Assembly: GCA_028284395.1 (NCBI GenBank)
Contig: JANQRV010000188.1
Span: 1 to 64,000 of the forward strand
DNA: 64,000 nucleotides
Direction: 5' to 3'
Source: Saprospiraceae bacterium
GTDB taxonomy: Bacteria; Bacteroidota; Bacteroidia; Chitinophagales; Saprospiraceae
Part shown: one piece after another, positions 1 to 64,000 of the stretch
How positions within the stretch are numbered: the first letter of the stretch is position 1
Layout: every line of letters starts with the position of its first letter
The notes under the pieces: generated by a model
Database searches by the model: none
Told to the model about the DNA's origin: nothing
What the model saw: the letters and a program-made list of their open reading frames with translations, nothing else
Program-made: the position numbers and the translations under genes

Positions 1-2005
1 GATTTATGTGGTCTTCGACAATCGACCAGGTGATGTGCCGATCTGGAATATTATGAGCAAGCGATTCCCACGTTTCACCCAAATCGGTACTTCTCATCAC
101 GTAAGGGGTGAAATCACCATTCTTGTGATTATTGAATAGGGCATATACAGTATGCGGCTCATGCTGTGAAAAAAGGATGTCGGAAACGTAGGTCTGTTCC
201 GGAACGGAGCCAAATCGGTCAATTTTACGCCAATGCTGGCCACCATCTGAAGAAATTTGAATTAGGCCATCATCGGTACCAACCGCCAAAAGCCCTTCCT
301 TGATGGAAGATTCGCTTAGAGAAACTATGGTGCTCAATGGAGAGGTAAAGACATTTTTCCAAACGGCTTCCGGTCCCCACACTCTTCCCATTACTTCTAT
401 CCGATTGCGATTGAGATTGCGACTGAGGTCCCCACTAATAGGGACCCAGCTATTGCCCCGGTCGTCACTTTTGAAAAGCCGTTGCGCAGCGAAGTAAAGT
501 CGTTGCGGATTATGCGGACTAATGATCAACGGCGCATCCCAGTGCCATCTCAATGCAGTTTCCCCACTGCCAACCTGGGGTTGAATGTCGATCAGTTCCG
601 CACTCTTTTTGTCGTAACGAGCGATTCCGGCATATTGATACATCGTATAGAGGATATTGGGGTCTTCGGGATCGACCCGTACCTGAAAACCATCCCCTCC
701 GATGGTAATAAACCAGTCGCTGTTGCGAATACCATGGATGGTATTGGTGCGAGAGGGGCCTCCTTGCGTTGCGTTGTCTTGGGTCCCACCGTAGACATTG
801 TAAAAAGGAAAGTCGTTGTCTATTCCCACTCGATAAAACTGAGTAATCGGCAGGTTATTGACGAATTTCCAAGAGGTACCCCGATCCCAGCTTTCATAGA
901 TGCCACCATCACATCCAACCATGAGATAGTCTTCGTCTTGAGGATCAAACCAGATTCCATGATTGTCTACGTGTTTGTTTTGTGTATTTTGCTGGGTAAA
1001 TGTTTTGCCGCCATCTTTGGTAACTTGTATTACAACGTCCATGGCATAAACCCGATCAAAAGAGTGTGGATCCGCATAGATTTCTCCATAGTATTGTGGA
1101 TCTACAACGATATAATCGCTACGCTTTTCCCAGCTCTCTCCCCTATCCGTAGACCGGTAGAAACCACTTTGGTCTTTTTCTGCAGCCACCAAAGCATAAA
1201 CTACATTTGGTTTGATTGGAGAAACAGCGAGGGCGATGCGGCCAACATCTCCGTGAGGCAGACCATGAGATAGCTTCCTCCAGGACTTTCCAGCATCTTC
1301 CGATTTATAAATGGCCGATTCAGGGCCACCGGCTATCAAAATTCCAACGTGTCTTCTCCGCTGATAGGATGCTGCATATATGATGTCGGGGTTTTCCGGA
1401 TCGAATGCGACATCGGTCACACCAGTGTCCTCACTGATCTTAAGAACTGCAGACCAGGTTTTACCGCCATCAGCGGTCTTGAATAAGCCTCGGTCGCCCC
1501 CAGGAGCCCAAAGTGGTCCCTGTGCAGCAACGTAGGCTATTTCAGGGTCTCGAGGGTCGATCAATATTTTACCAATATGTTCCGAGTTTTTAAGACCGAC
1601 ATTTGTCCAAGTTTTTCCCCCATTTACTGACTTGTATACCCCATCTCCATAACCAGCACTGCGCTGACTGGCATTTTCCCCGGTCCCCAACCAAAGAATA
1701 TTGGAATCTTTGGGATCCATGGCAATAGCTCCGGTGGTATAGGATCCATAATGGTCGAAAATGGCTTGCCAGGTTGTGGCGTTATTAGTGGTCTTCCAGA
1801 CATTTCCCGATGCCGTAGCAACGTACCAAGTACTAGGGTTCATTAGGTCTTTAACGATGTCTGAAATTCTTCCAGACATTAATGCTGGACCGATGTTCCT
1901 TAGTTTCATGCCATTAAAAATCGAGGCATTGAATTTCGTTTGTGCAAAAGAGTTCGATGAAAGACTGAAAAATAAAAGTAGGCCTAACGTGAGCGTTCTG
2001 GTCAT
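1..2005 (-). CDS. BNR/VPS10-like beta-propeller exoprotein, 3' end outside window
   Basis: The frame is open from ATG at 2005 leftward off the window edge, giving 668 N-terminal residues. It opens with a signal peptide (hydrophobic core LGLLLFFSL, ending near SFAQ at residue 22), then KLRNIGPALMSGRISD, the usual start of Bacteroidota proteins annotated 'glycosyl hydrolase' or 'VPS10/sortilin-like'. About ten Asp-box-like turns follow (NGGKTW, DGGKTW, DAGKSW, DRGESW, DGGKTF, DRGTSW, DRGNSW, DGGQHW, DLGETW), indicating one or two secreted seven- to ten-bladed propellers. Family members are about 1000 residues and often carry a C-terminal domain that would lie outside this window, so a sorting tail cannot be judged. 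Despite the family label I see no evidence for a glycosidase active site. It is transcribed divergently from the lipoprotein gene at 2207. Confidence 0.88.
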   Translation of the reverse strand, partial: MTRTLTLGLLLFFSLSSNSFAQTKFNASIFNGMKLRNIGPALMSGRISDIVKDLMNPSTWYVATASGNVWKTTNNATTWQAIFDHYGSYTTGAIAMDPKDSNILWLGTGENASQRSAGYGDGVYKSVNGGKTWTNVGLKNSEHIGKILIDPRDPEIAYVAAQGPLWAPGGDRGLFKTADGGKTWSAVLKISEDTGVTDVAFDPENPDIIYAASYQRRRHVGILIAGGPESAIYKSEDAGKSWRKLSHGLPHGDVGRIALAVSPIKPNVVYALVAAEKDQSGFYRSTDRGESWEKRSDYIVVDPQYYGEIYADPHSFDRVYAMDVVIQVTKDGGKTFTQQNTQNKHVDNHGIWFDPQDEDYLMVGCDGGIYESWDRGTSWKFVNNLPITQFYRVGIDNDFPFYNVYGGTQDNATQGGPSRTNTIHGIRNSDWFITIGGDGFQVRVDPEDPNILYTMYQYAGIARYDKKSAELIDIQPQVGSGETALRWHWDAPLIISPHNPQRLYFAAQRLFKSDDRGNSWVPISGDLSRNLNRNRIEVMGRVWGPEAVWKNVFTSPLSTIVSLSESSIKEGLLAVGTDDGLIQISSDGGQHWRKIDRFGSVPEQTYVSDILFSQHEPHTVYALFNNHKNGDFTPYVMRSTDLGETWESLAHNIPDRHITWSIVEDHIN

Positions 2006-2206
2006 ATGAAGGCGTTTTGTGTTGAAAGTTATTTCCGGTACAAGCGGATTCTAAAATAGGGATTTTTTTTGCTTGTTTCTCGACATGGAGGGACAATGGG
2101 AAAGGGAGTTCTTTATGAGGAATATCCAATTCTTGGATGAATTTCGGATCTAAAAGAGATAAAATATTGTTTTTGGTAACCCGTTAATTTTATAAATGAA
2201 GTGAAG

Positions 2207-2737
2207 ATGAAAAACAAAATCATAATCTTACTGAGCCTGATTGCAATGTCGGGATGTCGGACTGAAACCGGACGGCGATTGTTTGATATGAACTATCTAG
2301 GGAATCGCATGACTGCACCAGGGGTCCTGAACACCGTCGAATCTCACTTTTTTTCAATTGGCCCGTTGGAGACAAGAATCACTTCTTTATTGACCAATAA
2401 TAGCCTTCAGAGTAGTGATGTAAGTCGGATCGACCCCTATTTTGCTACCCTTACAGCTCTAGACGGAACTGATCTTTCCTTTATCGATGAAATCTCGGTC
2501 AGGATCTGCCCTGTCGATGACCCTGGTGAATGTCAAGCGGAGATATTTTATCGCGATGACATTCCCTTTCGCCCTCAATCTGATATTGAACTATTGCCAG
2601 CACTGACAAATGCCAAAGAATTCATTCTTGACCAACAATCCTTTAGAATTCAGGTAGTCTTATTACGACTAAGAGATTTTTCTCCTGCTAATATCGAATT
2701 GCAGTTTGATTTTGGCTTTGAAGCTCGTGGGGAATGA
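2207..2737 (+). CDS. small exported lipoprotein of unknown function
   Basis: A 176-residue protein beginning MKNKIIILLSLIAMSGC, a signal peptide with Cys at a plausible lipidation site, so probably anchored in the outer membrane or periplasm. I chose ATG 2207; an in-frame GTG lies two codons upstream at 2201. The rest has no motif I recognise. A paired-cysteine stretch (ICPVDDPGECQAE) in the middle and a beta-rich C-terminus (IQVVLLRLRDFSPANIELQFDFGF) suggest a small beta-sandwich. It converges on the GT9 gene, with only 3 bases between the two stop codons. Reality is supported by the signal peptide and the long open frame; function is unknown. Confidence 0.75.
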   Translation: MKNKIIILLSLIAMSGCRTETGRRLFDMNYLGNRMTAPGVLNTVESHFFSIGPLETRITSLLTNNSLQSSDVSRIDPYFATLTALDGTDLSFIDEISVRICPVDDPGECQAEIFYRDDIPFRPQSDIELLPALTNAKEFILDQQSFRIQVVLLRLRDFSPANIELQFDFGFEARGE

Positions 2738-2740
2738 CAT

Positions 2741-3724
2741 TCAGTTGAGTAGGTCAATTATTCTACTTTCATCTATTTGTTTCATGCAATTAAAGTGCTT
2801 TTTAGGGCAGCTATCGTATCCAATTTTGGAACATGGTCTACAGGGCAGCTCATCAATCTCCACCATCTTGTTTTCAAAAGAATTTTCCGGATTATAAGGG
2901 TACATGCCAAAGTCGGGAATTGTATTGCCCCAAATTGATACGATATCTTTTTCGAAAGCGGCAGCTATGTGCATCAATCCCGTATCGTGTGTGATGACCC
3001 GACGTGCTTGTTTGACCAACGACGCAGATTGCCCGAGGTTGAATTGTCCGCAAAAATTGTGTACATGCAGACCACTTTTTTGAGCCACTACTTCACCAAG
3101 CTCTTTTTCGCCGGGCCCCCCTAGTAGTGCAATTGGGAAATTACTAGATTGACATATCCGGATGATTTTTTCTGCTGGCAGACACTTGGTTTTGTGTGCA
3201 GCTCCGATAACAAAAGCAAGGTAGGGAGCACCCAATGAAAGCGTTGACAGATCCAGCTCATCTTCGGGGCGAATAAAATAATCGAGCCCGTAACCATCGT
3301 TTTCTACGTGCAGCCCCCGGACGGTATCCAGGTACCTGTCTACAATGTGAACCCTGGGTAAACGGTCAACCTTTAGGTTGACAATGAGCCACTTCTGCAA
3401 ATTGATTTTATTGAAACTCTTATGACGTGTATGTAAGGCGGTTTTTACCTTTCTGCTTCGTAAGTTACGATGTAGGTCAACTATGAAATCATATTTTTCC
3501 ATCTTTAATTTAGAAAGGACCTCCCCTACCCTACTTTGAATTGTAAACACTTGATCTACATGTGGATTCGGGTCCAATATTTGACGGTAATTGTATTTGG
3601 TTAAATAATGGATTTCAGCACCCAACTGTTGCTTTAAACATCGGACAACCGGAGTTGTTAAAACAATGTCTCCAATGGAAGAAAATCGGATGATTAAGAT
3701 TTTATATTTTTCTCTGGAGTTCAT
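2741..3724 (-). CDS. glycosyltransferase family 9 (ADP-heptose:LPS heptosyltransferase-like)
   Basis: A 327-residue GT-B enzyme. The N-terminus ILIIRFSSIGDIVLTTPVVRCLK is the classic GT9 start, in which the flexible SSIGD loop lies by the acceptor site. The nucleotide-sugar half has VITHDTGLMHIAAAF followed by SIWG, where GT9 enzymes bind the ADP-sugar. A Cys-rich tail (LPCRPCSKIGYDSCP and FNCM) is typical of the heptosyltransferase branch. Expected role: transfer of a heptose or related sugar during LPS core or surface polysaccharide assembly at the inner membrane. The exact sugar cannot be read from sequence. The gene lies just downstream of the DUF6503 lipoprotein, same strand, 46-base gap. 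Confidence 0.9.
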   Translation of the reverse strand: MNSREKYKILIIRFSSIGDIVLTTPVVRCLKQQLGAEIHYLTKYNYRQILDPNPHVDQVFTIQSRVGEVLSKLKMEKYDFIVDLHRNLRSRKVKTALHTRHKSFNKINLQKWLIVNLKVDRLPRVHIVDRYLDTVRGLHVENDGYGLDYFIRPEDELDLSTLSLGAPYLAFVIGAAHKTKCLPAEKIIRICQSSNFPIALLGGPGEKELGEVVAQKSGLHVHNFCGQFNLGQSASLVKQARRVITHDTGLMHIAAAFEKDIVSIWGNTIPDFGMYPYNPENSFENKMVEIDELPCRPCSKIGYDSCPKKHFNCMKQIDESRIIDLLN

Positions 3725-3770
3725 GACAGGAATGATATTGTTCTTTTTCGTCCAGAACCATCACGCATTT

Positions 3771-4559
3771 TCAATTGATGGTCTCTACGGAGATATTCTC
3801 GGTTTCGATTTTCGATAATTCCTTTAATTCTCCGTTCTCAAGCAATTGGTCAAAAGTTTCGACCTTCATTGTTTCCGTGCTGGGTTTGTAATTTATGTAA
3901 TCCGCAAAACGAATTCCATTAATGAAACGTGCATTATAAGCTTCTCGAAACCTGGCTCCTCCCCCATCAACTATGTAGTTGTAGGCTAAGTAGTCCAGCG
4001 TATTTTCTTCCTGGTGAATCCAGTAGATATATTCATCCTGAAAATCTCGACCGCCTCCCTCTTGTCGAAAAGTAACTTTGATTTTATGGTATGGCTGTTG
4101 CTTTACGGTCACGGTATCCAGGTATTCCGTTTGTACCGCTTCATCTAACAGGAAATACGGCAGAAGGGCAAAGTATATGACCGAATTAACAGAGTTGGCA
4201 TAGGCTGCACTATCCTTGGGGCTCAGTGCCACCGGTGTTCCATTGATTGTTCTTCGAAGTCCCTGGTTGGTTAGTTTATCATGAATCTGTCCTTTAGTTT
4301 CGTCTTTTGTGATCCGCTCGTAGATGAAAGATCCATCGCGGATCGAAGATCGGTAACTTCGCTTTCTGAAATCAAAACTAATATTACTGTTCTCATATTT
4401 GGAGCCGCCGTGTCGTTCGATACATTGCCGGATAATGGATTGTTCTAAAGAGGTCTCTAGTACTTCGTCTTCAACCGAATCATCACTGGGCGGCGTTTCT
4501 GTGGCACACCCGAAGAATAACAAAAGAAAAAGAAGCAAGAAAAAATTAAGTTTGAGCAT
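3771..4559 (-). CDS. DUF6503-type lipoprotein
   Basis: About 262 residues from ATG 4559, starting MLKLNFFLLLFLLLFFGCATE, a lipoprotein signal with Cys in a good lipobox; an upstream in-frame ATG at 4583 would add eight residues ahead of the signal and is less likely. The mature start contains IERHGGSKYENSNISFDFRKRSY, matching the Bacteroidota DUF6503 signature (HGG near the N-terminus, then a FDFR strand). The fold is probably a LolA/VioE-like half-barrel: repeated strands such as YHKIKVTFRQEG, DEYIYWIHQEENTLDYLAYNY and FADYINYKPSTETM alternate with short linkers. Such lipoproteins may carry lipids or hydrophobic ligands, but that is inference. It is divergent from the acetyltransferase gene at 4614. 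Confidence 0.8.
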   Translation of the reverse strand: MLKLNFFLLLFLLLFFGCATETPPSDDSVEDEVLETSLEQSIIRQCIERHGGSKYENSNISFDFRKRSYRSSIRDGSFIYERITKDETKGQIHDKLTNQGLRRTINGTPVALSPKDSAAYANSVNSVIYFALLPYFLLDEAVQTEYLDTVTVKQQPYHKIKVTFRQEGGGRDFQDEYIYWIHQEENTLDYLAYNYIVDGGGARFREAYNARFINGIRFADYINYKPSTETMKVETFDQLLENGELKELSKIETENISVETIN

Positions 4560-4613
4560 CACAACTATTATTTTGGCTACCATAAAGAAGATAGCAAGCT
4601 AAAAAAAATAAAG

Positions 4614-5138
4614 ATGGCACTGCGATTTATCAAATGTAATCAATCTCATTTATCTCCTTTAAGACAGGTCTGCATTCAGACCTTTACGGAGGCCTTCGGC
4701 AAAGCTAATTCGAAAGTCTCATTAATTAACTATATAAATCGTGCGTTCAGCGAGGAACAATTGCTCTCGGAAATTGAGAATCCGGAGTCAATTTTTTATC
4801 TGGCAATGGCTCAGAGACAGGTAATTGGTTACATAAAGTTAAATGAAGGTAGTGCTCAGAATAAGCAACGTGGTGAGATGCATGCCGAGTTGGAGCGTAT
4901 CTACCTGAAGTCAGAGTTTCAGCGTATGGGCTTTGGAAAGATCTTATTACAAAAAGCGATTGATGTAGCTAAAGAAAAAGGTAAGGAGTTCCTCTGGTTA
5001 GGTGTATGGGAAAAAAATGAAAATGCTATTTCCTTTTATGAGCAATTTGGTTTCAAAAAGAATGGCACGCATACTTTTGACTTGGGAGGAGATCAGCAAT
5101 TAGACCATTTGATGGAACTAATGTTGAAAAACAATTGA
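4614..5138 (+). CDS. GNAT acetyltransferase, PaiA-like (spermidine/spermine N-acetyltransferase family)
   Basis: A 174-residue single-domain GNAT protein. The acetyl-CoA binding motif A is visible as RIYLKSEFQRMGFGKILLQKAIDVA (R/Q-x-x-G-x-G/A type), followed by the strand FLWLGVWEKNENAISFYEQFGF. The WLGVWEKNENAI segment and the overall pattern closely resemble Bacillus PaiA, a polyamine N-acetyltransferase. The likely reaction is acetyl-CoA-dependent acetylation of spermidine or spermine, lowering polyamine levels; substrate is inferred from family resemblance only. The stop codon is separated from the next start by a single base, so it is probably cotranscribed with the hydroxyproline dehydratase. 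Confidence 0.88.
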   Translation: MALRFIKCNQSHLSPLRQVCIQTFTEAFGKANSKVSLINYINRAFSEEQLLSEIENPESIFYLAMAQRQVIGYIKLNEGSAQNKQRGEMHAELERIYLKSEFQRMGFGKILLQKAIDVAKEKGKEFLWLGVWEKNENAISFYEQFGFKKNGTHTFDLGGDQQLDHLMELMLKNN

Positions 5139-5139
5139 T

Positions 5140-6207
5140 ATGGCAAATAAAACCTCAGTATACGATAAGATCGTACGTCAGACCCATTTAAAAAACAAAT
5201 CCGATTGGGAAATGATTCGAACTGTCGATCTACATACTTGCGGCGAGCCCTTGCGGGTTGTCGTTGATGGTTTTCCTCAGTTAGAGGGCGATCGCGTTCT
5301 GGACTACCGGAACGATGCCCGGCAGCGTTATGATCATCTTCGCAGAGCGTTGATGTACGAACCAAGAGGACATGCAGATATGTATGGTTGTATACTCACG
5401 CCACCCAATGATGAGGGTGCAGACTTCGGGATCTTGTTTATGCATAATGAGGGCTACAGCACAATGTGTGGTCATGCAATTATTGGCATTACAACTTTAG
5501 CTTTGCAAATGGGGTGGATAGAGCAAAAAGCGCCGACCACCACCCTGCATATCGATGCGCCTTGTGGCCGTATAACTTCATTTGCCAAAATCCAAGATGG
5601 AGAGCTCAAAGGGGTCTCATTTCACTGTGTTCCTTCATTTGTGGTGGCCATGGATCAGTTAGTGGAGGTCTCGGGCTTAGGAAAAATCCAGTATGACTTG
5701 GCATACGGTGGTGCCTTTTATGCTTATGTAAACGCCGATCAAATAGATTTAGATCTAACGCCGGATAACTATAGCCGGATCATTAGCGCTGGCAAAGCAA
5801 TTAAACAAGCGGTTATGAATTCGGGTCAATCCATCAAGCACCCCTTTGAGGCCGATCTGAGTTTTTTGTACGGTATCATTTTCATTGGAGGGCCGGTAAG
5901 CACCGGAGTAGATAGTCGCAACGTCTGCGTATTCGCCGACGGCGAGGTTGATCGATGCCCCACCGGTTCCGGAGTTTCTGGCCGACTACCTATTCACTAT
6001 CATCGCGGAGAAATTGGATTGGGAGAAGAAATGACGATCGAAAGTATCATTGGCAGCAAATTCCGTGGTTCCATAGTACGAGAAGAAAAGTTCGGCCCGT
6101 TTAACGCCGTGATTCCTGAGGTACAAGGAACTGCACATATTACCGGTACCCACGAATTCATTATCGATCCAAAGGATGACTTGAAATATGGCTTTTTGCT
6201 CCGGTGA
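5140..6207 (+). CDS. proline racemase family protein, probable trans-3-hydroxy-L-proline dehydratase
   Basis: A 355-residue member of the proline racemase superfamily. The first catalytic site is intact: MCGHAIIG with Cys110. At the second site, where racemases have Cys, this protein has Thr275 in DRCPTGSGVSGR. Cys/Thr is the known signature of trans-3-hydroxy-L-proline dehydratase, which gives delta-1-pyrroline-2-carboxylate; Cys/Cys would mean a proline or 4-hydroxyproline epimerase. The neighbouring Cys273 is two residues off and is unlikely to replace it. The N-terminus carries about 24 residues before IRTVDLHTCGEPLR; an alternative start is Met25. Expected use is catabolism of collagen-derived hydroxyproline, although no pyrroline-2-carboxylate reductase is nearby. 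Confidence 0.87.
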   Translation: MANKTSVYDKIVRQTHLKNKSDWEMIRTVDLHTCGEPLRVVVDGFPQLEGDRVLDYRNDARQRYDHLRRALMYEPRGHADMYGCILTPPNDEGADFGILFMHNEGYSTMCGHAIIGITTLALQMGWIEQKAPTTTLHIDAPCGRITSFAKIQDGELKGVSFHCVPSFVVAMDQLVEVSGLGKIQYDLAYGGAFYAYVNADQIDLDLTPDNYSRIISAGKAIKQAVMNSGQSIKHPFEADLSFLYGIIFIGGPVSTGVDSRNVCVFADGEVDRCPTGSGVSGRLPIHYHRGEIGLGEEMTIESIIGSKFRGSIVREEKFGPFNAVIPEVQGTAHITGTHEFIIDPKDDLKYGFLLR

Positions 6208-6219
6208 AAGCATGGAAAG

Positions 6220-6265
6220 TTATCCACATTTTGTGGATTAATAAATGTGGAAAATTTGTTGATAA
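6220..6265. promoter_or_regulatory. cluster of four DnaA boxes upstream of dnaN
   Basis: The 46-bp segment holds one perfect DnaA box TTATCCACA (6220-6228, + strand) and three single-mismatch boxes on the other strand, read on + as TGTGGATTA (6232-6240), TGTGGAAAA (6246-6254) and TGTTGATAA (6257-6265). The first two face each other as an inverted pair. It occupies most of the 95-bp gap before dnaN, immediately upstream of a -7 element. It could be a DnaA-controlled promoter or part of an origin; dnaA itself is not in the window. Confidence 0.75.
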
Positions 6266-6269
6266 AGGG

Positions 6270-6277
6270 TAAGTTTG
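6270..6277 (+). promoter_or_regulatory. Bacteroidota -7 element of the dnaN promoter
   Basis: TAAGTTTG is an exact match to TAnnTTTG, 25 bases before the dnaN ATG. No clear -33 TTG sits at the usual distance; that zone is occupied by DnaA boxes, so DnaA binding would be expected to affect polymerase access. Confidence 0.55.
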
Positions 6278-6302
6278 TGTATTCAAACTCAATACAATCA
6301 TA

Positions 6303-7415
6303 ATGAAATTTAGTGTTTCTTCATCGGAGTTACTAAAGCAGCTTCAATTGGCGAGTGGTGCTATCGGAAGCAATAGCGTTCTGCCTATTCTAGAAGACTT
6401 CCTATTTACAATTTCAGGGAATGAATTGGCAATTTCTGCTACGGACCTTGAGACTTCAATTGTTACAAAAATTGAAGTTATGGCCGATGCCGATGGAATG
6501 GTTGCAGTCCCTGCAAAAATTCTGGTAGAAACACTAAAAGCATTACCTCAGCAACCCATCACATTTTCCATTGACGACAATTTTAGTATTCAGATCACAT
6601 CGGCCTATGGCAAATACCGTTTAGCTGGGGAGAATGGAAGTGACTTTCCAAAGATCCCGGAACCAGAACAAACGGATCACATAAAGGTGAGTGGGCAAGC
6701 ACTGCTTAGAGGAATTAACAAGACCATTTTTGCTACCAGTAATGATGAGTTGAGACAAGCTATGACAGGTGTCTATTTTAAGATCGACTTTAATAAGTTG
6801 ATCTTGGTAGCGACGGATGCCCATAAGTTAGTGAAGTATACTTATCAGGGAATTACTAGTGAGGTTTCGACTTCCTTTATCATTCCTAAGCGAGCCCTGC
6901 ATCTTTTGAAGAATGCCGCTTCCTCCGATGAAGATGTTAAAATTTCATTCAACAAATCCAATGCTTTCTTTGCCATTGGAAATACCGAACTGGTGTGTCG
7001 GTTGATTGATCAACGCTATCCTGACTACAACGCTGTGATCCCGGTTGATAACCCCAATTTATTGACGGTTACCAGAGATGATTTTCAGCAATGTTTGAAA
7101 CGGATTGCTATATATGCCAACAAGACGACCAACCAGGTTATACTCAATATAAATGCTGGAAGCCTTACTGTCAGTGCTCAAGATCTCGACTTCTCCAATG
7201 AGGCGACAGAACAGATGGCTTGCAATTATGAGGGCAATCCACTGACCATCGGTTTCAATGCCAAGTTTCTCGTTGAAATGCTGGGTGTACTGGAATCGGA
7301 TGATGTAAGGCTAGAACTCTCTACTTCTACTCGGGCCGGAATTCTTTCCCCAACAGAAAAAGAAGAATTCGAAGAAATTATCATGCTGGTAATGCCAGTA
7401 ATGTTGAGCAATTAA
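6303..7415 (+). CDS. dnaN: DNA polymerase III subunit beta (sliding clamp)
   Basis: 370 residues, the normal length for bacterial clamps. It begins MKFSVSSSELLKQLQLASGAI and has the three clamp domains in order: N-terminal with LPILEDFLFTISGNELAISATDLETSI, middle with GVYFKIDFNKLILVATDAHKLVKY, and C-terminal with RYPDYNAVIP and the end IIMLVMPVML (usual MPMRL-type clamp terminus, here MPVML). The clamp forms a dimeric ring that tethers polymerase III and recruits repair proteins. dnaA and recF are not adjacent, unlike the classic dnaA-dnaN-recF-gyrB cluster, though gyrB lies 25 kb away in this window. Confidence 0.98.
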   Translation: MKFSVSSSELLKQLQLASGAIGSNSVLPILEDFLFTISGNELAISATDLETSIVTKIEVMADADGMVAVPAKILVETLKALPQQPITFSIDDNFSIQITSAYGKYRLAGENGSDFPKIPEPEQTDHIKVSGQALLRGINKTIFATSNDELRQAMTGVYFKIDFNKLILVATDAHKLVKYTYQGITSEVSTSFIIPKRALHLLKNAASSDEDVKISFNKSNAFFAIGNTELVCRLIDQRYPDYNAVIPVDNPNLLTVTRDDFQQCLKRIAIYANKTTNQVILNINAGSLTVSAQDLDFSNEATEQMACNYEGNPLTIGFNAKFLVEMLGVLESDDVRLELSTSTRAGILSPTEKEEFEEIIMLVMPVMLSN

Positions 7416-7554
7416 TTTTACGAATTCGACCTTTTGGCCCTTAATTTGTTAAACTACACAAGGGAGGTCCTCTTCCTGATGAATGCAAGGCAGGATGCGG
7501 AAAAATAGTTGTATCCTTAAGTAGGAAAAATTGTGTTATTTTGCTAGAAAAAAC

Positions 7555-8007
7555 ATGAGTTCTCGCTTTTGGACAGCTTTCTTCCTGATTAGTATGTGTT
7601 ACTCCTGCCAAAGTGATTCGTCCTTTGAAATGCCCAATACTCCGGAGGAGGTATTGAAAGGGTATCAGAAGCATTTCGACAAGAATGAATTTGAGTTGGC
7701 CAAAAAATACAGTACACCAGCGGGGAAAAAGTGGATTGATGATATCGCGCCGATGATTGAAACCGGAGGAGAAGAGTCAACAGTCATGTCGACAATTTTT
7801 CACAACATCGATTGTATCACAAAAATAGACACAGCCATTTGCGATTGCCGACTACAAGATGCCAGTGAGCTCTATAACGCTAAGTATAGGATTGTAAAGA
7901 TCAACGGACAATGGCTTGTTGACGCCCCTGATGAAGAAGAAATTATCGACTATGAAGACAATGAAGAGGTCATAGAAGAGTTTTTCAAGAAAGAGGGGAT
8001 AAATTAA
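7555..8007 (+). CDS. DUF4878-like lipoprotein, paralogue 1
   Basis: About 150 residues from ATG 7555 (MSSRFWTAFFLISMCYSC), a lipoprotein signal; the longer frame from 7531 adds an unlikely MCYFARKN prefix. The body reads PEEVLKGYQKHFDKNEFELAKKYST ... YRIVKINGQWLVDAPDEEE, the pattern of DUF4878/NTF2-like lipoproteins, in which a helix with growing-chain spacing is followed by a curved sheet ending in a G-x-W-x-V-D strand. Two Cys pairs (CIT and CDC) in the centre may form disulfides. The C-terminal tail is very acidic. It is 16 bases upstream of a clear paralogue; the function of the pair is unknown. Confidence 0.8.
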   Translation: MSSRFWTAFFLISMCYSCQSDSSFEMPNTPEEVLKGYQKHFDKNEFELAKKYSTPAGKKWIDDIAPMIETGGEESTVMSTIFHNIDCITKIDTAICDCRLQDASELYNAKYRIVKINGQWLVDAPDEEEIIDYEDNEEVIEEFFKKEGIN

Positions 8008-8023
8008 TCTTCGGAAAGTAAAA

Positions 8024-8467
8024 ATGAAACGGTATCTACTTTTAATATGGTGGTTAACCATTGCCTTATTCGCTTGCCAAAAGGAAGTTTCCTCCAAATC
8101 TATTCCGCCCGAATTGGTGATCAAGAAATATCAGGAATTTATCGATAAGAATCGCTTCGATGCGGCTAAGAATTTGAGTACGGAAAAAGGGCAGGAATTG
8201 ATAGCAGAACTACAAGAGTCAATTCCTACCGATCTGATAGAACAAACTTTACTGAACACTAGGTTTTATGAGATCAACTGTAAAATCAACAAAAATCTGG
8301 CAACCTGCATTTGTGATTTGGAGGATGATTATGAACGATACGAAGCATTGTATCACCTGGTCAAAATTGATGGGCGGTGGCTCGTAGATGCTCCGGAAGG
8401 AGATATGGAATTTGAAGAAATTAATGAAATGGTTGATGAAATAATTAACCAGGGACTGACGAATTGA
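8024..8467 (+). CDS. DUF4878-like lipoprotein, paralogue 2
   Basis: 147 residues starting MKRYLLLIWWLTIALFAC, a lipoprotein signal. It aligns along its length with the upstream protein: PPELVIKKYQEFIDKNRFDAAKNLST, then INKNLATCICDLEDD, then YHLVKIDGRWLVDAPEGD. This points to a local tandem duplication. The stop codon TGA (8465-8467) shares its last base with the start of nadD, so translation is probably coupled. Function unknown; an NTF2-like ligand pocket is inferred from fold resemblance. Confidence 0.8.
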   Translation: MKRYLLLIWWLTIALFACQKEVSSKSIPPELVIKKYQEFIDKNRFDAAKNLSTEKGQELIAELQESIPTDLIEQTLLNTRFYEINCKINKNLATCICDLEDDYERYEALYHLVKIDGRWLVDAPEGDMEFEEINEMVDEIINQGLTN

Positions 8468-9060
8468 TGGAACCAAAAATAACCAAAACCGGACTTTTCT
8501 TTGGGTCATTCAACCCAATCCATATCGGACACCTGATCATCGCCAATTATTTGGCTACGAAAACCGATTTACAAGAAATTTGGTTCGTGGTCTCTCCACA
8601 AAATCCACTGAAGAGAAATCACGTCCTGGCTGCCGATCATCAGCGTCTGGAGATGGTCCGCTTGGCGATCAATTCAAATACGCGTTTCAAATGCAGCGAC
8701 GTAGAATTTGGTTTACCCAGGCCTTCCTATACGGTCACTACTCTTCAATATCTGAGGGACCAATACCCGGATCATGAGTTTGTATTGATCATGGGTGGAG
8801 ACAATCTTTTGATATTCAACAAATGGAAGGGTTACGAAACCATTCTCAAAAATCATAAGATTTATGTATATGCGAGGCCGGATTATGTACCCGGTCCAAT
8901 TGCAGGCCACCCGATGATACGGCTGTTTACTGAATTACAAATAGATCTTTCAGCGACTTATATTCGGACTTGTGTTCGAGAGGGAAAGAGTATTCAATAT
9001 CTGACCCCGGACCCCGTTCGGGAGTACATCAAGGTCTCTAAACTTTACATCGACATTTAG
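8467..9060 (+). CDS. nadD: nicotinate-nucleotide adenylyltransferase
   Basis: 197 residues from ATG 8467, which overlaps the preceding TGA by one base. The nucleotidyltransferase signature GSFNPIHIGHLIIA (xGxFNPxHxGH) is at residues 12-25, and the second ATP-binding motif is LSATYIRTCVREG, a variant of ISSTxIR. Between them are PQNPLKRNHVLAADHQRLEM and IMGGDNLLIFNKW, typical of NadD. The reaction is nicotinate mononucleotide + ATP to deamido-NAD, the committed late step of NAD synthesis. nadC lies 33 kb away in the same window. Confidence 0.95.
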   Translation: MEPKITKTGLFFGSFNPIHIGHLIIANYLATKTDLQEIWFVVSPQNPLKRNHVLAADHQRLEMVRLAINSNTRFKCSDVEFGLPRPSYTVTTLQYLRDQYPDHEFVLIMGGDNLLIFNKWKGYETILKNHKIYVYARPDYVPGPIAGHPMIRLFTELQIDLSATYIRTCVREGKSIQYLTPDPVREYIKVSKLYIDI

Positions 9061-9191
9061 ATGTTGATTTTGGTCAATTCCCCCAATGAAAATTATGTTG
9101 TTAGCCAGACAACATCGTTAGAATTAAAGGAATCCCTACAATAAAGCGAGTGAGATAAGGTTAATTTGACGAAACTTTTAAAACGACTTTA

Positions 9192-11555
9192 ATGGGGCGT
9201 ATTTTACTGGGTCTAATTTTTCTTTTTGTTTGGTTCGTTGGTTTTTGCCAATCTGAATCTCTGCGTATTGGCCAATGGCAATCACATCTTCCTTACAGTT
9301 CTGGCCTCTATGTAACACAAAGTGATTCAGAAGTTTTTTATGCTACTGCTTTCTCCGTCCTTTCCCTTAGTAAGGAGGACTCGGCTGTACGATTACTTTC
9401 AAAAGTGAATGGGTTGAGCAATGTCGGCATAAGGTTGATTAAATACCACGCTCCTACGGAAACCTTGATTGTGGTCTACAACGATAGCGTGATCGATCTC
9501 GTACAAGGCACAAAGACTTTCACCCTCAACCAGATTAAGAATTTCTCAAATCTAACCGGAGAGAAAAAGATTTTTGATTTATTCATAGAAAGCGATTCGA
9601 CCATTTATTTGGCAGCAAATTATGGGATTTCAAAATTCAATCTTAAGGCTAGGGAGTTTGTGTTTACTGTCTTTACCGGTGTAGATGTGGAAAATGTAGT
9701 AGTCTTTGATAGTCAGATATATATGGCCACCCAGGAAGGGGTTTACAGAACCAGTACCAGTAATCCGAATCCAGAAGACTTTAACGGTTGGCATTTGCTG
9801 TCGGATATGGATGGCTTTCCAGGAGATTACTCCTCTCGAAACCTCGCTGTTTACAATGATGCATTATATGTCGATATTGACGCCCGGCTATATCGCATCT
9901 TAACCGACGGTTCGCCGGAGTTAATACACGAGGAGGCCAGTTCGGAGATGGCCTATTTGACAGCAGAAGGACCAAATCTTCTGGTGGGTTATCGCTGCCT
10001 GAATAGCGGGGTTTGTGGTAATGGGAAGATTCTCTATTTCAATGAAGACAACACCAAGGGGGAACTACCTTCTTCTTGTATTGGAAGTCTAAATCACGGT
10101 ATCCAGGATGCACAAGGCAGACTCTATTTGGGCGATGTCTTCAGAGGGTTTAGAACCTTGAATAGCGTTAGTGCTCCCGATTGTAATCTGATTACTATCA
10201 ATTCGCCGTGGTCTAGTAACAATCGGGAGATTGCGGTCGGTAAGAATCAGGTTTGGATCGCTGCCGGTGGGGTCAATCAAACGTTTAGCAATCGTTTTTC
10301 TCGTAGCGGGTTTTATTCATTGATTGATGGCACCTGGACAAACTACAACCCTTCCAACCGGGAAGAGTTGAAGGGGGAAAATCCATTGGATGGAAGTGAT
10401 GATCTTTTGGATTTCATTACAATAGCGGTGCATCCAACGCAGAATTTATTGTATGCAGGGTCTTTCTTTGAAGGGCTGATCGAATTTGATGGCGAAACAA
10501 TGAAATTGTATAATGATAAAAACTCTACTTTGAGTAATGCCACTGGCGACCCTTTAAGAACAAGAGTTAGCGGACTCGATTTTGATGATGAAAACAATCT
10601 TTGGGTGGTCAATCACGGAACGACAGAGCCCCTTTCCGTATTGCTGAATGAAGGAGGATGGAAGCAGTTTCGACCTGCTTGTAACCGGACCGAATTGCAT
10701 CAATTGGCGATCGATGATAATGGATACAAATGGATTGTGGATGGAACTAGCCAGGCAGGTGTTGTATTGTTTGATGAAGGTGATTTGAATGACCCTAACG
10801 ATGACCGTTGTCGAACCTTTACAGAAAGAAACAGTAATCTGCCAACCAATAATACCAATTGTTTAGTGGCGGACCTTGAAGGCGTTGTATGGGTCGGTAC
10901 TACGGAAGGGATTTTAATATTTGATTGTGGCGATCCCTTCGATGAAAACTGTCAGGGAATCGTCAGTGTTTTTGTGGAGGAAGAATTTCAGGAAGAAGAG
11001 TTCGGCGAAGGTCTCTTACGAACGGAGAATATTCAAACAATTGCTGTTGACGGTGCGAACCGGAAGTGGATTGGTAGTCGAAATGGTATCTTTGTACTTT
11101 CGGCTGATGGCGATGAACAGGTAGGGCGATTTACTGCCGAAAACTCACCGCTATTCGACAATAATGTGATCGATATTGCCATCAATAATGAAAATGGAGA
11201 GGTTTTTATTGGTACCAATAACGGTGTCCTTTCTTACCGGAGTGATGCAATAGAAGGAGGGCGAGTACATCGATCAAATATCAAAGTATTTCCAAACCCA
11301 GTGCGGCCTGATTATTTGGGCCCGATTGCCATCCAGGGTTTAGCCAGGGACGCGGAAGTAAAGATTACAAATGTGACCGGCGAATTGATCTTTGAAACGG
11401 AGGCCTTGGGAGGCCAGGCGATTTGGGATGGAACGGATTATAATGGCCGCCGTGTTAATTCTGGCGTATATCTTGTTTTTAGTAGTGCGAACAACCCCTT
11501 TGGCTCGACTGTTAAGCCCGATGCCGCTGTAGCCAAAATTCTGGTGATCAATTAA
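9192..11555 (+). CDS. porZ: PorZ-like T9SS beta-propeller protein with type A sorting domain
   Basis: 787 residues. A signal peptide (LLGLIFLFVWFVGFCQ) precedes LRIGQWQSHLPYSSG and LLSKVNGLSNVGIRLIKYH ... LIVVYNDSVIDLVQ, the signature of the PorZ N-terminal propeller. A second propeller of the two-component-regulator type follows (blades such as NLWVVNHGTTEP, YKWIVDG, VVWVGTTEGI, RKWIGSRNGIF, VFIGTNNGVL). The C-terminus is a type A sorting domain: VFPNPVRPDYLGP, a Gly/Asp turn (WDGTDYNGRRVNSGVYLV) and a final KILVIN strand. In Porphyromonas, PorZ is a surface component of the PorU attachment complex handling A-LPS. Identity as orthologue rather than a generic propeller rests on the N-terminal pattern, domain order and length. 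Confidence 0.82.
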   Translation: MGRILLGLIFLFVWFVGFCQSESLRIGQWQSHLPYSSGLYVTQSDSEVFYATAFSVLSLSKEDSAVRLLSKVNGLSNVGIRLIKYHAPTETLIVVYNDSVIDLVQGTKTFTLNQIKNFSNLTGEKKIFDLFIESDSTIYLAANYGISKFNLKAREFVFTVFTGVDVENVVVFDSQIYMATQEGVYRTSTSNPNPEDFNGWHLLSDMDGFPGDYSSRNLAVYNDALYVDIDARLYRILTDGSPELIHEEASSEMAYLTAEGPNLLVGYRCLNSGVCGNGKILYFNEDNTKGELPSSCIGSLNHGIQDAQGRLYLGDVFRGFRTLNSVSAPDCNLITINSPWSSNNREIAVGKNQVWIAAGGVNQTFSNRFSRSGFYSLIDGTWTNYNPSNREELKGENPLDGSDDLLDFITIAVHPTQNLLYAGSFFEGLIEFDGETMKLYNDKNSTLSNATGDPLRTRVSGLDFDDENNLWVVNHGTTEPLSVLLNEGGWKQFRPACNRTELHQLAIDDNGYKWIVDGTSQAGVVLFDEGDLNDPNDDRCRTFTERNSNLPTNNTNCLVADLEGVVWVGTTEGILIFDCGDPFDENCQGIVSVFVEEEFQEEEFGEGLLRTENIQTIAVDGANRKWIGSRNGIFVLSADGDEQVGRFTAENSPLFDNNVIDIAINNENGEVFIGTNNGVLSYRSDAIEGGRVHRSNIKVFPNPVRPDYLGPIAIQGLARDAEVKITNVTGELIFETEALGGQAIWDGTDYNGRRVNSGVYLVFSSANNPFGSTVKPDAAVAKILVIN

Positions 11556-12700
11556 TCTAACTTCTTAGAGTATACTGAGCTCATCAGAATCTCTTCATAA
11601 AAAGCTTCGTACTTGGGTAGAATATTACTAATGTCGAACCTTTTCGCTTGTGAGAGAGCATTCGATCGAAATTGTTTTAGTATGGCTTCGTTTTCTATGA
11701 TACTAATGGCGTTGTTAGCCATGGAATCAATATCGCCAACTTCGCTTAGATAACCGGTCTTACCATGAATATTTACTTCAGGCAATCCACCAATGTTGGA
11801 TGATATTACTGGTACTTCACATGCCATGGCTTCTAATGCAGCTAATCCAAAAGACTCACTTTCAGAAGGGATCAAGAAAAGGTCCGAAACGGCGAGCAAC
11901 TCTTCCACGGCAGCTTGTTTACCCAAAAAACGGATTTCATGGCAGAGTTTAATTCTTCGGCATAATTCTTCCACTTTATGTCGCTCTGGGCCATCGCCAA
12001 TCATTAACAGTTTTGATGGAATGGTCTGATAAACCTTCTGAAAGACTCTAACCACATCTTCTACTCGCTTTACCTTACGAAAATTGGAAGTATGTACTAA
12101 AATCCTTTCCCCATTTGGAGCGATGGCCTTTTTAAAATGATCCTTATTGCTTTTTTTGAAACGGTGAAAGTCGACAAAGTTTGGAATAACTCGAATTTCT
12201 TTATTGATATTGAAAGAATCCAAGGTTTGTTTTCTTAAGCTTTCAGAAACTGCGGTTACACCGTCTGATTTATTGATTGAAAATGTAACCACGGATTCGA
12301 AAGCATTGTTATTTCCTACCAACGTGATATCGGTCCCGTGTAACGTAGTGATAACTGGGACATATCTTCCCTCGGATAGAAGAATCTTTTTCGCCATATA
12401 AGCGACCGCAGCATGGGGAACTGCATAGTGAACATGTAGTAAATCCAGTTTTTCAAATTTTACTACGTCAACCATTTTGCTGGCGAGCGTCGTTTCATAC
12501 GGCGCATATTCAAAGAGCGGATAATCTAATGCTGTTGCCTCATGGAAAAAAATGTTTTCATGAAATGGCGCCAAACGAACGGGCCTCTTATAGGTGATGA
12601 AATGTACCTTATGGCCGGCCTTGGCCAGTCCAAGTCCCAACTCGGTTGCAACTACTCCACTGCCACCATAGGTTGGATAGCATACAATTCCTATTTTCAT
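11552..12700 (-). CDS. bshA: N-acetyl-alpha-D-glucosaminyl L-malate synthase (bacillithiol synthesis)
   Basis: 382 residues, GT4 family, GT-B fold. The start MKIGIVCYPTYGGSGVVATELGLGLA and LLHVHYAVPHAAVAYMAKK are characteristic of BshA; the donor-site E-x7-E motif is visible in SESESFGLAALEAMA. It joins UDP-GlcNAc to L-malate, the first step of bacillithiol biosynthesis; bshB and bshC are not in the window. The gene converges on porZ and the two stop codons overlap: porZ ends with TAA at 11553-11555 and bshA with TAA (complement) at 11552-11554, so no intergenic terminator is possible and the 3' UTRs must be antisense to each other. Confidence 0.95.
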   Translation of the reverse strand: MKIGIVCYPTYGGSGVVATELGLGLAKAGHKVHFITYKRPVRLAPFHENIFFHEATALDYPLFEYAPYETTLASKMVDVVKFEKLDLLHVHYAVPHAAVAYMAKKILLSEGRYVPVITTLHGTDITLVGNNNAFESVVTFSINKSDGVTAVSESLRKQTLDSFNINKEIRVIPNFVDFHRFKKSNKDHFKKAIAPNGERILVHTSNFRKVKRVEDVVRVFQKVYQTIPSKLLMIGDGPERHKVEELCRRIKLCHEIRFLGKQAAVEELLAVSDLFLIPSESESFGLAALEAMACEVPVISSNIGGLPEVNIHGKTGYLSEVGDIDSMANNAISIIENEAILKQFRSNALSQAKRFDISNILPKYEAFYEEILMSSVYSKKLD

Positions 12701-12768
12701 AAGCTTGTTTCAAAACATTTAGTAGTTATGGATACAGCATTATCCCCAAATAGTTTATATATTGATAG

Positions 12769-15639
12769 TTAATTCTTTATCAACTTCTTGGTAAAAAACT
12801 GGCGCTGATCTGCCAAACTGATCCTCACGAGATACACTCCAGACGGATAACTTTTGGCGTCAATATCGTAACGTTGCCGAGTAATAACTTCCGGAAGTGT
12901 TTCGTAAATAACCTGTCCGTAAATATTCAGAATTTGTACCCTCGTTTGTTGCGCTTGGGGTAATTCGACATTGACGGAGATGATATCGGTAGCGGGGTTG
13001 GGGAAGACCTTGAATTCGTTGATAAATTTAGTGTCAACTGCATTTACGCCGATATCTACGGCAAGTGCTAGTGACTCAGAGCAGCCAAAGCGATCGGTGA
13101 CGGTCACTTGATAAATACCATTGACCAATCCGGATAAAGACGATGTCTTACTACCATTATCCCAACTGTAGCTATAGGGAGGTGCTCCCAGAGTCGGAGT
13201 CAGGGATATGCTACCATCAGCCGCATTATTAGATGAAATATTGGTGACATCGGCAATCAAACCTAAGGACCCTGTACATCTTGGAATGAATACATTGTCA
13301 AGGTCAAAATAGTAATCGCCTGTACCCCATGAACCCAAGAATTTAATTTTGATGTAACCACCTGCAAATTCGTCCAAGGAAATTCCGATGGAAGTCAATT
13401 CTGTGGTGGCGACATGATTAGAAGTATCTATGAGGAAAACCGTATTGCCGAAAGTTTCCCCACAGTCTGTTGAAACCTGTACTGCCAACATATCACCCGG
13501 ACCGAGTTCTGTAGCAATGGTACCATCACCATTCAAATCAGTAATTCGATAGTCGAAATACAAACTATCGCCCAGTTGAATGGGGCCAATCACCGGAGTA
13601 TTTGCCTCAAAACTCTGATCGCCTTGATACAAGTTATTGGACAGAACAACCGACGTGTTTTGATGTTCCATCGTGATCTGGACATCTTCATCGACAGACC
13701 AACCAATGGGGAGGAATCGACCTTCGAAATCCTCACCAAAGGGTAATTCTACTGCGGTTGCAAATTTTATTCTAGCGGTATCATTTCTGACGAATGCATC
13801 GGAACCTAGCGATGTCCAGGCGACCACTTCGTATTCGCCTGGCGTCGAAGAGTCAAAAGTAGCATCAAAAGTAAAGGTCTGTTCAGTTCCTGGAGCGATT
13901 GAAACCGATCCGCTGTTTTGGGTTATGATGGCTTCATCATTGACTCGGTAGCTTAGATCAAAGTTTGAAATCAAACGATCTCCCAGGTTGGCAACGGTGA
14001 AAACCACTTGGTCGGCGCTGGACCCACATTCACTAGCCGCGCTATTTTGAATCGAAATTCCCGCGAGATCCCGGTCTAATTGCGGTGTAATAAAAACATC
14101 ATCAATGCCAATTCCTTCCTTGGCTATTTGAAAGTCTGAAGAAAAGATGATCCTGACTCTCACTTCTGGTTGTCCAGCCGTACCCGTCAGCGTATTGGAC
14201 GCTTTTACCCAACCATTAAATCCACCATCGCCATCCCACCATTGCTGTTCATCATCGTTATACCAGTTGACGCCAGTGCCACTAGCTCCCACCTTATTCC
14301 ATGTGATTCCCCCATCAATACTTACCTCAACCCAAGCTTCATCACAACATGCTTCCGAATCAAAATTAATGGAAAAGCCAAGATTGGGATCCTCCGTAAG
14401 GGTTGAGAAGTCAAGACAAGGAGAAAGCAAAACCGAGAATTCCGAATTATTATGAAGACCAGCCACATTGGTGACCCAGGCATCTATTCCGCTGGCAGCG
14501 TTCGAAATTGCATTTCCTTTGGGAGCCCCGAAGGCCCAGCTCGAAAACTTGCTTTCTGGGTCGACCGTCCAGCCACCCGGCTGAAAATCGAGGGATTCAA
14601 AATTTTCAAAATATGGATAATTGGTGATTACCGGAATATTAGTAATCTTTAAAGATGCCGTGTCATTAAAAATAAGACTGTCTCCCTCTAGTTCGGTCCA
14701 GGCTGTGATTAAGTATTCACCAGGGGTAGTGAAATCATAAAGCGTTTCAAAAGCAATCTCTACCATGCTGTCTTTACCCAGTACTCCCGTATAAAATCCA
14801 TCATTTGGAATGGGAACTCCAGCGTCTACTCCATTTACACTATAGCGAAAAGGGATTAGTGATTGTGGATCGCCGCCAAAATTCTTAAGAACGACTTTGA
14901 CGGAGTCCATTGAACCAATTTCACACTTTGTCTCAGGGCCCACAATTTCCGTAACTCCAACATTGATTTTCCAAAGTGTTTTGAAGTTAAAAGGGCCAAT
15001 GGTACGACTTATGTCCCCACTGGCACAATTGACAGAAACATAAAAATCGTATGAGGTATTTTCGGTAAGGCCAGTGATGAGGATCGATCTTCCAGCAGCA
15101 CTGTTTATTGTCCCTGACCCAGGGGTAAATCCCCTAAGCCCGGTCTCAATTTGGTAAGTGCCTTCAGGATCAGTAGGATTCCAACTTATTTCAGCAGTAG
15201 TTGCACGTACATCAACAATAGATACAGAACTAGGGTTGACTACTAAACAAGCCGGGCATTCAACAGTTCCTTCAAATACGGTTCCAGCAGTTGGACTTTG
15301 GCCCGTTTCAACTCCATCCTTAAATACTTCAATTCCTTCTGGATTGAAAAGTATATAGGAGTTGTCTGCTTCGAAGTTGCTTGCCGAAGCATAATCTATA
15401 GAGAGGGTTTCGCCATCGGTCAAAGAGATATCAAAAACACGGAATATTCCGTTGTCACTTTCGCCGTCCAGTGTATAGGTCATGGTTGATTCACCCGAAG
15501 TAATACGAACTTCCGAACCAGACCAGCCATCACCAAATTGATCAAAAAGTTGTAGTGTATAAGTACAAGTAGATTGGGAATGGAGATGGAGATTAAAGCA
15601 GATTGAAAGTGCAATAAACAGGGTGTATCTTAAATTCAT
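12769..15639 (-). CDS. large T9SS-secreted protein with FN3, choice-of-anchor-J-like, CARDB-like and SprB repeat domains
   Basis: 956 residues from ATG 15639 (MNLRYTLFIALSICFNL, a signal peptide); an upstream ATG at 15699 adds 20 residues before the signal and is unlikely. Order of parts: a disulfide-rich beta domain (CTYTLQLFDQFGDGWSG), an FN3 domain (VDVRATTAEISWNPTDPEGTY), CARDB-like segments containing NFGGDPQSLIPFRYSVNG and NLGDRLISNFDLSYRVN, jellyroll segments starting YPYFENFESLDFQPGGW and LPFGEDFEGRFLPIGW, an SprB-type repeat (PPYSYSWDNGSKTSSLSGL ... YQVTVTDRFGC), and a type A sorting tail (VFPNPATDIISVNVELPQA to TKKLIKN). Expected to be exported by Sec and T9SS and anchored at or released from the cell surface. 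A role in adhesion is inference. Confidence 0.9.
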   Translation of the reverse strand: MNLRYTLFIALSICFNLHLHSQSTCTYTLQLFDQFGDGWSGSEVRITSGESTMTYTLDGESDNGIFRVFDISLTDGETLSIDYASASNFEADNSYILFNPEGIEVFKDGVETGQSPTAGTVFEGTVECPACLVVNPSSVSIVDVRATTAEISWNPTDPEGTYQIETGLRGFTPGSGTINSAAGRSILITGLTENTSYDFYVSVNCASGDISRTIGPFNFKTLWKINVGVTEIVGPETKCEIGSMDSVKVVLKNFGGDPQSLIPFRYSVNGVDAGVPIPNDGFYTGVLGKDSMVEIAFETLYDFTTPGEYLITAWTELEGDSLIFNDTASLKITNIPVITNYPYFENFESLDFQPGGWTVDPESKFSSWAFGAPKGNAISNAASGIDAWVTNVAGLHNNSEFSVLLSPCLDFSTLTEDPNLGFSINFDSEACCDEAWVEVSIDGGITWNKVGASGTGVNWYNDDEQQWWDGDGGFNGWVKASNTLTGTAGQPEVRVRIIFSSDFQIAKEGIGIDDVFITPQLDRDLAGISIQNSAASECGSSADQVVFTVANLGDRLISNFDLSYRVNDEAIITQNSGSVSIAPGTEQTFTFDATFDSSTPGEYEVVAWTSLGSDAFVRNDTARIKFATAVELPFGEDFEGRFLPIGWSVDEDVQITMEHQNTSVVLSNNLYQGDQSFEANTPVIGPIQLGDSLYFDYRITDLNGDGTIATELGPGDMLAVQVSTDCGETFGNTVFLIDTSNHVATTELTSIGISLDEFAGGYIKIKFLGSWGTGDYYFDLDNVFIPRCTGSLGLIADVTNISSNNAADGSISLTPTLGAPPYSYSWDNGSKTSSLSGLVNGIYQVTVTDRFGCSESLALAVDIGVNAVDTKFINEFKVFPNPATDIISVNVELPQAQQTRVQILNIYGQVIYETLPEVITRQRYDIDAKSYPSGVYLVRISLADQRQFFTKKLIKN

Positions 15640-15976
15640 AAATTTTATCTTTTCACTTGAAAATAATTCGTCATTGTTTAGATGCCGGATATACTTCATT
15701 GTTCATAGAGTAAAAGGGCTTAGATAGGAGGCCTAAAATTAAGTAAAAAATCGTAATGCCCGACTTGTAGTATTGAAGGTTTGTTTTGGTTGAGTGGAAA
15801 GTTAAGTCATCATTTTTACAATTTCGTAAACATTTATTGTAAAGTTGTGTTACTTCTATCGTAATTGAGAAGTTATGGGCAAAGTCTAACGGTTAAGAGT
15901 AATCTTTGCTTCGGTATAATCTAATTTTGTATTCCAATATTGGAAAGGAGATTAAGATTAGGATAAATCAAAAAAG
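15640..15976. other. 337-bp divergent intergenic region with an inverted repeat
   Basis: No ORF is credible here. It contains a perfect 8-bp inverted repeat TTTACAAT (15815-15822) / ATTGTAAA (15836-15843), with a related half-site TTCGTAAA at 15822-15829 between the arms, and the -7 element listed separately. It serves both the T9SS protein gene (leftward) and the MerR-type regulator (rightward). Confidence 0.5.
15922..15929 (+). promoter_or_regulatory. -7 element of the MerR-type regulator gene
   Basis: TAATTTTG matches TAnnTTTG exactly, 48 bases before the GTG start. A TTG at 15906-15908 is closer than the usual -33 spacing. Confidence 0.45.
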
Positions 15977-16861
15977 GTGGCGGTATATTCTATCAAAGAT
16001 CTGGAAAAATTATCTGGTATCAAGGCGCATACGCTTAGGATATGGGAGCAGCGGTATGGAATTATTAACCCTAGACGAACGAAGACTAATATTCGCTATT
16101 ATCTAGACGAAGACCTTAAATTTATCCTTAATGTAGCATTGTTAAATAAGAATGGGATTAAGATCTCAAAGATTTCGAAAATGAGCAAGTACGAAATTGC
16201 TGAAAAAGTAGCAGCTATTTCCGAAATCAATTTTGAATACGGTACACAGTTAGATGCCTTAACCATCTCCATGATCGAGATGGACGAATTTAAGTTTGAT
16301 CGTATTATATCGACTAATATCCAGCAGCTGGGGTTTGAGAAAACGATGTTGGATGTTGTATATCCATTCTTGGACAAATTGAGTTTACTCTGGCTCACTG
16401 GATCCATCAACCCTGTTCAGGAGAATTTCATTAGCTTTTTGATCCGCCAGAAGTTAATTGTCGCCATCGATCAGGAACCGCTTCCAACCGGTAAGTCCCT
16501 TCGTAAATTTCTCTTGTATCTTCCGGAAGGGGAACGTCAGGAGCTCACGCTGTTATTCATGCACTACCTCTTAAAAGCTAGGGGAAATCATGTTATTTAC
16601 ATTGGACAAGACATTTCCGTCAGTGATTTGAGCGATGCCTGTAATATCATAAAGCCAGATTACGTGTTTACCATGATTACGGAGACCTTCTCCCAGGAAC
16701 CAGTGCAAAACTACATCGACAACCTCTCGAAATCTTTTCCTGATACCAAGCTTCTCTTCTCGGGATACCAGGTCGTTGCCCAGAATGTTGAAGAAAGGGA
16801 AAATGCAATGATCTTGAAGAGCCTGAAGGATACACTAGATTTTTTGGAGCAGCCAAATTAA
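15977..16861 (+). CDS. MerR-type regulator with degenerate cobalamin-binding domain (CarH/LitR-like)
   Basis: 294 residues from GTG 15977, the only usable start: six codons upstream the frame has a TAG. The winged helix AVYSIKDLEKLSGIKAHTLRIWEQRYG is typical of CarH/LitR-type MerR regulators. A four-helix segment (about 80-170) and a Rossmann domain (about 175-290, with ARGNHVIYIGQDISV and LLFSGYQVV) follow. CarH uses a W-x9-EH motif and an axial His to hold adenosylcobalamin. Here W139 is followed by E149-N150 and the axial position reads ERQEL with Gln188, so the His ligands are missing. B12 and light sensing are therefore doubtful. No carotenoid gene is adjacent to indicate the regulon. 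Confidence 0.87.
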   Translation: MAVYSIKDLEKLSGIKAHTLRIWEQRYGIINPRRTKTNIRYYLDEDLKFILNVALLNKNGIKISKISKMSKYEIAEKVAAISEINFEYGTQLDALTISMIEMDEFKFDRIISTNIQQLGFEKTMLDVVYPFLDKLSLLWLTGSINPVQENFISFLIRQKLIVAIDQEPLPTGKSLRKFLLYLPEGERQELTLLFMHYLLKARGNHVIYIGQDISVSDLSDACNIIKPDYVFTMITETFSQEPVQNYIDNLSKSFPDTKLLFSGYQVVAQNVEERENAMILKSLKDTLDFLEQPN

Positions 16862-17015
16862 TGGAATGCTGACTAACTCGCCTATAAATTGACGTTGCAT
16901 TTCTCTATTCGAATTGACGTAAACTCTTCTCAATTGGCCGTACCGGGCATTTAATAGTGAACTATCAATTATTGAAAAAGTGTATTGTATTATATTGTCT
17001 ATTAAAACTCAGGCG

Positions 17016-18047
17016 ATGGAATGCACCTTTAACTTTCACACAAAAATCATTTGCGGATTTCTCTTGGTAGTTTTAGTCGGTATCTTGCCCACCAAAGGAC
17101 AATCCAGTTTTTTCGACTCTCTTCCGGAAGATGGAGAACCATTGGTGATCAACATGACCTTGGACTTGAGAAAGTTGATTCGCAGAAAAGCCCAGGAGGA
17201 ATACTTCAAGTCTTCTTTTACCTATCAAGATGGGGATGAGAAAGTCGAATGGAATGTTAAAATCAAAGCTCGCGGAAATATCCGGAAGACGATCTGCTTT
17301 TATCCCCCGCTTATGTTGAAATTCAAAAAAGATCACCTAAGAGAGAAAGGATTAAAGGATATTAATAAATACAAACTGGTCGTTAACTGCAAGGGCTCAA
17401 AAATAACGGCAACCTACGTTCAGAAGGAGTTGTTGGCTTATAAACTGTACAATGAGATTGGCGATTTCAGCTTTAGGGTAAAACCCCTGCTTATTAATTT
17501 TATTGATCCTGAAGATGCTTCGAAAGTGACCCAACTCAATGGTTTTATCATTGAAAATGAGATCGAAATGGCCCGGCGCTATGATGCTGTTCAGGTCTTG
17601 AGGAAAAGATTTAGTCAAAAATTGATCGATAAGAACAGAGGGCAAATAATGGGCGTTTTCCAATTCATGATTGGTAACACTGACTGGACACTTGGCAATC
17701 TCCATAATACAAAATTGATCAAGGTGCCTGAGATTCCCAAAGTAGTGGCTGTACCTTATGATTTTGATTATTCGGGACTGGTAAATGCATCGTATGCCGT
17801 ACCGCACCATAAAATACCGATCAAAAGTGTCGTGGAGCGGTACTATATGGGACTAAAGTGCACCGAAGGAGAGTTGGCCGTTGTCAAATCGAAATTCGAA
17901 GAACGAAAAGATGTTCTGTTGGACATTGTGCGGAACACACGCTTATTGTCGAGCAGAGATCGAACCCTTATGGAAAAGTACATTGAGGGATTTTACAAAA
18001 TACTGACGAACTCCAAAAAGGCAAAAAGGTACTTTCTGGTTGGCTAG
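17016..18047 (+). CDS. exported protein with CotH/kinase-like motifs, function unknown
   Basis: 343 residues from ATG 17016 (MECTFNFHTKIICGFLLVVLVG, an apparent signal sequence ending near TKGQ); a GTG at 16980 would add 12 residues. I do not recognise it with certainty. Motifs recall atypical kinases such as CotH and HipA: an early KIKARGN (nucleotide-binding-like strand), then IGNTDWTLGNLHNTKLI (catalytic-loop-like Asp and Asn) and VPYDFDYSGLV (metal-binding-like DFD). That order is right for a spore-coat CotH-like protein kinase acting outside the cytoplasm. Kinase activity is inference. The 3' end of the gene doubles as the left arm of a terminator hairpin. Confidence 0.8.
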   Translation: MECTFNFHTKIICGFLLVVLVGILPTKGQSSFFDSLPEDGEPLVINMTLDLRKLIRRKAQEEYFKSSFTYQDGDEKVEWNVKIKARGNIRKTICFYPPLMLKFKKDHLREKGLKDINKYKLVVNCKGSKITATYVQKELLAYKLYNEIGDFSFRVKPLLINFIDPEDASKVTQLNGFIIENEIEMARRYDAVQVLRKRFSQKLIDKNRGQIMGVFQFMIGNTDWTLGNLHNTKLIKVPEIPKVVAVPYDFDYSGLVNASYAVPHHKIPIKSVVERYYMGLKCTEGELAVVKSKFEERKDVLLDIVRNTRLLSSRDRTLMEKYIEGFYKILTNSKKAKRYFLVG

Positions 18048-18063
18048 CACCTTTTTGCCTTTT
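18016..18063 (+). terminator. intrinsic terminator overlapping the 3' end of the CotH-like gene
   Basis: A perfect 15-bp inverted repeat: left arm 18016-18030 (AAAAGGCAAAAAGGT) inside the last codons, 18-base loop spanning the TAG stop, right arm 18049-18063 (ACCTTTTTGCCTTTT), which ends in a T run. Encoding the arm fixes the C-terminal residues as KKAKRYF. Confidence 0.8.
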
Positions 18064-18080
18064 ATTGAAGGTGTACTCTT

Positions 18081-18209
18081 TTATCCTGTTGGAAGTCCGT
18101 GGTAGTTTCGGTAATAAACGGAAACTACAAGGATGACGAACAAGAAAAAGAAAATGATGAAATATAATAAACAGAAACCTTTACTTCCTGCATTAGATAC
18201 TTCCGACAT
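18081..18209 (-). CDS. 42-aa single-pass membrane peptide downstream of the PpiD-like gene
   Basis: A small frame, ATG at 18209 to TAA at 18081, giving 42 residues. A polar N-terminus (MSEVSNAGSKG) is followed by a strongly hydrophobic helix of about 20 residues (from FCLLYFIIFFFLFVILVV) and a short Tyr-rich tail (YYRNYHGLPTG). A purine-rich stretch AAAAAGG precedes the start by 6-7 bases. It begins 24 bases after the PpiD stop on the same strand, so it may be cotranscribed. No family recognised; the clean membrane segment and start context favour a real gene. Confidence 0.5.
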   Translation of the reverse strand: MSEVSNAGSKGFCLLYFIIFFFLFVILVVSVYYRNYHGLPTG

Positions 18210-18233
18210 GAGTTTACCTTTTTAAGTAGTATA

Positions 18234-20405
18234 TCAATAAAACCTGGAGCGATTGTCCTGGATTTTAGCATTTTTTCTGAGTGATTGGATCAATTGAGTC
18301 TGTACTTGAACTTTGCTTTTTTCAGTAATCTGAGACCTCATTTGTGGAATGTTAGGATCTCCAATTGCTCCCGGCTTATTTACAACCTCTACTACAAATA
18401 CCCCAGAATTACCGATTATCGGCTCTGACTTTGTTCCCACTTCCAGACTACCTACTTCAGCTACTAATTTAGGTTCGTTACCTAGGTTCTGGATAAATGG
18501 TTGATTGAAAGTCACTCCTGTTAGGGTATCGAGGTCGACATCGTATTCCTGAGCAATCTCTTCCATAGATTTACCAGTGATGGAGGCGGCAATGCTTTCT
18601 CCTTTTTTCTTCCTGGTCACTTCCAACTCCACATCCTCACCCAAATCTTCTACGGACGGTAAGCCTGGCTTTGTCCGACTTTCTAGTCCGACTACGACGT
18701 ATTTATTTACGTAAAAGTTTACTTGATCCTGATAAGAGTAGACCGCTGGAGATACATTCCCGGGATCACTTTCAAATGCCCAACGGATAATGTCGCGGGA
18801 GGATTGCCCCGTTCCTAGATCGGCCAGTGAAAAATCATTCGCTTTGACCGGTGGAGCGGATTGAATAGAAATTTTATTGTTGTTCGTTACCGCTTCGCGC
18901 AGTTGATCCAGGCTTCTGTTTTTACCAACGAATGCATTGACTTCATCAAACCTGCTATTGACAGTTTCGTCAGTAGGCACAATGGGCTGGCTCAAGTAAG
19001 CGGTTTTGTATCGCTCCGTTTTTTCACTGCTCCTACTCAATACTTCTACGAGATGATAACCAAAAGAAGAACGAATCTTGTAAAGTTTGCCAATTTCGCC
19101 TGTAACAAACAGTACTTCATTAAATTCTGGAATAAATTGGTTGGGAGTGATGTTTTCGTATTTTCCACCGTTGGTACTGCTCCCTGGATCCTGACTGAAT
19201 TTGATGGCTAGAGAATCAAAAGTGGCTCCCCCCGTCTGCAAAACGTTGAGTAAGCTATCGATCCTTTTACTGGCATCCGAAAATTGAGCTGGAGTAGAAG
19301 CACTTAATAAGATGTGCCTAGTACTGGCGGAATCAGACATTAAGTGGCGATCAATTAACTTCAATGCCTTGTAAGAGTAAAAATCATCAATGACCGGCTG
19401 TACACCAAATTGCGTACTCTGTATTTTTCCTTCTGAAGCCGATCCCTGCGAGACGAACGGACCGATCACAGAACCTTCCGGTGCGGTACTCAGAGTATCG
19501 GCAATAATGGAACTGTATTCTTCCTTAGTGAAGTAATTGGCGCTGATTGACCCATAATTTGCCTGGACAAAAATACTGTCATTTTCCGCTGTTTCGAATT
19601 CCGGTATCAGTTTGACGATCGACTCCCTCCAACTTGCAGAGTCCTTGGCGCTTGGCAATACATCGAATACTACATAAGCTAGTTTCCTGGTCTCTTCCTC
19701 TTGTTTAAGTCGGGCGGCATTCTCCTTTATGTAATCGCTAAAATCTTTGTCTTCCAGCGTGACCTCCGTATTGTCAACTTCACTGTAAGGAACCATTACA
19801 TAAGCAAAGTCTACCCGGGCATTCTGATCTTCATTGCCCATTTCTGCCATCCAGGTTGGGGTGTAAAGCGACTGCGATACCAAGGCATTCAGTTTACGCT
19901 GAAGGCTGGTTTTTATGATTTCTTTTTCCTGATGTGCCCAAACTGACCTTTGCGCACCGGTAAGACTTTTATTGTCGATCTGTTGTTTGAAAAAATTCAA
20001 CTGTTCACGGCTTAGCTGGCCGGTATTTGGATCGATAAAACGCTGTTGTATAATTGGGCTGGGGTTGGCACCGAATTGCAAGTCGGTCAACTCCCTTTTA
20101 CTGACACCTAATCCAATCTCTGAAGCTTCCTGATTAATCAGTGATTCTTCTACAAAATAGTTCCAGAGTGCACTTCTGCGAGAAAAGACTTCAGTTGCAG
20201 AACCCTGATAAAGTAGCTGCTCTACCCGGTTAAAGCGATTCCAATCCAACTTTTCACCGTCGACGCTACCCATTACCATCTGATTGCCGCCGAAGACACT
20301 TTGTTGACCAGACATCATGTCCATTAGGATGAAACCACCAAGGCCCAGTCCAAGCATCACGATCAGCAACCAAGAGTTGTTTCTGATTTTTCCTATTAAT
20401 GCCAT
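18234..20405 (-). CDS. PpiD/SurA-like membrane-anchored peptidylprolyl isomerase
   Basis: 723 residues. One N-terminal transmembrane anchor (about 12-30, WLLIVMLGLGLGGFILM) with a short cytoplasmic start, then a SurA-N-like helical chaperone region (about 50-220; RRSALWNYFVEESLINQEASEIGL) and a parvulin-type rotamase domain (from RHILLSASTPAQF through SQDPGSSTNGGKYENI to FGYHLVEVL). A second, divergent parvulin-like part lies toward the C-terminus (QPFIQNLGN ... GVFVVEVVNKPGA). This is the PpiD architecture: an inner-membrane periplasmic folding factor for proteins emerging from Sec, including outer membrane and T9SS cargo. The gene is preceded by an unusual structured leader. Confidence 0.92.
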   Translation of the reverse strand: MALIGKIRNNSWLLIVMLGLGLGGFILMDMMSGQQSVFGGNQMVMGSVDGEKLDWNRFNRVEQLLYQGSATEVFSRRSALWNYFVEESLINQEASEIGLGVSKRELTDLQFGANPSPIIQQRFIDPNTGQLSREQLNFFKQQIDNKSLTGAQRSVWAHQEKEIIKTSLQRKLNALVSQSLYTPTWMAEMGNEDQNARVDFAYVMVPYSEVDNTEVTLEDKDFSDYIKENAARLKQEEETRKLAYVVFDVLPSAKDSASWRESIVKLIPEFETAENDSIFVQANYGSISANYFTKEEYSSIIADTLSTAPEGSVIGPFVSQGSASEGKIQSTQFGVQPVIDDFYSYKALKLIDRHLMSDSASTRHILLSASTPAQFSDASKRIDSLLNVLQTGGATFDSLAIKFSQDPGSSTNGGKYENITPNQFIPEFNEVLFVTGEIGKLYKIRSSFGYHLVEVLSRSSEKTERYKTAYLSQPIVPTDETVNSRFDEVNAFVGKNRSLDQLREAVTNNNKISIQSAPPVKANDFSLADLGTGQSSRDIIRWAFESDPGNVSPAVYSYQDQVNFYVNKYVVVGLESRTKPGLPSVEDLGEDVELEVTRKKKGESIAASITGKSMEEIAQEYDVDLDTLTGVTFNQPFIQNLGNEPKLVAEVGSLEVGTKSEPIIGNSGVFVVEVVNKPGAIGDPNIPQMRSQITEKSKVQVQTQLIQSLRKNAKIQDNRSRFY

Positions 20406-20482
20406 GCTTACTAAATTTTGTTACCAGAAGCGATCAGTAGTTTCTGATTTAACTAAACTCAACCGATTGCTTCTAAATGTTC

Positions 20483-20549
20483 AAGGGGAAATTAATAATC
20501 TTAATTGTCGTCAGTATGCTGACCCCTTTCAAAAATTCCTGCAAAGGTA
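20483..20549 (-). promoter_or_regulatory. -7 element and branched RNA leader of the PpiD-like gene
   Basis: On the minus strand an exact -7 element TACCTTTG lies at 20549-20542. Just downstream the leader can fold into a three-way structure: an outer stem AAGGGG/CCCCTT (20483-20488 with 20523-20528), enclosing hairpins AATTAA/TTAATT (20490-20495 with 20501-20506) and GTCAG/CTGAC (20510-20514 with 20519-20523; shares one base with the outer stem). There is no T tract, so it does not look like a terminator. Confidence 0.45.
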
Positions 20550-20569
20550 ATCTGTTTGTTGCTGAATTT

Positions 20570-21256
20570 CTAAATATTGTCGATCAATCTAAAGCCAACA
20601 CCGTGAATATTTTCAATTTTAATAGAAGGATCTGGTTTGAGGTATTTGCGGAGACGAGAAATGAAGACGTCCAAACTGCGGCCCAGAAAGTAATCATCTT
20701 CTCCCCAGATCTGCTCAAGAATTTGTGAACGTTGTACGACTTGGTTTTTCCTTTCGATGAAGAATTTTAGCAGATCCGCTTCCCGTTTGGTTAGACTGCG
20801 GTCTTGATCATCGATGATCAGGATCTGATTGTTGTGATCCAGGCTGCAATTGCCGACCATATGAACCCGATTGATTGCAGTGGAATTAACTTGACTTCGT
20901 TTCAGAAAAATTTCGACCTTCAAAATGAGTTCTTCAATACTGAATGGTTTGATAATGTAATCATCGCCACCAATTTTAAGGCCGAGGATCTTATCCTCTT
21001 TAAGTGATTTGGCGGTCAAGAAAATAATTGGAACCTGCTGATTAGATTTGCGGATTTCCTTGGCAAGAGTAAAACCATCGATCTCCGGTAGCATGACATC
21101 TAGTATACAAAGATCGAATTGCTCCTCATTGATCTGCTGCAAGGCGGCTCGACCGTCCTTGCAGTGGGTGATGGCATACCCATTTAACTCGAGATTGTCC
21201 TTTGTGACAAAACCCAAGGTTTCATCATCTTCAACATAGAGTATTTTTGCTTTCAT
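20570..21256 (-). CDS. OmpR-family response regulator (RprY-like)
   Basis: 228 residues: receiver domain with acidic pair ED-D at 9-11, phospho-acceptor Asp53 (LCILDVMLP), Thr/Lys switch (IIFLTAK), then a winged-helix DNA-binding domain from about 130 (LTKREADLLKFFIERKNQVV ... LDVFISRLRKYL ... IENIHGVGFRL). The pattern resembles Bacteroides RprY. The start overlaps the stop of the upstream kinase by four bases (ATGA), so the pair is a coupled operon. The DNA target may be the 11-bp-spaced GTTAATGA repeats upstream of the operon. Confidence 0.94.
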   Translation of the reverse strand: MKAKILYVEDDETLGFVTKDNLELNGYAITHCKDGRAALQQINEEQFDLCILDVMLPEIDGFTLAKEIRKSNQQVPIIFLTAKSLKEDKILGLKIGGDDYIIKPFSIEELILKVEIFLKRSQVNSTAINRVHMVGNCSLDHNNQILIIDDQDRSLTKREADLLKFFIERKNQVVQRSQILEQIWGEDDYFLGRSLDVFISRLRKYLKPDPSIKIENIHGVGFRLIDNI

Positions 21257-22527
21257 GCTAAAGATTTTGGAATTTCTAAAGTGACCGTAGTGCCTTTACC
21301 TTCCTCACTGGAAAGGTCAATATTCCATTGATGGGCAGCTACAATCTTGCTTACGTAGTAAAGCCCCAAACCGAACCCCTTTACATTATGGACATTGCCG
21401 GTCGGAACCCGATAAAACTTGTTGAAGATCCTGTTTTGATCATCTTTGTTAATGCCAATCCCATTGTCCTGAATCGAAAGTAAGATCTTTCCAGACTCTT
21501 CTTTTAGTTGAATGATGATTTCCGGAATTTGACGACAATACTTAATGGCATTGTCGAGTAAATTGTGCAGGACGTTGGTCAGATGAAGTTTGTCTGCTTC
21601 AATTACTATGGGCTCGTTCTGGTGGTCAAACCTGATTGATCCCTTCTTCATAGAAGCATTGACCGCTGCACTTTCGGTGATGATCTTTGTCAGTTCAAGC
21701 AGGTTGATATTTTCTTTCTTCAAGGAAAGCCTTTTGCGTTCGATTTTGGTCAATTGTAAAACCTTTTCTACCTGGTTATTCAGACGTTGGTTTTGCTCCT
21801 TTATGATGCTTGCATATTGGAACAATCGCTGATCACTTGTGATTTCTGGATGATTAAGGAAAACATCTGCTGAAATACCGATGGTAGAGATGGGCGTCCT
21901 GAATTCATGAGTCATATTATTGATGAAGTCCTTTTGCATTTCAGACAACCGCTTTTGTCTTAAGATCGTATACATCGCGTAGATGAAAAAAAGAATGGTG
22001 ATCAACAAAAGAATCGTAAATACGATCGAAAGCCACATTTTCCCAAATAAGAAGCCCGGCAAAGAAGGGAATTTTACACCGAAATAGTAAGTTAATCCCT
22101 CGTACTTTGGTAGATCGCTGGGCTCTATTTCTGCACCTGATTCGGGAGAATATTCGCAGTAATTGCCATAGACCATCTCATTACTATTACAGTCAAAAAC
22201 CGCGTACTCAAAATCCACATTTAAGCCGAGGCTTTGAAATTCTCGGTAGAGGCACTCCTCCAAGAAATAGGGGTTTATTTCATTTTCAATATTTACGACG
22301 AAGTAATTAAAAGGTTGTTTTTTGACCAGACCTCTTGATGGTAAATTGGCGTTGTTGCGTGTTGCAAGTGATTTGGCGACCTCATTTAAAGCCAGCGTCA
22401 CTTTCTTGTTGAATGCCTCCTCATTGATGTTCCAGGTATTGACAATCCAATAGGTCTGATGGATGATCATCCCAATGATGGCAATGGCTCCAATTACGAT
22501 AACCCGCAGAACAGTGGCATTTTTCAA
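21253..22527 (-). CDS. two-component sensor histidine kinase (RprX-like)
   Basis: 424 residues. Transmembrane helices at about 8-24 and 166-186 flank a periplasmic sensor of about 140 residues containing four Cys (CLYREF, FDCNS, NYCEY region). Then a HisKA domain with phospho-acceptor His207 (NNMTHEFRTPISTIG) and an HATPase domain with N box (NLLDNAIKYC), G1 (DNGIGI), F (FNKFYRV) and G2 (GFGLGLYYV). Domain order and motifs match the RprX type common in Bacteroidota. The signal is unknown; the periplasmic Cys could form disulfides. The partner response regulator overlaps its 3' end by four bases. Confidence 0.94.
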   Translation of the reverse strand: MKNATVLRVIVIGAIAIIGMIIHQTYWIVNTWNINEEAFNKKVTLALNEVAKSLATRNNANLPSRGLVKKQPFNYFVVNIENEINPYFLEECLYREFQSLGLNVDFEYAVFDCNSNEMVYGNYCEYSPESGAEIEPSDLPKYEGLTYYFGVKFPSLPGFLFGKMWLSIVFTILLLITILFFIYAMYTILRQKRLSEMQKDFINNMTHEFRTPISTIGISADVFLNHPEITSDQRLFQYASIIKEQNQRLNNQVEKVLQLTKIERKRLSLKKENINLLELTKIITESAAVNASMKKGSIRFDHQNEPIVIEADKLHLTNVLHNLLDNAIKYCRQIPEIIIQLKEESGKILLSIQDNGIGINKDDQNRIFNKFYRVPTGNVHNVKGFGLGLYYVSKIVAAHQWNIDLSSEEGKGTTVTLEIPKSLA

Positions 22528-22584
22528 ATTAAAATTCTTTTAATTCTACCAACAAAATATCAGCTATTCCCCTTTATTTTCAAA

Positions 22585-22603
22585 TCATTAACAAGTCATT
22601 AAC
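22585..22603 (-). promoter_or_regulatory. tandem direct repeats, candidate OmpR-type operator
   Basis: Read on the minus strand, two perfect copies of GTTAATGA are separated by three bases (+ strand 22585-22592 and 22596-22603, TCATTAAC), an exact 11-bp period. This is the usual geometry for a dimer of OmpR-family regulators. It lies 58-76 bases before the kinase start. Confidence 0.5.
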
Positions 22604-22742
22604 TATTAAGACAGCAATTGATTAAATTTGTTGCTCTAAAAAAGTATACTTCATCACTTGTTTTGTAGCGTTAAAGGAACGCAAAGAAGAATCTAAAGCG
22701 CGACGAAGGGTAGAAATTGTTTGCTTCATAAAACTAAAAATA

Positions 22743-23639
22743 TTGAAAGGTAAATTAACCTTAATATTTATATGTATTTGCGTTTTGGCAGCAGCCCAAA
22801 TAACCAACCCATTCGATCTGGTTCCAAGATTGGATACCGTCGTACAGGGGCCGTTGGATGTTCAAGAATTGAAGGATCAGGGAGAAGACAGTGGAAACCC
22901 CTTTGATGTCGTAACACCGCCACCTGGGGTGACAGCTCCAACCCCTGCAATTAGTCCGGTTGTAACCAATCCGCCAGACGAAATTACAACCAACCCATAT
23001 CGCACTTTCCTCATTATTACTTCTATTGTTGATTTTGTATTGCTTACCATTTTGGTGTTGCTTTTTCGGAGTTATTTTGACCGGGTCTACAACGGGTTCC
23101 TAAATGACAATCTTTTAGGGCAGTTGTATCGAGAACGGGCAGCTGGCCTCGGCATTCCCTTCTTAATGATGTATCTATTGTATTTTTTTAACCTTGGGTG
23201 GCTAATATTTCTGACTTTGAAACACTACAATGTTAATCTTGTACCATCCAATACTTATTTTCTTTCTTTGACTATCGTAGGAGTAACGGTTGTTACTTTT
23301 GCCCGACATCTTGTTCTTCGATTTATTGCATTTACTTTTCCTGTAACGGGAGAAGCAAAGCTGTATAGTTTTCTCATCAACATTTTCAATATCATAGTTG
23401 GAGTGGCGCTTTGGCCAATAAATCTGCTTGCTGCTCTTGGCCCATCTAATTTTGTCACTGCTTTTATTTTCCTGGGTTTTGTAGTATTGATTTTAATATA
23501 TCTATTCCGTTCAATTCGAGGATTGCTAATTGCGAATAGGTATCTGACTTTTTATAAGTTTCACTTTTTGTTGTATATTTGCACGATCGAAATAGTACCG
23601 CTAGTAGTTTTGTACAAGATAATTTCCATTTATCTGTAA
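22743..23639 (+). CDS. DUF4271 membrane protein
   Basis: 298 residues starting at TTG 22743; no ATG or GTG exists in frame upstream that would retain the signal. Residues 1-19 look like a signal peptide (KLTLIFICICVLAAAQ). A Pro-rich periplasmic stretch (residues 20-85, with PPPGVTAPTP) is followed by six or so transmembrane helices. The order of helices and the basic VLRFIAF...SIRGLLIANRYLTFYKFHFLLYICTIEIVPLVV end match DUF4271, restricted to Bacteroidota. It is 39 bases upstream of a HemD-like gene, a pairing I know as recurrent in this phylum. Function unknown. Confidence 0.87.
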   Translation: MKGKLTLIFICICVLAAAQITNPFDLVPRLDTVVQGPLDVQELKDQGEDSGNPFDVVTPPPGVTAPTPAISPVVTNPPDEITTNPYRTFLIITSIVDFVLLTILVLLFRSYFDRVYNGFLNDNLLGQLYRERAAGLGIPFLMMYLLYFFNLGWLIFLTLKHYNVNLVPSNTYFLSLTIVGVTVVTFARHLVLRFIAFTFPVTGEAKLYSFLINIFNIIVGVALWPINLLAALGPSNFVTAFIFLGFVVLILIYLFRSIRGLLIANRYLTFYKFHFLLYICTIEIVPLVVLYKIISIYL

Positions 23640-23678
23640 TAATTAGCGTGGGTAGAAAGAAATGAAAAAATATAGTCG

Positions 23679-24458
23679 ATGACTGTTTCTGCTAAAGTTA
23701 TGGAGCAATCTCCTAAAAGTGTTCACACGATACTTGTTTCTCAACCAAAACCTGAACGTTCTCCATATTATGAACTAGAGAAAGAATATGACTTACAGAT
23801 TGATTGGAGGCCTTTTATTCATGTAGAAGGTGTTTCAGGTAAGGACTTCAGGAAGACAAGGATAAAACCGGATGAGTATTCTGCGATTATTCTGACGAGT
23901 AAAAATGCCATTGACCACTTCTTCAGAGTATGTGAAGAGCTGCGTATCAAGATGTCGCAAGACACTAAATATTTCTGTCTGTCGGAAGCCATAGCGAATT
24001 ACCTACAGAAATTCATCGTTTACAGAAAGAGAAAAGTGTTTGTTGGGAAAAGGACGATCATGGATCTTGCCCCTGCACTGAAAAAACACAAAGCAAAGGA
24101 GAAATTTCTTTTGCCCTGTTCCAACTTGGGAAGTAAAGCTGTTTCTAACTTCCTGGACGAGAATGACTTCGACTGGAAAGATGCGATGATGTATGAAACA
24201 GTAAGTAGTGATCTATCGGACCTTAGCGACGTTACCTATGATGTGCTGGTCTTTTTTAGCCCGCTTGGTATTCAATCATTGTACGATAACTTCCCAGACT
24301 TTAAGCAAAATGATACCCGAATTGCGGTCTTTGGTAACAGTACAAGTGCGGCGGTGGAAAAAAGAGGTTTAACGATCAATATTAAGGCTCCAGCTCCCGG
24401 TATCCGTTCTATGACGGGAGCTCTGGAAGAGTATTTGCGCAGATCTAATCCTTCCTAA
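23679..24458 (+). CDS. uroporphyrinogen-III synthase-like protein (HemD family)
   Basis: 259 residues, with a start at ATG 23679 (or Met8, 23700). It has the two alternating Rossmann-like lobes of HemD: TILVSQPKPERSPYYELEKEYD with SAIILTSKNAIDHFF in lobe 1, and KFLLPCSNLGSKAV, YDVLVFFSPLGIQSLYDNF and RIAVFGNSTSAAVEKRGL in lobe 2. The expected reaction is ring closure of hydroxymethylbilane to uroporphyrinogen III. Family sequence conservation is notoriously low, and this Bacteroidota form paired with DUF4271 could have another role; no other heme gene is in the window. Confidence 0.85.
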   Translation: MTVSAKVMEQSPKSVHTILVSQPKPERSPYYELEKEYDLQIDWRPFIHVEGVSGKDFRKTRIKPDEYSAIILTSKNAIDHFFRVCEELRIKMSQDTKYFCLSEAIANYLQKFIVYRKRKVFVGKRTIMDLAPALKKHKAKEKFLLPCSNLGSKAVSNFLDENDFDWKDAMMYETVSSDLSDLSDVTYDVLVFFSPLGIQSLYDNFPDFKQNDTRIAVFGNSTSAAVEKRGLTINIKAPAPGIRSMTGALEEYLRRSNPS

Positions 24459-24468
24459 CGACGGATTT

Positions 24469-26274
24469 CTATCTTGTTTTTTGAAAATGACTGATTACTT
24501 TCTGGGCCATGTTCATGCCTACTACTTTCACCAATTCGGTGGCATTAGCTTCTCTGATCTTTTTGGTAGAGCCGAAATGACTCAATAACTTTTGTGCTGT
24601 CTTATCACCGACGCCGGGAATTTGAGTGATTTCGGTTCCCAGGAAACTTTTTGAACGCTGGTTGCGGTGGAAAGTAAGGGCAAAACGATGTGCTTCGTTC
24701 CGAGCCTGTTGAATTAGTTTTAAGGATTCGGATTTCTTATTGATGTAGATTGGAATGGAATCATCCGGGAAAAAAATCTCTTCCAACCTTTTGGCAATGC
24801 CAATGATCGTTACCCGGTCTTCAATTCCAAGTAATCTGATACTTTTCATAGCCGCGCTCAACTGTCCTTTACCACCATCGATGATGATGAGCTGAGGAAG
24901 AGGCTCTCCTTCCTGAATTAACCGACGATATCGCCGGTAAACAACTTCTTCCATTGAAGCGAAATCATTCGGCCCCACAACCGTCTTAATGTGGAAATGT
25001 CGGTAGTCTTTCTTAGAAGGTTTTGCATTCTTAAAGACGACACAGGAGGCAGCCGCGTTACTTCCTTGTAAATTGGAATTGTCAAAGCACTCCAGATGAA
25101 GTGGGACGCGGTCCATATGTAGATCTTCCTGTAATGTTTTTAGGATCCTTTCTGTACTGGTTTGCTTCCGTACTTGACTGATGGCTTGCTTCTGCTTTTG
25201 CAGGGAATAATAGGTTACATTTTTTTCAGAGAGCTCAAGTAGCTTTCTTTTATCCCCGATCTTGGGGATCGTAATTCTAAGTTCCTTCTCTCCGACGGGG
25301 ACTTCAAAAGGAAGGATGATTTCTTTTGTGATGCTGTTAAAACGTTCTCTGATATTTGGGATTGCATAGGCCAGAATATCCTCTTCTTGGTCATCAAGAT
25401 TGGTTACGAGCTCTTGGGTATGGGTGTGTATGATGGCTCCGTTGATTACCTTCAAGTAATTCACAAAAGCCTCTTTTTCAGAAGTGGCGATTGAAAAAAC
25501 ATCCACATCAGAAATGGAAGTGCTGACAACGGTAGATTTACTTTGGTAATCTTCGAATGCTGCCAGTTTTTCTTTGATTTGTTGTGCTTTCTCAAATTCC
25601 ATATTTTGAGCAAAGCACTGCATTTCTTCTCGGAAATGAGATTTTACCGCTGCGAATCGGCCTCTCAGAATATTTTTTATTTGGGCAATTTTTTGATCGT
25701 AATTTTCTTCAGATTCAAGGCCCTCGCAGGGGCCTAGGCAATTTTTGATGTGATATTCGAGACAAACCTTAAACTTGCCGGCGGTGATGTTTTTCTGCGT
25801 TAGACTGAGATTGCAGGTCCTCAATGGGAAAAGTGTTTTGATCAGCTCAAGAATGATCTTTAGACGTGCTCTTGAAGTATATGGTCCAAAGTAGGTCGAT
25901 CCGTCACGGATGACCTTCCGCGTGATAAAAACTTTTGGAAAGGGTTCCCTTTTTATGCAGAGATAGGAATAGGACTTTCCATCCTTCAGCATCACATTAT
26001 AGCGAGGTTGGAATTTTTTTATCAAGGTGTTTTCCAACAATAAGGCATCGGCCTCTGTTTCAACAATGGTATAGTCGATGTGGTGTGCATTTTTAACCAT
26101 TACACGAGTCTTGAATGCCCTGTCTTTTTTATCTCCAAAGTAGGAGGCAAGTCTTTTGAATAGATTTTTGGCCTTGCCAATGTAAAGGATGGTATCGGTT
26201 TCGTCAATAAATTTATATATTCCCGGTTGTCTCGGAAGTGTAGGCGCTAACAATTTAAATTCTTCGGTTGTCAT
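24469..26274 (-). CDS. uvrC: excinuclease ABC subunit C
   Basis: About 601 residues from ATG 26274 (MTTEEFKLLAP); a TTG three codons upstream is also possible. Order: GIY-YIG nuclease (GIYKFIDETDTILYIGKAKNL) for the 3' incision, CLEYHIKNCLGPCEG Cys-rich segment, UVR motif (MEFEKAQQIKEKLAAFEDY) for UvrB contact, RNase H-like nuclease (HLECFDNSNLQGSNAAASCV with the first Asp, IIIDGGKGQLSAA with the second) for the 5' incision, and a helix-hairpin-helix pair (IPGVGDKTAQKLLSHFGS). A complete nucleotide-excision-repair nuclease. It converges on the HemD-like gene with a 10-base gap. Confidence 0.97.
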   Translation of the reverse strand: MTTEEFKLLAPTLPRQPGIYKFIDETDTILYIGKAKNLFKRLASYFGDKKDRAFKTRVMVKNAHHIDYTIVETEADALLLENTLIKKFQPRYNVMLKDGKSYSYLCIKREPFPKVFITRKVIRDGSTYFGPYTSRARLKIILELIKTLFPLRTCNLSLTQKNITAGKFKVCLEYHIKNCLGPCEGLESEENYDQKIAQIKNILRGRFAAVKSHFREEMQCFAQNMEFEKAQQIKEKLAAFEDYQSKSTVVSTSISDVDVFSIATSEKEAFVNYLKVINGAIIHTHTQELVTNLDDQEEDILAYAIPNIRERFNSITKEIILPFEVPVGEKELRITIPKIGDKRKLLELSEKNVTYYSLQKQKQAISQVRKQTSTERILKTLQEDLHMDRVPLHLECFDNSNLQGSNAAASCVVFKNAKPSKKDYRHFHIKTVVGPNDFASMEEVVYRRYRRLIQEGEPLPQLIIIDGGKGQLSAAMKSIRLLGIEDRVTIIGIAKRLEEIFFPDDSIPIYINKKSESLKLIQQARNEAHRFALTFHRNQRSKSFLGTEITQIPGVGDKTAQKLLSHFGSTKKIREANATELVKVVGMNMAQKVISHFQKTR

Positions 26275-26316
26275 CGTCTGCAATTATGGCTTTAAAGTAA
26301 CCATTCCCAACTCAAT

Positions 26317-27735
26317 ATGCAAACATATTTAAGCTACACATTGTTGGCCTGCTGTGGGCTATTGTTCTTTTCTTGCGGGCGTTATCTGGAGATTGATCGT
26401 TCCCAGTTCATCAAGGATGGTGAGGCAATACCAACCGTGAATTTGGATGAATATCATTCGGTGCAAAATCGACCGGACCAGGATCCCGCTATCGCGGTGG
26501 CCATGGCAATTTCCGGGGGAGGTTCCCGGGCTTCAAATTTTGGTATCGGTATTATGATGGGACTGGAAAAAATACAACTTTCAGGGAGAGATAACGCTCT
26601 GAACCAGGTTGACTACATTTCAACGGTCTCCGGAGGAGGGTTTGCCGGAGGAGCCTACATTAATGCACTTTTTGATCACCGTTTCTACGATCGTAAAGAA
26701 CCATTTTCTCTGGCCGCTTACGTCGACCGAAACATACGAGAAGACCTAAGTGTTTCCTATGTAGGAGCATTGGCTAGAGGATATTTCAATCCCAAAGTGT
26801 GGTTTTCCTTCGTTGATTACGGTGATGCCTTGGAAAATTCCATCAACGATCATGTACTGGGGTATGCCAGAAGAAAGGAAATTGCTCCATCACGGAATAT
26901 CCTTTTAGGTGATCTTTTTATAGCCAAAAAAGACACGATTAGTGAGGTTTTGTACCCAATGCATATCACTAATAGCTCCGCTATGGGGACGCTTGCTATA
27001 TTCCCGTTTACGCCTGACATCTTACAGACACATCGGGTCACTGGCTATACGCATGGTATGAAAATAGTAGAAAAACCAGATCTTGACCCCTACCAGATTC
27101 CATTGGCGGTAGGAATTAAGGCCAGCGGTAGTTTTCCAGTCTTAATCCCTAACACTACTCTTCACAGCAGCTTTAATGCGGAGCGGAAGTACTTGCACAT
27201 TATGGATGGAGCGATGACGGATAATCAAGGATATTATACGGCTTTGGAAGTTCTGAAACAGGATGAAGCTCCGAGAAAAGTACTTTTGATTGTGGATGCA
27301 GATGCTTCCGGTAATTTAAACACCTTTTCGGAACGTCAGGGTGCTAAAGCCCCGGTAAATGTATTCTTGTCCCTGGCATCAAGTGGTTTATACGCACGCC
27401 GGGCAACAATGAGAAAGGACCTCAATGAATTGGGAAGAAAATTTGGCATCGTTCCTATCTTTCTTGGTTTTAGCAGCTTGATCGAAGGAGTTGCTTTGCC
27501 CGAAAATTTACCGAAGAGGATTAAGATCAAAGAGGAGCAGGATCGATTGATCGGTATTTTGAAAACCAATCCGGTTATACTTTCGGAAGTGGATGCTCAT
27601 ATTCTTTATGAACTATTGACGAATATCGGGACCAAATACACGATCAAACCCAAGGAACAGGAATTGCTCTATCTAGGGGGACAAAGAATAGTCCAAATCA
27701 TGGCAGAGGAAATCAGGGCAGCAATGGAATATTAA
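26317..27735 (+). CDS. patatin-like phospholipase lipoprotein
   Basis: 472 residues starting MQTYLSYTLLACCGLLFFSC, a lipoprotein signal. The patatin core shows an oxyanion glycine run ISGGGSRASNFGIG, the nucleophile elbow STVSGGGFAGG (Ser in the -V-S-G- context; the first Gly of GxSxG is Thr, as in cytosolic PLA2-like members) and the dyad Asp in MDGAMTDNQG. The product is expected to hydrolyse acyl lipids in the periplasm or at the outer membrane, but substrate is unknown. An alternate reading as a non-catalytic homologue is unlikely because Ser and Asp are both present. It is divergent from uvrC and followed by a hairpin. Confidence 0.9.
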   Translation: MQTYLSYTLLACCGLLFFSCGRYLEIDRSQFIKDGEAIPTVNLDEYHSVQNRPDQDPAIAVAMAISGGGSRASNFGIGIMMGLEKIQLSGRDNALNQVDYISTVSGGGFAGGAYINALFDHRFYDRKEPFSLAAYVDRNIREDLSVSYVGALARGYFNPKVWFSFVDYGDALENSINDHVLGYARRKEIAPSRNILLGDLFIAKKDTISEVLYPMHITNSSAMGTLAIFPFTPDILQTHRVTGYTHGMKIVEKPDLDPYQIPLAVGIKASGSFPVLIPNTTLHSSFNAERKYLHIMDGAMTDNQGYYTALEVLKQDEAPRKVLLIVDADASGNLNTFSERQGAKAPVNVFLSLASSGLYARRATMRKDLNELGRKFGIVPIFLGFSSLIEGVALPENLPKRIKIKEEQDRLIGILKTNPVILSEVDAHILYELLTNIGTKYTIKPKEQELLYLGGQRIVQIMAEEIRAAMEY

Positions 27736-27739
27736 AAAA

Positions 27740-27783
27740 CCGGACCAATACTTGATTAGTCCGGAGGTAAAAAGAATTTTTTT
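27740..27783. terminator. possible terminator between convergent genes
   Basis: A 6-bp GC-rich stem CCGGAC (27740-27745) / GTCCGG (27759-27764) with a 13-base loop. A T run follows on the + strand at 27776-27783, 11 bases after the stem, so it is not a textbook case. It is well placed just after the patatin stop codon. Confidence 0.45.
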
Positions 27784-27807
27784 GGTATGTAGTATCTATT
27801 TTAAACG

Positions 27808-30294
27808 CTATTGTTTCACAATTTTGTATGTGAAAGCTTTGTTGTTTTGTGTGACCCTCAGGAAATAAGGGCCAGTCGGGTAATTTGACAGATCTACATC
27901 ACCATTGAAAAAGCCATCAAATTGATTGTCTTCAAAACTGTAAACTTGTTGTCCGGTAAGGTCTGTTACCGAAAGCCGGATCGTTCCGACCTCTCCTTGG
28001 AAAGACAGTTGGACCTGGTCGGTGGTTGGATTCGGTGATGCCTTGAAATATCGAAGTTCCAATTTTTCCGCCATTCCTATCGAACCGGTTTCCTCTTTGG
28101 GTAATGCGAATTTGATAGGTAAATTAATTACCGTGCGGACTGTTTTTCCATCCTTTTTGCCAGGAGTGAAAGCTGGCAATAAGGCACCAATTCTCATTAC
28201 TTCGTGCCCAAAAGCTTCCGATTCATCCCGTTCTACTTTGAAACTAGAAAGCCTGCCATTTTTTTCGACTACAAACTTCAGAATGGCCATACCCTCAATG
28301 CCCTTTTCCTTAGCTGCAGTTGGGTATTGAATGTTCTTTTGGATGAACGCTATCAATTTTCGGTTACTGCAGTTTTTTAGTTCTTCTGCATCCATTGTGT
28401 TTTCGTCGCAGCCCGGGAACCTAGGCATTTCATCGACTTCCGTAAATGCTTTTTCGGTAGTTTTATTATCATCGATTTTGAATCTGACCGGTAGGGTGAA
28501 TTCAAATTCTACCGGTTTGTTTTCGTCTATTGCCGGTTTCCAAGCGGGCATCTCATTGATGATTTTCAGGACTTCATCGTCACAACCTCCACCGATAGCC
28601 CGGACAATGAATGGGTCCCTGACTTGACCCTGTTCGTCAATGATGAATTTAACCACTACTGTTCCCTGAATGCCGGCATCTCTTGCCGAGGATGGGTATT
28701 TAATATTTTTGTAAATGTGCATCAACATATTTCGGTCAGAACATCTCTGTAATTCCTTTCCTTCCAAAGTTGGGTCGCAATCGCCAAAGAGAGGAAGTTG
28801 CTCTACTTCGGTAAGCACTTTCTGGTGTTTGGTTTCCTTAATCGCTGGCCATTTGGTAAACAACTCCTTTGTAACCCCTTCCTTCATGAAAATAACCATA
28901 AGGTTCTTGCCGTCCTGAAACTTCAAATCAACTCTTTCAATTTGATCCTGTGGGAACCCCTTGGGGAATTTATCCTCACTTTCTACGGTGTAGGACAATT
29001 TGGTGCCGTCTTTGAGAACAATAATACCAACTGTGATATCAGATACACCTGTTGCTGTATTTCCTCCCGTCATGGAGTTATTGATTTGCCCCTGGTAGCT
29101 ATATCTAAGGGTTTCCGTGTCGAGCAAGATCAGGTTGACTTCGAACTCTTCAGCAGCTTCTTTTGCCATGGTTTCAAGTTCAGCTGCTTTACCGGGGAAA
29201 GTTTCCAGCAGCTTGCGGTAGCTTTGTGCAAATTGGCCCATTTTGACCGACATTAGAAATTTTCCGTCAATAGTCTCATCGTCTTTATTCGTTACGGTAG
29301 TGTTTTGTCCATCTAATATTGTCAGGAGTAATTGCTTGATCTCTTTTGGGTTGAATTCATGCATCAGATTAAATTTGGATTCCTGAAGCCCATTCAAATA
29401 ATCTTCTGGCTTCATCTTGTTTTTGCCGGCAAAAGCCATCAGTAGCAAGGCGGTCATGGGTATGGCAAAAGCATATTTCAGATATGCCAAAGGTTTAGAT
29501 CTTTTCCGTTTCATCATTGTGAATCGTTTTTTTAATTGTAAACTAAAATGATTTGCAAGAGCAATCACGTTTCCGGATAGTGATTGTCTGATTAACAAAT
29601 GGCCATATTGTGTCTTATTCATATTTTTTATTGTGGAAGCATCCGCAATGAATTCGTGTTGGAGTCTCAAGGAGCTTTTGAAAAAGTAAATGAGTGGATT
29701 GAACCAGAAGACTATGCTGAGTATCTCCAGAAAGAAAACATCAAGGCTATGCCAACCGTCAGCGTGTGCCATTTCGTGTTTTTTGATCTTTTCCAGGTCG
29801 GTTTGATTCTCTTTAAAATCTTCATTAAAAAATAGAAGATTAAAACAGGAAAAGGGTGCTATTTTCCTGCTATGAAAAATTAATATATGATTTCCCTCCC
29901 GTTTTCGTCGTCCCGTTCTAACAAGTGTCCCGATCCTCGTAATACCGATCAATAACCTCAATGACAAAAGGGAAAACCCTGTCCAATACAGGTAGCGAAG
30001 GAGCTCCTCTGGCTTAAAGTATCGCTGGTCAGGCCGAACCTCAACAATGGTTTCAAAGGCTTCGATCCCTACTACTACGGGCTCTATATACTGGGCGTGA
30101 AAGACTTGTTGTTGAATGCTGGCAGCCGGTATGGAAACTTCCAATGTAGGAATGAGAAGTCCCAGCGATAGACTTGTCAATAAATAACTGCGGTTGAGTC
30201 GGAAGTAAGTTTCTTTGCGAAGGAAACAATGAAATAACAGATAGAAACATAGCCAACAAATACTAACTTTAATGGTATAGCTTAACATAAACAT
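27808..30294 (-). CDS. BlaR1-like M56 membrane metallopeptidase fused to two TonB C-terminal domains and a T9SS sorting tail
   Basis: 828 residues. The N-terminal 290 hold four or five transmembrane segments (about 8-24, 40-55, 103-118, 187-205, 270-288) and a zinc site H173-E-M-A-H177, with HEFIADA at 213 as the usual downstream element of M56 proteases. A linker region follows, then two TonB_C-like domains (YPSSARDAGIQGTVVVKFIID and YPTAAKEKGIEGMAILKFVVE, each preceded by a Cys-containing segment), and last a type A sorting domain (ASPNPTTDQVQLSF ... PTGPYFLRVTQ). M56-TonB fusions occur in Bacteroidota; the sorting tail is unusual on a polytopic inner-membrane protein. The BlaI-type repressor gene is 3 bases upstream, so it probably senses an envelope signal and cleaves the repressor. 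Confidence 0.9.
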   Translation of the reverse strand: MFMLSYTIKVSICWLCFYLLFHCFLRKETYFRLNRSYLLTSLSLGLLIPTLEVSIPAASIQQQVFHAQYIEPVVVGIEAFETIVEVRPDQRYFKPEELLRYLYWTGFSLLSLRLLIGITRIGTLVRTGRRKREGNHILIFHSRKIAPFSCFNLLFFNEDFKENQTDLEKIKKHEMAHADGWHSLDVFFLEILSIVFWFNPLIYFFKSSLRLQHEFIADASTIKNMNKTQYGHLLIRQSLSGNVIALANHFSLQLKKRFTMMKRKRSKPLAYLKYAFAIPMTALLLMAFAGKNKMKPEDYLNGLQESKFNLMHEFNPKEIKQLLLTILDGQNTTVTNKDDETIDGKFLMSVKMGQFAQSYRKLLETFPGKAAELETMAKEAAEEFEVNLILLDTETLRYSYQGQINNSMTGGNTATGVSDITVGIIVLKDGTKLSYTVESEDKFPKGFPQDQIERVDLKFQDGKNLMVIFMKEGVTKELFTKWPAIKETKHQKVLTEVEQLPLFGDCDPTLEGKELQRCSDRNMLMHIYKNIKYPSSARDAGIQGTVVVKFIIDEQGQVRDPFIVRAIGGGCDDEVLKIINEMPAWKPAIDENKPVEFEFTLPVRFKIDDNKTTEKAFTEVDEMPRFPGCDENTMDAEELKNCSNRKLIAFIQKNIQYPTAAKEKGIEGMAILKFVVEKNGRLSSFKVERDESEAFGHEVMRIGALLPAFTPGKKDGKTVRTVINLPIKFALPKEETGSIGMAEKLELRYFKASPNPTTDQVQLSFQGEVGTIRLSVTDLTGQQVYSFEDNQFDGFFNGDVDLSNYPTGPYFLRVTQNNKAFTYKIVKQ

Positions 30295-30297
30295 AGG

Positions 30298-30687
30298 TTA
30301 TTCGTTTTCATCCTCCAGGTTTTCCAGAAGGGAATTAAGGTCTTTCAAACTCAGGTCCGTCTCCTTTACCATAAAGGATACCAGTCGATTCATCGAGCCT
30401 TCGAAATAATCGGTTACAAATCTTTTAAGCGTCTGTTTGCTGTATTCCTCTTTGCTAACGATTGCGTGGTACTCATAAGTCCGGCCATAAGCTTTGAAAC
30501 TCAAGAAACCTTTTCCCGTTTCCTGATTATCAAGACCCCGTACTATAGTGGATACCGTACTGTGGGGCGGTGGTTTAGACAGGCCCATTGTCTCTTGGAT
30601 GTACCGGCGGATATCACTCACCGTACATGGGCCTATCTTCCAAATAATCTGCATGATCTCTTCCTCTGCTCTGGTCAGCTTTTTCAT
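30298..30687 (-). CDS. BlaI/MecI/CopY-family repressor
   Basis: 129 residues from ATG 30687 (MKKLTRAEEEIMQIIWKIG); ten further codons upstream have an ATG at 30717 but lie before the family's normal start. The winged-helix domain covers residues 1-75 (TVSDIRRYIQETMG ... PPPHSTVSTIVRGLDNQ), and the C-terminal dimerisation helices follow (EEYSKQTLKRFVTDYFEGS). BlaI proteins dimerise on inverted repeats and are released by M56 cleavage. It forms one operon with the downstream metallopeptidase. Two dyads in the upstream DNA are good operator candidates. Confidence 0.94.
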   Translation of the reverse strand: MKKLTRAEEEIMQIIWKIGPCTVSDIRRYIQETMGLSKPPPHSTVSTIVRGLDNQETGKGFLSFKAYGRTYEYHAIVSKEEYSKQTLKRFVTDYFEGSMNRLVSFMVKETDLSLKDLNSLLENLEDENE

Positions 30688-30727
30688 AAAATTGTGATGT
30701 TTTGGTTGACAATTCATACTTGAATTG

Positions 30728-30765
30728 CAATACTATCACTGAAAAAATAGTTGTGCAACTATTTT
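30728..30765 (-). promoter_or_regulatory. blaI promoter with overlapping perfect dyad
   Basis: Read on the minus strand, a -33 TTG, a 20-base spacer and a -7 like TAGTATTG (+ 30728-30735; one mismatch to TAnnTTTG) form a good Bacteroidota promoter. The TTG lies inside a perfect 10-bp inverted repeat, AAAATAGTTG-TG-CAACTATTTT (30744-30765), so a bound repressor would cover the -33 element. Confidence 0.65.
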
Positions 30766-30768
30766 AGG

Positions 30769-30800
30769 CGTTTTATAGCGTATAATTACGTTATAAGACG
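30769..30800. promoter_or_regulatory. second, imperfect 32-bp dyad beside the blaI promoter
   Basis: A 32-bp imperfect palindrome: 12 of 14 base pairs match in each arm around a 4-bp centre. Arms begin CGTTTTATAGCGTA and end TACGTTATAAGACG. It starts three bases beyond the perfect dyad, upstream relative to blaI. Possibly a second BlaI site or a site for another regulator. Confidence 0.5.
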
Positions 30801-30867
30801 TACTTGGTAGTTGAGATGCTCTGCTCCCGTACTTTGGTGTGTGAACGAGAATTTTTTTAGAAAAAAA

Positions 30868-32103
30868 TTAAAGACTGGAAGGAATCAAGAGATCGAGGTC
30901 GGTGGATTTAATATGAAATCGCTTGCCTAGGTATTCATTGGTTAGGCAACCCTTGTAAATATATATACCATGACGCAAGCCGAGGTTAGCAGAAATGAGG
31001 TGTTCAAGACTACTGCCGCCATTACTGGTTTTGAGTAGAATAGGAGTGAGGATGTTACTTACAGCTACGGAAGCAGTCCTTGAAACTTTGGAGGCAATGT
31101 TCGGGACACAATAATGAATTACTTCGTGTTTGATAAAGGTTGGCTCGTCCAGTGAAGTTACTTTGGAGGTAGCAAAACAACCACCTTGATCAATGCTTAC
31201 ATCTACAATAACTGAACCTGGTTTCATTTTACTGACCATCTCCTCGGAAACAACCACTGGCGTTCGCCCCGTTTTAGAGTGGATCGCTCCGATAGCTACA
31301 TCAGCTGTGACCAACTCCTGGGTAAGATAGTGGGGGTTAATAGCGGAAGTATAAAGGTGTCGTCCAACATGATTTTGAATCCGCTTTAACTTGTAGATAT
31401 TGTTTTCGAATAATCTCACCTGGGCTCCCATTCCGAGAGCTGCCCTGGTGGCATATTCAGCAACAATTCCAGCCCCGAGAATGACAACCTTGGCACTCGG
31501 AACACCGGATATTCCACCCAATAGAACCCCTTTGCCTCCACTGGTGTTAGCGAGGAGCTCTGCCGCGGTGTGGATAGCGGTCAAGCCCGCCAATTCACTC
31601 ATGATCCGAACAATAGGGAAGGTACCTGCTTCATCTTCCTTGATGTACTCCATTGCAAGGGCAATGACGCGTTTGGCTTTGAGCTTGTAAATGTACTCTG
31701 CGGTAATGATCGGGAGCTGAAGTGGAGATATTAAGATTTGCCCTGGGTGCATCAGATCTATTTCCTCCAGGATAGGGGGTGCTACTTTGAGAATGATATC
31801 TGCTTCGTAGACTTGTTTGGCGCTATAGGCAATTTCGGCGCCCGCTTCCGAAAAATCGTGATCCGTATAATTCGATTTCTCTCCCGAACCGGTTTCTAGG
31901 ACAACTCGATGTCCATGAGCAACTAAGGTGGCGATGGAGGATGGTACTAAAGCAACACGGTTTTCCTGTATGATGATCTCGCGTGGTATGCCAATAAACA
32001 GCTTATTCGATTTTTTTTGGATTTCAATCGTTTCGACCTTGGTTTGTCGACCTGTTTCTGTGAGCTGTCTAGGGATAATTATTTTCTTTTCCTTGTCACT
32101 CAT
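30868..32103 (-). CDS. ald: alanine dehydrogenase
   Basis: 411 residues, the AlaDH/PNT family. N-terminal domain: IGIPREIIIQENRVALVPSS; NAD domain: VVILGAGIVAEYATRAALGMGAQV (a Rossmann motif whose third Gly is Ala); QGGCFATSKVTSLDEPTF and HYCVPNIASKVSRTASVAVSN are typical of Bacteroidota alanine dehydrogenases. About 35 residues precede the family start. The enzyme interconverts alanine and pyruvate plus ammonia with NAD. A transhydrogenase alpha subunit is less likely because no beta subunit adjoins and the length suits AlaDH. Confidence 0.9.
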   Translation of the reverse strand: MSDKEKKIIIPRQLTETGRQTKVETIEIQKKSNKLFIGIPREIIIQENRVALVPSSIATLVAHGHRVVLETGSGEKSNYTDHDFSEAGAEIAYSAKQVYEADIILKVAPPILEEIDLMHPGQILISPLQLPIITAEYIYKLKAKRVIALAMEYIKEDEAGTFPIVRIMSELAGLTAIHTAAELLANTSGGKGVLLGGISGVPSAKVVILGAGIVAEYATRAALGMGAQVRLFENNIYKLKRIQNHVGRHLYTSAINPHYLTQELVTADVAIGAIHSKTGRTPVVVSEEMVSKMKPGSVIVDVSIDQGGCFATSKVTSLDEPTFIKHEVIHYCVPNIASKVSRTASVAVSNILTPILLKTSNGGSSLEHLISANLGLRHGIYIYKGCLTNEYLGKRFHIKSTDLDLLIPSSL

Positions 32104-32158
32104 ACTGCTGCCACAAATAAATAATATTAATACTATTGGTTAGTGCTACTTCACCTTC

Positions 32159-32581
32159 CTACAAAAATAAAATTTTTCGGGAGGAATTTTTGATAAATTT
32201 TATTTGAATACGCACAATATTATATGGTAAAACAGCCTCGATCAATTCCGGCCATTCCACAAAACAAAAACTATCGTCGTACAGGAGGTCTTCGATGCCA
32301 ATTTCCAACGCTTCTTCCAGATTTTTTAAGCGATATAGATCCAGGTGGTTGATATGGCAGGGAACGCCGTGATACTGCCCTTGATACTGATTGATCAAAG
32401 CATAGGTAGGGCTTGTTACAGCTTCTTTCACTCCGAGTAAGCGACACAAGATCTTGATCATGGTAGTCTTTCCCGCTCCAACCTCTCCGTAGAAGGCCAT
32501 TTTCCTTCTTGGTCCGGCAAAGTTCAACAAGCCTTTTGCCGCATTTTCCAGATCTTCTTCCCGCTTGATAACTAATTCCAT
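32159..32581 (-). CDS. tsaE: tRNA threonylcarbamoyladenosine biosynthesis protein TsaE
   Basis: 140 residues. Walker A GEVGAGKTTMIK at about residues 33-44, then VTSPTYALINQYQ, HLDLYRL and FVEWPE: the complete set of TsaE ATPase motifs. TsaE works with TsaB and TsaD to make t6A37 in ANN-decoding tRNAs. Partners are not in the window. The gene is divergent from gyrB with a 63-base gap and lies downstream of nothing on its own strand, so it has its own promoter. Confidence 0.95.
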   Translation of the reverse strand: MELVIKREEDLENAAKGLLNFAGPRRKMAFYGEVGAGKTTMIKILCRLLGVKEAVTSPTYALINQYQGQYHGVPCHINHLDLYRLKNLEEALEIGIEDLLYDDSFCFVEWPELIEAVLPYNIVRIQIKFIKNSSRKILFL

Positions 32582-32620
32582 ACGTTCAAGTTTAAACCTT
32601 ACATCTTACTTCAATAATAG

Positions 32621-34617
<1,997 letters not shown>

Positions 34618-34618
<1 letters not shown>

Positions 34619-34648
34619 TCAGGTTGTTAGGCCTGATGCTCGGTTTTT
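34618..34648 (+). terminator. hairpin at the end of gyrB
   Basis: ATCAGG (34618-34623) pairs with CCTGAT (34632-34637) around an 8-base loop; a T5 run begins seven bases later (34644-34648). It starts on the last base of the gyrB stop codon. Confidence 0.45.
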
Positions 34649-34699
34649 ACAAAATTCCTGTTATTTTGAGCTTAATTCCTCAAATTAACGACACGACCC

Positions 34700-36622
34700 A
34701 TGGGCGAACAAAAGGTTTCTCTTCCTTCCGATCAGCAAAATATGCGCAGATTTGTTAAGAACCTCCTAAACGATGTGAAGGCTGTTGAATACATGTTGGA
34801 ACATGGTTGGTTTGAAGATGATGTAATTCGGATCGGCGCTGAGCAGGAAATGTGTCTCATCGACAAGAAAACCTGGAAACCCGCACCAGTGGCGATGGAA
34901 GCCTTGGAGAAAATGCAGCAATATGGGTGGGTGGAAACTGAATTGGCAAAATTTAATCTTGAAATTAATCTCGCGCCCAAATTGTTTCAAGGCGATTGTC
35001 TGCGCGCGTTGGAGCAGGAAACCAAAGATCATCTTGATGTTATCCGAGAAAACCTGGCTCCCTTGAATGCCGATCTCTTATTGACCGGTATTCTTCCCAC
35101 CCTTCGGAAATGGGATCTTGATCTGCATAACCTGACTCCTAAAAAGCGCTATCACGCCTTAATTGAAGCCATCAATAGCCAGTTGATTGGCAATTCTTTT
35201 GAGTTGCGATTGGTGGGAATCGATGAGTTGCTGGTCAAGCATGATTCTCCATTGTTGGAGGCTTGTAATACTAGTTTTCAGGTGCATCTGCAAGTTCGTC
35301 CACAAGACTTTGTGAAAATGTATAACATTTCCCAGGCCTTGGCTGCACCGGTGATGGCAATTGCTGCAAATTCACCGGTTGTTTTTGGAAAGCGGCTTTG
35401 GCATGAGAGTCGGATAGCCTTATTTCAGCAGGCTTTGGATACACGGACCACTGCTTACCATATGCGAGAAAGAAGCCCCCGAGTAATTTTCGGCACGGGG
35501 TGGATGAATGAGTCGATCATCGAAATTTACAAGGAGGACATTGCGCGCTTCCGGGTATTGCTGAGCGCGGATGTAGAAGAAGATTCTCTCCTGAAAATCT
35601 ACGAAAAGAAAGTTCCGAAATTAAGAGCACTGCAAGTACACAATTCTACGGTATATCGTTGGAATCGACCCTGCTATGGCGTTGGCGATAATGGCAAGCC
35701 GCATTTAAGGATTGAAAACAGAGTGTTGCCGGCCGGACCAACCGTAGCTGATGAGATGGCGAATGCTGCGCTTTGGTTAGGAGCAATGGAAGGAATGGCT
35801 TCCATTGTGGATGATATTCGGACACAAATGTCCTGGGAAGATGCCAGAGATAACTTTTCTAAAGCTGCCAGGGTAGGAATCGATTCGGCATTTTCTTGGT
35901 TCAATGATGGTAAAATAGGCGCCTGTGAATTGGTCCTAAAGGAATTGATCCCCATTGCTCGGCAGGGACTTCAAAATAGAGGAGTGGATACACAGGATAT
36001 TGACCGCTATTTAGGGATTGTTGAAGAGCGTGCGAAGCGCCATATGAATGGGGCAAGATGGCAACTGAGAGCCTATACCAGCCTGATTAAGGAAGTCAAT
36101 AAAGATGAAGCTCTATGTGTATTGACAGCCAGTATGAAAAAGCACCAATTGGAAGAATTACCGGTTCATCAATGGCCTTTACCTAAAGTGGAAGATCTAG
36201 ATGAGTACGTCGCTTCAAAGTTGTTGGTCGATGAGTTTATGGAGACTGATTTATTCACCGTACAAAAGGACGACTTGATTGAATTGGTGGCAGAGATGAT
36301 GGAATGGCGCAACATTCGGTATATGCCGGTAGAGGATACCAAGGGGAATCTTTCGGGGTTAGTAAATTCCCGTCTTTTGATCAAGCACTTTGTTAATTAC
36401 GGGAAATTGATTCATAAGAAATCCATGATGGTAAAGGACATCATGATCAAGGAACCCGTTACAATAAAACCAAATGCCACCATCGTCGAGGCGGTCCAAT
36501 TGATGAATAAACATCAGATTGGTTGCCTGTTAGTCGTAAACGAAGGAGAACTGATCGGGATGATTACCGAAACCGAATTTCTCCGCGTATCTAATAGATT
36601 GATCGAACGACTTGAGAAATAA
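34700..36622 (+). CDS. GCS2-family (glutamate-cysteine-ligase-like) protein fused to two CBS domains
   Basis: 640 residues. Residues about 15-440 resemble the GCS2 carboxylate-amine ligase family: IGAEQEMCLIDKKTW (glutamate-binding edge strand), EINLAPKLFQGDCLRAL, ACNTSFQVHLQV and RIENRVLPAGPTVADE. The C-terminus has two CBS modules (ETDLFTVQKDDLIELVAEMM ... LSGLVNSRLLIKHF and KEPVTIKPNATIVEAVQLM ... LIGMITETEFLRV), which usually bind adenine nucleotides. The likely picture is an amide- or peptide-bond-forming enzyme gated by nucleotide level; product unknown. It need not make glutathione precursor, since this genome has bacillithiol's BshA. Confidence 0.85.
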   Translation: MGEQKVSLPSDQQNMRRFVKNLLNDVKAVEYMLEHGWFEDDVIRIGAEQEMCLIDKKTWKPAPVAMEALEKMQQYGWVETELAKFNLEINLAPKLFQGDCLRALEQETKDHLDVIRENLAPLNADLLLTGILPTLRKWDLDLHNLTPKKRYHALIEAINSQLIGNSFELRLVGIDELLVKHDSPLLEACNTSFQVHLQVRPQDFVKMYNISQALAAPVMAIAANSPVVFGKRLWHESRIALFQQALDTRTTAYHMRERSPRVIFGTGWMNESIIEIYKEDIARFRVLLSADVEEDSLLKIYEKKVPKLRALQVHNSTVYRWNRPCYGVGDNGKPHLRIENRVLPAGPTVADEMANAALWLGAMEGMASIVDDIRTQMSWEDARDNFSKAARVGIDSAFSWFNDGKIGACELVLKELIPIARQGLQNRGVDTQDIDRYLGIVEERAKRHMNGARWQLRAYTSLIKEVNKDEALCVLTASMKKHQLEELPVHQWPLPKVEDLDEYVASKLLVDEFMETDLFTVQKDDLIELVAEMMEWRNIRYMPVEDTKGNLSGLVNSRLLIKHFVNYGKLIHKKSMMVKDIMIKEPVTIKPNATIVEAVQLMNKHQIGCLLVVNEGELIGMITETEFLRVSNRLIERLEK

Positions 36623-36720
36623 CCAGCCCGGTATAATATTTGCCCCCAGTTTAGCATTGTAATAGTTAATTGTCGCCAAAGCGTTGATCTCATTGCATTG
36701 TCAAATTTGAAAACTATCAT

Positions 36721-38421
36721 ATGAAAAAGCTATTTCTATCTATCATTGTATTGATCCTGGGACTAGGAAATGTTGTTGCACAGAATAAGGTATTTTACAC
36801 GGTGCAAATTGGAACTTTCCTCAATGCTACTAAGGGAGACTTTTCTGAGGTGGAATCTCTTGGGTTTATTTACGCCAATCCGATAGAAAATAACTTGTCG
36901 GAAGTGTTTATAGGGGCTTATGATGAGGCAAAGGCTGCAGAGAAAATGGCGGACCGACTAATTGCTAAAGGATACTCCAATGCTTTTGCACAGGAAAAAT
37001 TTACCGGTGATGGAAAAGAGGTTGCAGTAATTCAAATTGCTACGCGTAACTTGAACCAGAAGCTCGATTGGGAAAGTTTTCTCCAGGCGGGTGATTTGTA
37101 TATTCAACCTTTTGATAAGCAAGTAAAGATTATTGCCGACACTTATACTAGTTTGAGCGAGGCGAAGCAAAAACTTCCGGCAATCCGTAAAATGGGTTTT
37201 AAGGATGCTTTCGTTAAGACGATGAATTCAGCTTACTTGCACAAAGTTGGCCGCTTTGAATTGGGTAATGATTACAAGCAACCATTGATTCCGTTGAATT
37301 TCAACGCCAGCCCATCTTCTAATGTTGCCAACAACCAACAACCAACTGGATATGATATTGGAGCCCAGGGAGAATTGACCAGAAAGGCGCCTCCGGTTGC
37401 GGCAACCCCAAGATTGGTTACCAGTACGCCGAAGATTCGTGCAAAAGTGAAAAGGGGTTCCGTTTTGGAATTTCAAAAGCTACTAAAGTCCGAACAATTG
37501 TACTCCGGAAGCCTCGACGGATTTTATGGAGCAAACACCAACAAAGGGTATCAGCAGCTCAAGACACAGAATCGCATGTTGCAGAAATATTCCTTGCTGG
37601 CAAATGCGATGGCTGGAAAGAATGAGGTAGGGTCAAGGTTTCCATTGCAAAATGTAATCAACAACATCAATACAAATTCTTCTGCTTTAGCCGACCTCGA
37701 GCGCTATACTGCTCCCGTAGCCAATGCTTATCGGGCATATTTGTTGTTCTACAATTTTGGCCCGTCAGTAGAGGTGAATCAGCTGATGAATGCGGCAATT
37801 AAGGGGGCTTATCCACAAAATCAACTGGGAGGCTTAAGTCCAGTCGATCCTAGTGCGAGTTATTCGTACAATGATATGAATCAGGTTATGTTACACTTGC
37901 TCTTTGTGCATAGTGCAGCTGGTAATCAATACAATGTACCTTGCTGGTTGTTTTCGGCGCATCCGAATGAGACGGCGCGTGCAAATGCAATTATGACCAA
38001 TTTCCCCGGGTTCAATTATGCTACTCAACAATGTGATCAATTTTCGACTTGGCAAGAAGTCCAGTTGTTGCAAGCCATTGCTGAAGACCTGAATGCCGAT
38101 CCCCAACTGAATAAAAACCGACTTGCGCTGGACGCCGCAGCCAGAAATGACTTATACATCGCAAACCAACCCTTGGTTTCTTCTGAACAGAGGGCTTTGG
38201 AAGACTGGCATAATGCTCTCTGGAATGGACTGAATGGTTGGGCTTCGAGAGATCCGCTTAATCAGAAAATGTTGACGGCATTAAAAGCATCCTACTATCA
38301 ATCATTCATTCTCCTGGAGGACTTTTATATGAATAAAGGATTGAAGGCAAATGCGGCAAAAGGATTAGCGTTAGCAGCGCTTCACACCATGGTAGGTTAC
38401 CATTTAGAGCGCTTTTTATGA
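36721..38421 (+). CDS. exported protein with SPOR-like repeats and peptidoglycan-binding-like segment
   Basis: 566 residues with signal peptide (KKLFLSIIVLILGLGNVVAQ). Three N-terminal repeats resemble SPOR folds: VFYTVQIGTFLNATKGDF, VAVIQIATRNLNQKL and VKIIADTYTSLSEAKQKL...MGFKDAFVK. A short PG_binding_1-like segment is at about 245-285 (LEFQKLLKSEQLYSGSLDGFYG). The C-terminal half is helical with no known family. Expected in the periplasm, touching denuded peptidoglycan, perhaps division-related; this is inference. Confidence 0.78.
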   Translation: MKKLFLSIIVLILGLGNVVAQNKVFYTVQIGTFLNATKGDFSEVESLGFIYANPIENNLSEVFIGAYDEAKAAEKMADRLIAKGYSNAFAQEKFTGDGKEVAVIQIATRNLNQKLDWESFLQAGDLYIQPFDKQVKIIADTYTSLSEAKQKLPAIRKMGFKDAFVKTMNSAYLHKVGRFELGNDYKQPLIPLNFNASPSSNVANNQQPTGYDIGAQGELTRKAPPVAATPRLVTSTPKIRAKVKRGSVLEFQKLLKSEQLYSGSLDGFYGANTNKGYQQLKTQNRMLQKYSLLANAMAGKNEVGSRFPLQNVINNINTNSSALADLERYTAPVANAYRAYLLFYNFGPSVEVNQLMNAAIKGAYPQNQLGGLSPVDPSASYSYNDMNQVMLHLLFVHSAAGNQYNVPCWLFSAHPNETARANAIMTNFPGFNYATQQCDQFSTWQEVQLLQAIAEDLNADPQLNKNRLALDAAARNDLYIANQPLVSSEQRALEDWHNALWNGLNGWASRDPLNQKMLTALKASYYQSFILLEDFYMNKGLKANAAKGLALAALHTMVGYHLERFL

Positions 38422-38437
38422 TATCCGTAAGTGTCTG

Positions 38438-38488
38438 GTTAAATATCTGTTAAATCTACATTTGGCGTCCCCCGATTGGTTAAATTTG
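38438..38488 (+). promoter_or_regulatory. GTTAAAT direct repeats and -7 elements before the second two-component operon
   Basis: Two perfect GTTAAAT copies (38438-38444, 38449-38455) are spaced exactly 11 bp, with a third copy at 38479-38485 overlapping an exact -7 element TAAATTTG (38481-38488). Another exact -7, TACATTTG, is at 38457-38464. The kinase ATG is at 38530. Confidence 0.5.
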
Positions 38489-38529
38489 TCTGGATGCCTT
38501 CCGTTTTTAACTTAAGACTTTCCAGATAG

Positions 38530-40068
38530 ATGAATAAAAGAGTTATTTGGATTATTGTAGGACTGATGAGCGTTGCGGTCATAGGGGTGATCTGGTCGCA
38601 AATGAGAGTAGTATTGGATTCGATAGAATCGATATCCGAAAAATTTGATTCCAATGTTCAGGAAGCACTCGTTAACGTGGCGGATCGCTTGGAGAAAGAG
38701 GAAAAAAAAGAATATCTCAAGTACACCACCAACGGCTATTCGGTAAGGAGGCTACAAAACTCTCATCTCAACCTTTCTAATTCCAACATATTAGGGCAGT
38801 TTGATACACATCTTGATATTCTCGGGGATTTGAGTTTGGCAAACAGTAGTTTGGAACAGATATTTCTTCAACTGACCGATGACGATTTCTGTCCAAGCTG
38901 TCGGATGCGCAAAGGAATGCTGGGTCAGCACATTGCGGAAACAGAAACTGTAAATTCTACACCATTGGGAGAACGGGTGAACCCCGAAAGAATTCGAGAA
39001 TTGTTGGATCAAGAATTGGCTAAATGGAGTATCACAGAGCAGTATAATTTTGGTGTTTATTCCAACCAGACACAAAGCTGGTTATTTGTCAACGATCATT
39101 TTCTCTACGATGAGGAAAAAAAGTCGAGAACAACCATCCCTGGTATTCAAAACCCTCCGGATTCAAAACCATATGAAACGACTTTATTTCCTCGCTCAAG
39201 TTCCAGTTCTTTTCCACCCGGATTTCTGGTGGTCCAATTCCCTCAAAAATCCTCCTTTATTTGGAGTTCTCTGCGGTTAAACCTTCTCGGCACGATTTTT
39301 TTTGCTGCTATTATATTGGGGTGTTTCGCCTATTCGGTAAATGTGATTTTTCAACAGAAAAAGATTTCCGAGGTGAAGACAGATTTTATCAACAATATGA
39401 CTCATGAGTTCAAAACTCCCATAGCCACTATTTCTCTTGCAGCAGATTCGATTTCGAGTCCAATGATTTCAGGAAGTCCGGAAAAGATAAAACGTTTTGC
39501 AAAAATCATCAAGCAAGAGAATAAGAGAATGAATAGTCAGGTAGAGAAGGTATTGCAAATGGCTTTGCTCGACAAGAAGGAGTTTTCTTTGAAATGGACA
39601 GAGATTAATTTGCATGATATTATTTATCGTGCTGTTGAAAACATTAGTTTACAAGCCGAGCAACGGGACGGAGTGGTCAATTCGATTTTAGAGGCAACGA
39701 ATCCCATCATTATTGGTGATGTTACCCACGTATCAAATATCATCAATAACCTACTGGATAATGCAAACAAATACAGTCCGGAAAAACCGGAAATTTCCGT
39801 TTTTACCCGAAATGTTTCCAGAGGCGTAGAAATTGTCATTAAGGATAATGGCATTGGAATGAGCAAGGAAGCAAGAAAACATATTTTTGATAAATTTTAT
39901 AGGGTACATACCGGTGATTTGCATGATGTCAAAGGTTTTGGGTTGGGGTTGAGCTACGTTAAAGCAATGATGTTAGCTCATAAAGGCCAGATTGATGTAA
40001 AAAGTGAACTGGGTAAGGGGAGTAGCTTTATTCTCTTTTTTCCTTTTGGATCAAATTCAAATAATTGA
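38530..40068 (+). CDS. two-component sensor histidine kinase
   Basis: 512 residues. TM1 at about 5-22, a long periplasmic sensor (about 25-250) with an unusual CPSCRMRKG motif that could bind metal or form a disulfide, TM2 at about 250-272, HisKA with His292 (NNMTHEFKTPIATISL), HATPase with NLLDNANKYS, DNGIGM, FDKFYRV and GFGLGLSYV. It resembles the RprX-like kinase in this window, with a larger sensor. The cognate response regulator follows after a 186-base gap containing a dyad. Confidence 0.94.
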   Translation: MNKRVIWIIVGLMSVAVIGVIWSQMRVVLDSIESISEKFDSNVQEALVNVADRLEKEEKKEYLKYTTNGYSVRRLQNSHLNLSNSNILGQFDTHLDILGDLSLANSSLEQIFLQLTDDDFCPSCRMRKGMLGQHIAETETVNSTPLGERVNPERIRELLDQELAKWSITEQYNFGVYSNQTQSWLFVNDHFLYDEEKKSRTTIPGIQNPPDSKPYETTLFPRSSSSSFPPGFLVVQFPQKSSFIWSSLRLNLLGTIFFAAIILGCFAYSVNVIFQQKKISEVKTDFINNMTHEFKTPIATISLAADSISSPMISGSPEKIKRFAKIIKQENKRMNSQVEKVLQMALLDKKEFSLKWTEINLHDIIYRAVENISLQAEQRDGVVNSILEATNPIIIGDVTHVSNIINNLLDNANKYSPEKPEISVFTRNVSRGVEIVIKDNGIGMSKEARKHIFDKFYRVHTGDLHDVKGFGLGLSYVKAMMLAHKGQIDVKSELGKGSSFILFFPFGSNSNN

Positions 40069-40147
40069 GCTTTGAACCAAATACCAACGGAATTATCTGC
40101 GGTTTTGCGACATTCGACCCAGAAAAATACAACTTAATACCTACAAT

Positions 40148-40211
40148 TATCGTTAATAATTAAACGATTGAAAATCACCATATTCAGTAAAAAATCAAAC
40201 TATTCTACATT
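40148..40211 (+). promoter_or_regulatory. possible promoter and dyad of the second response regulator
   Basis: An interrupted dyad ATCGTT (40149-40154) / AACGAT (40163-40168) contains a GTTAA core on one side. TACATTTA (40204-40211), one mismatch from TAnnTTTG, is 44 bases before the ATG. This suggests the regulator can be expressed apart from its kinase. Confidence 0.3.
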
Positions 40212-40254
40212 TACTGCGGTGTAAACTGCAGATGACTAAGAAAAAGTACCGACT

Positions 40255-40977
40255 ATGTCCAATAATAAGATTTTACTAGTTGAAGACGATCAGAATTTTG
40301 GAGATGTGCTGCGTTCTTACCTGGAAATGCATGGATTTGACGTGACTTTGGCAACTGACGGTGTCCAGGGTTTTGAAAGTTACAATAGGGGAGAGTATGA
40401 TCTTTGCATTTTTGATGTGATGATGCCCAAAAAGGACGGCTTTACCTTAGCCAAAGAAATTAGAGAGAAAGATACAGAAATGCCTATTATCTTTTTGACT
40501 GCCAAAACTATGAAAGAAGACATTCTGAAAGGCTTTAAGATTGGAGCTGATGATTATATTACCAAACCTTTCGTTTCAGAAGAACTCCTCTACCGGGTGC
40601 AAGCAATCTTGAAAAGGAGCCAGCAGAAAGCTGATCCGAAAGAAGAAGTCAAAGAGTTCGAGATAGGAAAATATCACTTTAATTACCCCTTGAGAATATT
40701 AACTTACGATCCGGAAGGAGGAAATGAAGAAAAATCTAAACTTTCACCAAAAGAGGCACAATTATTGCGGATGTTTGCAATGTATATGAATGATATACTT
40801 CCAAGGTCCGAAGCCTTAACAAAAATATGGGGGGAAGACAATTACTTCACAGCTCGAAGCATGGATGTTTTCGTAACAAAATTGCGGAAATATTTGAAGA
40901 AAGATGAGAACATTGAAATCGTAAATATTCACGGAAACGGATTTCAACTGTTAGTTAGGGCTGAGGAACAAGCATGA
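40255..40977 (+). CDS. OmpR-family response regulator (RprY-like)
   Basis: 240 residues. Receiver with ED-D at 10-12 (LLVEDDQNFGDVL), phospho-acceptor Asp54 (LCIFDVMMPKKDGFTLAKEIR), IIFLTAKTMKEDILKGFKIGADDYITKPF, then a winged helix from about 145 (LSPKEAQLLRMFAMY ... SMDVFVTKLRKYLKKD ... IVNIHGNGFQLL). It is closer to Bacteroides RprY than the copy at 20.6 kb. A 186-base gap separates it from the kinase gene. Confidence 0.95.
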   Translation: MSNNKILLVEDDQNFGDVLRSYLEMHGFDVTLATDGVQGFESYNRGEYDLCIFDVMMPKKDGFTLAKEIREKDTEMPIIFLTAKTMKEDILKGFKIGADDYITKPFVSEELLYRVQAILKRSQQKADPKEEVKEFEIGKYHFNYPLRILTYDPEGGNEEKSKLSPKEAQLLRMFAMYMNDILPRSEALTKIWGEDNYFTARSMDVFVTKLRKYLKKDENIEIVNIHGNGFQLLVRAEEQA

Positions 40978-40992
40978 AATTAAAATTTTCTG

Positions 40993-41000
40993 TATATTTG
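40993..41000 (+). promoter_or_regulatory. -7 element upstream of the pyrD leader
   Basis: TATATTTG matches TAnnTTTG exactly; it lies 134 bases before the pyrD start and upstream of the leader terminator. No -33 TTG is at the normal distance. Confidence 0.5.
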
Positions 41001-41076
41001 TGGAAACAAACATTTTTTCGAATGTAATTCGCCTTCATTCACTGAAGGTTCTTGCATAAATTTAGTTTTTGGGATT

Positions 41077-41124
41077 ATGATTCTTGGCTGGGCATTTCAT
41101 TATGACCCGGCCGTTTTTTTTTAA
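41077..41124 (+). CDS. candidate 15-residue leader peptide of pyrD
   Basis: ATG 41077 to TAA 41122-41124 encodes MILGWAFHYDPAVFF. The frame runs through both arms of the terminator hairpin; its last two codons (Phe-Phe) and the T of the stop are the terminator's T run, and it ends nine bases before the pyrD GTG. No strong ribosome-binding site is evident. It may be chance, but the position is that expected for translation-coupled attenuation as in the enterobacterial pyrBI leader. Confidence 0.35.
   Translation: MILGWAFHYDPAVFF
41086..41122 (+). terminator. intrinsic terminator in the pyrD leader
   Basis: Stem GGCTGGG (41086-41092) / CCCGGCC (41106-41112), seven pairs with one U-G wobble, 13-base loop, followed by GT9 (41113-41122). 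It is only 11 bases before the pyrD start, so pyrD transcripts must read through it. A U-rich tract (41060-41070) lies upstream, where polymerase could pause. Confidence 0.8.
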
Positions 41125-41133
41125 ACCTTTGAT

Positions 41134-42165
41134 GTGTACAGGTATCTTCTAAAACCTATTTTTTTCTTATTCTCTCCTGAAAAGGCTCACTATTTCACTG
41201 TATTCGCTTTCAAATTTGTACTAGCTATTCCTGTACTTGGTAATGTGGTCAGATCCTACTACCGTCTGGAGGATACTCGATTAGAAAGGAAATTTCTGGG
41301 CCTTCGATTTAAGAATCCGATCGGTCTGGCAGCAGGTTTCGATAAGGATGGTCGATTCTATCAAACCATGTCTGCACTTGGGTTTGGTTTCATCGAAGTC
41401 GGAACCGTAACGCCAAGAGCTCAATCGGGTAATCCACAGCCCCGCTTATTCAGGTTACCGAAGTCTAAAGCATTGATCAATCGAATGGGATTCAATAATT
41501 CAGGAGCCGATCCTTTAGTGACTAACCTTAAGAAGGAAAGGCCGAAAGGTTTGATAATTGGCGGAAATATTGGTAAGAATAAAAATACACCCAATGACAG
41601 AGCTGTGGACGACTACGCCCAGTGTTTCGATCAGCTATTTCCCTATGTGGACTACTTTGTCGTAAATGTTAGTTCTCCTAATACACCAAATCTTAGAGCT
41701 CTACAAGAAAAAGAGCCATTGACTAAATTATTGCAGTTTTTGCAGGATCTCAACCAGGCTAAATCAAAACCTAAACCCATGCTGCTGAAGATTGCACCGG
41801 ATTTGACCAATGAACAATTGGATGACATCCTGGAGATCATTGACAATACCGGCGTAGACGGCATCATAGCGACCAATACTACTATTGGGCGGGAAGGACT
41901 CCAAGAAGACTTCTCTCAAGTTGCAGAAATTGGCGCTGGTGGATTAAGTGGTCAACCACTGGAGCAGCGTTCTACAGAAGTAATTCGTTATTTAAGTAAG
42001 CAAACAAACGGAGAATTATTCATTATTGGCGTCGGCGGGATACACTCACCTCAGTCAGCAATTGAAAAGCTACAAGCTGGCGCCGCTCTGGTACAGATCT
42101 ATACTGGTCTGATCTACGAGGGACCTTCCTTAATCAAGCGCATAAAGAAAAGCCTCTTAAAATAA
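41134..42165 (+). CDS. pyrD: dihydroorotate dehydrogenase (quinone), class 2
   Basis: 343 residues from GTG 41134; [20 protein letters not shown] matches the hydrophobic quinone-tunnel N-terminus of class 2 enzymes, so a later start is ruled out. FMN and substrate motifs: [68 protein letters not shown] (with the class 2 catalytic Ser) and [16 protein letters not shown]. It oxidises dihydroorotate to orotate at the membrane. It follows the response regulator gene but is separated from it by a terminator and a promoter-like element. Confidence 0.96.
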
Positions 42166-42207
42166 GTTGTAGTAATCTTTTTTGTAAACTCTGCATGTTG
42201 ATGTCCC

Positions 42208-42369
42208 ATGATCCTATATACTATGATCCTGTCACTGCTGTGCTATAGTCTGTACGGTATTGTTAAAGAGGAAGACCATCCTTTTACAAGCGATTTTCGT
42301 TTTTGGTTGATCATCGTTTCCGGTCTTGTCCTGGTTGTCGCTATTTACGGAAGCGTTATTAATCTTTGA
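42208..42369 (+). CDS. 53-aa two-helix membrane protein after pyrD
   Basis: ATG 42208 to TGA 42367-42369. Two hydrophobic segments (LYTMILSLLCYSLYGIV and FWLIIVSGLVLVVAIYGSVI) flank a charged loop (KEEDHPFTSDFR), a clean two-helix hairpin topology. It starts 43 bases after pyrD and its 3' end overlaps the convergent nadC stop by 11 bases. Not recognised. Codon use is like its neighbours. The clean topology favours a real small protein. Confidence 0.5.
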   Translation: MILYTMILSLLCYSLYGIVKEEDHPFTSDFRFWLIIVSGLVLVVAIYGSVINL

Positions 42370-43228
42370 CCACTTTGAGACTAATGTCCATGCTGGTGGC
42401 AGAGTGCGTGAGTGCTCCAACGGAAATATAGTTGACACCAGTCTTGGCAATTTTCCTAATGGTATGGATGTTGACGCCGCCAGAGGCTTCCACTTCATAT
42501 CTCCCGTCGATGGTAATAACTGCTTCTTCTAAAATTGGCAATTCGAAGTTGTCTAACATTATCCTCGTGATATTCCCGGCTTCTAGTACTTGATGTAATT
42601 CTACCAAGTTTCTCACTTCCACAGTTACACCCAAGTCTAAATTCTTGTCTTTTTTGTATGCACGAACTTTTTCAATGGCCTGTTTGATTCCGCCGCAAGC
42701 ATCGATGTGGTTGTCTTTGATCATGATCCAATCGTATAGCCCATTTCTGTAGTTGGTGCATCCTCCCAAGCGAACGGCCCACTTTTCCAGAAAACGTATC
42801 AATGGCGTTGTTTTCCTGGTGTCTAAAATAGTAACGGGTAAGTCTTCGATCTCAAACTTGAAACGGTTGCTTAAGGTGGCGATTCCGCTCATTCTCTGAA
42901 GGGTGTTGAGGATGACACGTTCCGCTTTAAGTAAAGCATGGGTATTGCAAATGACTTCGAATGCAACGTCGCCATAGTTGACGTCAGAGCCATCTTCTAT
43001 CAAAGTGGTAAAAGACGAGGTCGGGTCCAATTTTTTGAATATGTATTCAGCCACTTCAATACCAGCGATCACACCAGCGTCTTTAATGAAAAGATGTGCT
43101 TTGGAAGTACTATCGGGGTCGATACAAGCCAAGGTGGTATGGTCGCCTTCTCCTATATCTTCCTGAAGGGCTGATTCCACAAATTTATCCAACAGGACGG
43201 AGACGGTGAGATCATTCGCTATAGCCAT
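42359..43228 (-). CDS. nadC: nicotinate-nucleotide pyrophosphorylase (quinolinate phosphoribosyltransferase)
   Basis: 289 residues. EDIGEGDHTTLACID at the N-terminus, AERVILNTLQRMSGIATLSNRF, ILDTRKTTPLIRFLEKWAVRLGGCTNYRNGLYDWIMIKDNHI (substrate and PRPP-binding core) and YEVEASGGVNIHTIRKIAKTGVNYISVGALTHS (C-terminal barrel). Converts quinolinate + PRPP to nicotinate mononucleotide, feeding NadD encoded at 8.5 kb. nadA and nadB are not seen. Confidence 0.97.
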   Translation of the reverse strand: MAIANDLTVSVLLDKFVESALQEDIGEGDHTTLACIDPDSTSKAHLFIKDAGVIAGIEVAEYIFKKLDPTSSFTTLIEDGSDVNYGDVAFEVICNTHALLKAERVILNTLQRMSGIATLSNRFKFEIEDLPVTILDTRKTTPLIRFLEKWAVRLGGCTNYRNGLYDWIMIKDNHIDACGGIKQAIEKVRAYKKDKNLDLGVTVEVRNLVELHQVLEAGNITRIMLDNFELPILEEAVITIDGRYEVEASGGVNIHTIRKIAKTGVNYISVGALTHSATSMDISLKVVKD

Positions 43229-43244
43229 TTCTATTTTTTGGGTG

Positions 43245-43252
43245 CAAAGATA
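43245..43252 (-). promoter_or_regulatory. -7 element of the nadC promoter
   Basis: On the minus strand TATCTTTG, an exact TAnnTTTG match, 16 bases before the nadC ATG, implying a very short 5' UTR. Confidence 0.5.
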
Positions 43253-43263
43253 AGTTTTTTAAA

Positions 43264-44025
43264 TTAGAAGAGCACACCGATTCTGACGATGATGTTATTG
43301 ATAGCTCCTTTGGAGTCTTCTCGGGCACCATCCGGCTTGTTTGGATTGTTGATAACCGTACCGTTGTCATCTGTGGCGTCGGTAAATCCGGATTGAAAGG
43401 CAAGGCCACCGAGTAGGCTCATATTTCCAGAGAGTTGATATTCGATTCCAGCACCGATTCCAACGGACAGATTAAGGGCGTTGACTTCTTGTCGAATATT
43501 GATTTTTTCATCTTGTTCTCCAACTCCCGGACCAGTTATCTCACCTCTGGCTTGAGTTTTGAAGCCTAGCGTGACAGCCGGTTCAATATAATAAGCAAGA
43601 TCTCTGGAAGTTTCTGGTTCGAATCTCATTTTAAGGCCCAATGGAATTTCCAGGTGCTGGATTCCGTATTTCAGCTTAACATTGTTGGGTAAAGTGTCCA
43701 GGCTGGGACTGAGATCCGATCGAGTCCAATAAGAACCTCCAAAGTCGTGGAGTAGCGTGCCTCCATTGTTGAAAGCGAAACCTAGTCCGGTTGTGAAAGC
43801 ATATCTATTATCGCCAGCAAAATAGTACTCTGCCAGCATTCCTAGCTTAAGTCCCAGATTGGTGCCGCTTGGATTGATTCTGGTTGTATTGGCAGACATC
43901 CAAGAGAATGTAGGACTGAACTGGAAGCCAAATCGAAGATTTTCGGCATCGAATTCAGTTTGGGCTACATTCAAGTTGAGGACCAGGAAAAATGGGAAAA
44001 GGATCAGATAATTTTTTTTCATCAC
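43264..44025 (-). CDS. outer membrane beta-barrel protein (PorT/PF13568-like)
   Basis: 253 residues with a signal peptide (YLILFPFFLVLNLNVAQ). It consists of about eight amphipathic strands, e.g. LRFGFQFSPTFSWMSA, LGLKLGMLAEYYFAG, YAFTTGLGFAFNNGGTLL, LEIPLGLKMRFEP, YYIEPAVTLGFKTQARG, LNLSVGIGAGIEYQL and the terminal NNIIVRIGVLF ending in Phe. This is the layout of the small PorT-like barrels of Bacteroidota. PorT itself is a T9SS component, but this sequence alone does not separate PorT from generic family members. Confidence 0.85.
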   Translation of the reverse strand: MMKKNYLILFPFFLVLNLNVAQTEFDAENLRFGFQFSPTFSWMSANTTRINPSGTNLGLKLGMLAEYYFAGDNRYAFTTGLGFAFNNGGTLLHDFGGSYWTRSDLSPSLDTLPNNVKLKYGIQHLEIPLGLKMRFEPETSRDLAYYIEPAVTLGFKTQARGEITGPGVGEQDEKINIRQEVNALNLSVGIGAGIEYQLSGNMSLLGGLAFQSGFTDATDDNGTVINNPNKPDGAREDSKGAINNIIVRIGVLF

Positions 44026-44153
44026 AAAATATTTTTGGTATTTGATTTCACGTTATACCGGCATAGAAATTGAAGCTACGCTATTTTGGACGGCTAAAAT
44101 AAAGTTTCGTTACAGTTCATCAAAGATAATATAACTATAAAGGGATTAATAAC

Positions 44154-45203
44154 ATGGAATTATTGAAAAATTGGAGGTGGTCCGTCTATTTCCTGCTGAC
44201 CATGTCATTGAGTGCTTGTATGTCCGATCGCGACCGTAGACATATTCCAGACGTAAGTGCGGTGGTGGTTACCCCCGAATTCAGAAGGTTTGAGCAGCAA
44301 CTTTTCGAGCTAGATACGACTCAATTACAGCAAAGTATCGCAGATTTGATGGAAGGGTATCCCGAATTCAGTGAGATCTATTTTACCCAAATACTGAAAT
44401 CACCCAACCCAAACTCTGGCGAAGCTTTTCAAGAATTTATCAAGGGCTTTATTAAGCATTCTGCAATCGGTGACCTTTATCAGAAATGCGAAGAATTATA
44501 TGGAGGCTTTTCTCCGCAGAAAGAACAATTGACTCAGGCATTCCAGTTTTTGAAGTATTATTTCCCAAAACTTCCGACCCCGGATGTCACTACCTTTATT
44601 TCTGAATACGGGGTGGGTAACTTTATCTACAAAGATCAGTCACTTGCGGTGGGATTGGATTTTTTTCTCGGGGCATCCTATCCCTATGCTGCCTACAATC
44701 AGGGAAATCCGAATTTTTCCAAATATTTGACCAGGACTTTTAATGAAGAACATCTGGTTTACAAAACGCTCCTGCCTTTGGTAGAGGACCTGGTTGGTGA
44801 TCCGCAAGGAGGAAGATTGTTGGATTTAATGGTCCATAATGGGAAAAAATTATACATTATGGACCATCTATTGCCGTATACACCCGATAGTATTAAACTT
44901 GAAATGACCCCTGATCAGGTTAAGTGGCTGAATGGTAATGAATTAGAAATGTGGGCTTTTTTTCTTAAAGAAGACCTCTTATACTCAAGCGAATGGATGA
45001 AGATCACAAAATACCTGAATTATAGTCCTCATTCACCTGGAATGCCGCCGGAAGCGCCAGGAAGAACAGCAAACTGGATGGGGTGGCAAATTGTTTCTAC
45101 TTATATGAGTCGTTTTCCTGAAAAGACGATGCAGGATTTAATTGCTATGAAGGATGCACAGGAGATTATGGATCTATCTAAATATAAACCGCGAAGGAGG
45201 TAA
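44154..45203 (+). CDS. gldB: gliding motility lipoprotein GldB-like
   Basis: 349 residues starting with a lipoprotein signal (SVYFLLTMSLSACMSD). Diagnostic GldB-like parts: RFEQQLFELDT near the N-terminus, FISEYGVGNFIYKDQSLAVGLDFFLGASYPY in the middle and LPYTPDSIKLEMTPDQVKWLNGNELEMWAFFLKEDLLYSS, ending PGRTANWMGWQIVSTYMSR. GldB is needed for gliding and T9SS function in Flavobacterium; its molecular role is not settled. gldC, often adjacent, is absent here. Confidence 0.88.
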   Translation: MELLKNWRWSVYFLLTMSLSACMSDRDRRHIPDVSAVVVTPEFRRFEQQLFELDTTQLQQSIADLMEGYPEFSEIYFTQILKSPNPNSGEAFQEFIKGFIKHSAIGDLYQKCEELYGGFSPQKEQLTQAFQFLKYYFPKLPTPDVTTFISEYGVGNFIYKDQSLAVGLDFFLGASYPYAAYNQGNPNFSKYLTRTFNEEHLVYKTLLPLVEDLVGDPQGGRLLDLMVHNGKKLYIMDHLLPYTPDSIKLEMTPDQVKWLNGNELEMWAFFLKEDLLYSSEWMKITKYLNYSPHSPGMPPEAPGRTANWMGWQIVSTYMSRFPEKTMQDLIAMKDAQEIMDLSKYKPRRR

Positions 45204-45265
45204 AGAGCCAGAAAAGAAAGACTATTTTTATCCAGCAAAGTCACCAGTTTAAAATCTAAAAGCAT

Positions 45266-46216
45266 ATGAATAAAAGAGCAATACCTCTCGTGGACCTTTC
45301 CCAATTCTTGGAGGGTGATGAACAAGCGAGATCGGAGTTTGTAGAACAAATAGGTTCGGCCTTTCAAAATATTGGTTTCGTTGGAGTGAAAAATCATGGG
45401 ATTGATCAAAATTTGATCGACAAATTCTATAGGGAAAGCAAAGATTTTTTTGCGCTTCCTGTTGAAGTAAAACGCAAATATGAAATCCAGGGTATTGCTG
45501 GCCAAAGAGGGTATACGTCCTTCGGTAAAGAGCATGCCAAGCATTCTGAAGTGGCGGATCTAAAGGAGTTTTTCCAAGTGGGGCAAGAGGGGGTCGGTGC
45601 TGACGGCAAACAACCTATACTGGACAATGTGTCCGTGGCGGAAGCCCCGGAGTTTTTGCCGACGGCCATTGAGTTATATCGAGCCTTTGAAAAAACGGGA
45701 ATTTCGCTATTGCGAGCTATTTCGATCTACCTTAATCTTGGTGAAGACTATTTTGATAATGAGGTAATCAAAGGCAATAGCATTTTGAGAACGATTTATT
45801 ATCCACCGATCACGAGACCTCCGGCAAGTGCAATTCGAGCAGAGCAGCATGAAGACATCAACTTGATCACATTACTAGTTGGTGCTTCGGCAGGAGGTTT
45901 GCAATTATTGGATAAGGAAAATGAATGGAGAACCATTACACCAGAAGAGGATGAAATTGTGATCAATGTCGGCGATATGTTACAACGGCTGACCAATAAT
46001 TATTTGAAATCAACTACACATCGGGTTGTGAATCCACCAAAAGAGGAATGGCATATGCCTCGACTTTCCATTCCCTTCTTTTTGGCGCCAAAGGTCGATA
46101 TGGACCTTACCTGCCTGGAGAGTTGTATTGAGCCTGGACATGCACCCAATTATGGACCAATTACCGCAGGGGAATATCTCAATGAAAGATTGAGAGAGAT
46201 TGGATTAAAAGAATAG
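45266..46216 (+). CDS. isopenicillin-N-synthase-like 2-oxoglutarate/Fe(II) oxygenase
   Basis: 316 residues. N-terminal DIOX_N-like region (IPLVDLSQFL ... NIGFVGVKNHGI) and a C-terminal double-stranded beta helix with the Fe ligands H-x-D (EQHEDINLITLL) and distal His (STTHRVVNPP), then RLSIPFF where Arg binds the 2-oxoglutarate C5 carboxylate. The fold and motifs match plant-type and isopenicillin N synthase-like oxygenases. Substrate cannot be predicted; no biosynthetic cluster surrounds it. Confidence 0.9.
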   Translation: MNKRAIPLVDLSQFLEGDEQARSEFVEQIGSAFQNIGFVGVKNHGIDQNLIDKFYRESKDFFALPVEVKRKYEIQGIAGQRGYTSFGKEHAKHSEVADLKEFFQVGQEGVGADGKQPILDNVSVAEAPEFLPTAIELYRAFEKTGISLLRAISIYLNLGEDYFDNEVIKGNSILRTIYYPPITRPPASAIRAEQHEDINLITLLVGASAGGLQLLDKENEWRTITPEEDEIVINVGDMLQRLTNNYLKSTTHRVVNPPKEEWHMPRLSIPFFLAPKVDMDLTCLESCIEPGHAPNYGPITAGEYLNERLREIGLKE

Positions 46217-46328
46217 AGAATAAAAGTTTAATTTCGTAGTAACGGTTTTAAACCAGATGACCTCAAGTGGGGTCTATCAAAAGGAATCGGTGATCCGAGA
46301 ATTATTCTGCAACAGAAAAAATAAGAAT

Positions 46329-46529
46329 ATGAAAAGTTTATTTCTATTTAATTTTCTAGGACCTGAGATGCTCATCGTATTTTTTGCCATCCTACTTTTA
46401 TTTGGCGGCAAGAAAATACCCGAACTCATGAAAGGAATTGGCAAAGGAATTAGAGAATTCAATGCCGCCCGTTCCACCATTGAGAGTGAGTTGAAGGAAG
46501 GTATGAAGGAAGACAAGAAGGGTGAGTAA
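46329..46529 (+). CDS. tatA: twin-arginine translocase subunit TatA/TatE
   Basis: 66 residues from ATG 46329 ([35 protein letters not shown]); a longer in-frame start at 46257 would place 24 polar residues before the membrane helix and is unlikely. The short transmembrane helix with FGGKKIPEL and the amphipathic [13 protein letters not shown] helix followed by an acidic-basic tail are the TatA signature. tatC is not in the window. Confidence 0.9.
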
Positions 46530-46556
46530 GTGATCCCTGTTGATTTCAGGTACATG

Positions 46557-46599
46557 ACAGATAGCAACGTAATTTCATTGATATTTCGTTGCTATCTGT
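46557..46599. terminator. strong hairpin between convergent tatA and DUF937 genes
   Basis: Perfect 13-bp inverted repeat ACAGATAGCAACG (46557-46569) / CGTTGCTATCTGT (46587-46599) with a 17-base loop. No T run on either side, so efficiency as an intrinsic terminator is uncertain, but placement between two stop codons suits a bidirectional 3'-end structure. Confidence 0.55.
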
Positions 46600-46609
46600 A
46601 AATGGGACC

Positions 46610-47233
46610 TTATTTTCTAAATAGGCCACCAAGGAATTTCATTCCCAGGTTAGCGACATCATCAACGATACTTCCATCCCCATCACTATCCAGGAATCTT
46701 GCCACCATTCCCATGGAAGGATCTTTTTGTTGTTGAGTAGAAACCGTTCCCGAAAGCATGGATATTAATCCGGCTACATCCAGGCCCTGTTGCTTTTTGG
46801 CTTTCCCCAAGGTACCCATCACTATCGGAGCTAGAATATTCATTAGGTTTCCAGTATTGCCAGAATCCAGCCCACTAACTTTGCTAATCATATCAATCGC
46901 ATTGCCTGTTTTATCACCCAGAATGTGTTTGATGATGCCAGCGCCGTTCATGGCTCTAGAATTCTGCGTGCTTCTTGTGTTTGCTCCCGTCAAAAGACCC
47001 GATAGATCTTCAAGAAGACTACCATCATGATCTCTTTCCAATGCATTGTTTAAAGCAGAGGCTCCTTCGAGAGTTGAAGCATTTTTTGCCAATGCTCCCA
47101 TTAGCGTAGCCATGATTCCTGATGCAGCATTGGCTGTCTGTTCCTTAGATGCTCCACCAAGCTGGCCGGAAAGTTGATCTAGAAGACCTTCGGATAACTG
47201 CCCTTGCAGTAAATCCATTAAATTATTTGTCAT
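46610..47233 (-). CDS. DUF937 protein
   Basis: 207 residues from ATG 47233 (MTNNLMDLLQGQLSEGLLDQLSGQLG); an upstream in-frame ATG at 47311 is unlikely. Ala/Gly-rich helical repeats such as TANAASGIMATLMGALAKNAS and HDGSLLEDLSGLL are diagnostic of DUF937, a predicted soluble helical family whose role is unknown. The C-terminus has DSDGDGSIVDDVANLG, an acidic loop resembling a calcium-binding dockerin/EF-hand-like loop, which is a possibility only. Confidence 0.85.
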   Translation of the reverse strand: MTNNLMDLLQGQLSEGLLDQLSGQLGGASKEQTANAASGIMATLMGALAKNASTLEGASALNNALERDHDGSLLEDLSGLLTGANTRSTQNSRAMNGAGIIKHILGDKTGNAIDMISKVSGLDSGNTGNLMNILAPIVMGTLGKAKKQQGLDVAGLISMLSGTVSTQQQKDPSMGMVARFLDSDGDGSIVDDVANLGMKFLGGLFRK

Positions 47234-47750
47234 ATTAAGTTTTTTTAAATTGAAAGATTGAGCTTTCGAATGTACATAAAAGCTCGTTAATGGCCAAATT
47301 AACCAATACATCTATAGGACGGAGAAAAAGGTGATAAGTAACAAAATAAAAAAGCAGTAGCAGGAAGGCCCTGCGTACTGCAAATTCAAACTACTCTCTC
47401 AGTGATTTGTATAATATCTTTTGTTTATAAATTGACTAAGTAAAATGGGGATTAGTCTTTTCCAGAAAATAGCTAGTAGGGAAAGCAAGTTCGCAGGATA
47501 AAACCCTGCACTAGAATGCTCTCCTAAACGTATAACTCGTTTAGATATTAACAAATTGAAAAAAGAGGAGTAGAATTAATCTCGAATAGGCTTGACTTTA
47601 TTTAAGGACTAAAAATAGTTTCTTAAATTAATTCGATTGATTGATGTGAATTTGCAATAAGCTTGTGTAGAAAATAACGCAGTAATATTCTGTTTATTTT
47701 AGGATGGATAAAATTTTTATTTGAAGACCTGTTAAGTGCTTGTCAATCTG
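47234..47750. other. 517-bp intergenic region with three stem-loops
   Basis: No credible ORF. Three local stem-loops are visible on the + strand: GCAGTA-g-CAGG/CCTG-cg-TACTGC (47354-47381), GCAGG/CCTGC around 47490-47507, and a perfect CTAAACG/CGTTTAG (47524-47544, 7-base loop). No tRNA, no recognised riboswitch and no exact -7 element at the DUF937 side. It could hold the DUF937 leader or a small RNA. Confidence 0.35.
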
Positions 47751-49199
47751 TTAGTAATACCTTTTAATTTTCACCTTCGTACCAGGTTTTACAACGTAGT
47801 CACTCGGGAGATCATTTAGTCTGGCCAACTCGTCAATTGAAATACCCTGTAACCTTCTGGCAATGCGAGCGAGCTTTTCCTTCTTCTTCACATCGTAATA
47901 GAGGAAGCGTTCTTTGAATAATTCCTCGCAATTGATTTCTTCGGATTTGTAATTCGGGACATACGTGAAAGGCTCAATGAAATCAAGGGATGGAACTGGA
48001 TCAAAAGGTTCGATTTTAATCAATTCGCGATAAGTTCGGAGACGTTTGATTTCCTTTGGCAAATAAATGGTAAGTTCTTGCCCTCTTTTGAGGTGATTGG
48101 TTTTTAATTTGTTCCAGGCCTTCAACTGATGAGGAGAACATTTCAACATCTTAACAAGGGTGTAGATGCTCTGGTCTTCCTGAACAATATAAGTCGCCTT
48201 GAAATAATAGGAATTGGAGTTAGAAGAAGGTCTTTCGACTAAAATTGGCGATGCTTCGACCGCATGGTAGAGATTATCAGGTCGTTTAGCTTCGAGAAAA
48301 TCTTTGAAAGCCGGCATCACTCTTTTGGGCAACGTCAGATAATTCCCTTTTCTGCTGGATGGAATGAAACCCTTGCGGTAGGCTGGGTTAAGAGCTTCAA
48401 TGATATTGAGCGGTATACTTGTAAGTTGTGCAATTTGGTGAAATGTGAAGCTGTTGTAGACCGGAATGGTTTCGGTGATCTGCAAGTCCAAGTCGGGATA
48501 TTGAGGAACCAATTCGTGATCTTCGTGATTCCGCAGCACATATGAGGCTGCAATAAAGGCCGGAATATAATTCCTAGTTTCTCTCGGTAAATAGCGATGT
48601 ATCCGCCAAAAATTCTTACTTCTTGCACGTTTGATAGCACGACTTACCCTGCCCGAGCCGCTATTGTAAGCTGCCATCGCCAGTGCCCAATCATCGTACT
48701 TCCTATGCAAGAATGTTAAATATTCGAGGGCGGCATCAGTCGATTTGATGATGTCACAACGTTCATCTATATACCGATTGATTTTTAGTCCGTACTCCCG
48801 CCCAGTATCGTCCATGAATTGCCATAAACCTACAGCACTGGCTCTGGAAACAATATCCGGAACAAGAGCGGACTCTACAACGGATAGATATTTTAAACTC
48901 TCAGGTAGATTTTTTTCACGCAATTTTTTCTCAAATATTGGAAAGTACAATACTTGACGGCCGAGAACTTTTTCGGCAGTGGTTCGATTGCGGACTACAT
49001 AACCGCGAATGTATCCTTCAACCGCTTTGGTAAACTTAGGTTTCAAGACCAGGTCGTCCATCTGTAGGACTTTTTTTTCTACTTCTTCGCGGTCAAATGC
49101 GGGTATTTTATTTCCTGGTTCAGATGCTATTAAGTTTGAATTGACTGTTAAGAACAACAACCCGATCAATTTGCTTCTTTTAACAATTGAAAGTCCCAT
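47751..49199 (-). CDS. MltD-like lytic transglycosylase with LysM domains
   Basis: 482 residues from ATG 49199 (MGLSIVKRSKLIGLLFLTVNS, signal sequence); an ATG at 49280 adds 27 residues. SLT domain about 95-240: catalytic Glu in LSVVESALVPDIVSRASAVGLWQFMDDTGREYGL, then MAAYNSGSGRVSRAIK. Two LysM-like modules follow: YIVQEDQSIYTLVKMLKCSPHQLKAWNKL and YYDVKKKEKLARIARRLQGISIDELARLNDLP. It should cleave the glycan strand of peptidoglycan in the periplasm to 1,6-anhydro products. It lies 13-90 bases downstream of hisS. Confidence 0.9.
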   Translation of the reverse strand: MGLSIVKRSKLIGLLFLTVNSNLIASEPGNKIPAFDREEVEKKVLQMDDLVLKPKFTKAVEGYIRGYVVRNRTTAEKVLGRQVLYFPIFEKKLREKNLPESLKYLSVVESALVPDIVSRASAVGLWQFMDDTGREYGLKINRYIDERCDIIKSTDAALEYLTFLHRKYDDWALAMAAYNSGSGRVSRAIKRARSKNFWRIHRYLPRETRNYIPAFIAASYVLRNHEDHELVPQYPDLDLQITETIPVYNSFTFHQIAQLTSIPLNIIEALNPAYRKGFIPSSRKGNYLTLPKRVMPAFKDFLEAKRPDNLYHAVEASPILVERPSSNSNSYYFKATYIVQEDQSIYTLVKMLKCSPHQLKAWNKLKTNHLKRGQELTIYLPKEIKRLRTYRELIKIEPFDPVPSLDFIEPFTYVPNYKSEEINCEELFKERFLYYDVKKKEKLARIARRLQGISIDELARLNDLPSDYVVKPGTKVKIKRYY

Positions 49200-49292
49200 C
49201 AACAATGAGGTTAGTTTTGGAAAAATGATATTAATCGAAAAAACTAAGTGGCTTAATTGTGGCAAATATCTTCTATTCATACGGGCAATGCC

Positions 49293-50666
49293 CTAACTTG
49301 TTACTTCTGTCGCTAAAGTACTTCTTTGGATGTGGTCAATCAACGATGCTAAATCTAGTTTTTCTTGTTCTCTAGTACCTGTGTTTCTAAGAGTTATGAT
49401 GCCCTCTTTGAAATCATCTTCCTCAATTAACGCTATAAATGGCACATTGCGTGCGTTAGCGTACTTGATTTGTTTCTTGAATTTAGCTCCTTCCTGCGGG
49501 TAGATGTCGGCCTTTATATTCGCCTTTCTGACTGCATTAATGCATTTAAATGCAAACTGTAAAGTGCCTTGATCTAAAGGCATAAACAAAACCTGTATGT
49601 TGTTTTTGTCTTGAGAAGGAAATAAGTTCAACTCCTCCATCACGTCAAATATACGAGCAGCTCCAAAAGAAATGCCTACACCCGATACATTCTTCAGACC
49701 GAATACACTGGTCAGGTCATCGTATCGGCCGCCCCCACCGAGGCTGCCAATTTTTACATCGTTAGTAACGATTTCGAAGATACAGCCGGTATAGTAGTTC
49801 AAGCCACGAGCAAGGGTAATATCGAAAACAATGGGGTTGGTCACTTCCCCAGTACTGAGGAAATCAAAAAACTGGTCTAGTTCTTTAATTCCAATCATTC
49901 CAATCTCCGAATCCGCTAAGCTATCGCGTAAATTGTCGAGTGAGCCATCCTTTAGTATGTCGAGTATCTTATCAATGGCTTCATCACTAATGCTACGCAA
50001 TTGCATTTCATTGCGGACGCCATCCAGACCAACTTTGTCCAGCTTATCTATGGCGACAGTCATATCAATCAGTTGGTCAATAATTCCGGCAACTTCAGCG
50101 ATTCCTGCTAGAACCTTACGGTTGTTGATCCGGATTTGTACATTGATGTTTAACTGAGCAAACACCTGGTCGTAAATTTGAGCAAATTCCGCTTCATAGA
50201 TCAGCGAATCGGAGCCCACAACATCAGCATCACATTGATAAAATTCTTGATAACGACCTTTTTGGGGGCGATCAGCTCGCCATACAGGTTGGATTTGATA
50301 TCTCTTGAAAGGGAAGACAATTTCATTTTGGTGCATCACTACATAGCGCGCAAAAGGAACGGTCAGATCATATCTCAAACCACGTTTGGAAATAGAACTC
50401 AGTACCTTATTAGAGTTTTTACTTTTCAATGCTTCCTCATCGGCATTGGAGAGGAAATCGCCATTATTCAGGACCTTGAAGAGTAGTTTATCACCTTCAT
50501 TTCCATATTTACCGGTAAGAGTAGCCAAATTCTCCATTGTTGGTGTCTCAATTGGCTGATAGCCATACTTTTCAAAAACGGACCGGATAATGTCGAAAAT
50601 GTATTTGCGTTTGAAGACTTGGTCGGGTGAAAAATCTCTGGTCCCTTTGGGTACACTTGGTTTCAT
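49293..50666 (-). CDS. hisS: histidine-tRNA ligase
   Basis: 457 residues, class II synthetase. Motif 1 region GTRDFSPDQVFKR at the N-terminus, motif 2 RYQIQPVWRADRPQKGRYQEFYQCDADVVG, the His-specific LARGLNYYTGCIFEI, motif 3 SGVGISFGAARIFDVM, and an anticodon-binding C-terminus (VLFMPLDQGTLQFAFK ... VPFIALIEEDD). Charges tRNA-His. It is 12 bases downstream of pheS on the same strand, so likely cotranscribed. Confidence 0.97.
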   Translation of the reverse strand: MKPSVPKGTRDFSPDQVFKRKYIFDIIRSVFEKYGYQPIETPTMENLATLTGKYGNEGDKLLFKVLNNGDFLSNADEEALKSKNSNKVLSSISKRGLRYDLTVPFARYVVMHQNEIVFPFKRYQIQPVWRADRPQKGRYQEFYQCDADVVGSDSLIYEAEFAQIYDQVFAQLNINVQIRINNRKVLAGIAEVAGIIDQLIDMTVAIDKLDKVGLDGVRNEMQLRSISDEAIDKILDILKDGSLDNLRDSLADSEIGMIGIKELDQFFDFLSTGEVTNPIVFDITLARGLNYYTGCIFEIVTNDVKIGSLGGGGRYDDLTSVFGLKNVSGVGISFGAARIFDVMEELNLFPSQDKNNIQVLFMPLDQGTLQFAFKCINAVRKANIKADIYPQEGAKFKKQIKYANARNVPFIALIEEDDFKEGIITLRNTGTREQEKLDLASLIDHIQRSTLATEVTS

Positions 50667-50678
50667 TAGTTTCTTGTT

Positions 50679-51716
50679 TTACCTCGCCGAAGCAAACTGG
50701 CGTAAAAATCGGATATCATTTTCAAAAAGTAACCTTATATCATTGATTCGATATTTTAACATGGCTTGCCGCTCAATCCCCATGCCAAACGCGTAGCCAG
50801 TATAGATTTCAGAGTCGATCCCACAATTGTCCAATACATTGGGGTCGACCATGCCACAGCCCAGAATTTCGAGCCAACCGGTGCCCTTGGTAATTCGATA
50901 GTCTGTTTCATCCTTTAAACCCCAGTATACATCCATTTCGGCACTGGGCTCAGTGAAAGGGAAATAAGATGGACGAAGCCGGATTCTCGTGTCGTTGCCA
51001 TACATTTCTCGTGCGTAGTACAGAAGGGTTTGTTTCATATCTGCAAAGGAAATACCCTGGTCAATATAGAGTCCTTCAACTTGGTGGAATTGGCAATGTG
51101 AACGAGCCGAAATTGTCTCATTTCGGTATACCCGGCCCGGTGCGATAATCCGGATTGGTGGTTTTTGGTTGGTCATTACACGCGCCTGGACAGAGGAAGT
51201 GTGGGTACGCAATAGCCTTTCTGTACTATCCTTCAAGTAGAATGTATCCTGCATATCTCGCGCCGGATGATCCGGCGGTGTATTCATAGCAGTGAAATTA
51301 TGCCAATCGTCCTCAATTTCTCGCTCTTCGGCGACAACAAACCCAATCCTTTCAAAAATCTTTACAATGTTGTTCATGACAATCGAAATTGGATGTCGGC
51401 TTCCAATTTCAATGGGCTCAGCTGGTGCTGAAAGATCCAGATCTCCCATTCCTTTCTCCTCATTATTGCTGTTAATGATCAATTTGAGGGATTGGTATTT
51501 TTCTTCGGCAGCAACTTTAGCTCGGTTGACGAGCTGACCGTACGCTCGCTTCTTTTCGTTGGGTACTTCCTTGATTGCTCCGAAAAACGGCTTGATGATG
51601 TTTTTAGAGCCCAGATACTTGATTCTAAATTGTTCTAATTCTTCTTCATTACCTGGTTCAGCAGCTTCTACTTCACCGATTAATACCTTTACTTTTTCGA
51701 ATGTTTCTGTAGCCAT
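50679..51716 (-). CDS. pheS: phenylalanine-tRNA ligase subunit alpha
   Basis: 345 residues. N-terminal coiled-coil (ELEQFRIKYLGSKNIIKPFFGAIKEVPNEKKRAYGQLVNR), motif 2 RTHTSSVQARVMTN with GRVYRNETISARSHCQFHQVEGLYID, and motif 3 RPSYFPFTEPSAEMDVYW with GMGIERQAMLKYRINDIRLL. Works with PheT, whose gene is not in the window, to charge tRNA-Phe. Confidence 0.97.
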   Translation of the reverse strand: MATETFEKVKVLIGEVEAAEPGNEEELEQFRIKYLGSKNIIKPFFGAIKEVPNEKKRAYGQLVNRAKVAAEEKYQSLKLIINSNNEEKGMGDLDLSAPAEPIEIGSRHPISIVMNNIVKIFERIGFVVAEEREIEDDWHNFTAMNTPPDHPARDMQDTFYLKDSTERLLRTHTSSVQARVMTNQKPPIRIIAPGRVYRNETISARSHCQFHQVEGLYIDQGISFADMKQTLLYYAREMYGNDTRIRLRPSYFPFTEPSAEMDVYWGLKDETDYRITKGTGWLEILGCGMVDPNVLDNCGIDSEIYTGYAFGMGIERQAMLKYRINDIRLLFENDIRFLRQFASAR

Positions 51717-51738
51717 GAATCTGTAGATGATAAGGGGC

Positions 51739-51746
51739 CAAAGTTA
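51739..51746 (-). promoter_or_regulatory. -7 element of the pheS-hisS promoter
   Basis: On the minus strand TAACTTTG, an exact TAnnTTTG match 22 bases before the pheS ATG. No T-box-like or attenuator structure is evident in the short leader. Confidence 0.5.
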
Positions 51747-51839
51747 AATAAATTGTCTTATTTAATGGGTAAAAACCAGGAAATGAGCCGAAAAGTTTCA
51801 TTTTATTTTCGGAATCTACACTGTATTAAGGGTCTGTGT

Positions 51840-52541
51840 TCAGAGATATTGCTTGCTTGTCCACTCTGGAATTGTTTCGATAGGTTTGAGATATTTATTT
51901 CGGTAGTAAAATCCAGCAAAAACACCAAAGATAAATCCACCGATATGGGCCCACCAAGCCACGCCAGCGCTTTCGGCGGTTTCAACACTCAGCGATGCTG
52001 TTCCAGATAGAAATTGCTGTACAATCCAGAATCCCAGGAACAAGAACGCTGGAATGCGAAAATTCAAAAAGATAAGTGGAAAGAAAATGAGTTTTACACG
52101 GGATTTTGGGAACATGATCAGGTAGGTGCCCATGACTGCTGAGATTGCTCCACTGGCCCCAACTGTAGGTATCGAGCTGCCAAAATTGAAAAATATGTGT
52201 GCTGCGTGAGCCGCCAAACCACCCAGCAGATAAAAAAAGAGAAACTTTTGACTGCCGATCGTTGCTTCAATGTTATCGGCGAATACCCAAAGAAAAAGCA
52301 TGTTTCCCATCAGATGCATCCACCCGCCATGTAAAAACATACTGGTAAACAAAGTGAAAAAATCCTGACCACTAGTAATTTCAATTGGAATACAACCATA
52401 GGTCATGATAAACCCTTCCACTTCCGTCGGAGGAAGAGAAACCTGAAAGATGAAAACGAGCACGTTAAGTACAATAAATGAGTAACTGAATAAAGGAAAA
52501 TAGCCTCCTTTAACCTGGTCATCACCAACTGGAAATATCAT
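51840..52541 (-). CDS. rhomboid-family intramembrane serine protease
   Basis: 233 residues, about six transmembrane segments. The loop WMHLMGNMLFLWVFADNIE gives the HxxxN motif of TM2, GASGAISAVMGTYL provides the catalytic Ser in TM4, and AWWAHIGGFIFGVFAGF provides the catalytic His in TM6. The first 25 residues (MIFPVGDDQVKGGYFPLFSY) are the usual cytoplasmic start. Substrates are unknown. Confidence 0.93.
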   Translation of the reverse strand: MIFPVGDDQVKGGYFPLFSYSFIVLNVLVFIFQVSLPPTEVEGFIMTYGCIPIEITSGQDFFTLFTSMFLHGGWMHLMGNMLFLWVFADNIEATIGSQKFLFFYLLGGLAAHAAHIFFNFGSSIPTVGASGAISAVMGTYLIMFPKSRVKLIFFPLIFLNFRIPAFLFLGFWIVQQFLSGTASLSVETAESAGVAWWAHIGGFIFGVFAGFYYRNKYLKPIETIPEWTSKQYL

Positions 52542-52832
52542 TCTTTTGCTGCTTTAGAGTATTGAATACTACGATCTTTAGCTGTTCCTAAACTAAAAAC
52601 TTTTATCTTTTCAGCAAAGAACTTAACAAAGATGTTGCCTCCGAAGATAATGTAACAAAACCATCGGAGCTGCATCTTGAAACTGAACAGATGAAATGAG
52701 CATGAACTTTTTTCATCAAAAGTTCACCAAATAGAATGATTAAAAAAGTTACAGGCGAAAGCGAAGCGGTTGCACTTGTTTGAAGTTTTTGCAATTAACT
52801 CGTTTTCAAATTATTGTGAAAATTTAAAACAA

Positions 52833-53681
52833 ATGACAAACTACAAAGACAAGATTGCGGTGGTCACTGGAGCTGGGTCCGGAATTGGCAAGGAATTGGC
52901 ATTGGCACTAGCCCAAAAGGGGTGCCGACTTTCTATTTCAGATATTAATTCCGAGACGCTTTCTGAAACCGTCAAAGCCATCGAGGAGATCGGAGTAGAA
53001 GTGATCGCTAAAACTTTTGACGTGTCTCAACGAAAGGAAGCGTTTGCATTCGCGGCAGAAACAATTAATCGATACGGAGGGGCAGACATCGTGATCAACA
53101 ATGCGGGAAAGGCTTTAGATAGTATCCACGTGAGTAAAATGGATATCGAAGATTTTGAATATATCATGGGAATCAATTTTTGGGGCGTCGTTTATGGTAC
53201 CAAAGCATTCTTGCCGTATTTGAAAAGAAGCAAGGAGGGAGCATTAGTGAATATTTCAAGTGTTTTTGGGATCTATGGCATCGCAGGGCAGTCGGCATAT
53301 TGTACTTCTAAATTTGCCGTTAGAGGATTTACCGAAACACTGCGCATGGAGTTGTATGTTGAAGCTCCGCAACTGACCACCATCTGTGTTCACCCGGGAG
53401 GGATCAAAACCAATATAGCTCGGAATTCCAAAGAAGCGATTAATGATGATCGCTCAAAGGACGACAATGAGCTGCGGATGAAAGAATTTGAAGACAAATT
53501 TTTAGTGATGCCTCCCTCCAGAGCGGCAGAGATCATTATTGATGGGATTACTCGAAAAAAGGAGCGCGTATTGATCGGCCGCGACGCGAGACGAAGCGAC
53601 CTACTAGCTAGAATTTGGCCTAGCAAATATTCTCGGATGATTTTGAGGAGTTTGGAAAAAGCAGGGATCCTGAATGAGTGA
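52833..53681 (+). CDS. short-chain dehydrogenase/reductase
   Basis: 282 residues from ATG 52833 (MTNYKDKIAVVTGAGSGIGKE); an upstream ATG at 52770 adds 21 residues ahead of the Rossmann strand and is unlikely. TGAGSGIG NAD(P) motif, NNAG, catalytic Ser in NISSVFGIYG and YCTSK catalytic Tyr/Lys. The Asp at the end of beta-2 (ISDINSE) suggests NAD preference. The C-terminal extension (ITRKKERVLIGRDARRSDLLARIWPSKY) resembles the acyl-lipid-linked SDR group. Substrate unknown. Confidence 0.9.
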   Translation: MTNYKDKIAVVTGAGSGIGKELALALAQKGCRLSISDINSETLSETVKAIEEIGVEVIAKTFDVSQRKEAFAFAAETINRYGGADIVINNAGKALDSIHVSKMDIEDFEYIMGINFWGVVYGTKAFLPYLKRSKEGALVNISSVFGIYGIAGQSAYCTSKFAVRGFTETLRMELYVEAPQLTTICVHPGGIKTNIARNSKEAINDDRSKDDNELRMKEFEDKFLVMPPSRAAEIIIDGITRKKERVLIGRDARRSDLLARIWPSKYSRMILRSLEKAGILNE

Positions 53682-53704
53682 CCGAGTTTCTTTTTTACAA
53701 AACG

Positions 53705-55993
53705 CTACTTGGAAATGTAGGCTGAAAAGTATTTGCATTCCGCAATAACGTCTTGTACAAATTGACTTCGACCAAAGTTGTTCCTAAGCATTTCAAAGTA
53801 ATCATAAGTTCTTTCCACGCCATAGGCATAATGGGCATTTCGTTCGCATTTTGCTGCCATATAGGTAGCTTTTGCCGCCAACTCAGCATCTTGCGCTCCT
53901 ATCCGCGCTTTTTCAAAATAGTAGAGTGCCTTAGAACAGTCAAAATTTTCGCGGTTGCCATTCGGGAAGTCCGGATGAGGAATTATACCATTGTCCTTTG
54001 CGGCTCGCCAAGGCGAAAGACTGGATCCACTACGGAAGTAGTCCATCGCCTTCCATGAATTGCCAAAATAGGACATATTGTAATAGGCAAGCCCTAACTG
54101 ATAGTAGTATTGAGCGGCTTGTCGAGGCTCTGCCCGGGCCTTATATTCTAGGCCGATGAGTTGATTCATTAATTGACCTTTGTTCAAAACCTGGACGGAG
54201 TCCGGAAATGGACAATGAACACAGTCGTTGATTCTCTCAACAAACGGATAGAATAGACCATAGTTGTCCCATTCTTTTTGGTCCATTTCTAGCATGGTTT
54301 CCATTGCGGCTTCGACCATGAAGTTGCTGAGAAAATAGGTTGCCTTCATGTCCAGTAAATCGTTTTCAATCGTAGTTGTGTCATTGGGGACTGATATCAT
54401 TGCTTTTTCAAAACGATTTTGCCTTGGCTTTCTAGCGATATTGATTAAGTCTTCAATGATACCTAGCTGAGGATTGGGTTTGAGATCGCTCAATGGGTGG
54501 TGCATGATGAAAGATTTACCAGGAAAGCCCTTTTCTTCGTAGAGCTTTGCGAAGCGGTCTCCCATGAAGTCTCTAAAATCACGATGCATTTGAAAAAGCT
54601 CATCTCTTTGTAGCCGAGAAGCTTCTCTCTCAATGCTGTCATTTACCATGTTGTAAGAGCTTATCTGAAGAGCCATTTCAAAAATTTCCAACTGCTCTTC
54701 CAGAGGATCATCATCTACAAATCTTCTGGCGTCTTTAAAGGTTCGAGCAGAGTCGTAGAAGTTGCCTGCCAACATCTCCAGATATCCTTCTGCAATTTTC
54801 CAGAGTCCAAGATCGGTTTCCCGGCCATCATCGATGACCATTTGTACAAACTCGTTGAGACCGAGTACATTTTTGCCGGCAATAGCTCTGGGTATACCAA
54901 AGTTATTTCTATTGTAAAATTTGTTGTCATTAAATTGCAAACCAAGAAGGTCTTTTTCCAATTTCTTTAATTCCTTGACCAATAGAAGCTTCAAATTTTC
55001 GTTTTCGGGATCAAACTGGTAGATGTGGTACAATTCTTCGATGATCTTGCTATTGCGCTCGCTGGCTCTCATGGCGTGAAGATTAGCGCGCTCTCTATCC
55101 GTTTGGCAAAGTCTTAGACAGGCTCGCCATTCCTCTTCTGTGTCCAAGTTAAAAGACAGATAAGCTTGGGTTCGGCGACTAGGGCATTCTCCAAATATCT
55201 TCGAAAATAAGTAGGAGGCCTCTACCTTGCGGTTTAACGCCATCATAGCACCGGCTTTGTGACTGTCGATCCAATATTCAATGATACTGGGATCATTGTC
55301 GATTTTTGGCATTAGATAATCGTATGTTTCTAGTACCCGACGATGTTGTTTGGCATAATGGATGAGGCGGATAATCTGGAAGGCATACCGCAGTTTAATG
55401 TAATGAGATTCAACCTTTTCAAACATTTCCAGGCCATCCTGAATTAGAAACTCCATGGACTCTACATCTCTTCGCTCATCTTTCCAAGGATCTAATTCTC
55501 CTACATACGGTTCACAATCTTTGGCAAAGATCAGGTAATCAATAGTCTCACTGCATTTGTGGCGGTGAAGGTATTTAGCAAATGTATTGGCAGAAAGGCT
55601 GCTGCTAAGTTTGATAGATGGGCTCAATACTGCCGTCTTTAATTGTTCTAATTCGCGAATGGACGCTGAGTAAACGAGATAGTCAATGTCCGGAATTTTA
55701 GGTTTGTTGCAAAACCGTTCCTGCCATTCTTGAAGATTTCCCTGCTGTGTTACGGTTTGTTGTCCAACATAATAGGCTTCTACATCATCCATGGGTAGAA
55801 AAAAGGGAGCAAAAGTTGAACTCAAATCAACGATATCGGGCTGGATAAAAGAGTATCCTCTGAATTCGTAAATGGGGCCGCAGGCATTAACGATCTTGAC
55901 TGGGATGGCTATAGAAACGATCAGTGTAGAGACAAACAATAGTTTGTGGAAGCTATCTCGCCAATTTTTGAATGATGCCTTGCAGTTGCTCAT
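53705..55993 (-). CDS. large exported TPR-like protein of unknown function
   Basis: 762 residues from ATG 55993 (MSNCKASFKNWRDSFHKLLFVSTLIVSIAIPVKIVNACGP), a signal anchor or signal peptide with a Cys after the hydrophobic core; an ATG at 56056 would add 21 residues. The mature start ACGPIYEFRGYSFIQPD recurs in my memory of Bacteroidota hypotheticals. The remainder is mainly helical, with TPR-like pairs such as YYYQLGLAYYNMSYFGNSWKAMDYF and NFYDSARTFKDARRF. Its start lies inside the 3' end of the upstream gene, so translation is probably coupled. Function unknown. Confidence 0.85.
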   Translation of the reverse strand: MSNCKASFKNWRDSFHKLLFVSTLIVSIAIPVKIVNACGPIYEFRGYSFIQPDIVDLSSTFAPFFLPMDDVEAYYVGQQTVTQQGNLQEWQERFCNKPKIPDIDYLVYSASIRELEQLKTAVLSPSIKLSSSLSANTFAKYLHRHKCSETIDYLIFAKDCEPYVGELDPWKDERRDVESMEFLIQDGLEMFEKVESHYIKLRYAFQIIRLIHYAKQHRRVLETYDYLMPKIDNDPSIIEYWIDSHKAGAMMALNRKVEASYLFSKIFGECPSRRTQAYLSFNLDTEEEWRACLRLCQTDRERANLHAMRASERNSKIIEELYHIYQFDPENENLKLLLVKELKKLEKDLLGLQFNDNKFYNRNNFGIPRAIAGKNVLGLNEFVQMVIDDGRETDLGLWKIAEGYLEMLAGNFYDSARTFKDARRFVDDDPLEEQLEIFEMALQISSYNMVNDSIEREASRLQRDELFQMHRDFRDFMGDRFAKLYEEKGFPGKSFIMHHPLSDLKPNPQLGIIEDLINIARKPRQNRFEKAMISVPNDTTTIENDLLDMKATYFLSNFMVEAAMETMLEMDQKEWDNYGLFYPFVERINDCVHCPFPDSVQVLNKGQLMNQLIGLEYKARAEPRQAAQYYYQLGLAYYNMSYFGNSWKAMDYFRSGSSLSPWRAAKDNGIIPHPDFPNGNRENFDCSKALYYFEKARIGAQDAELAAKATYMAAKCERNAHYAYGVERTYDYFEMLRNNFGRSQFVQDVIAECKYFSAYISK

Positions 55994-56999
55994 GTGAGTA
56001 AAATTTGATCGTGGTAGAATCCAGATGATAAAAGGAAACGGAAAACTGATCCGCATGAATGAATTCTGCTAAAGAGGTTGCCGTTTCGTCGAGTAAATCT
56101 ATGGCTATTGACTCAACTCTAATCTTATCGCCACGATATAAATAGGATGCCTTAATATAAGTACTTTTCTTCAACTGAAAGCGATTTTGACCTATTTTTG
56201 AAACGATGGAAGTATCGGTCAAATCTTCTTTACGCAGATTGTTTATCAACCGAATCATTTTGCCGTTTCGAAACACTACCCCCCAGGCGAATATAGGAAG
56301 TGCAATATCGAGTTCGAGTGGATATTCCCTGAATGGGATTAAATAGGAATTGACAGTTTCGGTGCTCAGAATGGAGTTGTTGTCTAACCATTCGTCGACT
56401 TCTCCAACATTGTAGACCATCAGCATTCCTCGATCTACTGGCGGTATGCCGGTTGACTTAAAATGCTTCAATTGATGTAATCGGATGGTCGCAGACAGTT
56501 GTGTCGCAGGATTTGCCTGAACCCGTCGCAATTCCCTCAAAAAAGAAAAATATTTCGCTCGTGTCTTGAGACTCCAGTCGCAGTCAAGCTGAATTTCTTT
56601 GAAGATTTGACCTGTGCCCAGGATGTCAATAAGTTCCTGCGTTTTCTTGGCCAGTTCCGGCACTTGCTCCGCAGGCATTTGCAAAAAAGTCCGATTGGTG
56701 ATAAAAATAGTTGGGACAATCTGCCCAAACGTACTTAGTGTTTTGTCAGATTTTAATACAGCTTTGGGAATGGCTCTTTTTTGAGTATAGTCCCAATCCA
56801 CATCAAAAAACTTAACATAAAGTTTTTCCATGTCCATTTCCTGCAGGTATTGTATTTCATCTCGTGACAACTCAAATTTGGTTTGCCAATGATAAAAAGC
56901 TGGAGTAATTGCCTTTTCGCGTCGATTGCATGCAGAGAGACATAGTAACAACAAAAGGATTATCGAAAGCCTTTCTCGGAAGGATTGATGGATCGGCAC
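55953..56999 (-). CDS. lipoprotein with TIM-barrel-like (DUF3142-like) domain
   Basis: 348 residues starting with a lipoprotein signal (LSIILLLLLCLSACNR). The main part resembles a barrel glycoside-hydrolase-like family: LYVKFFDVDWDY, IVPTIFITNRTF, FKEIQLDCDWSLKTRAKYFSFLRELRR (Asp pair like the acid residues in DUF3142), LSATIRLHQLKHF and LELDIALPIFAWGVVF. The acidic pair in a barrel strand end hints at glycosidase-like chemistry, but family membership is judged by eye. It overlaps the downstream TPR-like gene by 41 bases. Confidence 0.78.
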   Translation of the reverse strand: MPIHQSFRERLSIILLLLLCLSACNRREKAITPAFYHWQTKFELSRDEIQYLQEMDMEKLYVKFFDVDWDYTQKRAIPKAVLKSDKTLSTFGQIVPTIFITNRTFLQMPAEQVPELAKKTQELIDILGTGQIFKEIQLDCDWSLKTRAKYFSFLRELRRVQANPATQLSATIRLHQLKHFKSTGIPPVDRGMLMVYNVGEVDEWLDNNSILSTETVNSYLIPFREYPLELDIALPIFAWGVVFRNGKMIRLINNLRKEDLTDTSIVSKIGQNRFQLKKSTYIKASYLYRGDKIRVESIAIDLLDETATSLAEFIHADQFSVSFYHLDSTTIKFYSHEQLQGIIQKLAR

Positions 57000-57132
57000 A
57001 GATGAATATTTATGTTTTGTATTTGCTGGATTACCCCAAGTTACAAATAGGTCCGTCCTTTGATTAAGAATCCACTAAATTTTTTAATTGTAAAAATGTG
57101 GTATTTTGCAAGACTAAAAACCAACATCAACC

Positions 57133-58272
57133 ATGCTGAAAATTGGGTATGATGCGAAGCGACTATTCAATAATTTCACTGGACTGGGAAACTATAGTCG
57201 TACTTTGTTGCGCAGTTTGTCGGAGTATTATCCCGACCACGCTTATTACCTATACACCCCCAAAATCACACAAAGCGAAGATGCTCAATTTTTTCTGAAT
57301 AACCCTTCCTTTACCATTCGTATGCCACAACGAAAATGGTACGGTGCCTGGTGGAGAACTACAGGTGTTAAAAGAGACCTTCTTAAACGAAAGTTAGACT
57401 TATATCATGGATTAAGCCATGAAATCCCAGTAGGGATTAGGCAAACCGAGATCAAGTCGGTCGTAACGATTCACGATTTGATTTTTAAGCGTTACCCTCA
57501 TCACTATACCTTCATTGACCGAGCCATATATAATTCGAAATTTAAGTACGCTTGTGAAAATGCTGATCGAATAGTATCCATCAGTGAGAGTACCAAAAAA
57601 GATATTGTAGATTTTTACGGGATTGAAGCAGGGAAGATTGATGTGATTTATCAATCCTGTCACGATCGTTTTAAACAACAACGAAGTAAGAGTTCGATCA
57701 ATGAGGTGCTTGCTAAGTACAATATCCCAAGTGAGTTTCTCCTGTATGTAGGATCATTGACGGAGCGAAAAAATTTGCTCGGGATTTTAAAGGCGTATGA
57801 AATTTTAAAACAGGAGGAATGGATGCCTCTGGTAGTTGTGGGAAAAGGAGGAGAGTACAAGAAGAAAGTATTAAAATACATAGCCGAAAAGAAACTCACA
57901 AAGATGGTTAAGTTTGTCAATGTACACGATGACGAACTTCCTGCATTGTATCAGGCAGCAGCTGTCTTTATTTATTTATCCTACTGCGAGGGATTTGGAT
58001 TGCCGATAATCGAAGCACTATTCAGTCAGACGCCGGTCATTACATCCAATGTTTCTTCGCTTCCGGAAGCTGCTGGTCCCGATTCGCTCCTGATTTCGCC
58101 TGAGGATACGGAAGCATTGGTTCATGCGCTTCGTCGAATTCTAAGCGATAGTCAACTAAGAAATACTTGTATCAAGAAAGGATACGGTTACGCTCAAAAA
58201 TTCAGTACCGAGCCATTGACGACCCAATTGATGCAAACTTATCAAGAGGTATTGCAATCCAAATTGAGTTGA
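57133..58272 (+). CDS. glycosyltransferase family 4
   Basis: 379 residues, GT-B fold. The start MLKIGYDAKRLFNNFTGLGNYSRTLLRSL and LYHGLSHEIP lie in the acceptor lobe; the donor lobe has FLLYVGSLTERKNLLGILKAYE, VVVGKGG and the E-x7-E motif in CEGFGLPIIEALFSQTPVITSN. Retaining mechanism with a nucleotide-sugar donor; product unknown. It is divergent from the DUF3142-like gene and converges on the SprF-like gene. Confidence 0.93.
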   Translation: MLKIGYDAKRLFNNFTGLGNYSRTLLRSLSEYYPDHAYYLYTPKITQSEDAQFFLNNPSFTIRMPQRKWYGAWWRTTGVKRDLLKRKLDLYHGLSHEIPVGIRQTEIKSVVTIHDLIFKRYPHHYTFIDRAIYNSKFKYACENADRIVSISESTKKDIVDFYGIEAGKIDVIYQSCHDRFKQQRSKSSINEVLAKYNIPSEFLLYVGSLTERKNLLGILKAYEILKQEEWMPLVVVGKGGEYKKKVLKYIAEKKLTKMVKFVNVHDDELPALYQAAAVFIYLSYCEGFGLPIIEALFSQTPVITSNVSSLPEAAGPDSLLISPEDTEALVHALRRILSDSQLRNTCIKKGYGYAQKFSTEPLTTQLMQTYQEVLQSKLS

Positions 58273-58290
58273 GAGGAAGGGGGGATGCCC

Positions 58291-59337
58291 CTAAAAATAA
58301 GGACATTCTATCTTGTGTTTGCGTTTTCTTCGTGGATCTTTTACAACTCCGTTTGAACCAATGACGGGTTTCCCGAAAATATATACGAATGAAATTTCTG
58401 GCCCACCTCGGCCAAAGCTTGCCCTTGCAAGTGAGGAGATATTCACATCGTAGGAGAAAGTGAAGAGATAACTTCTAAGTTCCATTCTCAATGTCGCTAT
58501 AAAGGCGTCTAAGCCCAGTCGTCTATCCTGGTTGAGAGCCCTGATCCAACCACCGAGCATGAAGGCGGAAGGTGTCGTTTTCCCTCTTGACCAGGTATCG
58601 TAGCGAAGAAAAGTGCCGGCGGTAAATTGTTGATAAGGACCTTGCTTCATGTAAATGAAACTTGGAACAACTGTAACCTGTTTGGTCAAAGAGAGGTTAG
58701 ATCCTCCGTGGAAGACAAATCTGCGATACAATTGTTCGCTTACATTTTCTTTATCAATGAAAGAGTAGATGGGTTCATTTACATGGTAAATACTGCCTCC
58801 CAAGAAGATGAATTGATCTTTGGCTATCTTTTTATACCAGAGAATACCCGTTGAAATATCGAGCATGGATAACTGACTAGTCCCATTGTCGAAAAATTCC
58901 AAGTCGTGAGCAATAATTTTATTCGGATCGAAGAAGCTTCCAATACGACCTACTTGAATGCCAAGAGATAGTATATGGCTTCCCTTCTTGTCAAAGGAGC
59001 GAATGCTGGCAATGGAAAATCCCGCAAAATTGGTGGTGAAATCGAGATCACCTGCTACATCGGCGTAAAAATGCCCACCTAAGCCAATTGATTGATGTTT
59101 TCCCAACTCTAAGAAATTGCTGTCTCCGGAGAACATGAAGGTACGATAGTCGGCAGTTACGGAACGCCATTGGCTCCGGTAGTTAGCAATCAGACGAGAA
59201 GTCCCATTAAATACGCCGGTTGTTGCTGGATTGAGCAAGAAAGGGGAGGCATAGATATGCGACAAATGAATGTCCTGACTTTGACCAGTTGCCAGCGCTA
59301 AACAAAACAAAATGGAAAGTAGAAGTTTCAACTTCAT
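58291..59337 (-). CDS. PorP/SprF-family T9SS outer membrane protein
   Basis: 348 residues from ATG 59337 (MKLKLLLSILFCLALATGQSQ, a signal peptide); an ATG at 59376 is less likely. QDIHLSHIYASPFLLNPATTGVFNGTSRLIANYRSQWRS is the family hallmark at the N-terminus, followed by barrel strands such as SIGLGGHFYADVAGDL, ILSLGIQVGRIGS, IFLGGSIYHVNEP and LRSYLFTFSYDVNISSL with the end FVYIFG. In Flavobacterium, SprF is needed to export its neighbouring adhesin SprB. Here the gene follows the 1351-residue CHU_C adhesin, the classic arrangement. Confidence 0.92.
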   Translation of the reverse strand: MKLKLLLSILFCLALATGQSQDIHLSHIYASPFLLNPATTGVFNGTSRLIANYRSQWRSVTADYRTFMFSGDSNFLELGKHQSIGLGGHFYADVAGDLDFTTNFAGFSIASIRSFDKKGSHILSLGIQVGRIGSFFDPNKIIAHDLEFFDNGTSQLSMLDISTGILWYKKIAKDQFIFLGGSIYHVNEPIYSFIDKENVSEQLYRRFVFHGGSNLSLTKQVTVVPSFIYMKQGPYQQFTAGTFLRYDTWSRGKTTPSAFMLGGWIRALNQDRRLGLDAFIATLRMELRSYLFTFSYDVNISSLARASFGRGGPEISFVYIFGKPVIGSNGVVKDPRRKRKHKIECPYF

Positions 59338-59529
59338 AAGTTCGGTTTTAGAATGAAAAAATTTTTGGTCGTTCAATCGTGGTCTTTAACTGTTGAGGGA
59401 GCGAAAGTCTTGCTGCTGCACGCTATTCAGCTTCGAAGATGTTAGTAAGTGGTTTTGGTAGTAATTATTATTGACATTCATAGGATTACAATACATCTAC
59501 AAGTTACAAGGCCTCGCTCCCGACTACAG

Positions 59530-62500
59530 TTATTTTATGATGGTGATATTGCCCAGGTGATTGAATGTAGTACCATCCGGACAAACAATTTTTAAATGGA
59601 ATGCATATACTCCTGGGCTTACCCTTGTCTGATCCCGGTAAGTGCCATCCCAATGAGTTTCAAAATCATCGGCTGTAAAGACTTGTTCTCCCCAGCGGTC
59701 ATATATATGCAACCACTTCATTTCTGCGTCAATATATGGCTGGATGTAAAATTTGTCGTTTTGGCCATCGCCATTAGGAGAAAAGAAATTGGGTATTAGA
59801 AAATCTTCTGCAATGCAGTTGTTGCGTACAATGAGGGTGATTTCGTCTCGCTGTCGACAACCATCTCTATCGCTGACACTGATTTCATAGGTTGTTGTTT
59901 TGGTTGGACTTACAACAATTTCCATGCAATTCCGGCAGATGGTGTCGCCTTCCGATTGCCATAAGATGTCCTGAAAAGATGGATTGTAAAGGTTTTCGGG
60001 GCGTAACGTTACCTGATCACCAATTGCTATATTTTGATCTTTTCCCAACGCCACCTCAGGGCCATCAAGGACTTCAACGACCAACTGAGTTTGAATTGGT
60101 CGTCCACCACAACTAGCTCCAACGACAGTGTAAACAGTAGTGACATCAGGTGATGCCATTGGGTCGGGACAATCCGAGCAACTTAACCCAATGGAAGGAA
60201 TCCACTTGTAGCTACTGCTTTCTCCTTCGATCATTAGGTGTAAAGAGTCGCCATGACAAATGACACCACCGTCAGCAAAGATCTCGTCAATGGGGTCAAT
60301 TTCTAAGTTTAGGATGGTGAGACTGTCGCAACCAAGGTGATTGGTTTTAAGTTCAAGATACTCCCCAGCGTCCGAGATTTGCCGGCCATTGTAAAGAATA
60401 GATTCACCCTCACAAATGGTACTATCTACTTGTACAATCGAAATAGGATGGACGGTTAGGTCCAATATGAAAAGACTATCACAACCAGATTCAGTAGGAA
60501 TATTCTTTACGTAGATACCCGTTTCCTCATAATGACTGCCTTGGAAGAGATAGGATTCTCCCTGGCAGATTTCTGCCTGTGCAGTCTGTTTGTAAGTGGG
60601 ATTAATGGTGAGGGTATACCGAGTTAAGCTATCACAACCATCCGCTGAGGAAAGCAGGCCGGAATATACGCCAGGTTTAGTATAATATTGGTCTCCAATC
60701 AGGAACACTTCTCCTTGGCAAATCTCATACGTTACCTCGGTAATATTGGAAGGTGCGTGGATAATCTGTAGGTCAACGATGCTGTCACAGCCATTGGCCG
60801 CAGCAAAGGTATGGCTATATTCCCCTTTGTCAGGGTACAAAATTCCATTATAGTCGAATTCGGTTCCCGAGCAAACTAAGGCAGTCACCCTAGTGATTGG
60901 TTCCTCCAAAATGCTGAGTTCTAAAACCACTACGCTATCACAGCCGCGAACGGTCGACAAAGTATCAAAATAGAGCCCGGGTTCACTGATGATTTTGTCG
61001 TTAAAAAGATACGTTTCATCCTCACAGATCGAAGCGCTGAGATATTCGGTTTCGCTCTTGTAAACGATCAGGGTGATGTCAACTAAACTATCGCATCCAT
61101 CGACATCTTTGTAGAGTTCGCGATAGAAACCTGTTTCATTGTAGGCCTCTTTGCTGGTCAGGAATGATTCTCCCGAACAAATAGTTCTTACGATTTGCGT
61201 TTCGTTGGGAAGGCGGAACTCCAGCTCGAAATGGACTAGACTATCACAACCATTTTGAGTTTTGATCAATTCTGTGTACCATCCCGCATTGGTGAAGTTT
61301 TTACCATTGAAAAAATAGGAATCCCCTTCACATAAAGATACCGTATTATAGCTTTCAGAAGGCTTGACAACTTCCAATACCAATGTGACGATACTGTCGC
61401 AGATAGCTGAAGAAGAAGGTATTGTGTCTCTGAATATCCCTTGTTGATCGAGGCGGTGGCCTCTGAAAAGGTATTCTTCTCCCTCGCAAATGCTTGCAAA
61501 AATGATGCCTTCCGGCCTCTTGGCCACCTTCAAATCCAGTGTGATGATGCTATCACAGCCAAAACGGTTTTTAAGGACCTGATTGTAGATTCCTGGCAGC
61601 GTGTATGCTCTATCATTAAGAAAATAAGACTCTCCCTGGCATATTCGAGCCTCCGTCGGAGCAGAAAGCTCCGGTTTTTCGAAGTGGTATTCTAGAAAAT
61701 TATTGGTGTATTGGCATTCCTTTAATTGAAAGTTTTCTGTATGCCCGAGGAAAGAATCCAACCCTACAGGAATTGGAAGTTGTACTTGATCTTTTGTATT
61801 AACCAAGGCAAGGATATTTAACTTGTTGGTATTTAATGCTATAGGTTGGGGCTCTATTTGTTGGCATTGCCCCGGTCCAAGTGTGCGAGCTAATGTTAAA
61901 GATTGCACCTTTTGAGCAGTAATTTCACTGCTGCCAGTATAAATGGTGATTGGAGTCCCGATGGGTAAATCCGCCTGACCAAGGTTACATATTTGGAGGC
62001 CCAAGCGGATGCTATTGCTGCAATCAGTATTGACCGTCACAATTTCGATGTTGGCATCTGCCAGCGGTAAAGTAATCCTGCTTCTGTCTTGATTGAGATT
62101 GACTTGAGTTAGAAAGTTGTTGTATTCCTTATAGTTCTCTCGCATATTAGTTGGGATTCTGCCTTGTGGATCGATGCCCGTGATTGAATAGGCACTGGTA
62201 TGCCAAATTTTGGGAGCGCTGCCCCACGGATGACCTCCGGCCTCATAGATCTGCATAGCTTCCTTGCAAGTGACAATGATTTCTGCCTGGCCATCATTAT
62301 CTATATCTCCAATGGTTGGGTAACTAGAGCCGTTGGAGGCCATACATGGGGTATTAGCAATAGGGGTAGGTTGGTTCCCGAAGATGCGCAACGAGGTCTC
62401 ATCACGATATAGTAACTCTGCTGTTCCATTGTTATCAAAATCGAATGCGGTCATCGTAATATTTCCAGTGCGGTTTAGCGTACTTTCTTGCCAAAGTATT

Positions 62501-63585
62501 TCTCCTAGTTGTTTGGGAGCTGCAATATCGTCTAAGACCATGATGGCACCTGAAGTAGATAGGGCCATTTCCGGGTAAGGGTCTTCGTCAAAATTTGCGA
62601 TCGTTGCTCGGCTGGCAAACTGTCCGGGTAAGCTATTGAATTGGCCTCCTCCTAGCAATGCATCGGTTTGCAAATCCCAAATAGCAGTTTGCCCAGTTAC
62701 ACTCCAGCGTGTTAATACTGCATCCACATCACCATCGAGGTCCATGTCACCTAGCGAGACATTCGCGACAAATCCCCAGGTAAGCGAAGCATGTTTCCGA
62801 ACCAGTATCCATTGATTGGCAACAAAGTCGTATCGATAAATATGACTACCGTAAACCAATTCTACGTCACTTTGACCGTTCGGCGCTGGAGTGGGTATTG
62901 CATCGGCGGTGAAGGCAAACGCCCCATTGCCCGTAGCATTGAGTATCGGGAGTTCACCGGGGTAAACTTCACCTGTCAAGCTGTTGACCATCTTCCCACG
63001 ATTCGGAATGATCTCAGGTATTCCATCCTGATTAAGATCAATGATGTCCAGACGTTGGTCTTGGGCAGTGACCGTATTTGAAGAAGTATCCCACTTTTTT
63101 TCCATTTCTTGCGATTGTGGATTATACTCCCAACGTTGAAGCATCGTTCCAACCGACAAGAAGATATCGGGGTATCCGTTTTGATCGACGTCTCCTATCG
63201 TTGGCCCTCCATTACCTTCCGGAAGTGCAATTCCGGTCTCGATAACATATTCGATCTCACAAAGGTGAGGGTTGATAATCGCAAGACTTACTGATCCATT
63301 AGCTAAAGTGATAGCAATTTCAGTTTCTGAGTCACCATCGAAATCTGCAAAGACAGGAATTGCAGAAGTTTGGATTCCCGGTTGAAGCCATTCGCATTTG
63401 AGGATAGGTTCGAGGGTGAGAGAATCCTTCGCCAGGATGGTTTCACTGCAATCTGAATCCAGTTCGATCGGTTCTTGCAGAGGACTTGGTCTGAAAAACT
63501 TTGCAATTGCAACCGGTGCCAAATAGGCTACAGGAGTCGCAAGAATGGTCAGATGAATTAATACATTGAGGAATTGTAATCTCAT
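59530..63585 (-). CDS. giant surface adhesin: FG-GAP propeller, nine Cys-bearing repeats, CHU_C tail
   Basis: 1351 residues. A hydrophobic N-terminus is followed by a FG-GAP/VCBS propeller (about 40-470; FADFDGDSETEIAITL, GDVDQNGYPDIFLSVG, DINQDG-like turns) with Ca-binding DxDxDG loops. Residues about 645-1098 hold nine repeats of about 50 residues, each with C-x-G-E near the start, a G-x-Y turn and the ending GCDS. Two PKD-like segments follow, then a gliding-motility-associated C-terminal domain (CHU_C): IPNFFSPNGDGQNDKFYIQP ... LHIYDRWGEQVFTADDF ... FNHLGNITIIK, the type B sorting signal for T9SS. It probably is exported with the SprF-like protein encoded downstream; adhesion is inference. 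Confidence 0.93.
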   Translation of the reverse strand: MRLQFLNVLIHLTILATPVAYLAPVAIAKFFRPSPLQEPIELDSDCSETILAKDSLTLEPILKCEWLQPGIQTSAIPVFADFDGDSETEIAITLANGSVSLAIINPHLCEIEYVIETGIALPEGNGGPTIGDVDQNGYPDIFLSVGTMLQRWEYNPQSQEMEKKWDTSSNTVTAQDQRLDIIDLNQDGIPEIIPNRGKMVNSLTGEVYPGELPILNATGNGAFAFTADAIPTPAPNGQSDVELVYGSHIYRYDFVANQWILVRKHASLTWGFVANVSLGDMDLDGDVDAVLTRWSVTGQTAIWDLQTDALLGGGQFNSLPGQFASRATIANFDEDPYPEMALSTSGAIMVLDDIAAPKQLGEILWQESTLNRTGNITMTAFDFDNNGTAELLYRDETSLRIFGNQPTPIANTPCMASNGSSYPTIGDIDNDGQAEIIVTCKEAMQIYEAGGHPWGSAPKIWHTSAYSITGIDPQGRIPTNMRENYKEYNNFLTQVNLNQDRSRITLPLADANIEIVTVNTDCSNSIRLGLQICNLGQADLPIGTPITIYTGSSEITAQKVQSLTLARTLGPGQCQQIEPQPIALNTNKLNILALVNTKDQVQLPIPVGLDSFLGHTENFQLKECQYTNNFLEYHFEKPELSAPTEARICQGESYFLNDRAYTLPGIYNQVLKNRFGCDSIITLDLKVAKRPEGIIFASICEGEEYLFRGHRLDQQGIFRDTIPSSSAICDSIVTLVLEVVKPSESYNTVSLCEGDSYFFNGKNFTNAGWYTELIKTQNGCDSLVHFELEFRLPNETQIVRTICSGESFLTSKEAYNETGFYRELYKDVDGCDSLVDITLIVYKSETEYLSASICEDETYLFNDKIISEPGLYFDTLSTVRGCDSVVVLELSILEEPITRVTALVCSGTEFDYNGILYPDKGEYSHTFAAANGCDSIVDLQIIHAPSNITEVTYEICQGEVFLIGDQYYTKPGVYSGLLSSADGCDSLTRYTLTINPTYKQTAQAEICQGESYLFQGSHYEETGIYVKNIPTESGCDSLFILDLTVHPISIVQVDSTICEGESILYNGRQISDAGEYLELKTNHLGCDSLTILNLEIDPIDEIFADGGVICHGDSLHLMIEGESSSYKWIPSIGLSCSDCPDPMASPDVTTVYTVVGASCGGRPIQTQLVVEVLDGPEVALGKDQNIAIGDQVTLRPENLYNPSFQDILWQSEGDTICRNCMEIVVSPTKTTTYEISVSDRDGCRQRDEITLIVRNNCIAEDFLIPNFFSPNGDGQNDKFYIQPYIDAEMKWLHIYDRWGEQVFTADDFETHWDGTYRDQTRVSPGVYAFHLKIVCPDGTTFNHLGNITIIK

Positions 63586-63927
63586 GTGCTACGGTTTCAT
63601 TTGAAGGCAAAAGTTGGCCGATTTAGGGATGGCAATGCCATTCTGACAGTTGTCAGTACATGAAATTTACACCTGATGAAAATCCAAGGAATTAGTGTTG
63701 AAAGTATTAGTGCAAGAGAAAAGGCAGAATTACTGGAATAGAATGAAAGATATGTTGATGGGAAATATTGGGTCGAATTCTTAGTAGCGGAATTCAGCGC
63801 CTAAGGATAGATTGGATTGAGTGTAGTGAGAATTGTATGAATCAAAAATAAGTTTTTTCCATTTCAGGCCAATTGTTAATTGTAGGTATTTGTGACAGCA
63901 TAATCATCTTTCGTACTTTTCTGGAGC
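63586..63927. other. 342-bp intergenic region with two tandem palindromes
   Basis: No credible ORF. ATGGCA-A-TGCCAT (63629-63641) and CTGACA-GT-TGTCAG (63643-63656) are adjacent near-palindromes about 45-70 bases upstream of the adhesin start. Nothing else stands out; no exact -7 element was found. Confidence 0.4.
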
Positions 63928-64000
63928 TTATTTTTCTGCCAGGATTATCTTTTGTTGACCAACCTGATCACCTGATTTAAGTAATAGAAGATAGGTTGCG
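63928..64000 (-). CDS. C-terminal tail of a T9SS type A cargo, start outside window
   Basis: On the minus strand the last 23 codons of a frame enter from the right edge and stop at TAA 63930-63928. The residues TYLLLLKSGDQVGQQKIILAEK fit the end of a type A sorting domain (G/S-x-Y-x-L-x-L strand, a short turn, then K-I-I/L strand and basic residue). Only the tail is visible, so cargo identity is unknown and the assignment is moderate. Confidence 0.55.
   Translation of the reverse strand, partial: ATYLLLLKSGDQVGQQKIILAEK

Follow-up and report, generated by a model that had tools for sequence, protein, structure and literature searches.

The window, that is, the whole 64,000-nucleotide stretch of DNA analysed here, lies on contig C60 (65,183 bp) of a fragmented Saprospiraceae (Bacteroidota) MAG of 11.15 Mb and 653 contigs. 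It carries the sliding clamp gene dnaN behind an upstream gap of 95 bp (6208-6302), which is mostly filled by promoter elements. The features discussed below are:

5140-6207, + strand: proline racemase / hydroxyproline dehydratase family gene, the upstream neighbour, outside the element
6220-6228, + strand: DnaA box 1, perfect TTATCCACA (motif match), left arm of the dyad
6232-6240, - strand: DnaA box 2, TAATCCACA, second arm of the dyad, kept as TGTKRAT in relatives
6220-6240, + strand: inverted DnaA-box pair (dyad), TTATCCACA-TTT-TGTGGATTA, retained by relatives with a 50-bp spacing to the -7 element
6246-6254, - strand: DnaA box 3, TTTTCCACA, over the -36 to -28 region
6257-6265, - strand: DnaA box 4, TTATCAACA, at about -25 to -17
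6270-6277, + strand: -7 element TAAGTTTG, fitting TANNTTTG (motif match)
6303-7415, + strand: dnaN, sliding clamp, 370 aa (TIGR00663, 265 bits against a cut-off of 138)
32645-34618: gyrB

For the product of the upstream neighbour, the top NCBIfam match was TransHydProDhtase, with 387 bits below the cut-off of 540. Motif matching confirmed the positions of the four boxes described in the first-pass annotation, one perfect and three with a single mismatch, and the -7 element was likewise found where it had been reported; gyrB is also present in the window. In flavobacteria, the sigma-A -7 box covers -12 to -5 (PMC9723704). Assuming the same numbering for the -7 element here, the dyad of the window lies at about -62 to -42 relative to a transcription start predicted at about 6282.

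Conservation and spacing of the inverted box pair

Comparison with relatives showed that the conserved element is TTWTCMACA-N3-TGTKRAT, the window copy of which begins exactly 50 bp upstream of the -7 element. Spacing was assessed in 78 distinct dnaN upstream sequences from relatives that had not been selected for the motif. The distance from the TTWTCMACA box to TANNTTTG was 50 bp in 19 sequences, 51 bp in one and 52 bp in one, and each of two further distances was seen in a single sequence; in none of 200 shuffles did two sequences share a distance. A similar dyad starting 50-52 bp upstream of TANNTTTG was present at 22 unselected dnaN loci, the upstream regions of which are dissimilar outside the dyad and promoter. 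Since the ATG follows the -7 element at anything from 33 to 146 bp among relatives, the dyad is anchored to the promoter rather than the gene. In its left arm at these unselected loci, position 5 is always C and position 6 either C or A, and the right arm frequently reads TGTTAAT, which is poor as a DnaA box. Neither a search nor the sequence logo revealed a conserved TTTG at the -33 position of the dyad promoters.

The remaining two boxes behave differently. Box 3 shares its position with one relative (G080), is not conserved elsewhere and overlaps an A-tract that is conserved at offsets 31-34, while box 4 is mostly not conserved. With box 3 in G080 as the sole exception, boxes 3 and 4 were ruled out as a conserved feature and may have arisen by chance; for boxes 1 and 2, a chance origin is refuted. 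The poor conservation in relatives that the first-pass annotation had held up against its own reading is hence seen for boxes 3 and 4 but not for boxes 1 and 2. Its box cluster is real and goes beyond chance, yet the four members are not equivalent, since only the inverted N3 pair formed by boxes 1 and 2 is kept in relatives.

Several other elements were observed before dnaN. The Saprospiraceae loci L042, L044, L046, L047, L049, L077 and L082 have no dyad and carry a different element directly before the -7 element, roughly AAGTTTAAAAAATGNNGGGAATCGTTTATTTTTG. Another group of dnaN promoters (L022, L045, L048, L050 and L051) has GGCAAAGGCATGCAAAAATGCTATTTTTG in common, and in the Chitinophagales/Sphingobacteriales MAGs a long conserved stretch near TGTCGAAAGATAAGATTTTCA precedes dnaN (L054, L056, L057, L058, L080 and L081).

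Genome-wide, the gapped motif yielded 60 matches in 58 of 150 Saprospiraceae genomes, as compared to 0 for a reversed control pattern. The rest of the class (about 394 genomes) gave 13 matches against 4 for the control, which is near background, so the dyad is a trait of the Saprospiraceae. Among 30 family matches sampled, about 24 lie before dnaN and most of the others between corA and nrdB, upstream of nrdB, a class I ribonucleotide reductase gene. There, the distance from the dyad to a -7-like box, defined by a looser match than TANNTTTG, was 50 bp in 16 cases, 51 bp in three and 52 bp in one. The region upstream of nrdB is more elaborate: a group of tandem N5 and inverted N1 boxes is followed, across an AT-rich segment of about 55 bp, by the inverted N3 pair, and the two groups are 64-65 bp apart. 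The class II reductase gene nrdJ carries the dyad at seven of ten loci with readable upstream DNA, at 50 bp in two of them (three including the window's own genome) and at 61 bp, one helical turn more, in four. In the window's own genome (G000:C278), the nrdJ dyad is followed 50 bp downstream by TATCTTGG. An inverted N3 pair was also observed between parA-like and radA-like genes (L100, G005:C49:54716-57734) in a genome of which the dnaN promoter has no pair.

Replication origin and candidate binders

The first-pass annotation had also raised the possibility that the segment is part of an origin or a relic of one, a reading suggested by the fact that the box cluster adjoins dnaN, a gene often next to oriC. 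The relatives do not bear this out. In G084, a single contig of 7.5 Mb, the GC skew has its minimum and changes sign at about 2.35 Mb, whereas dnaN lies at 1.84 Mb. The switch is thus about 0.51 Mb away, at a cluster of DnaA boxes between scpA and ctaA, and the dnaN locus is not the origin in this relative. Within a 320-kb stretch of G016, the skew is negative throughout dnaN and flattens near ctaA, with no switch at dnaN; the skew of G147, taken from 20 sparse samples, was noisy. The 95-bp gap, largely taken up by promoter elements, holds no unwinding region with many boxes, high AT content and a length of some hundred bases; a box-rich region is found instead at ctaA. The ctaA loci of 23 genomes contain 194 DnaA boxes, with tandem N3 pairs just beyond ctaA in many of them. 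The cluster recurs in most relatives, while a few loci, such as L376, are box-poor. For genomes other than G084, we infer from these boxes that the ctaA cluster is oriC, making ctaA the predicted origin locus for Saprospiraceae. At this predicted family oriC (L280:16575-18802, L356-L378), boxes also occur within the ctaA coding region. The corA-nrdB region, with its box array and a skew change nearby in G002, was rejected as oriC for G084, where nrdB (0.30 Mb) is 2 Mb from the minimum; G002 itself lies outside this rejection.

Together with the skew of G084 and G016 and the conserved box-rich locus elsewhere, the fixed distance to a -7 element in place of an unwinding element and the equal presence of the dyad before nrdB and nrdJ make it very improbable that the segment is a chromosomal origin or its relic. 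Chance clustering deserves still less credence and is practically negligible. Single boxes in the window are indeed no commoner than expected (23 against 19.4 in shuffles), as a chance cluster would allow, but four boxes in 46 bp have a chance expectation of about 9e-6 per 64 kb, and the family matches outnumber a control of zero. When 30001 gaps with matching dinucleotide composition were simulated, none contained four boxes and one contained three. Clustered and paired boxes might alternatively titrate or reactivate DnaA while leaving dnaN transcription unaffected, considering that the datA and DARS sites of E. coli also have double boxes (PMC11317965). A site of that kind, however, would not be expected to be strictly phased to the -7 element or to turn up repeatedly at one class of genes, following even the change from nrdB to nrdJ, and we regard this explanation as distinctly improbable.

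The question of which protein binds the dyad deserves more weight. A dimeric transcription factor other than DnaA, acting on dnaN and the reductase genes through half-sites that merely resemble DnaA boxes, would also give a palindrome, and would account for the two-fold symmetry, the strict N3 spacing and the invariant C followed by C or A in the left arm. It would equally explain why N3 pairs are inverted at promoters and tandem at ctaA/oriC, never reversed; 1.8 Mb of background contained one inverted and one tandem N3 pair. This orientation is the main reservation about DnaA, the E. coli double box being tandem. The frequent TGTTAAT right arm, the lack of a consistent box upstream of dnaA, which removes autoregulation of DnaA via the same dyad from consideration, and the missing dnaA of the window's own MAG also speak against DnaA. 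On the other hand, the half-sites equal the boxes of the family oriC at ctaA over the full 9-mer, including TTATCAACA and TTTTCCACA. The single, tandem N5 and inverted N1 boxes at nrdB would not fit one rigid dimer, and these differing arrangements point to recognition of the individual 9-mer. The obvious candidate, NrdR, was ruled out as regulator, its gene being absent from all 24 genomes tested (the control was positive in 9 of 14), and the targets are classical DnaA targets. We therefore consider a dedicated dimeric factor unlikely, although less so than the other alternatives. DnaA is favoured as the binder by the identity of half-sites and oriC boxes, the several arrangements at nrdB, precedents in E. 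coli and the GGRDH(S/T)TVI signature retained in domain IV of the relatives' DnaA. DnaA was found in 34 of 37 genomes searched, as a single copy in all but G043 and G046. The window's own genome (G000, completeness 94.8%) is one of the three without it, as no DnaA C-terminal domain was detected in its 653 contigs; given its presence in the other 34, this is likely an assembly gap.

Proposed regulation and comparison with known systems

Taken together, we think it likely, judging from sequence, that dnaN and the ribonucleotide reductase genes form a regulon under DnaA control, probably activated, through double boxes that are inverted and not tandem. One factor would thereby probably turn on the clamp and the DNA precursors together. 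Both DnaA as the dyad binder and the sign of regulation are inferred. The first-pass annotation had proposed that DnaA directly controls clamp synthesis; at the sequence level this gains support from an inverted pair that dozens of dnaN promoters keep at a constant spacing to the -7 element, with DnaA as the presumed ligand. In the suggested mechanism, 6208-6302 would be the regulatory region of the dnaN promoter, which combines a good -7 element, no conserved -33 element and, upstream at about -62 to -42, the facing boxes at 6220-6240 as one bipartite site. A DnaA dimer or cooperative pair most likely occupies the dyad and, always on one side of the helix, assists RNA polymerase. This activator geometry is suggested by the missing conserved -33 TTTG, the position of the dyad upstream of the polymerase core site and spacings that are one turn apart. 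Clamp synthesis would then track the availability or activity of DnaA, to which an equally spaced copy of the site ahead of nrdB or nrdJ would also tie the supply of deoxynucleotides. If occupied, boxes 3 and 4 (about -36 to -17) would hinder polymerase and could provide this species with a brake at high DnaA, of the kind described for E. coli nrdAB.

We offer more tentatively, and at somewhat less than even chances, that box orientation acts as a code, tandem N3 pairs marking the origin and inverted N3 pairs, set off from the -7 element by full helical turns (50 or 61 bp), marking transcription targets. About as tentative are its variants, in which DnaA acts as a class I-like activator that uses pair orientation to distinguish origin from promoter, or an S-phase regulator reads DnaA-like half-sites without NrdR. 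The contrast between inverted and tandem pairs bears on how DnaA discriminates origin from promoter; the variant without DnaA, if true, would mean that an S-phase regulator ties the clamp to ribonucleotide reductase in bacteria lacking NrdR.

Elsewhere, DnaA is already known to control dnaN and ribonucleotide reductase. How initiation is linked to the provision of clamp and dNTPs has been described for a few model bacteria; the literature searched contained no such account for this Bacteroidota group. No work linking Saprospiraceae with DnaA and oriC was found, which, at the partial coverage of that search, is weak evidence of novelty, and inverted DnaA boxes were mentioned in the literature searched only for the Thermotoga origin. 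What the family adds is a short, precisely placed element that recurs at three replication genes (dnaN, nrdB and nrdJ), so that a class II reductase bears the same element as the class I enzyme.

Among known systems, the NrdR regulon resembles the one proposed here in that reductase genes are co-regulated through sites upstream of promoters, and differs in depending on a gene that the tested genomes lack. The NrdR box is a different palindrome.

A closer parallel is the double-box regulon of E. coli, where DnaA favours box pairs 2-3 bp apart and the targets include nrdA, nrdD, polA and purH (PMC11317965). Both systems pair 9-mers at this distance (N3 in the conserved dyad), often one strong and one weak; the Saprospiraceae 9-mers are within about one base of TTATCCACA, as seen for boxes 1 and 2 of the window, the 22 unselected dnaN loci and the oriC variants. 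Both also target two reductase classes and replication genes, that is, replication together with nucleotide synthesis. However, the listed E. coli pairs are tandem, whereas the Saprospiraceae promoter pair is inverted, lies 50 (or 61) bp from a Bacteroidota-type -7 element and has dnaN as a main target.

At E. coli nrdAB, DnaA activates at low level and represses at high DnaA-ATP (PMC8203912). Boxes likewise lie upstream of a reductase operon in both cases, and a high-affinity pair plus an extra box would offer the option of a two-level switch. The differences concern the sigma factor and promoter type, the box orientation, the NrdR partner, which was not found here, and the inclusion of class II nrdJ. 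In other bacteria, DnaA regulates nrdAB and, via the dnaA operon, dnaN (PMC8203912). The outcome proposed here, dnaN under DnaA, is therefore shared with the autoregulated dnaA-dnaN operon of B. subtilis and E. coli (PMC8203912), but here dnaN occurs by itself, separate from dnaA and in relatives also from oriC, and has a box pair of its own.
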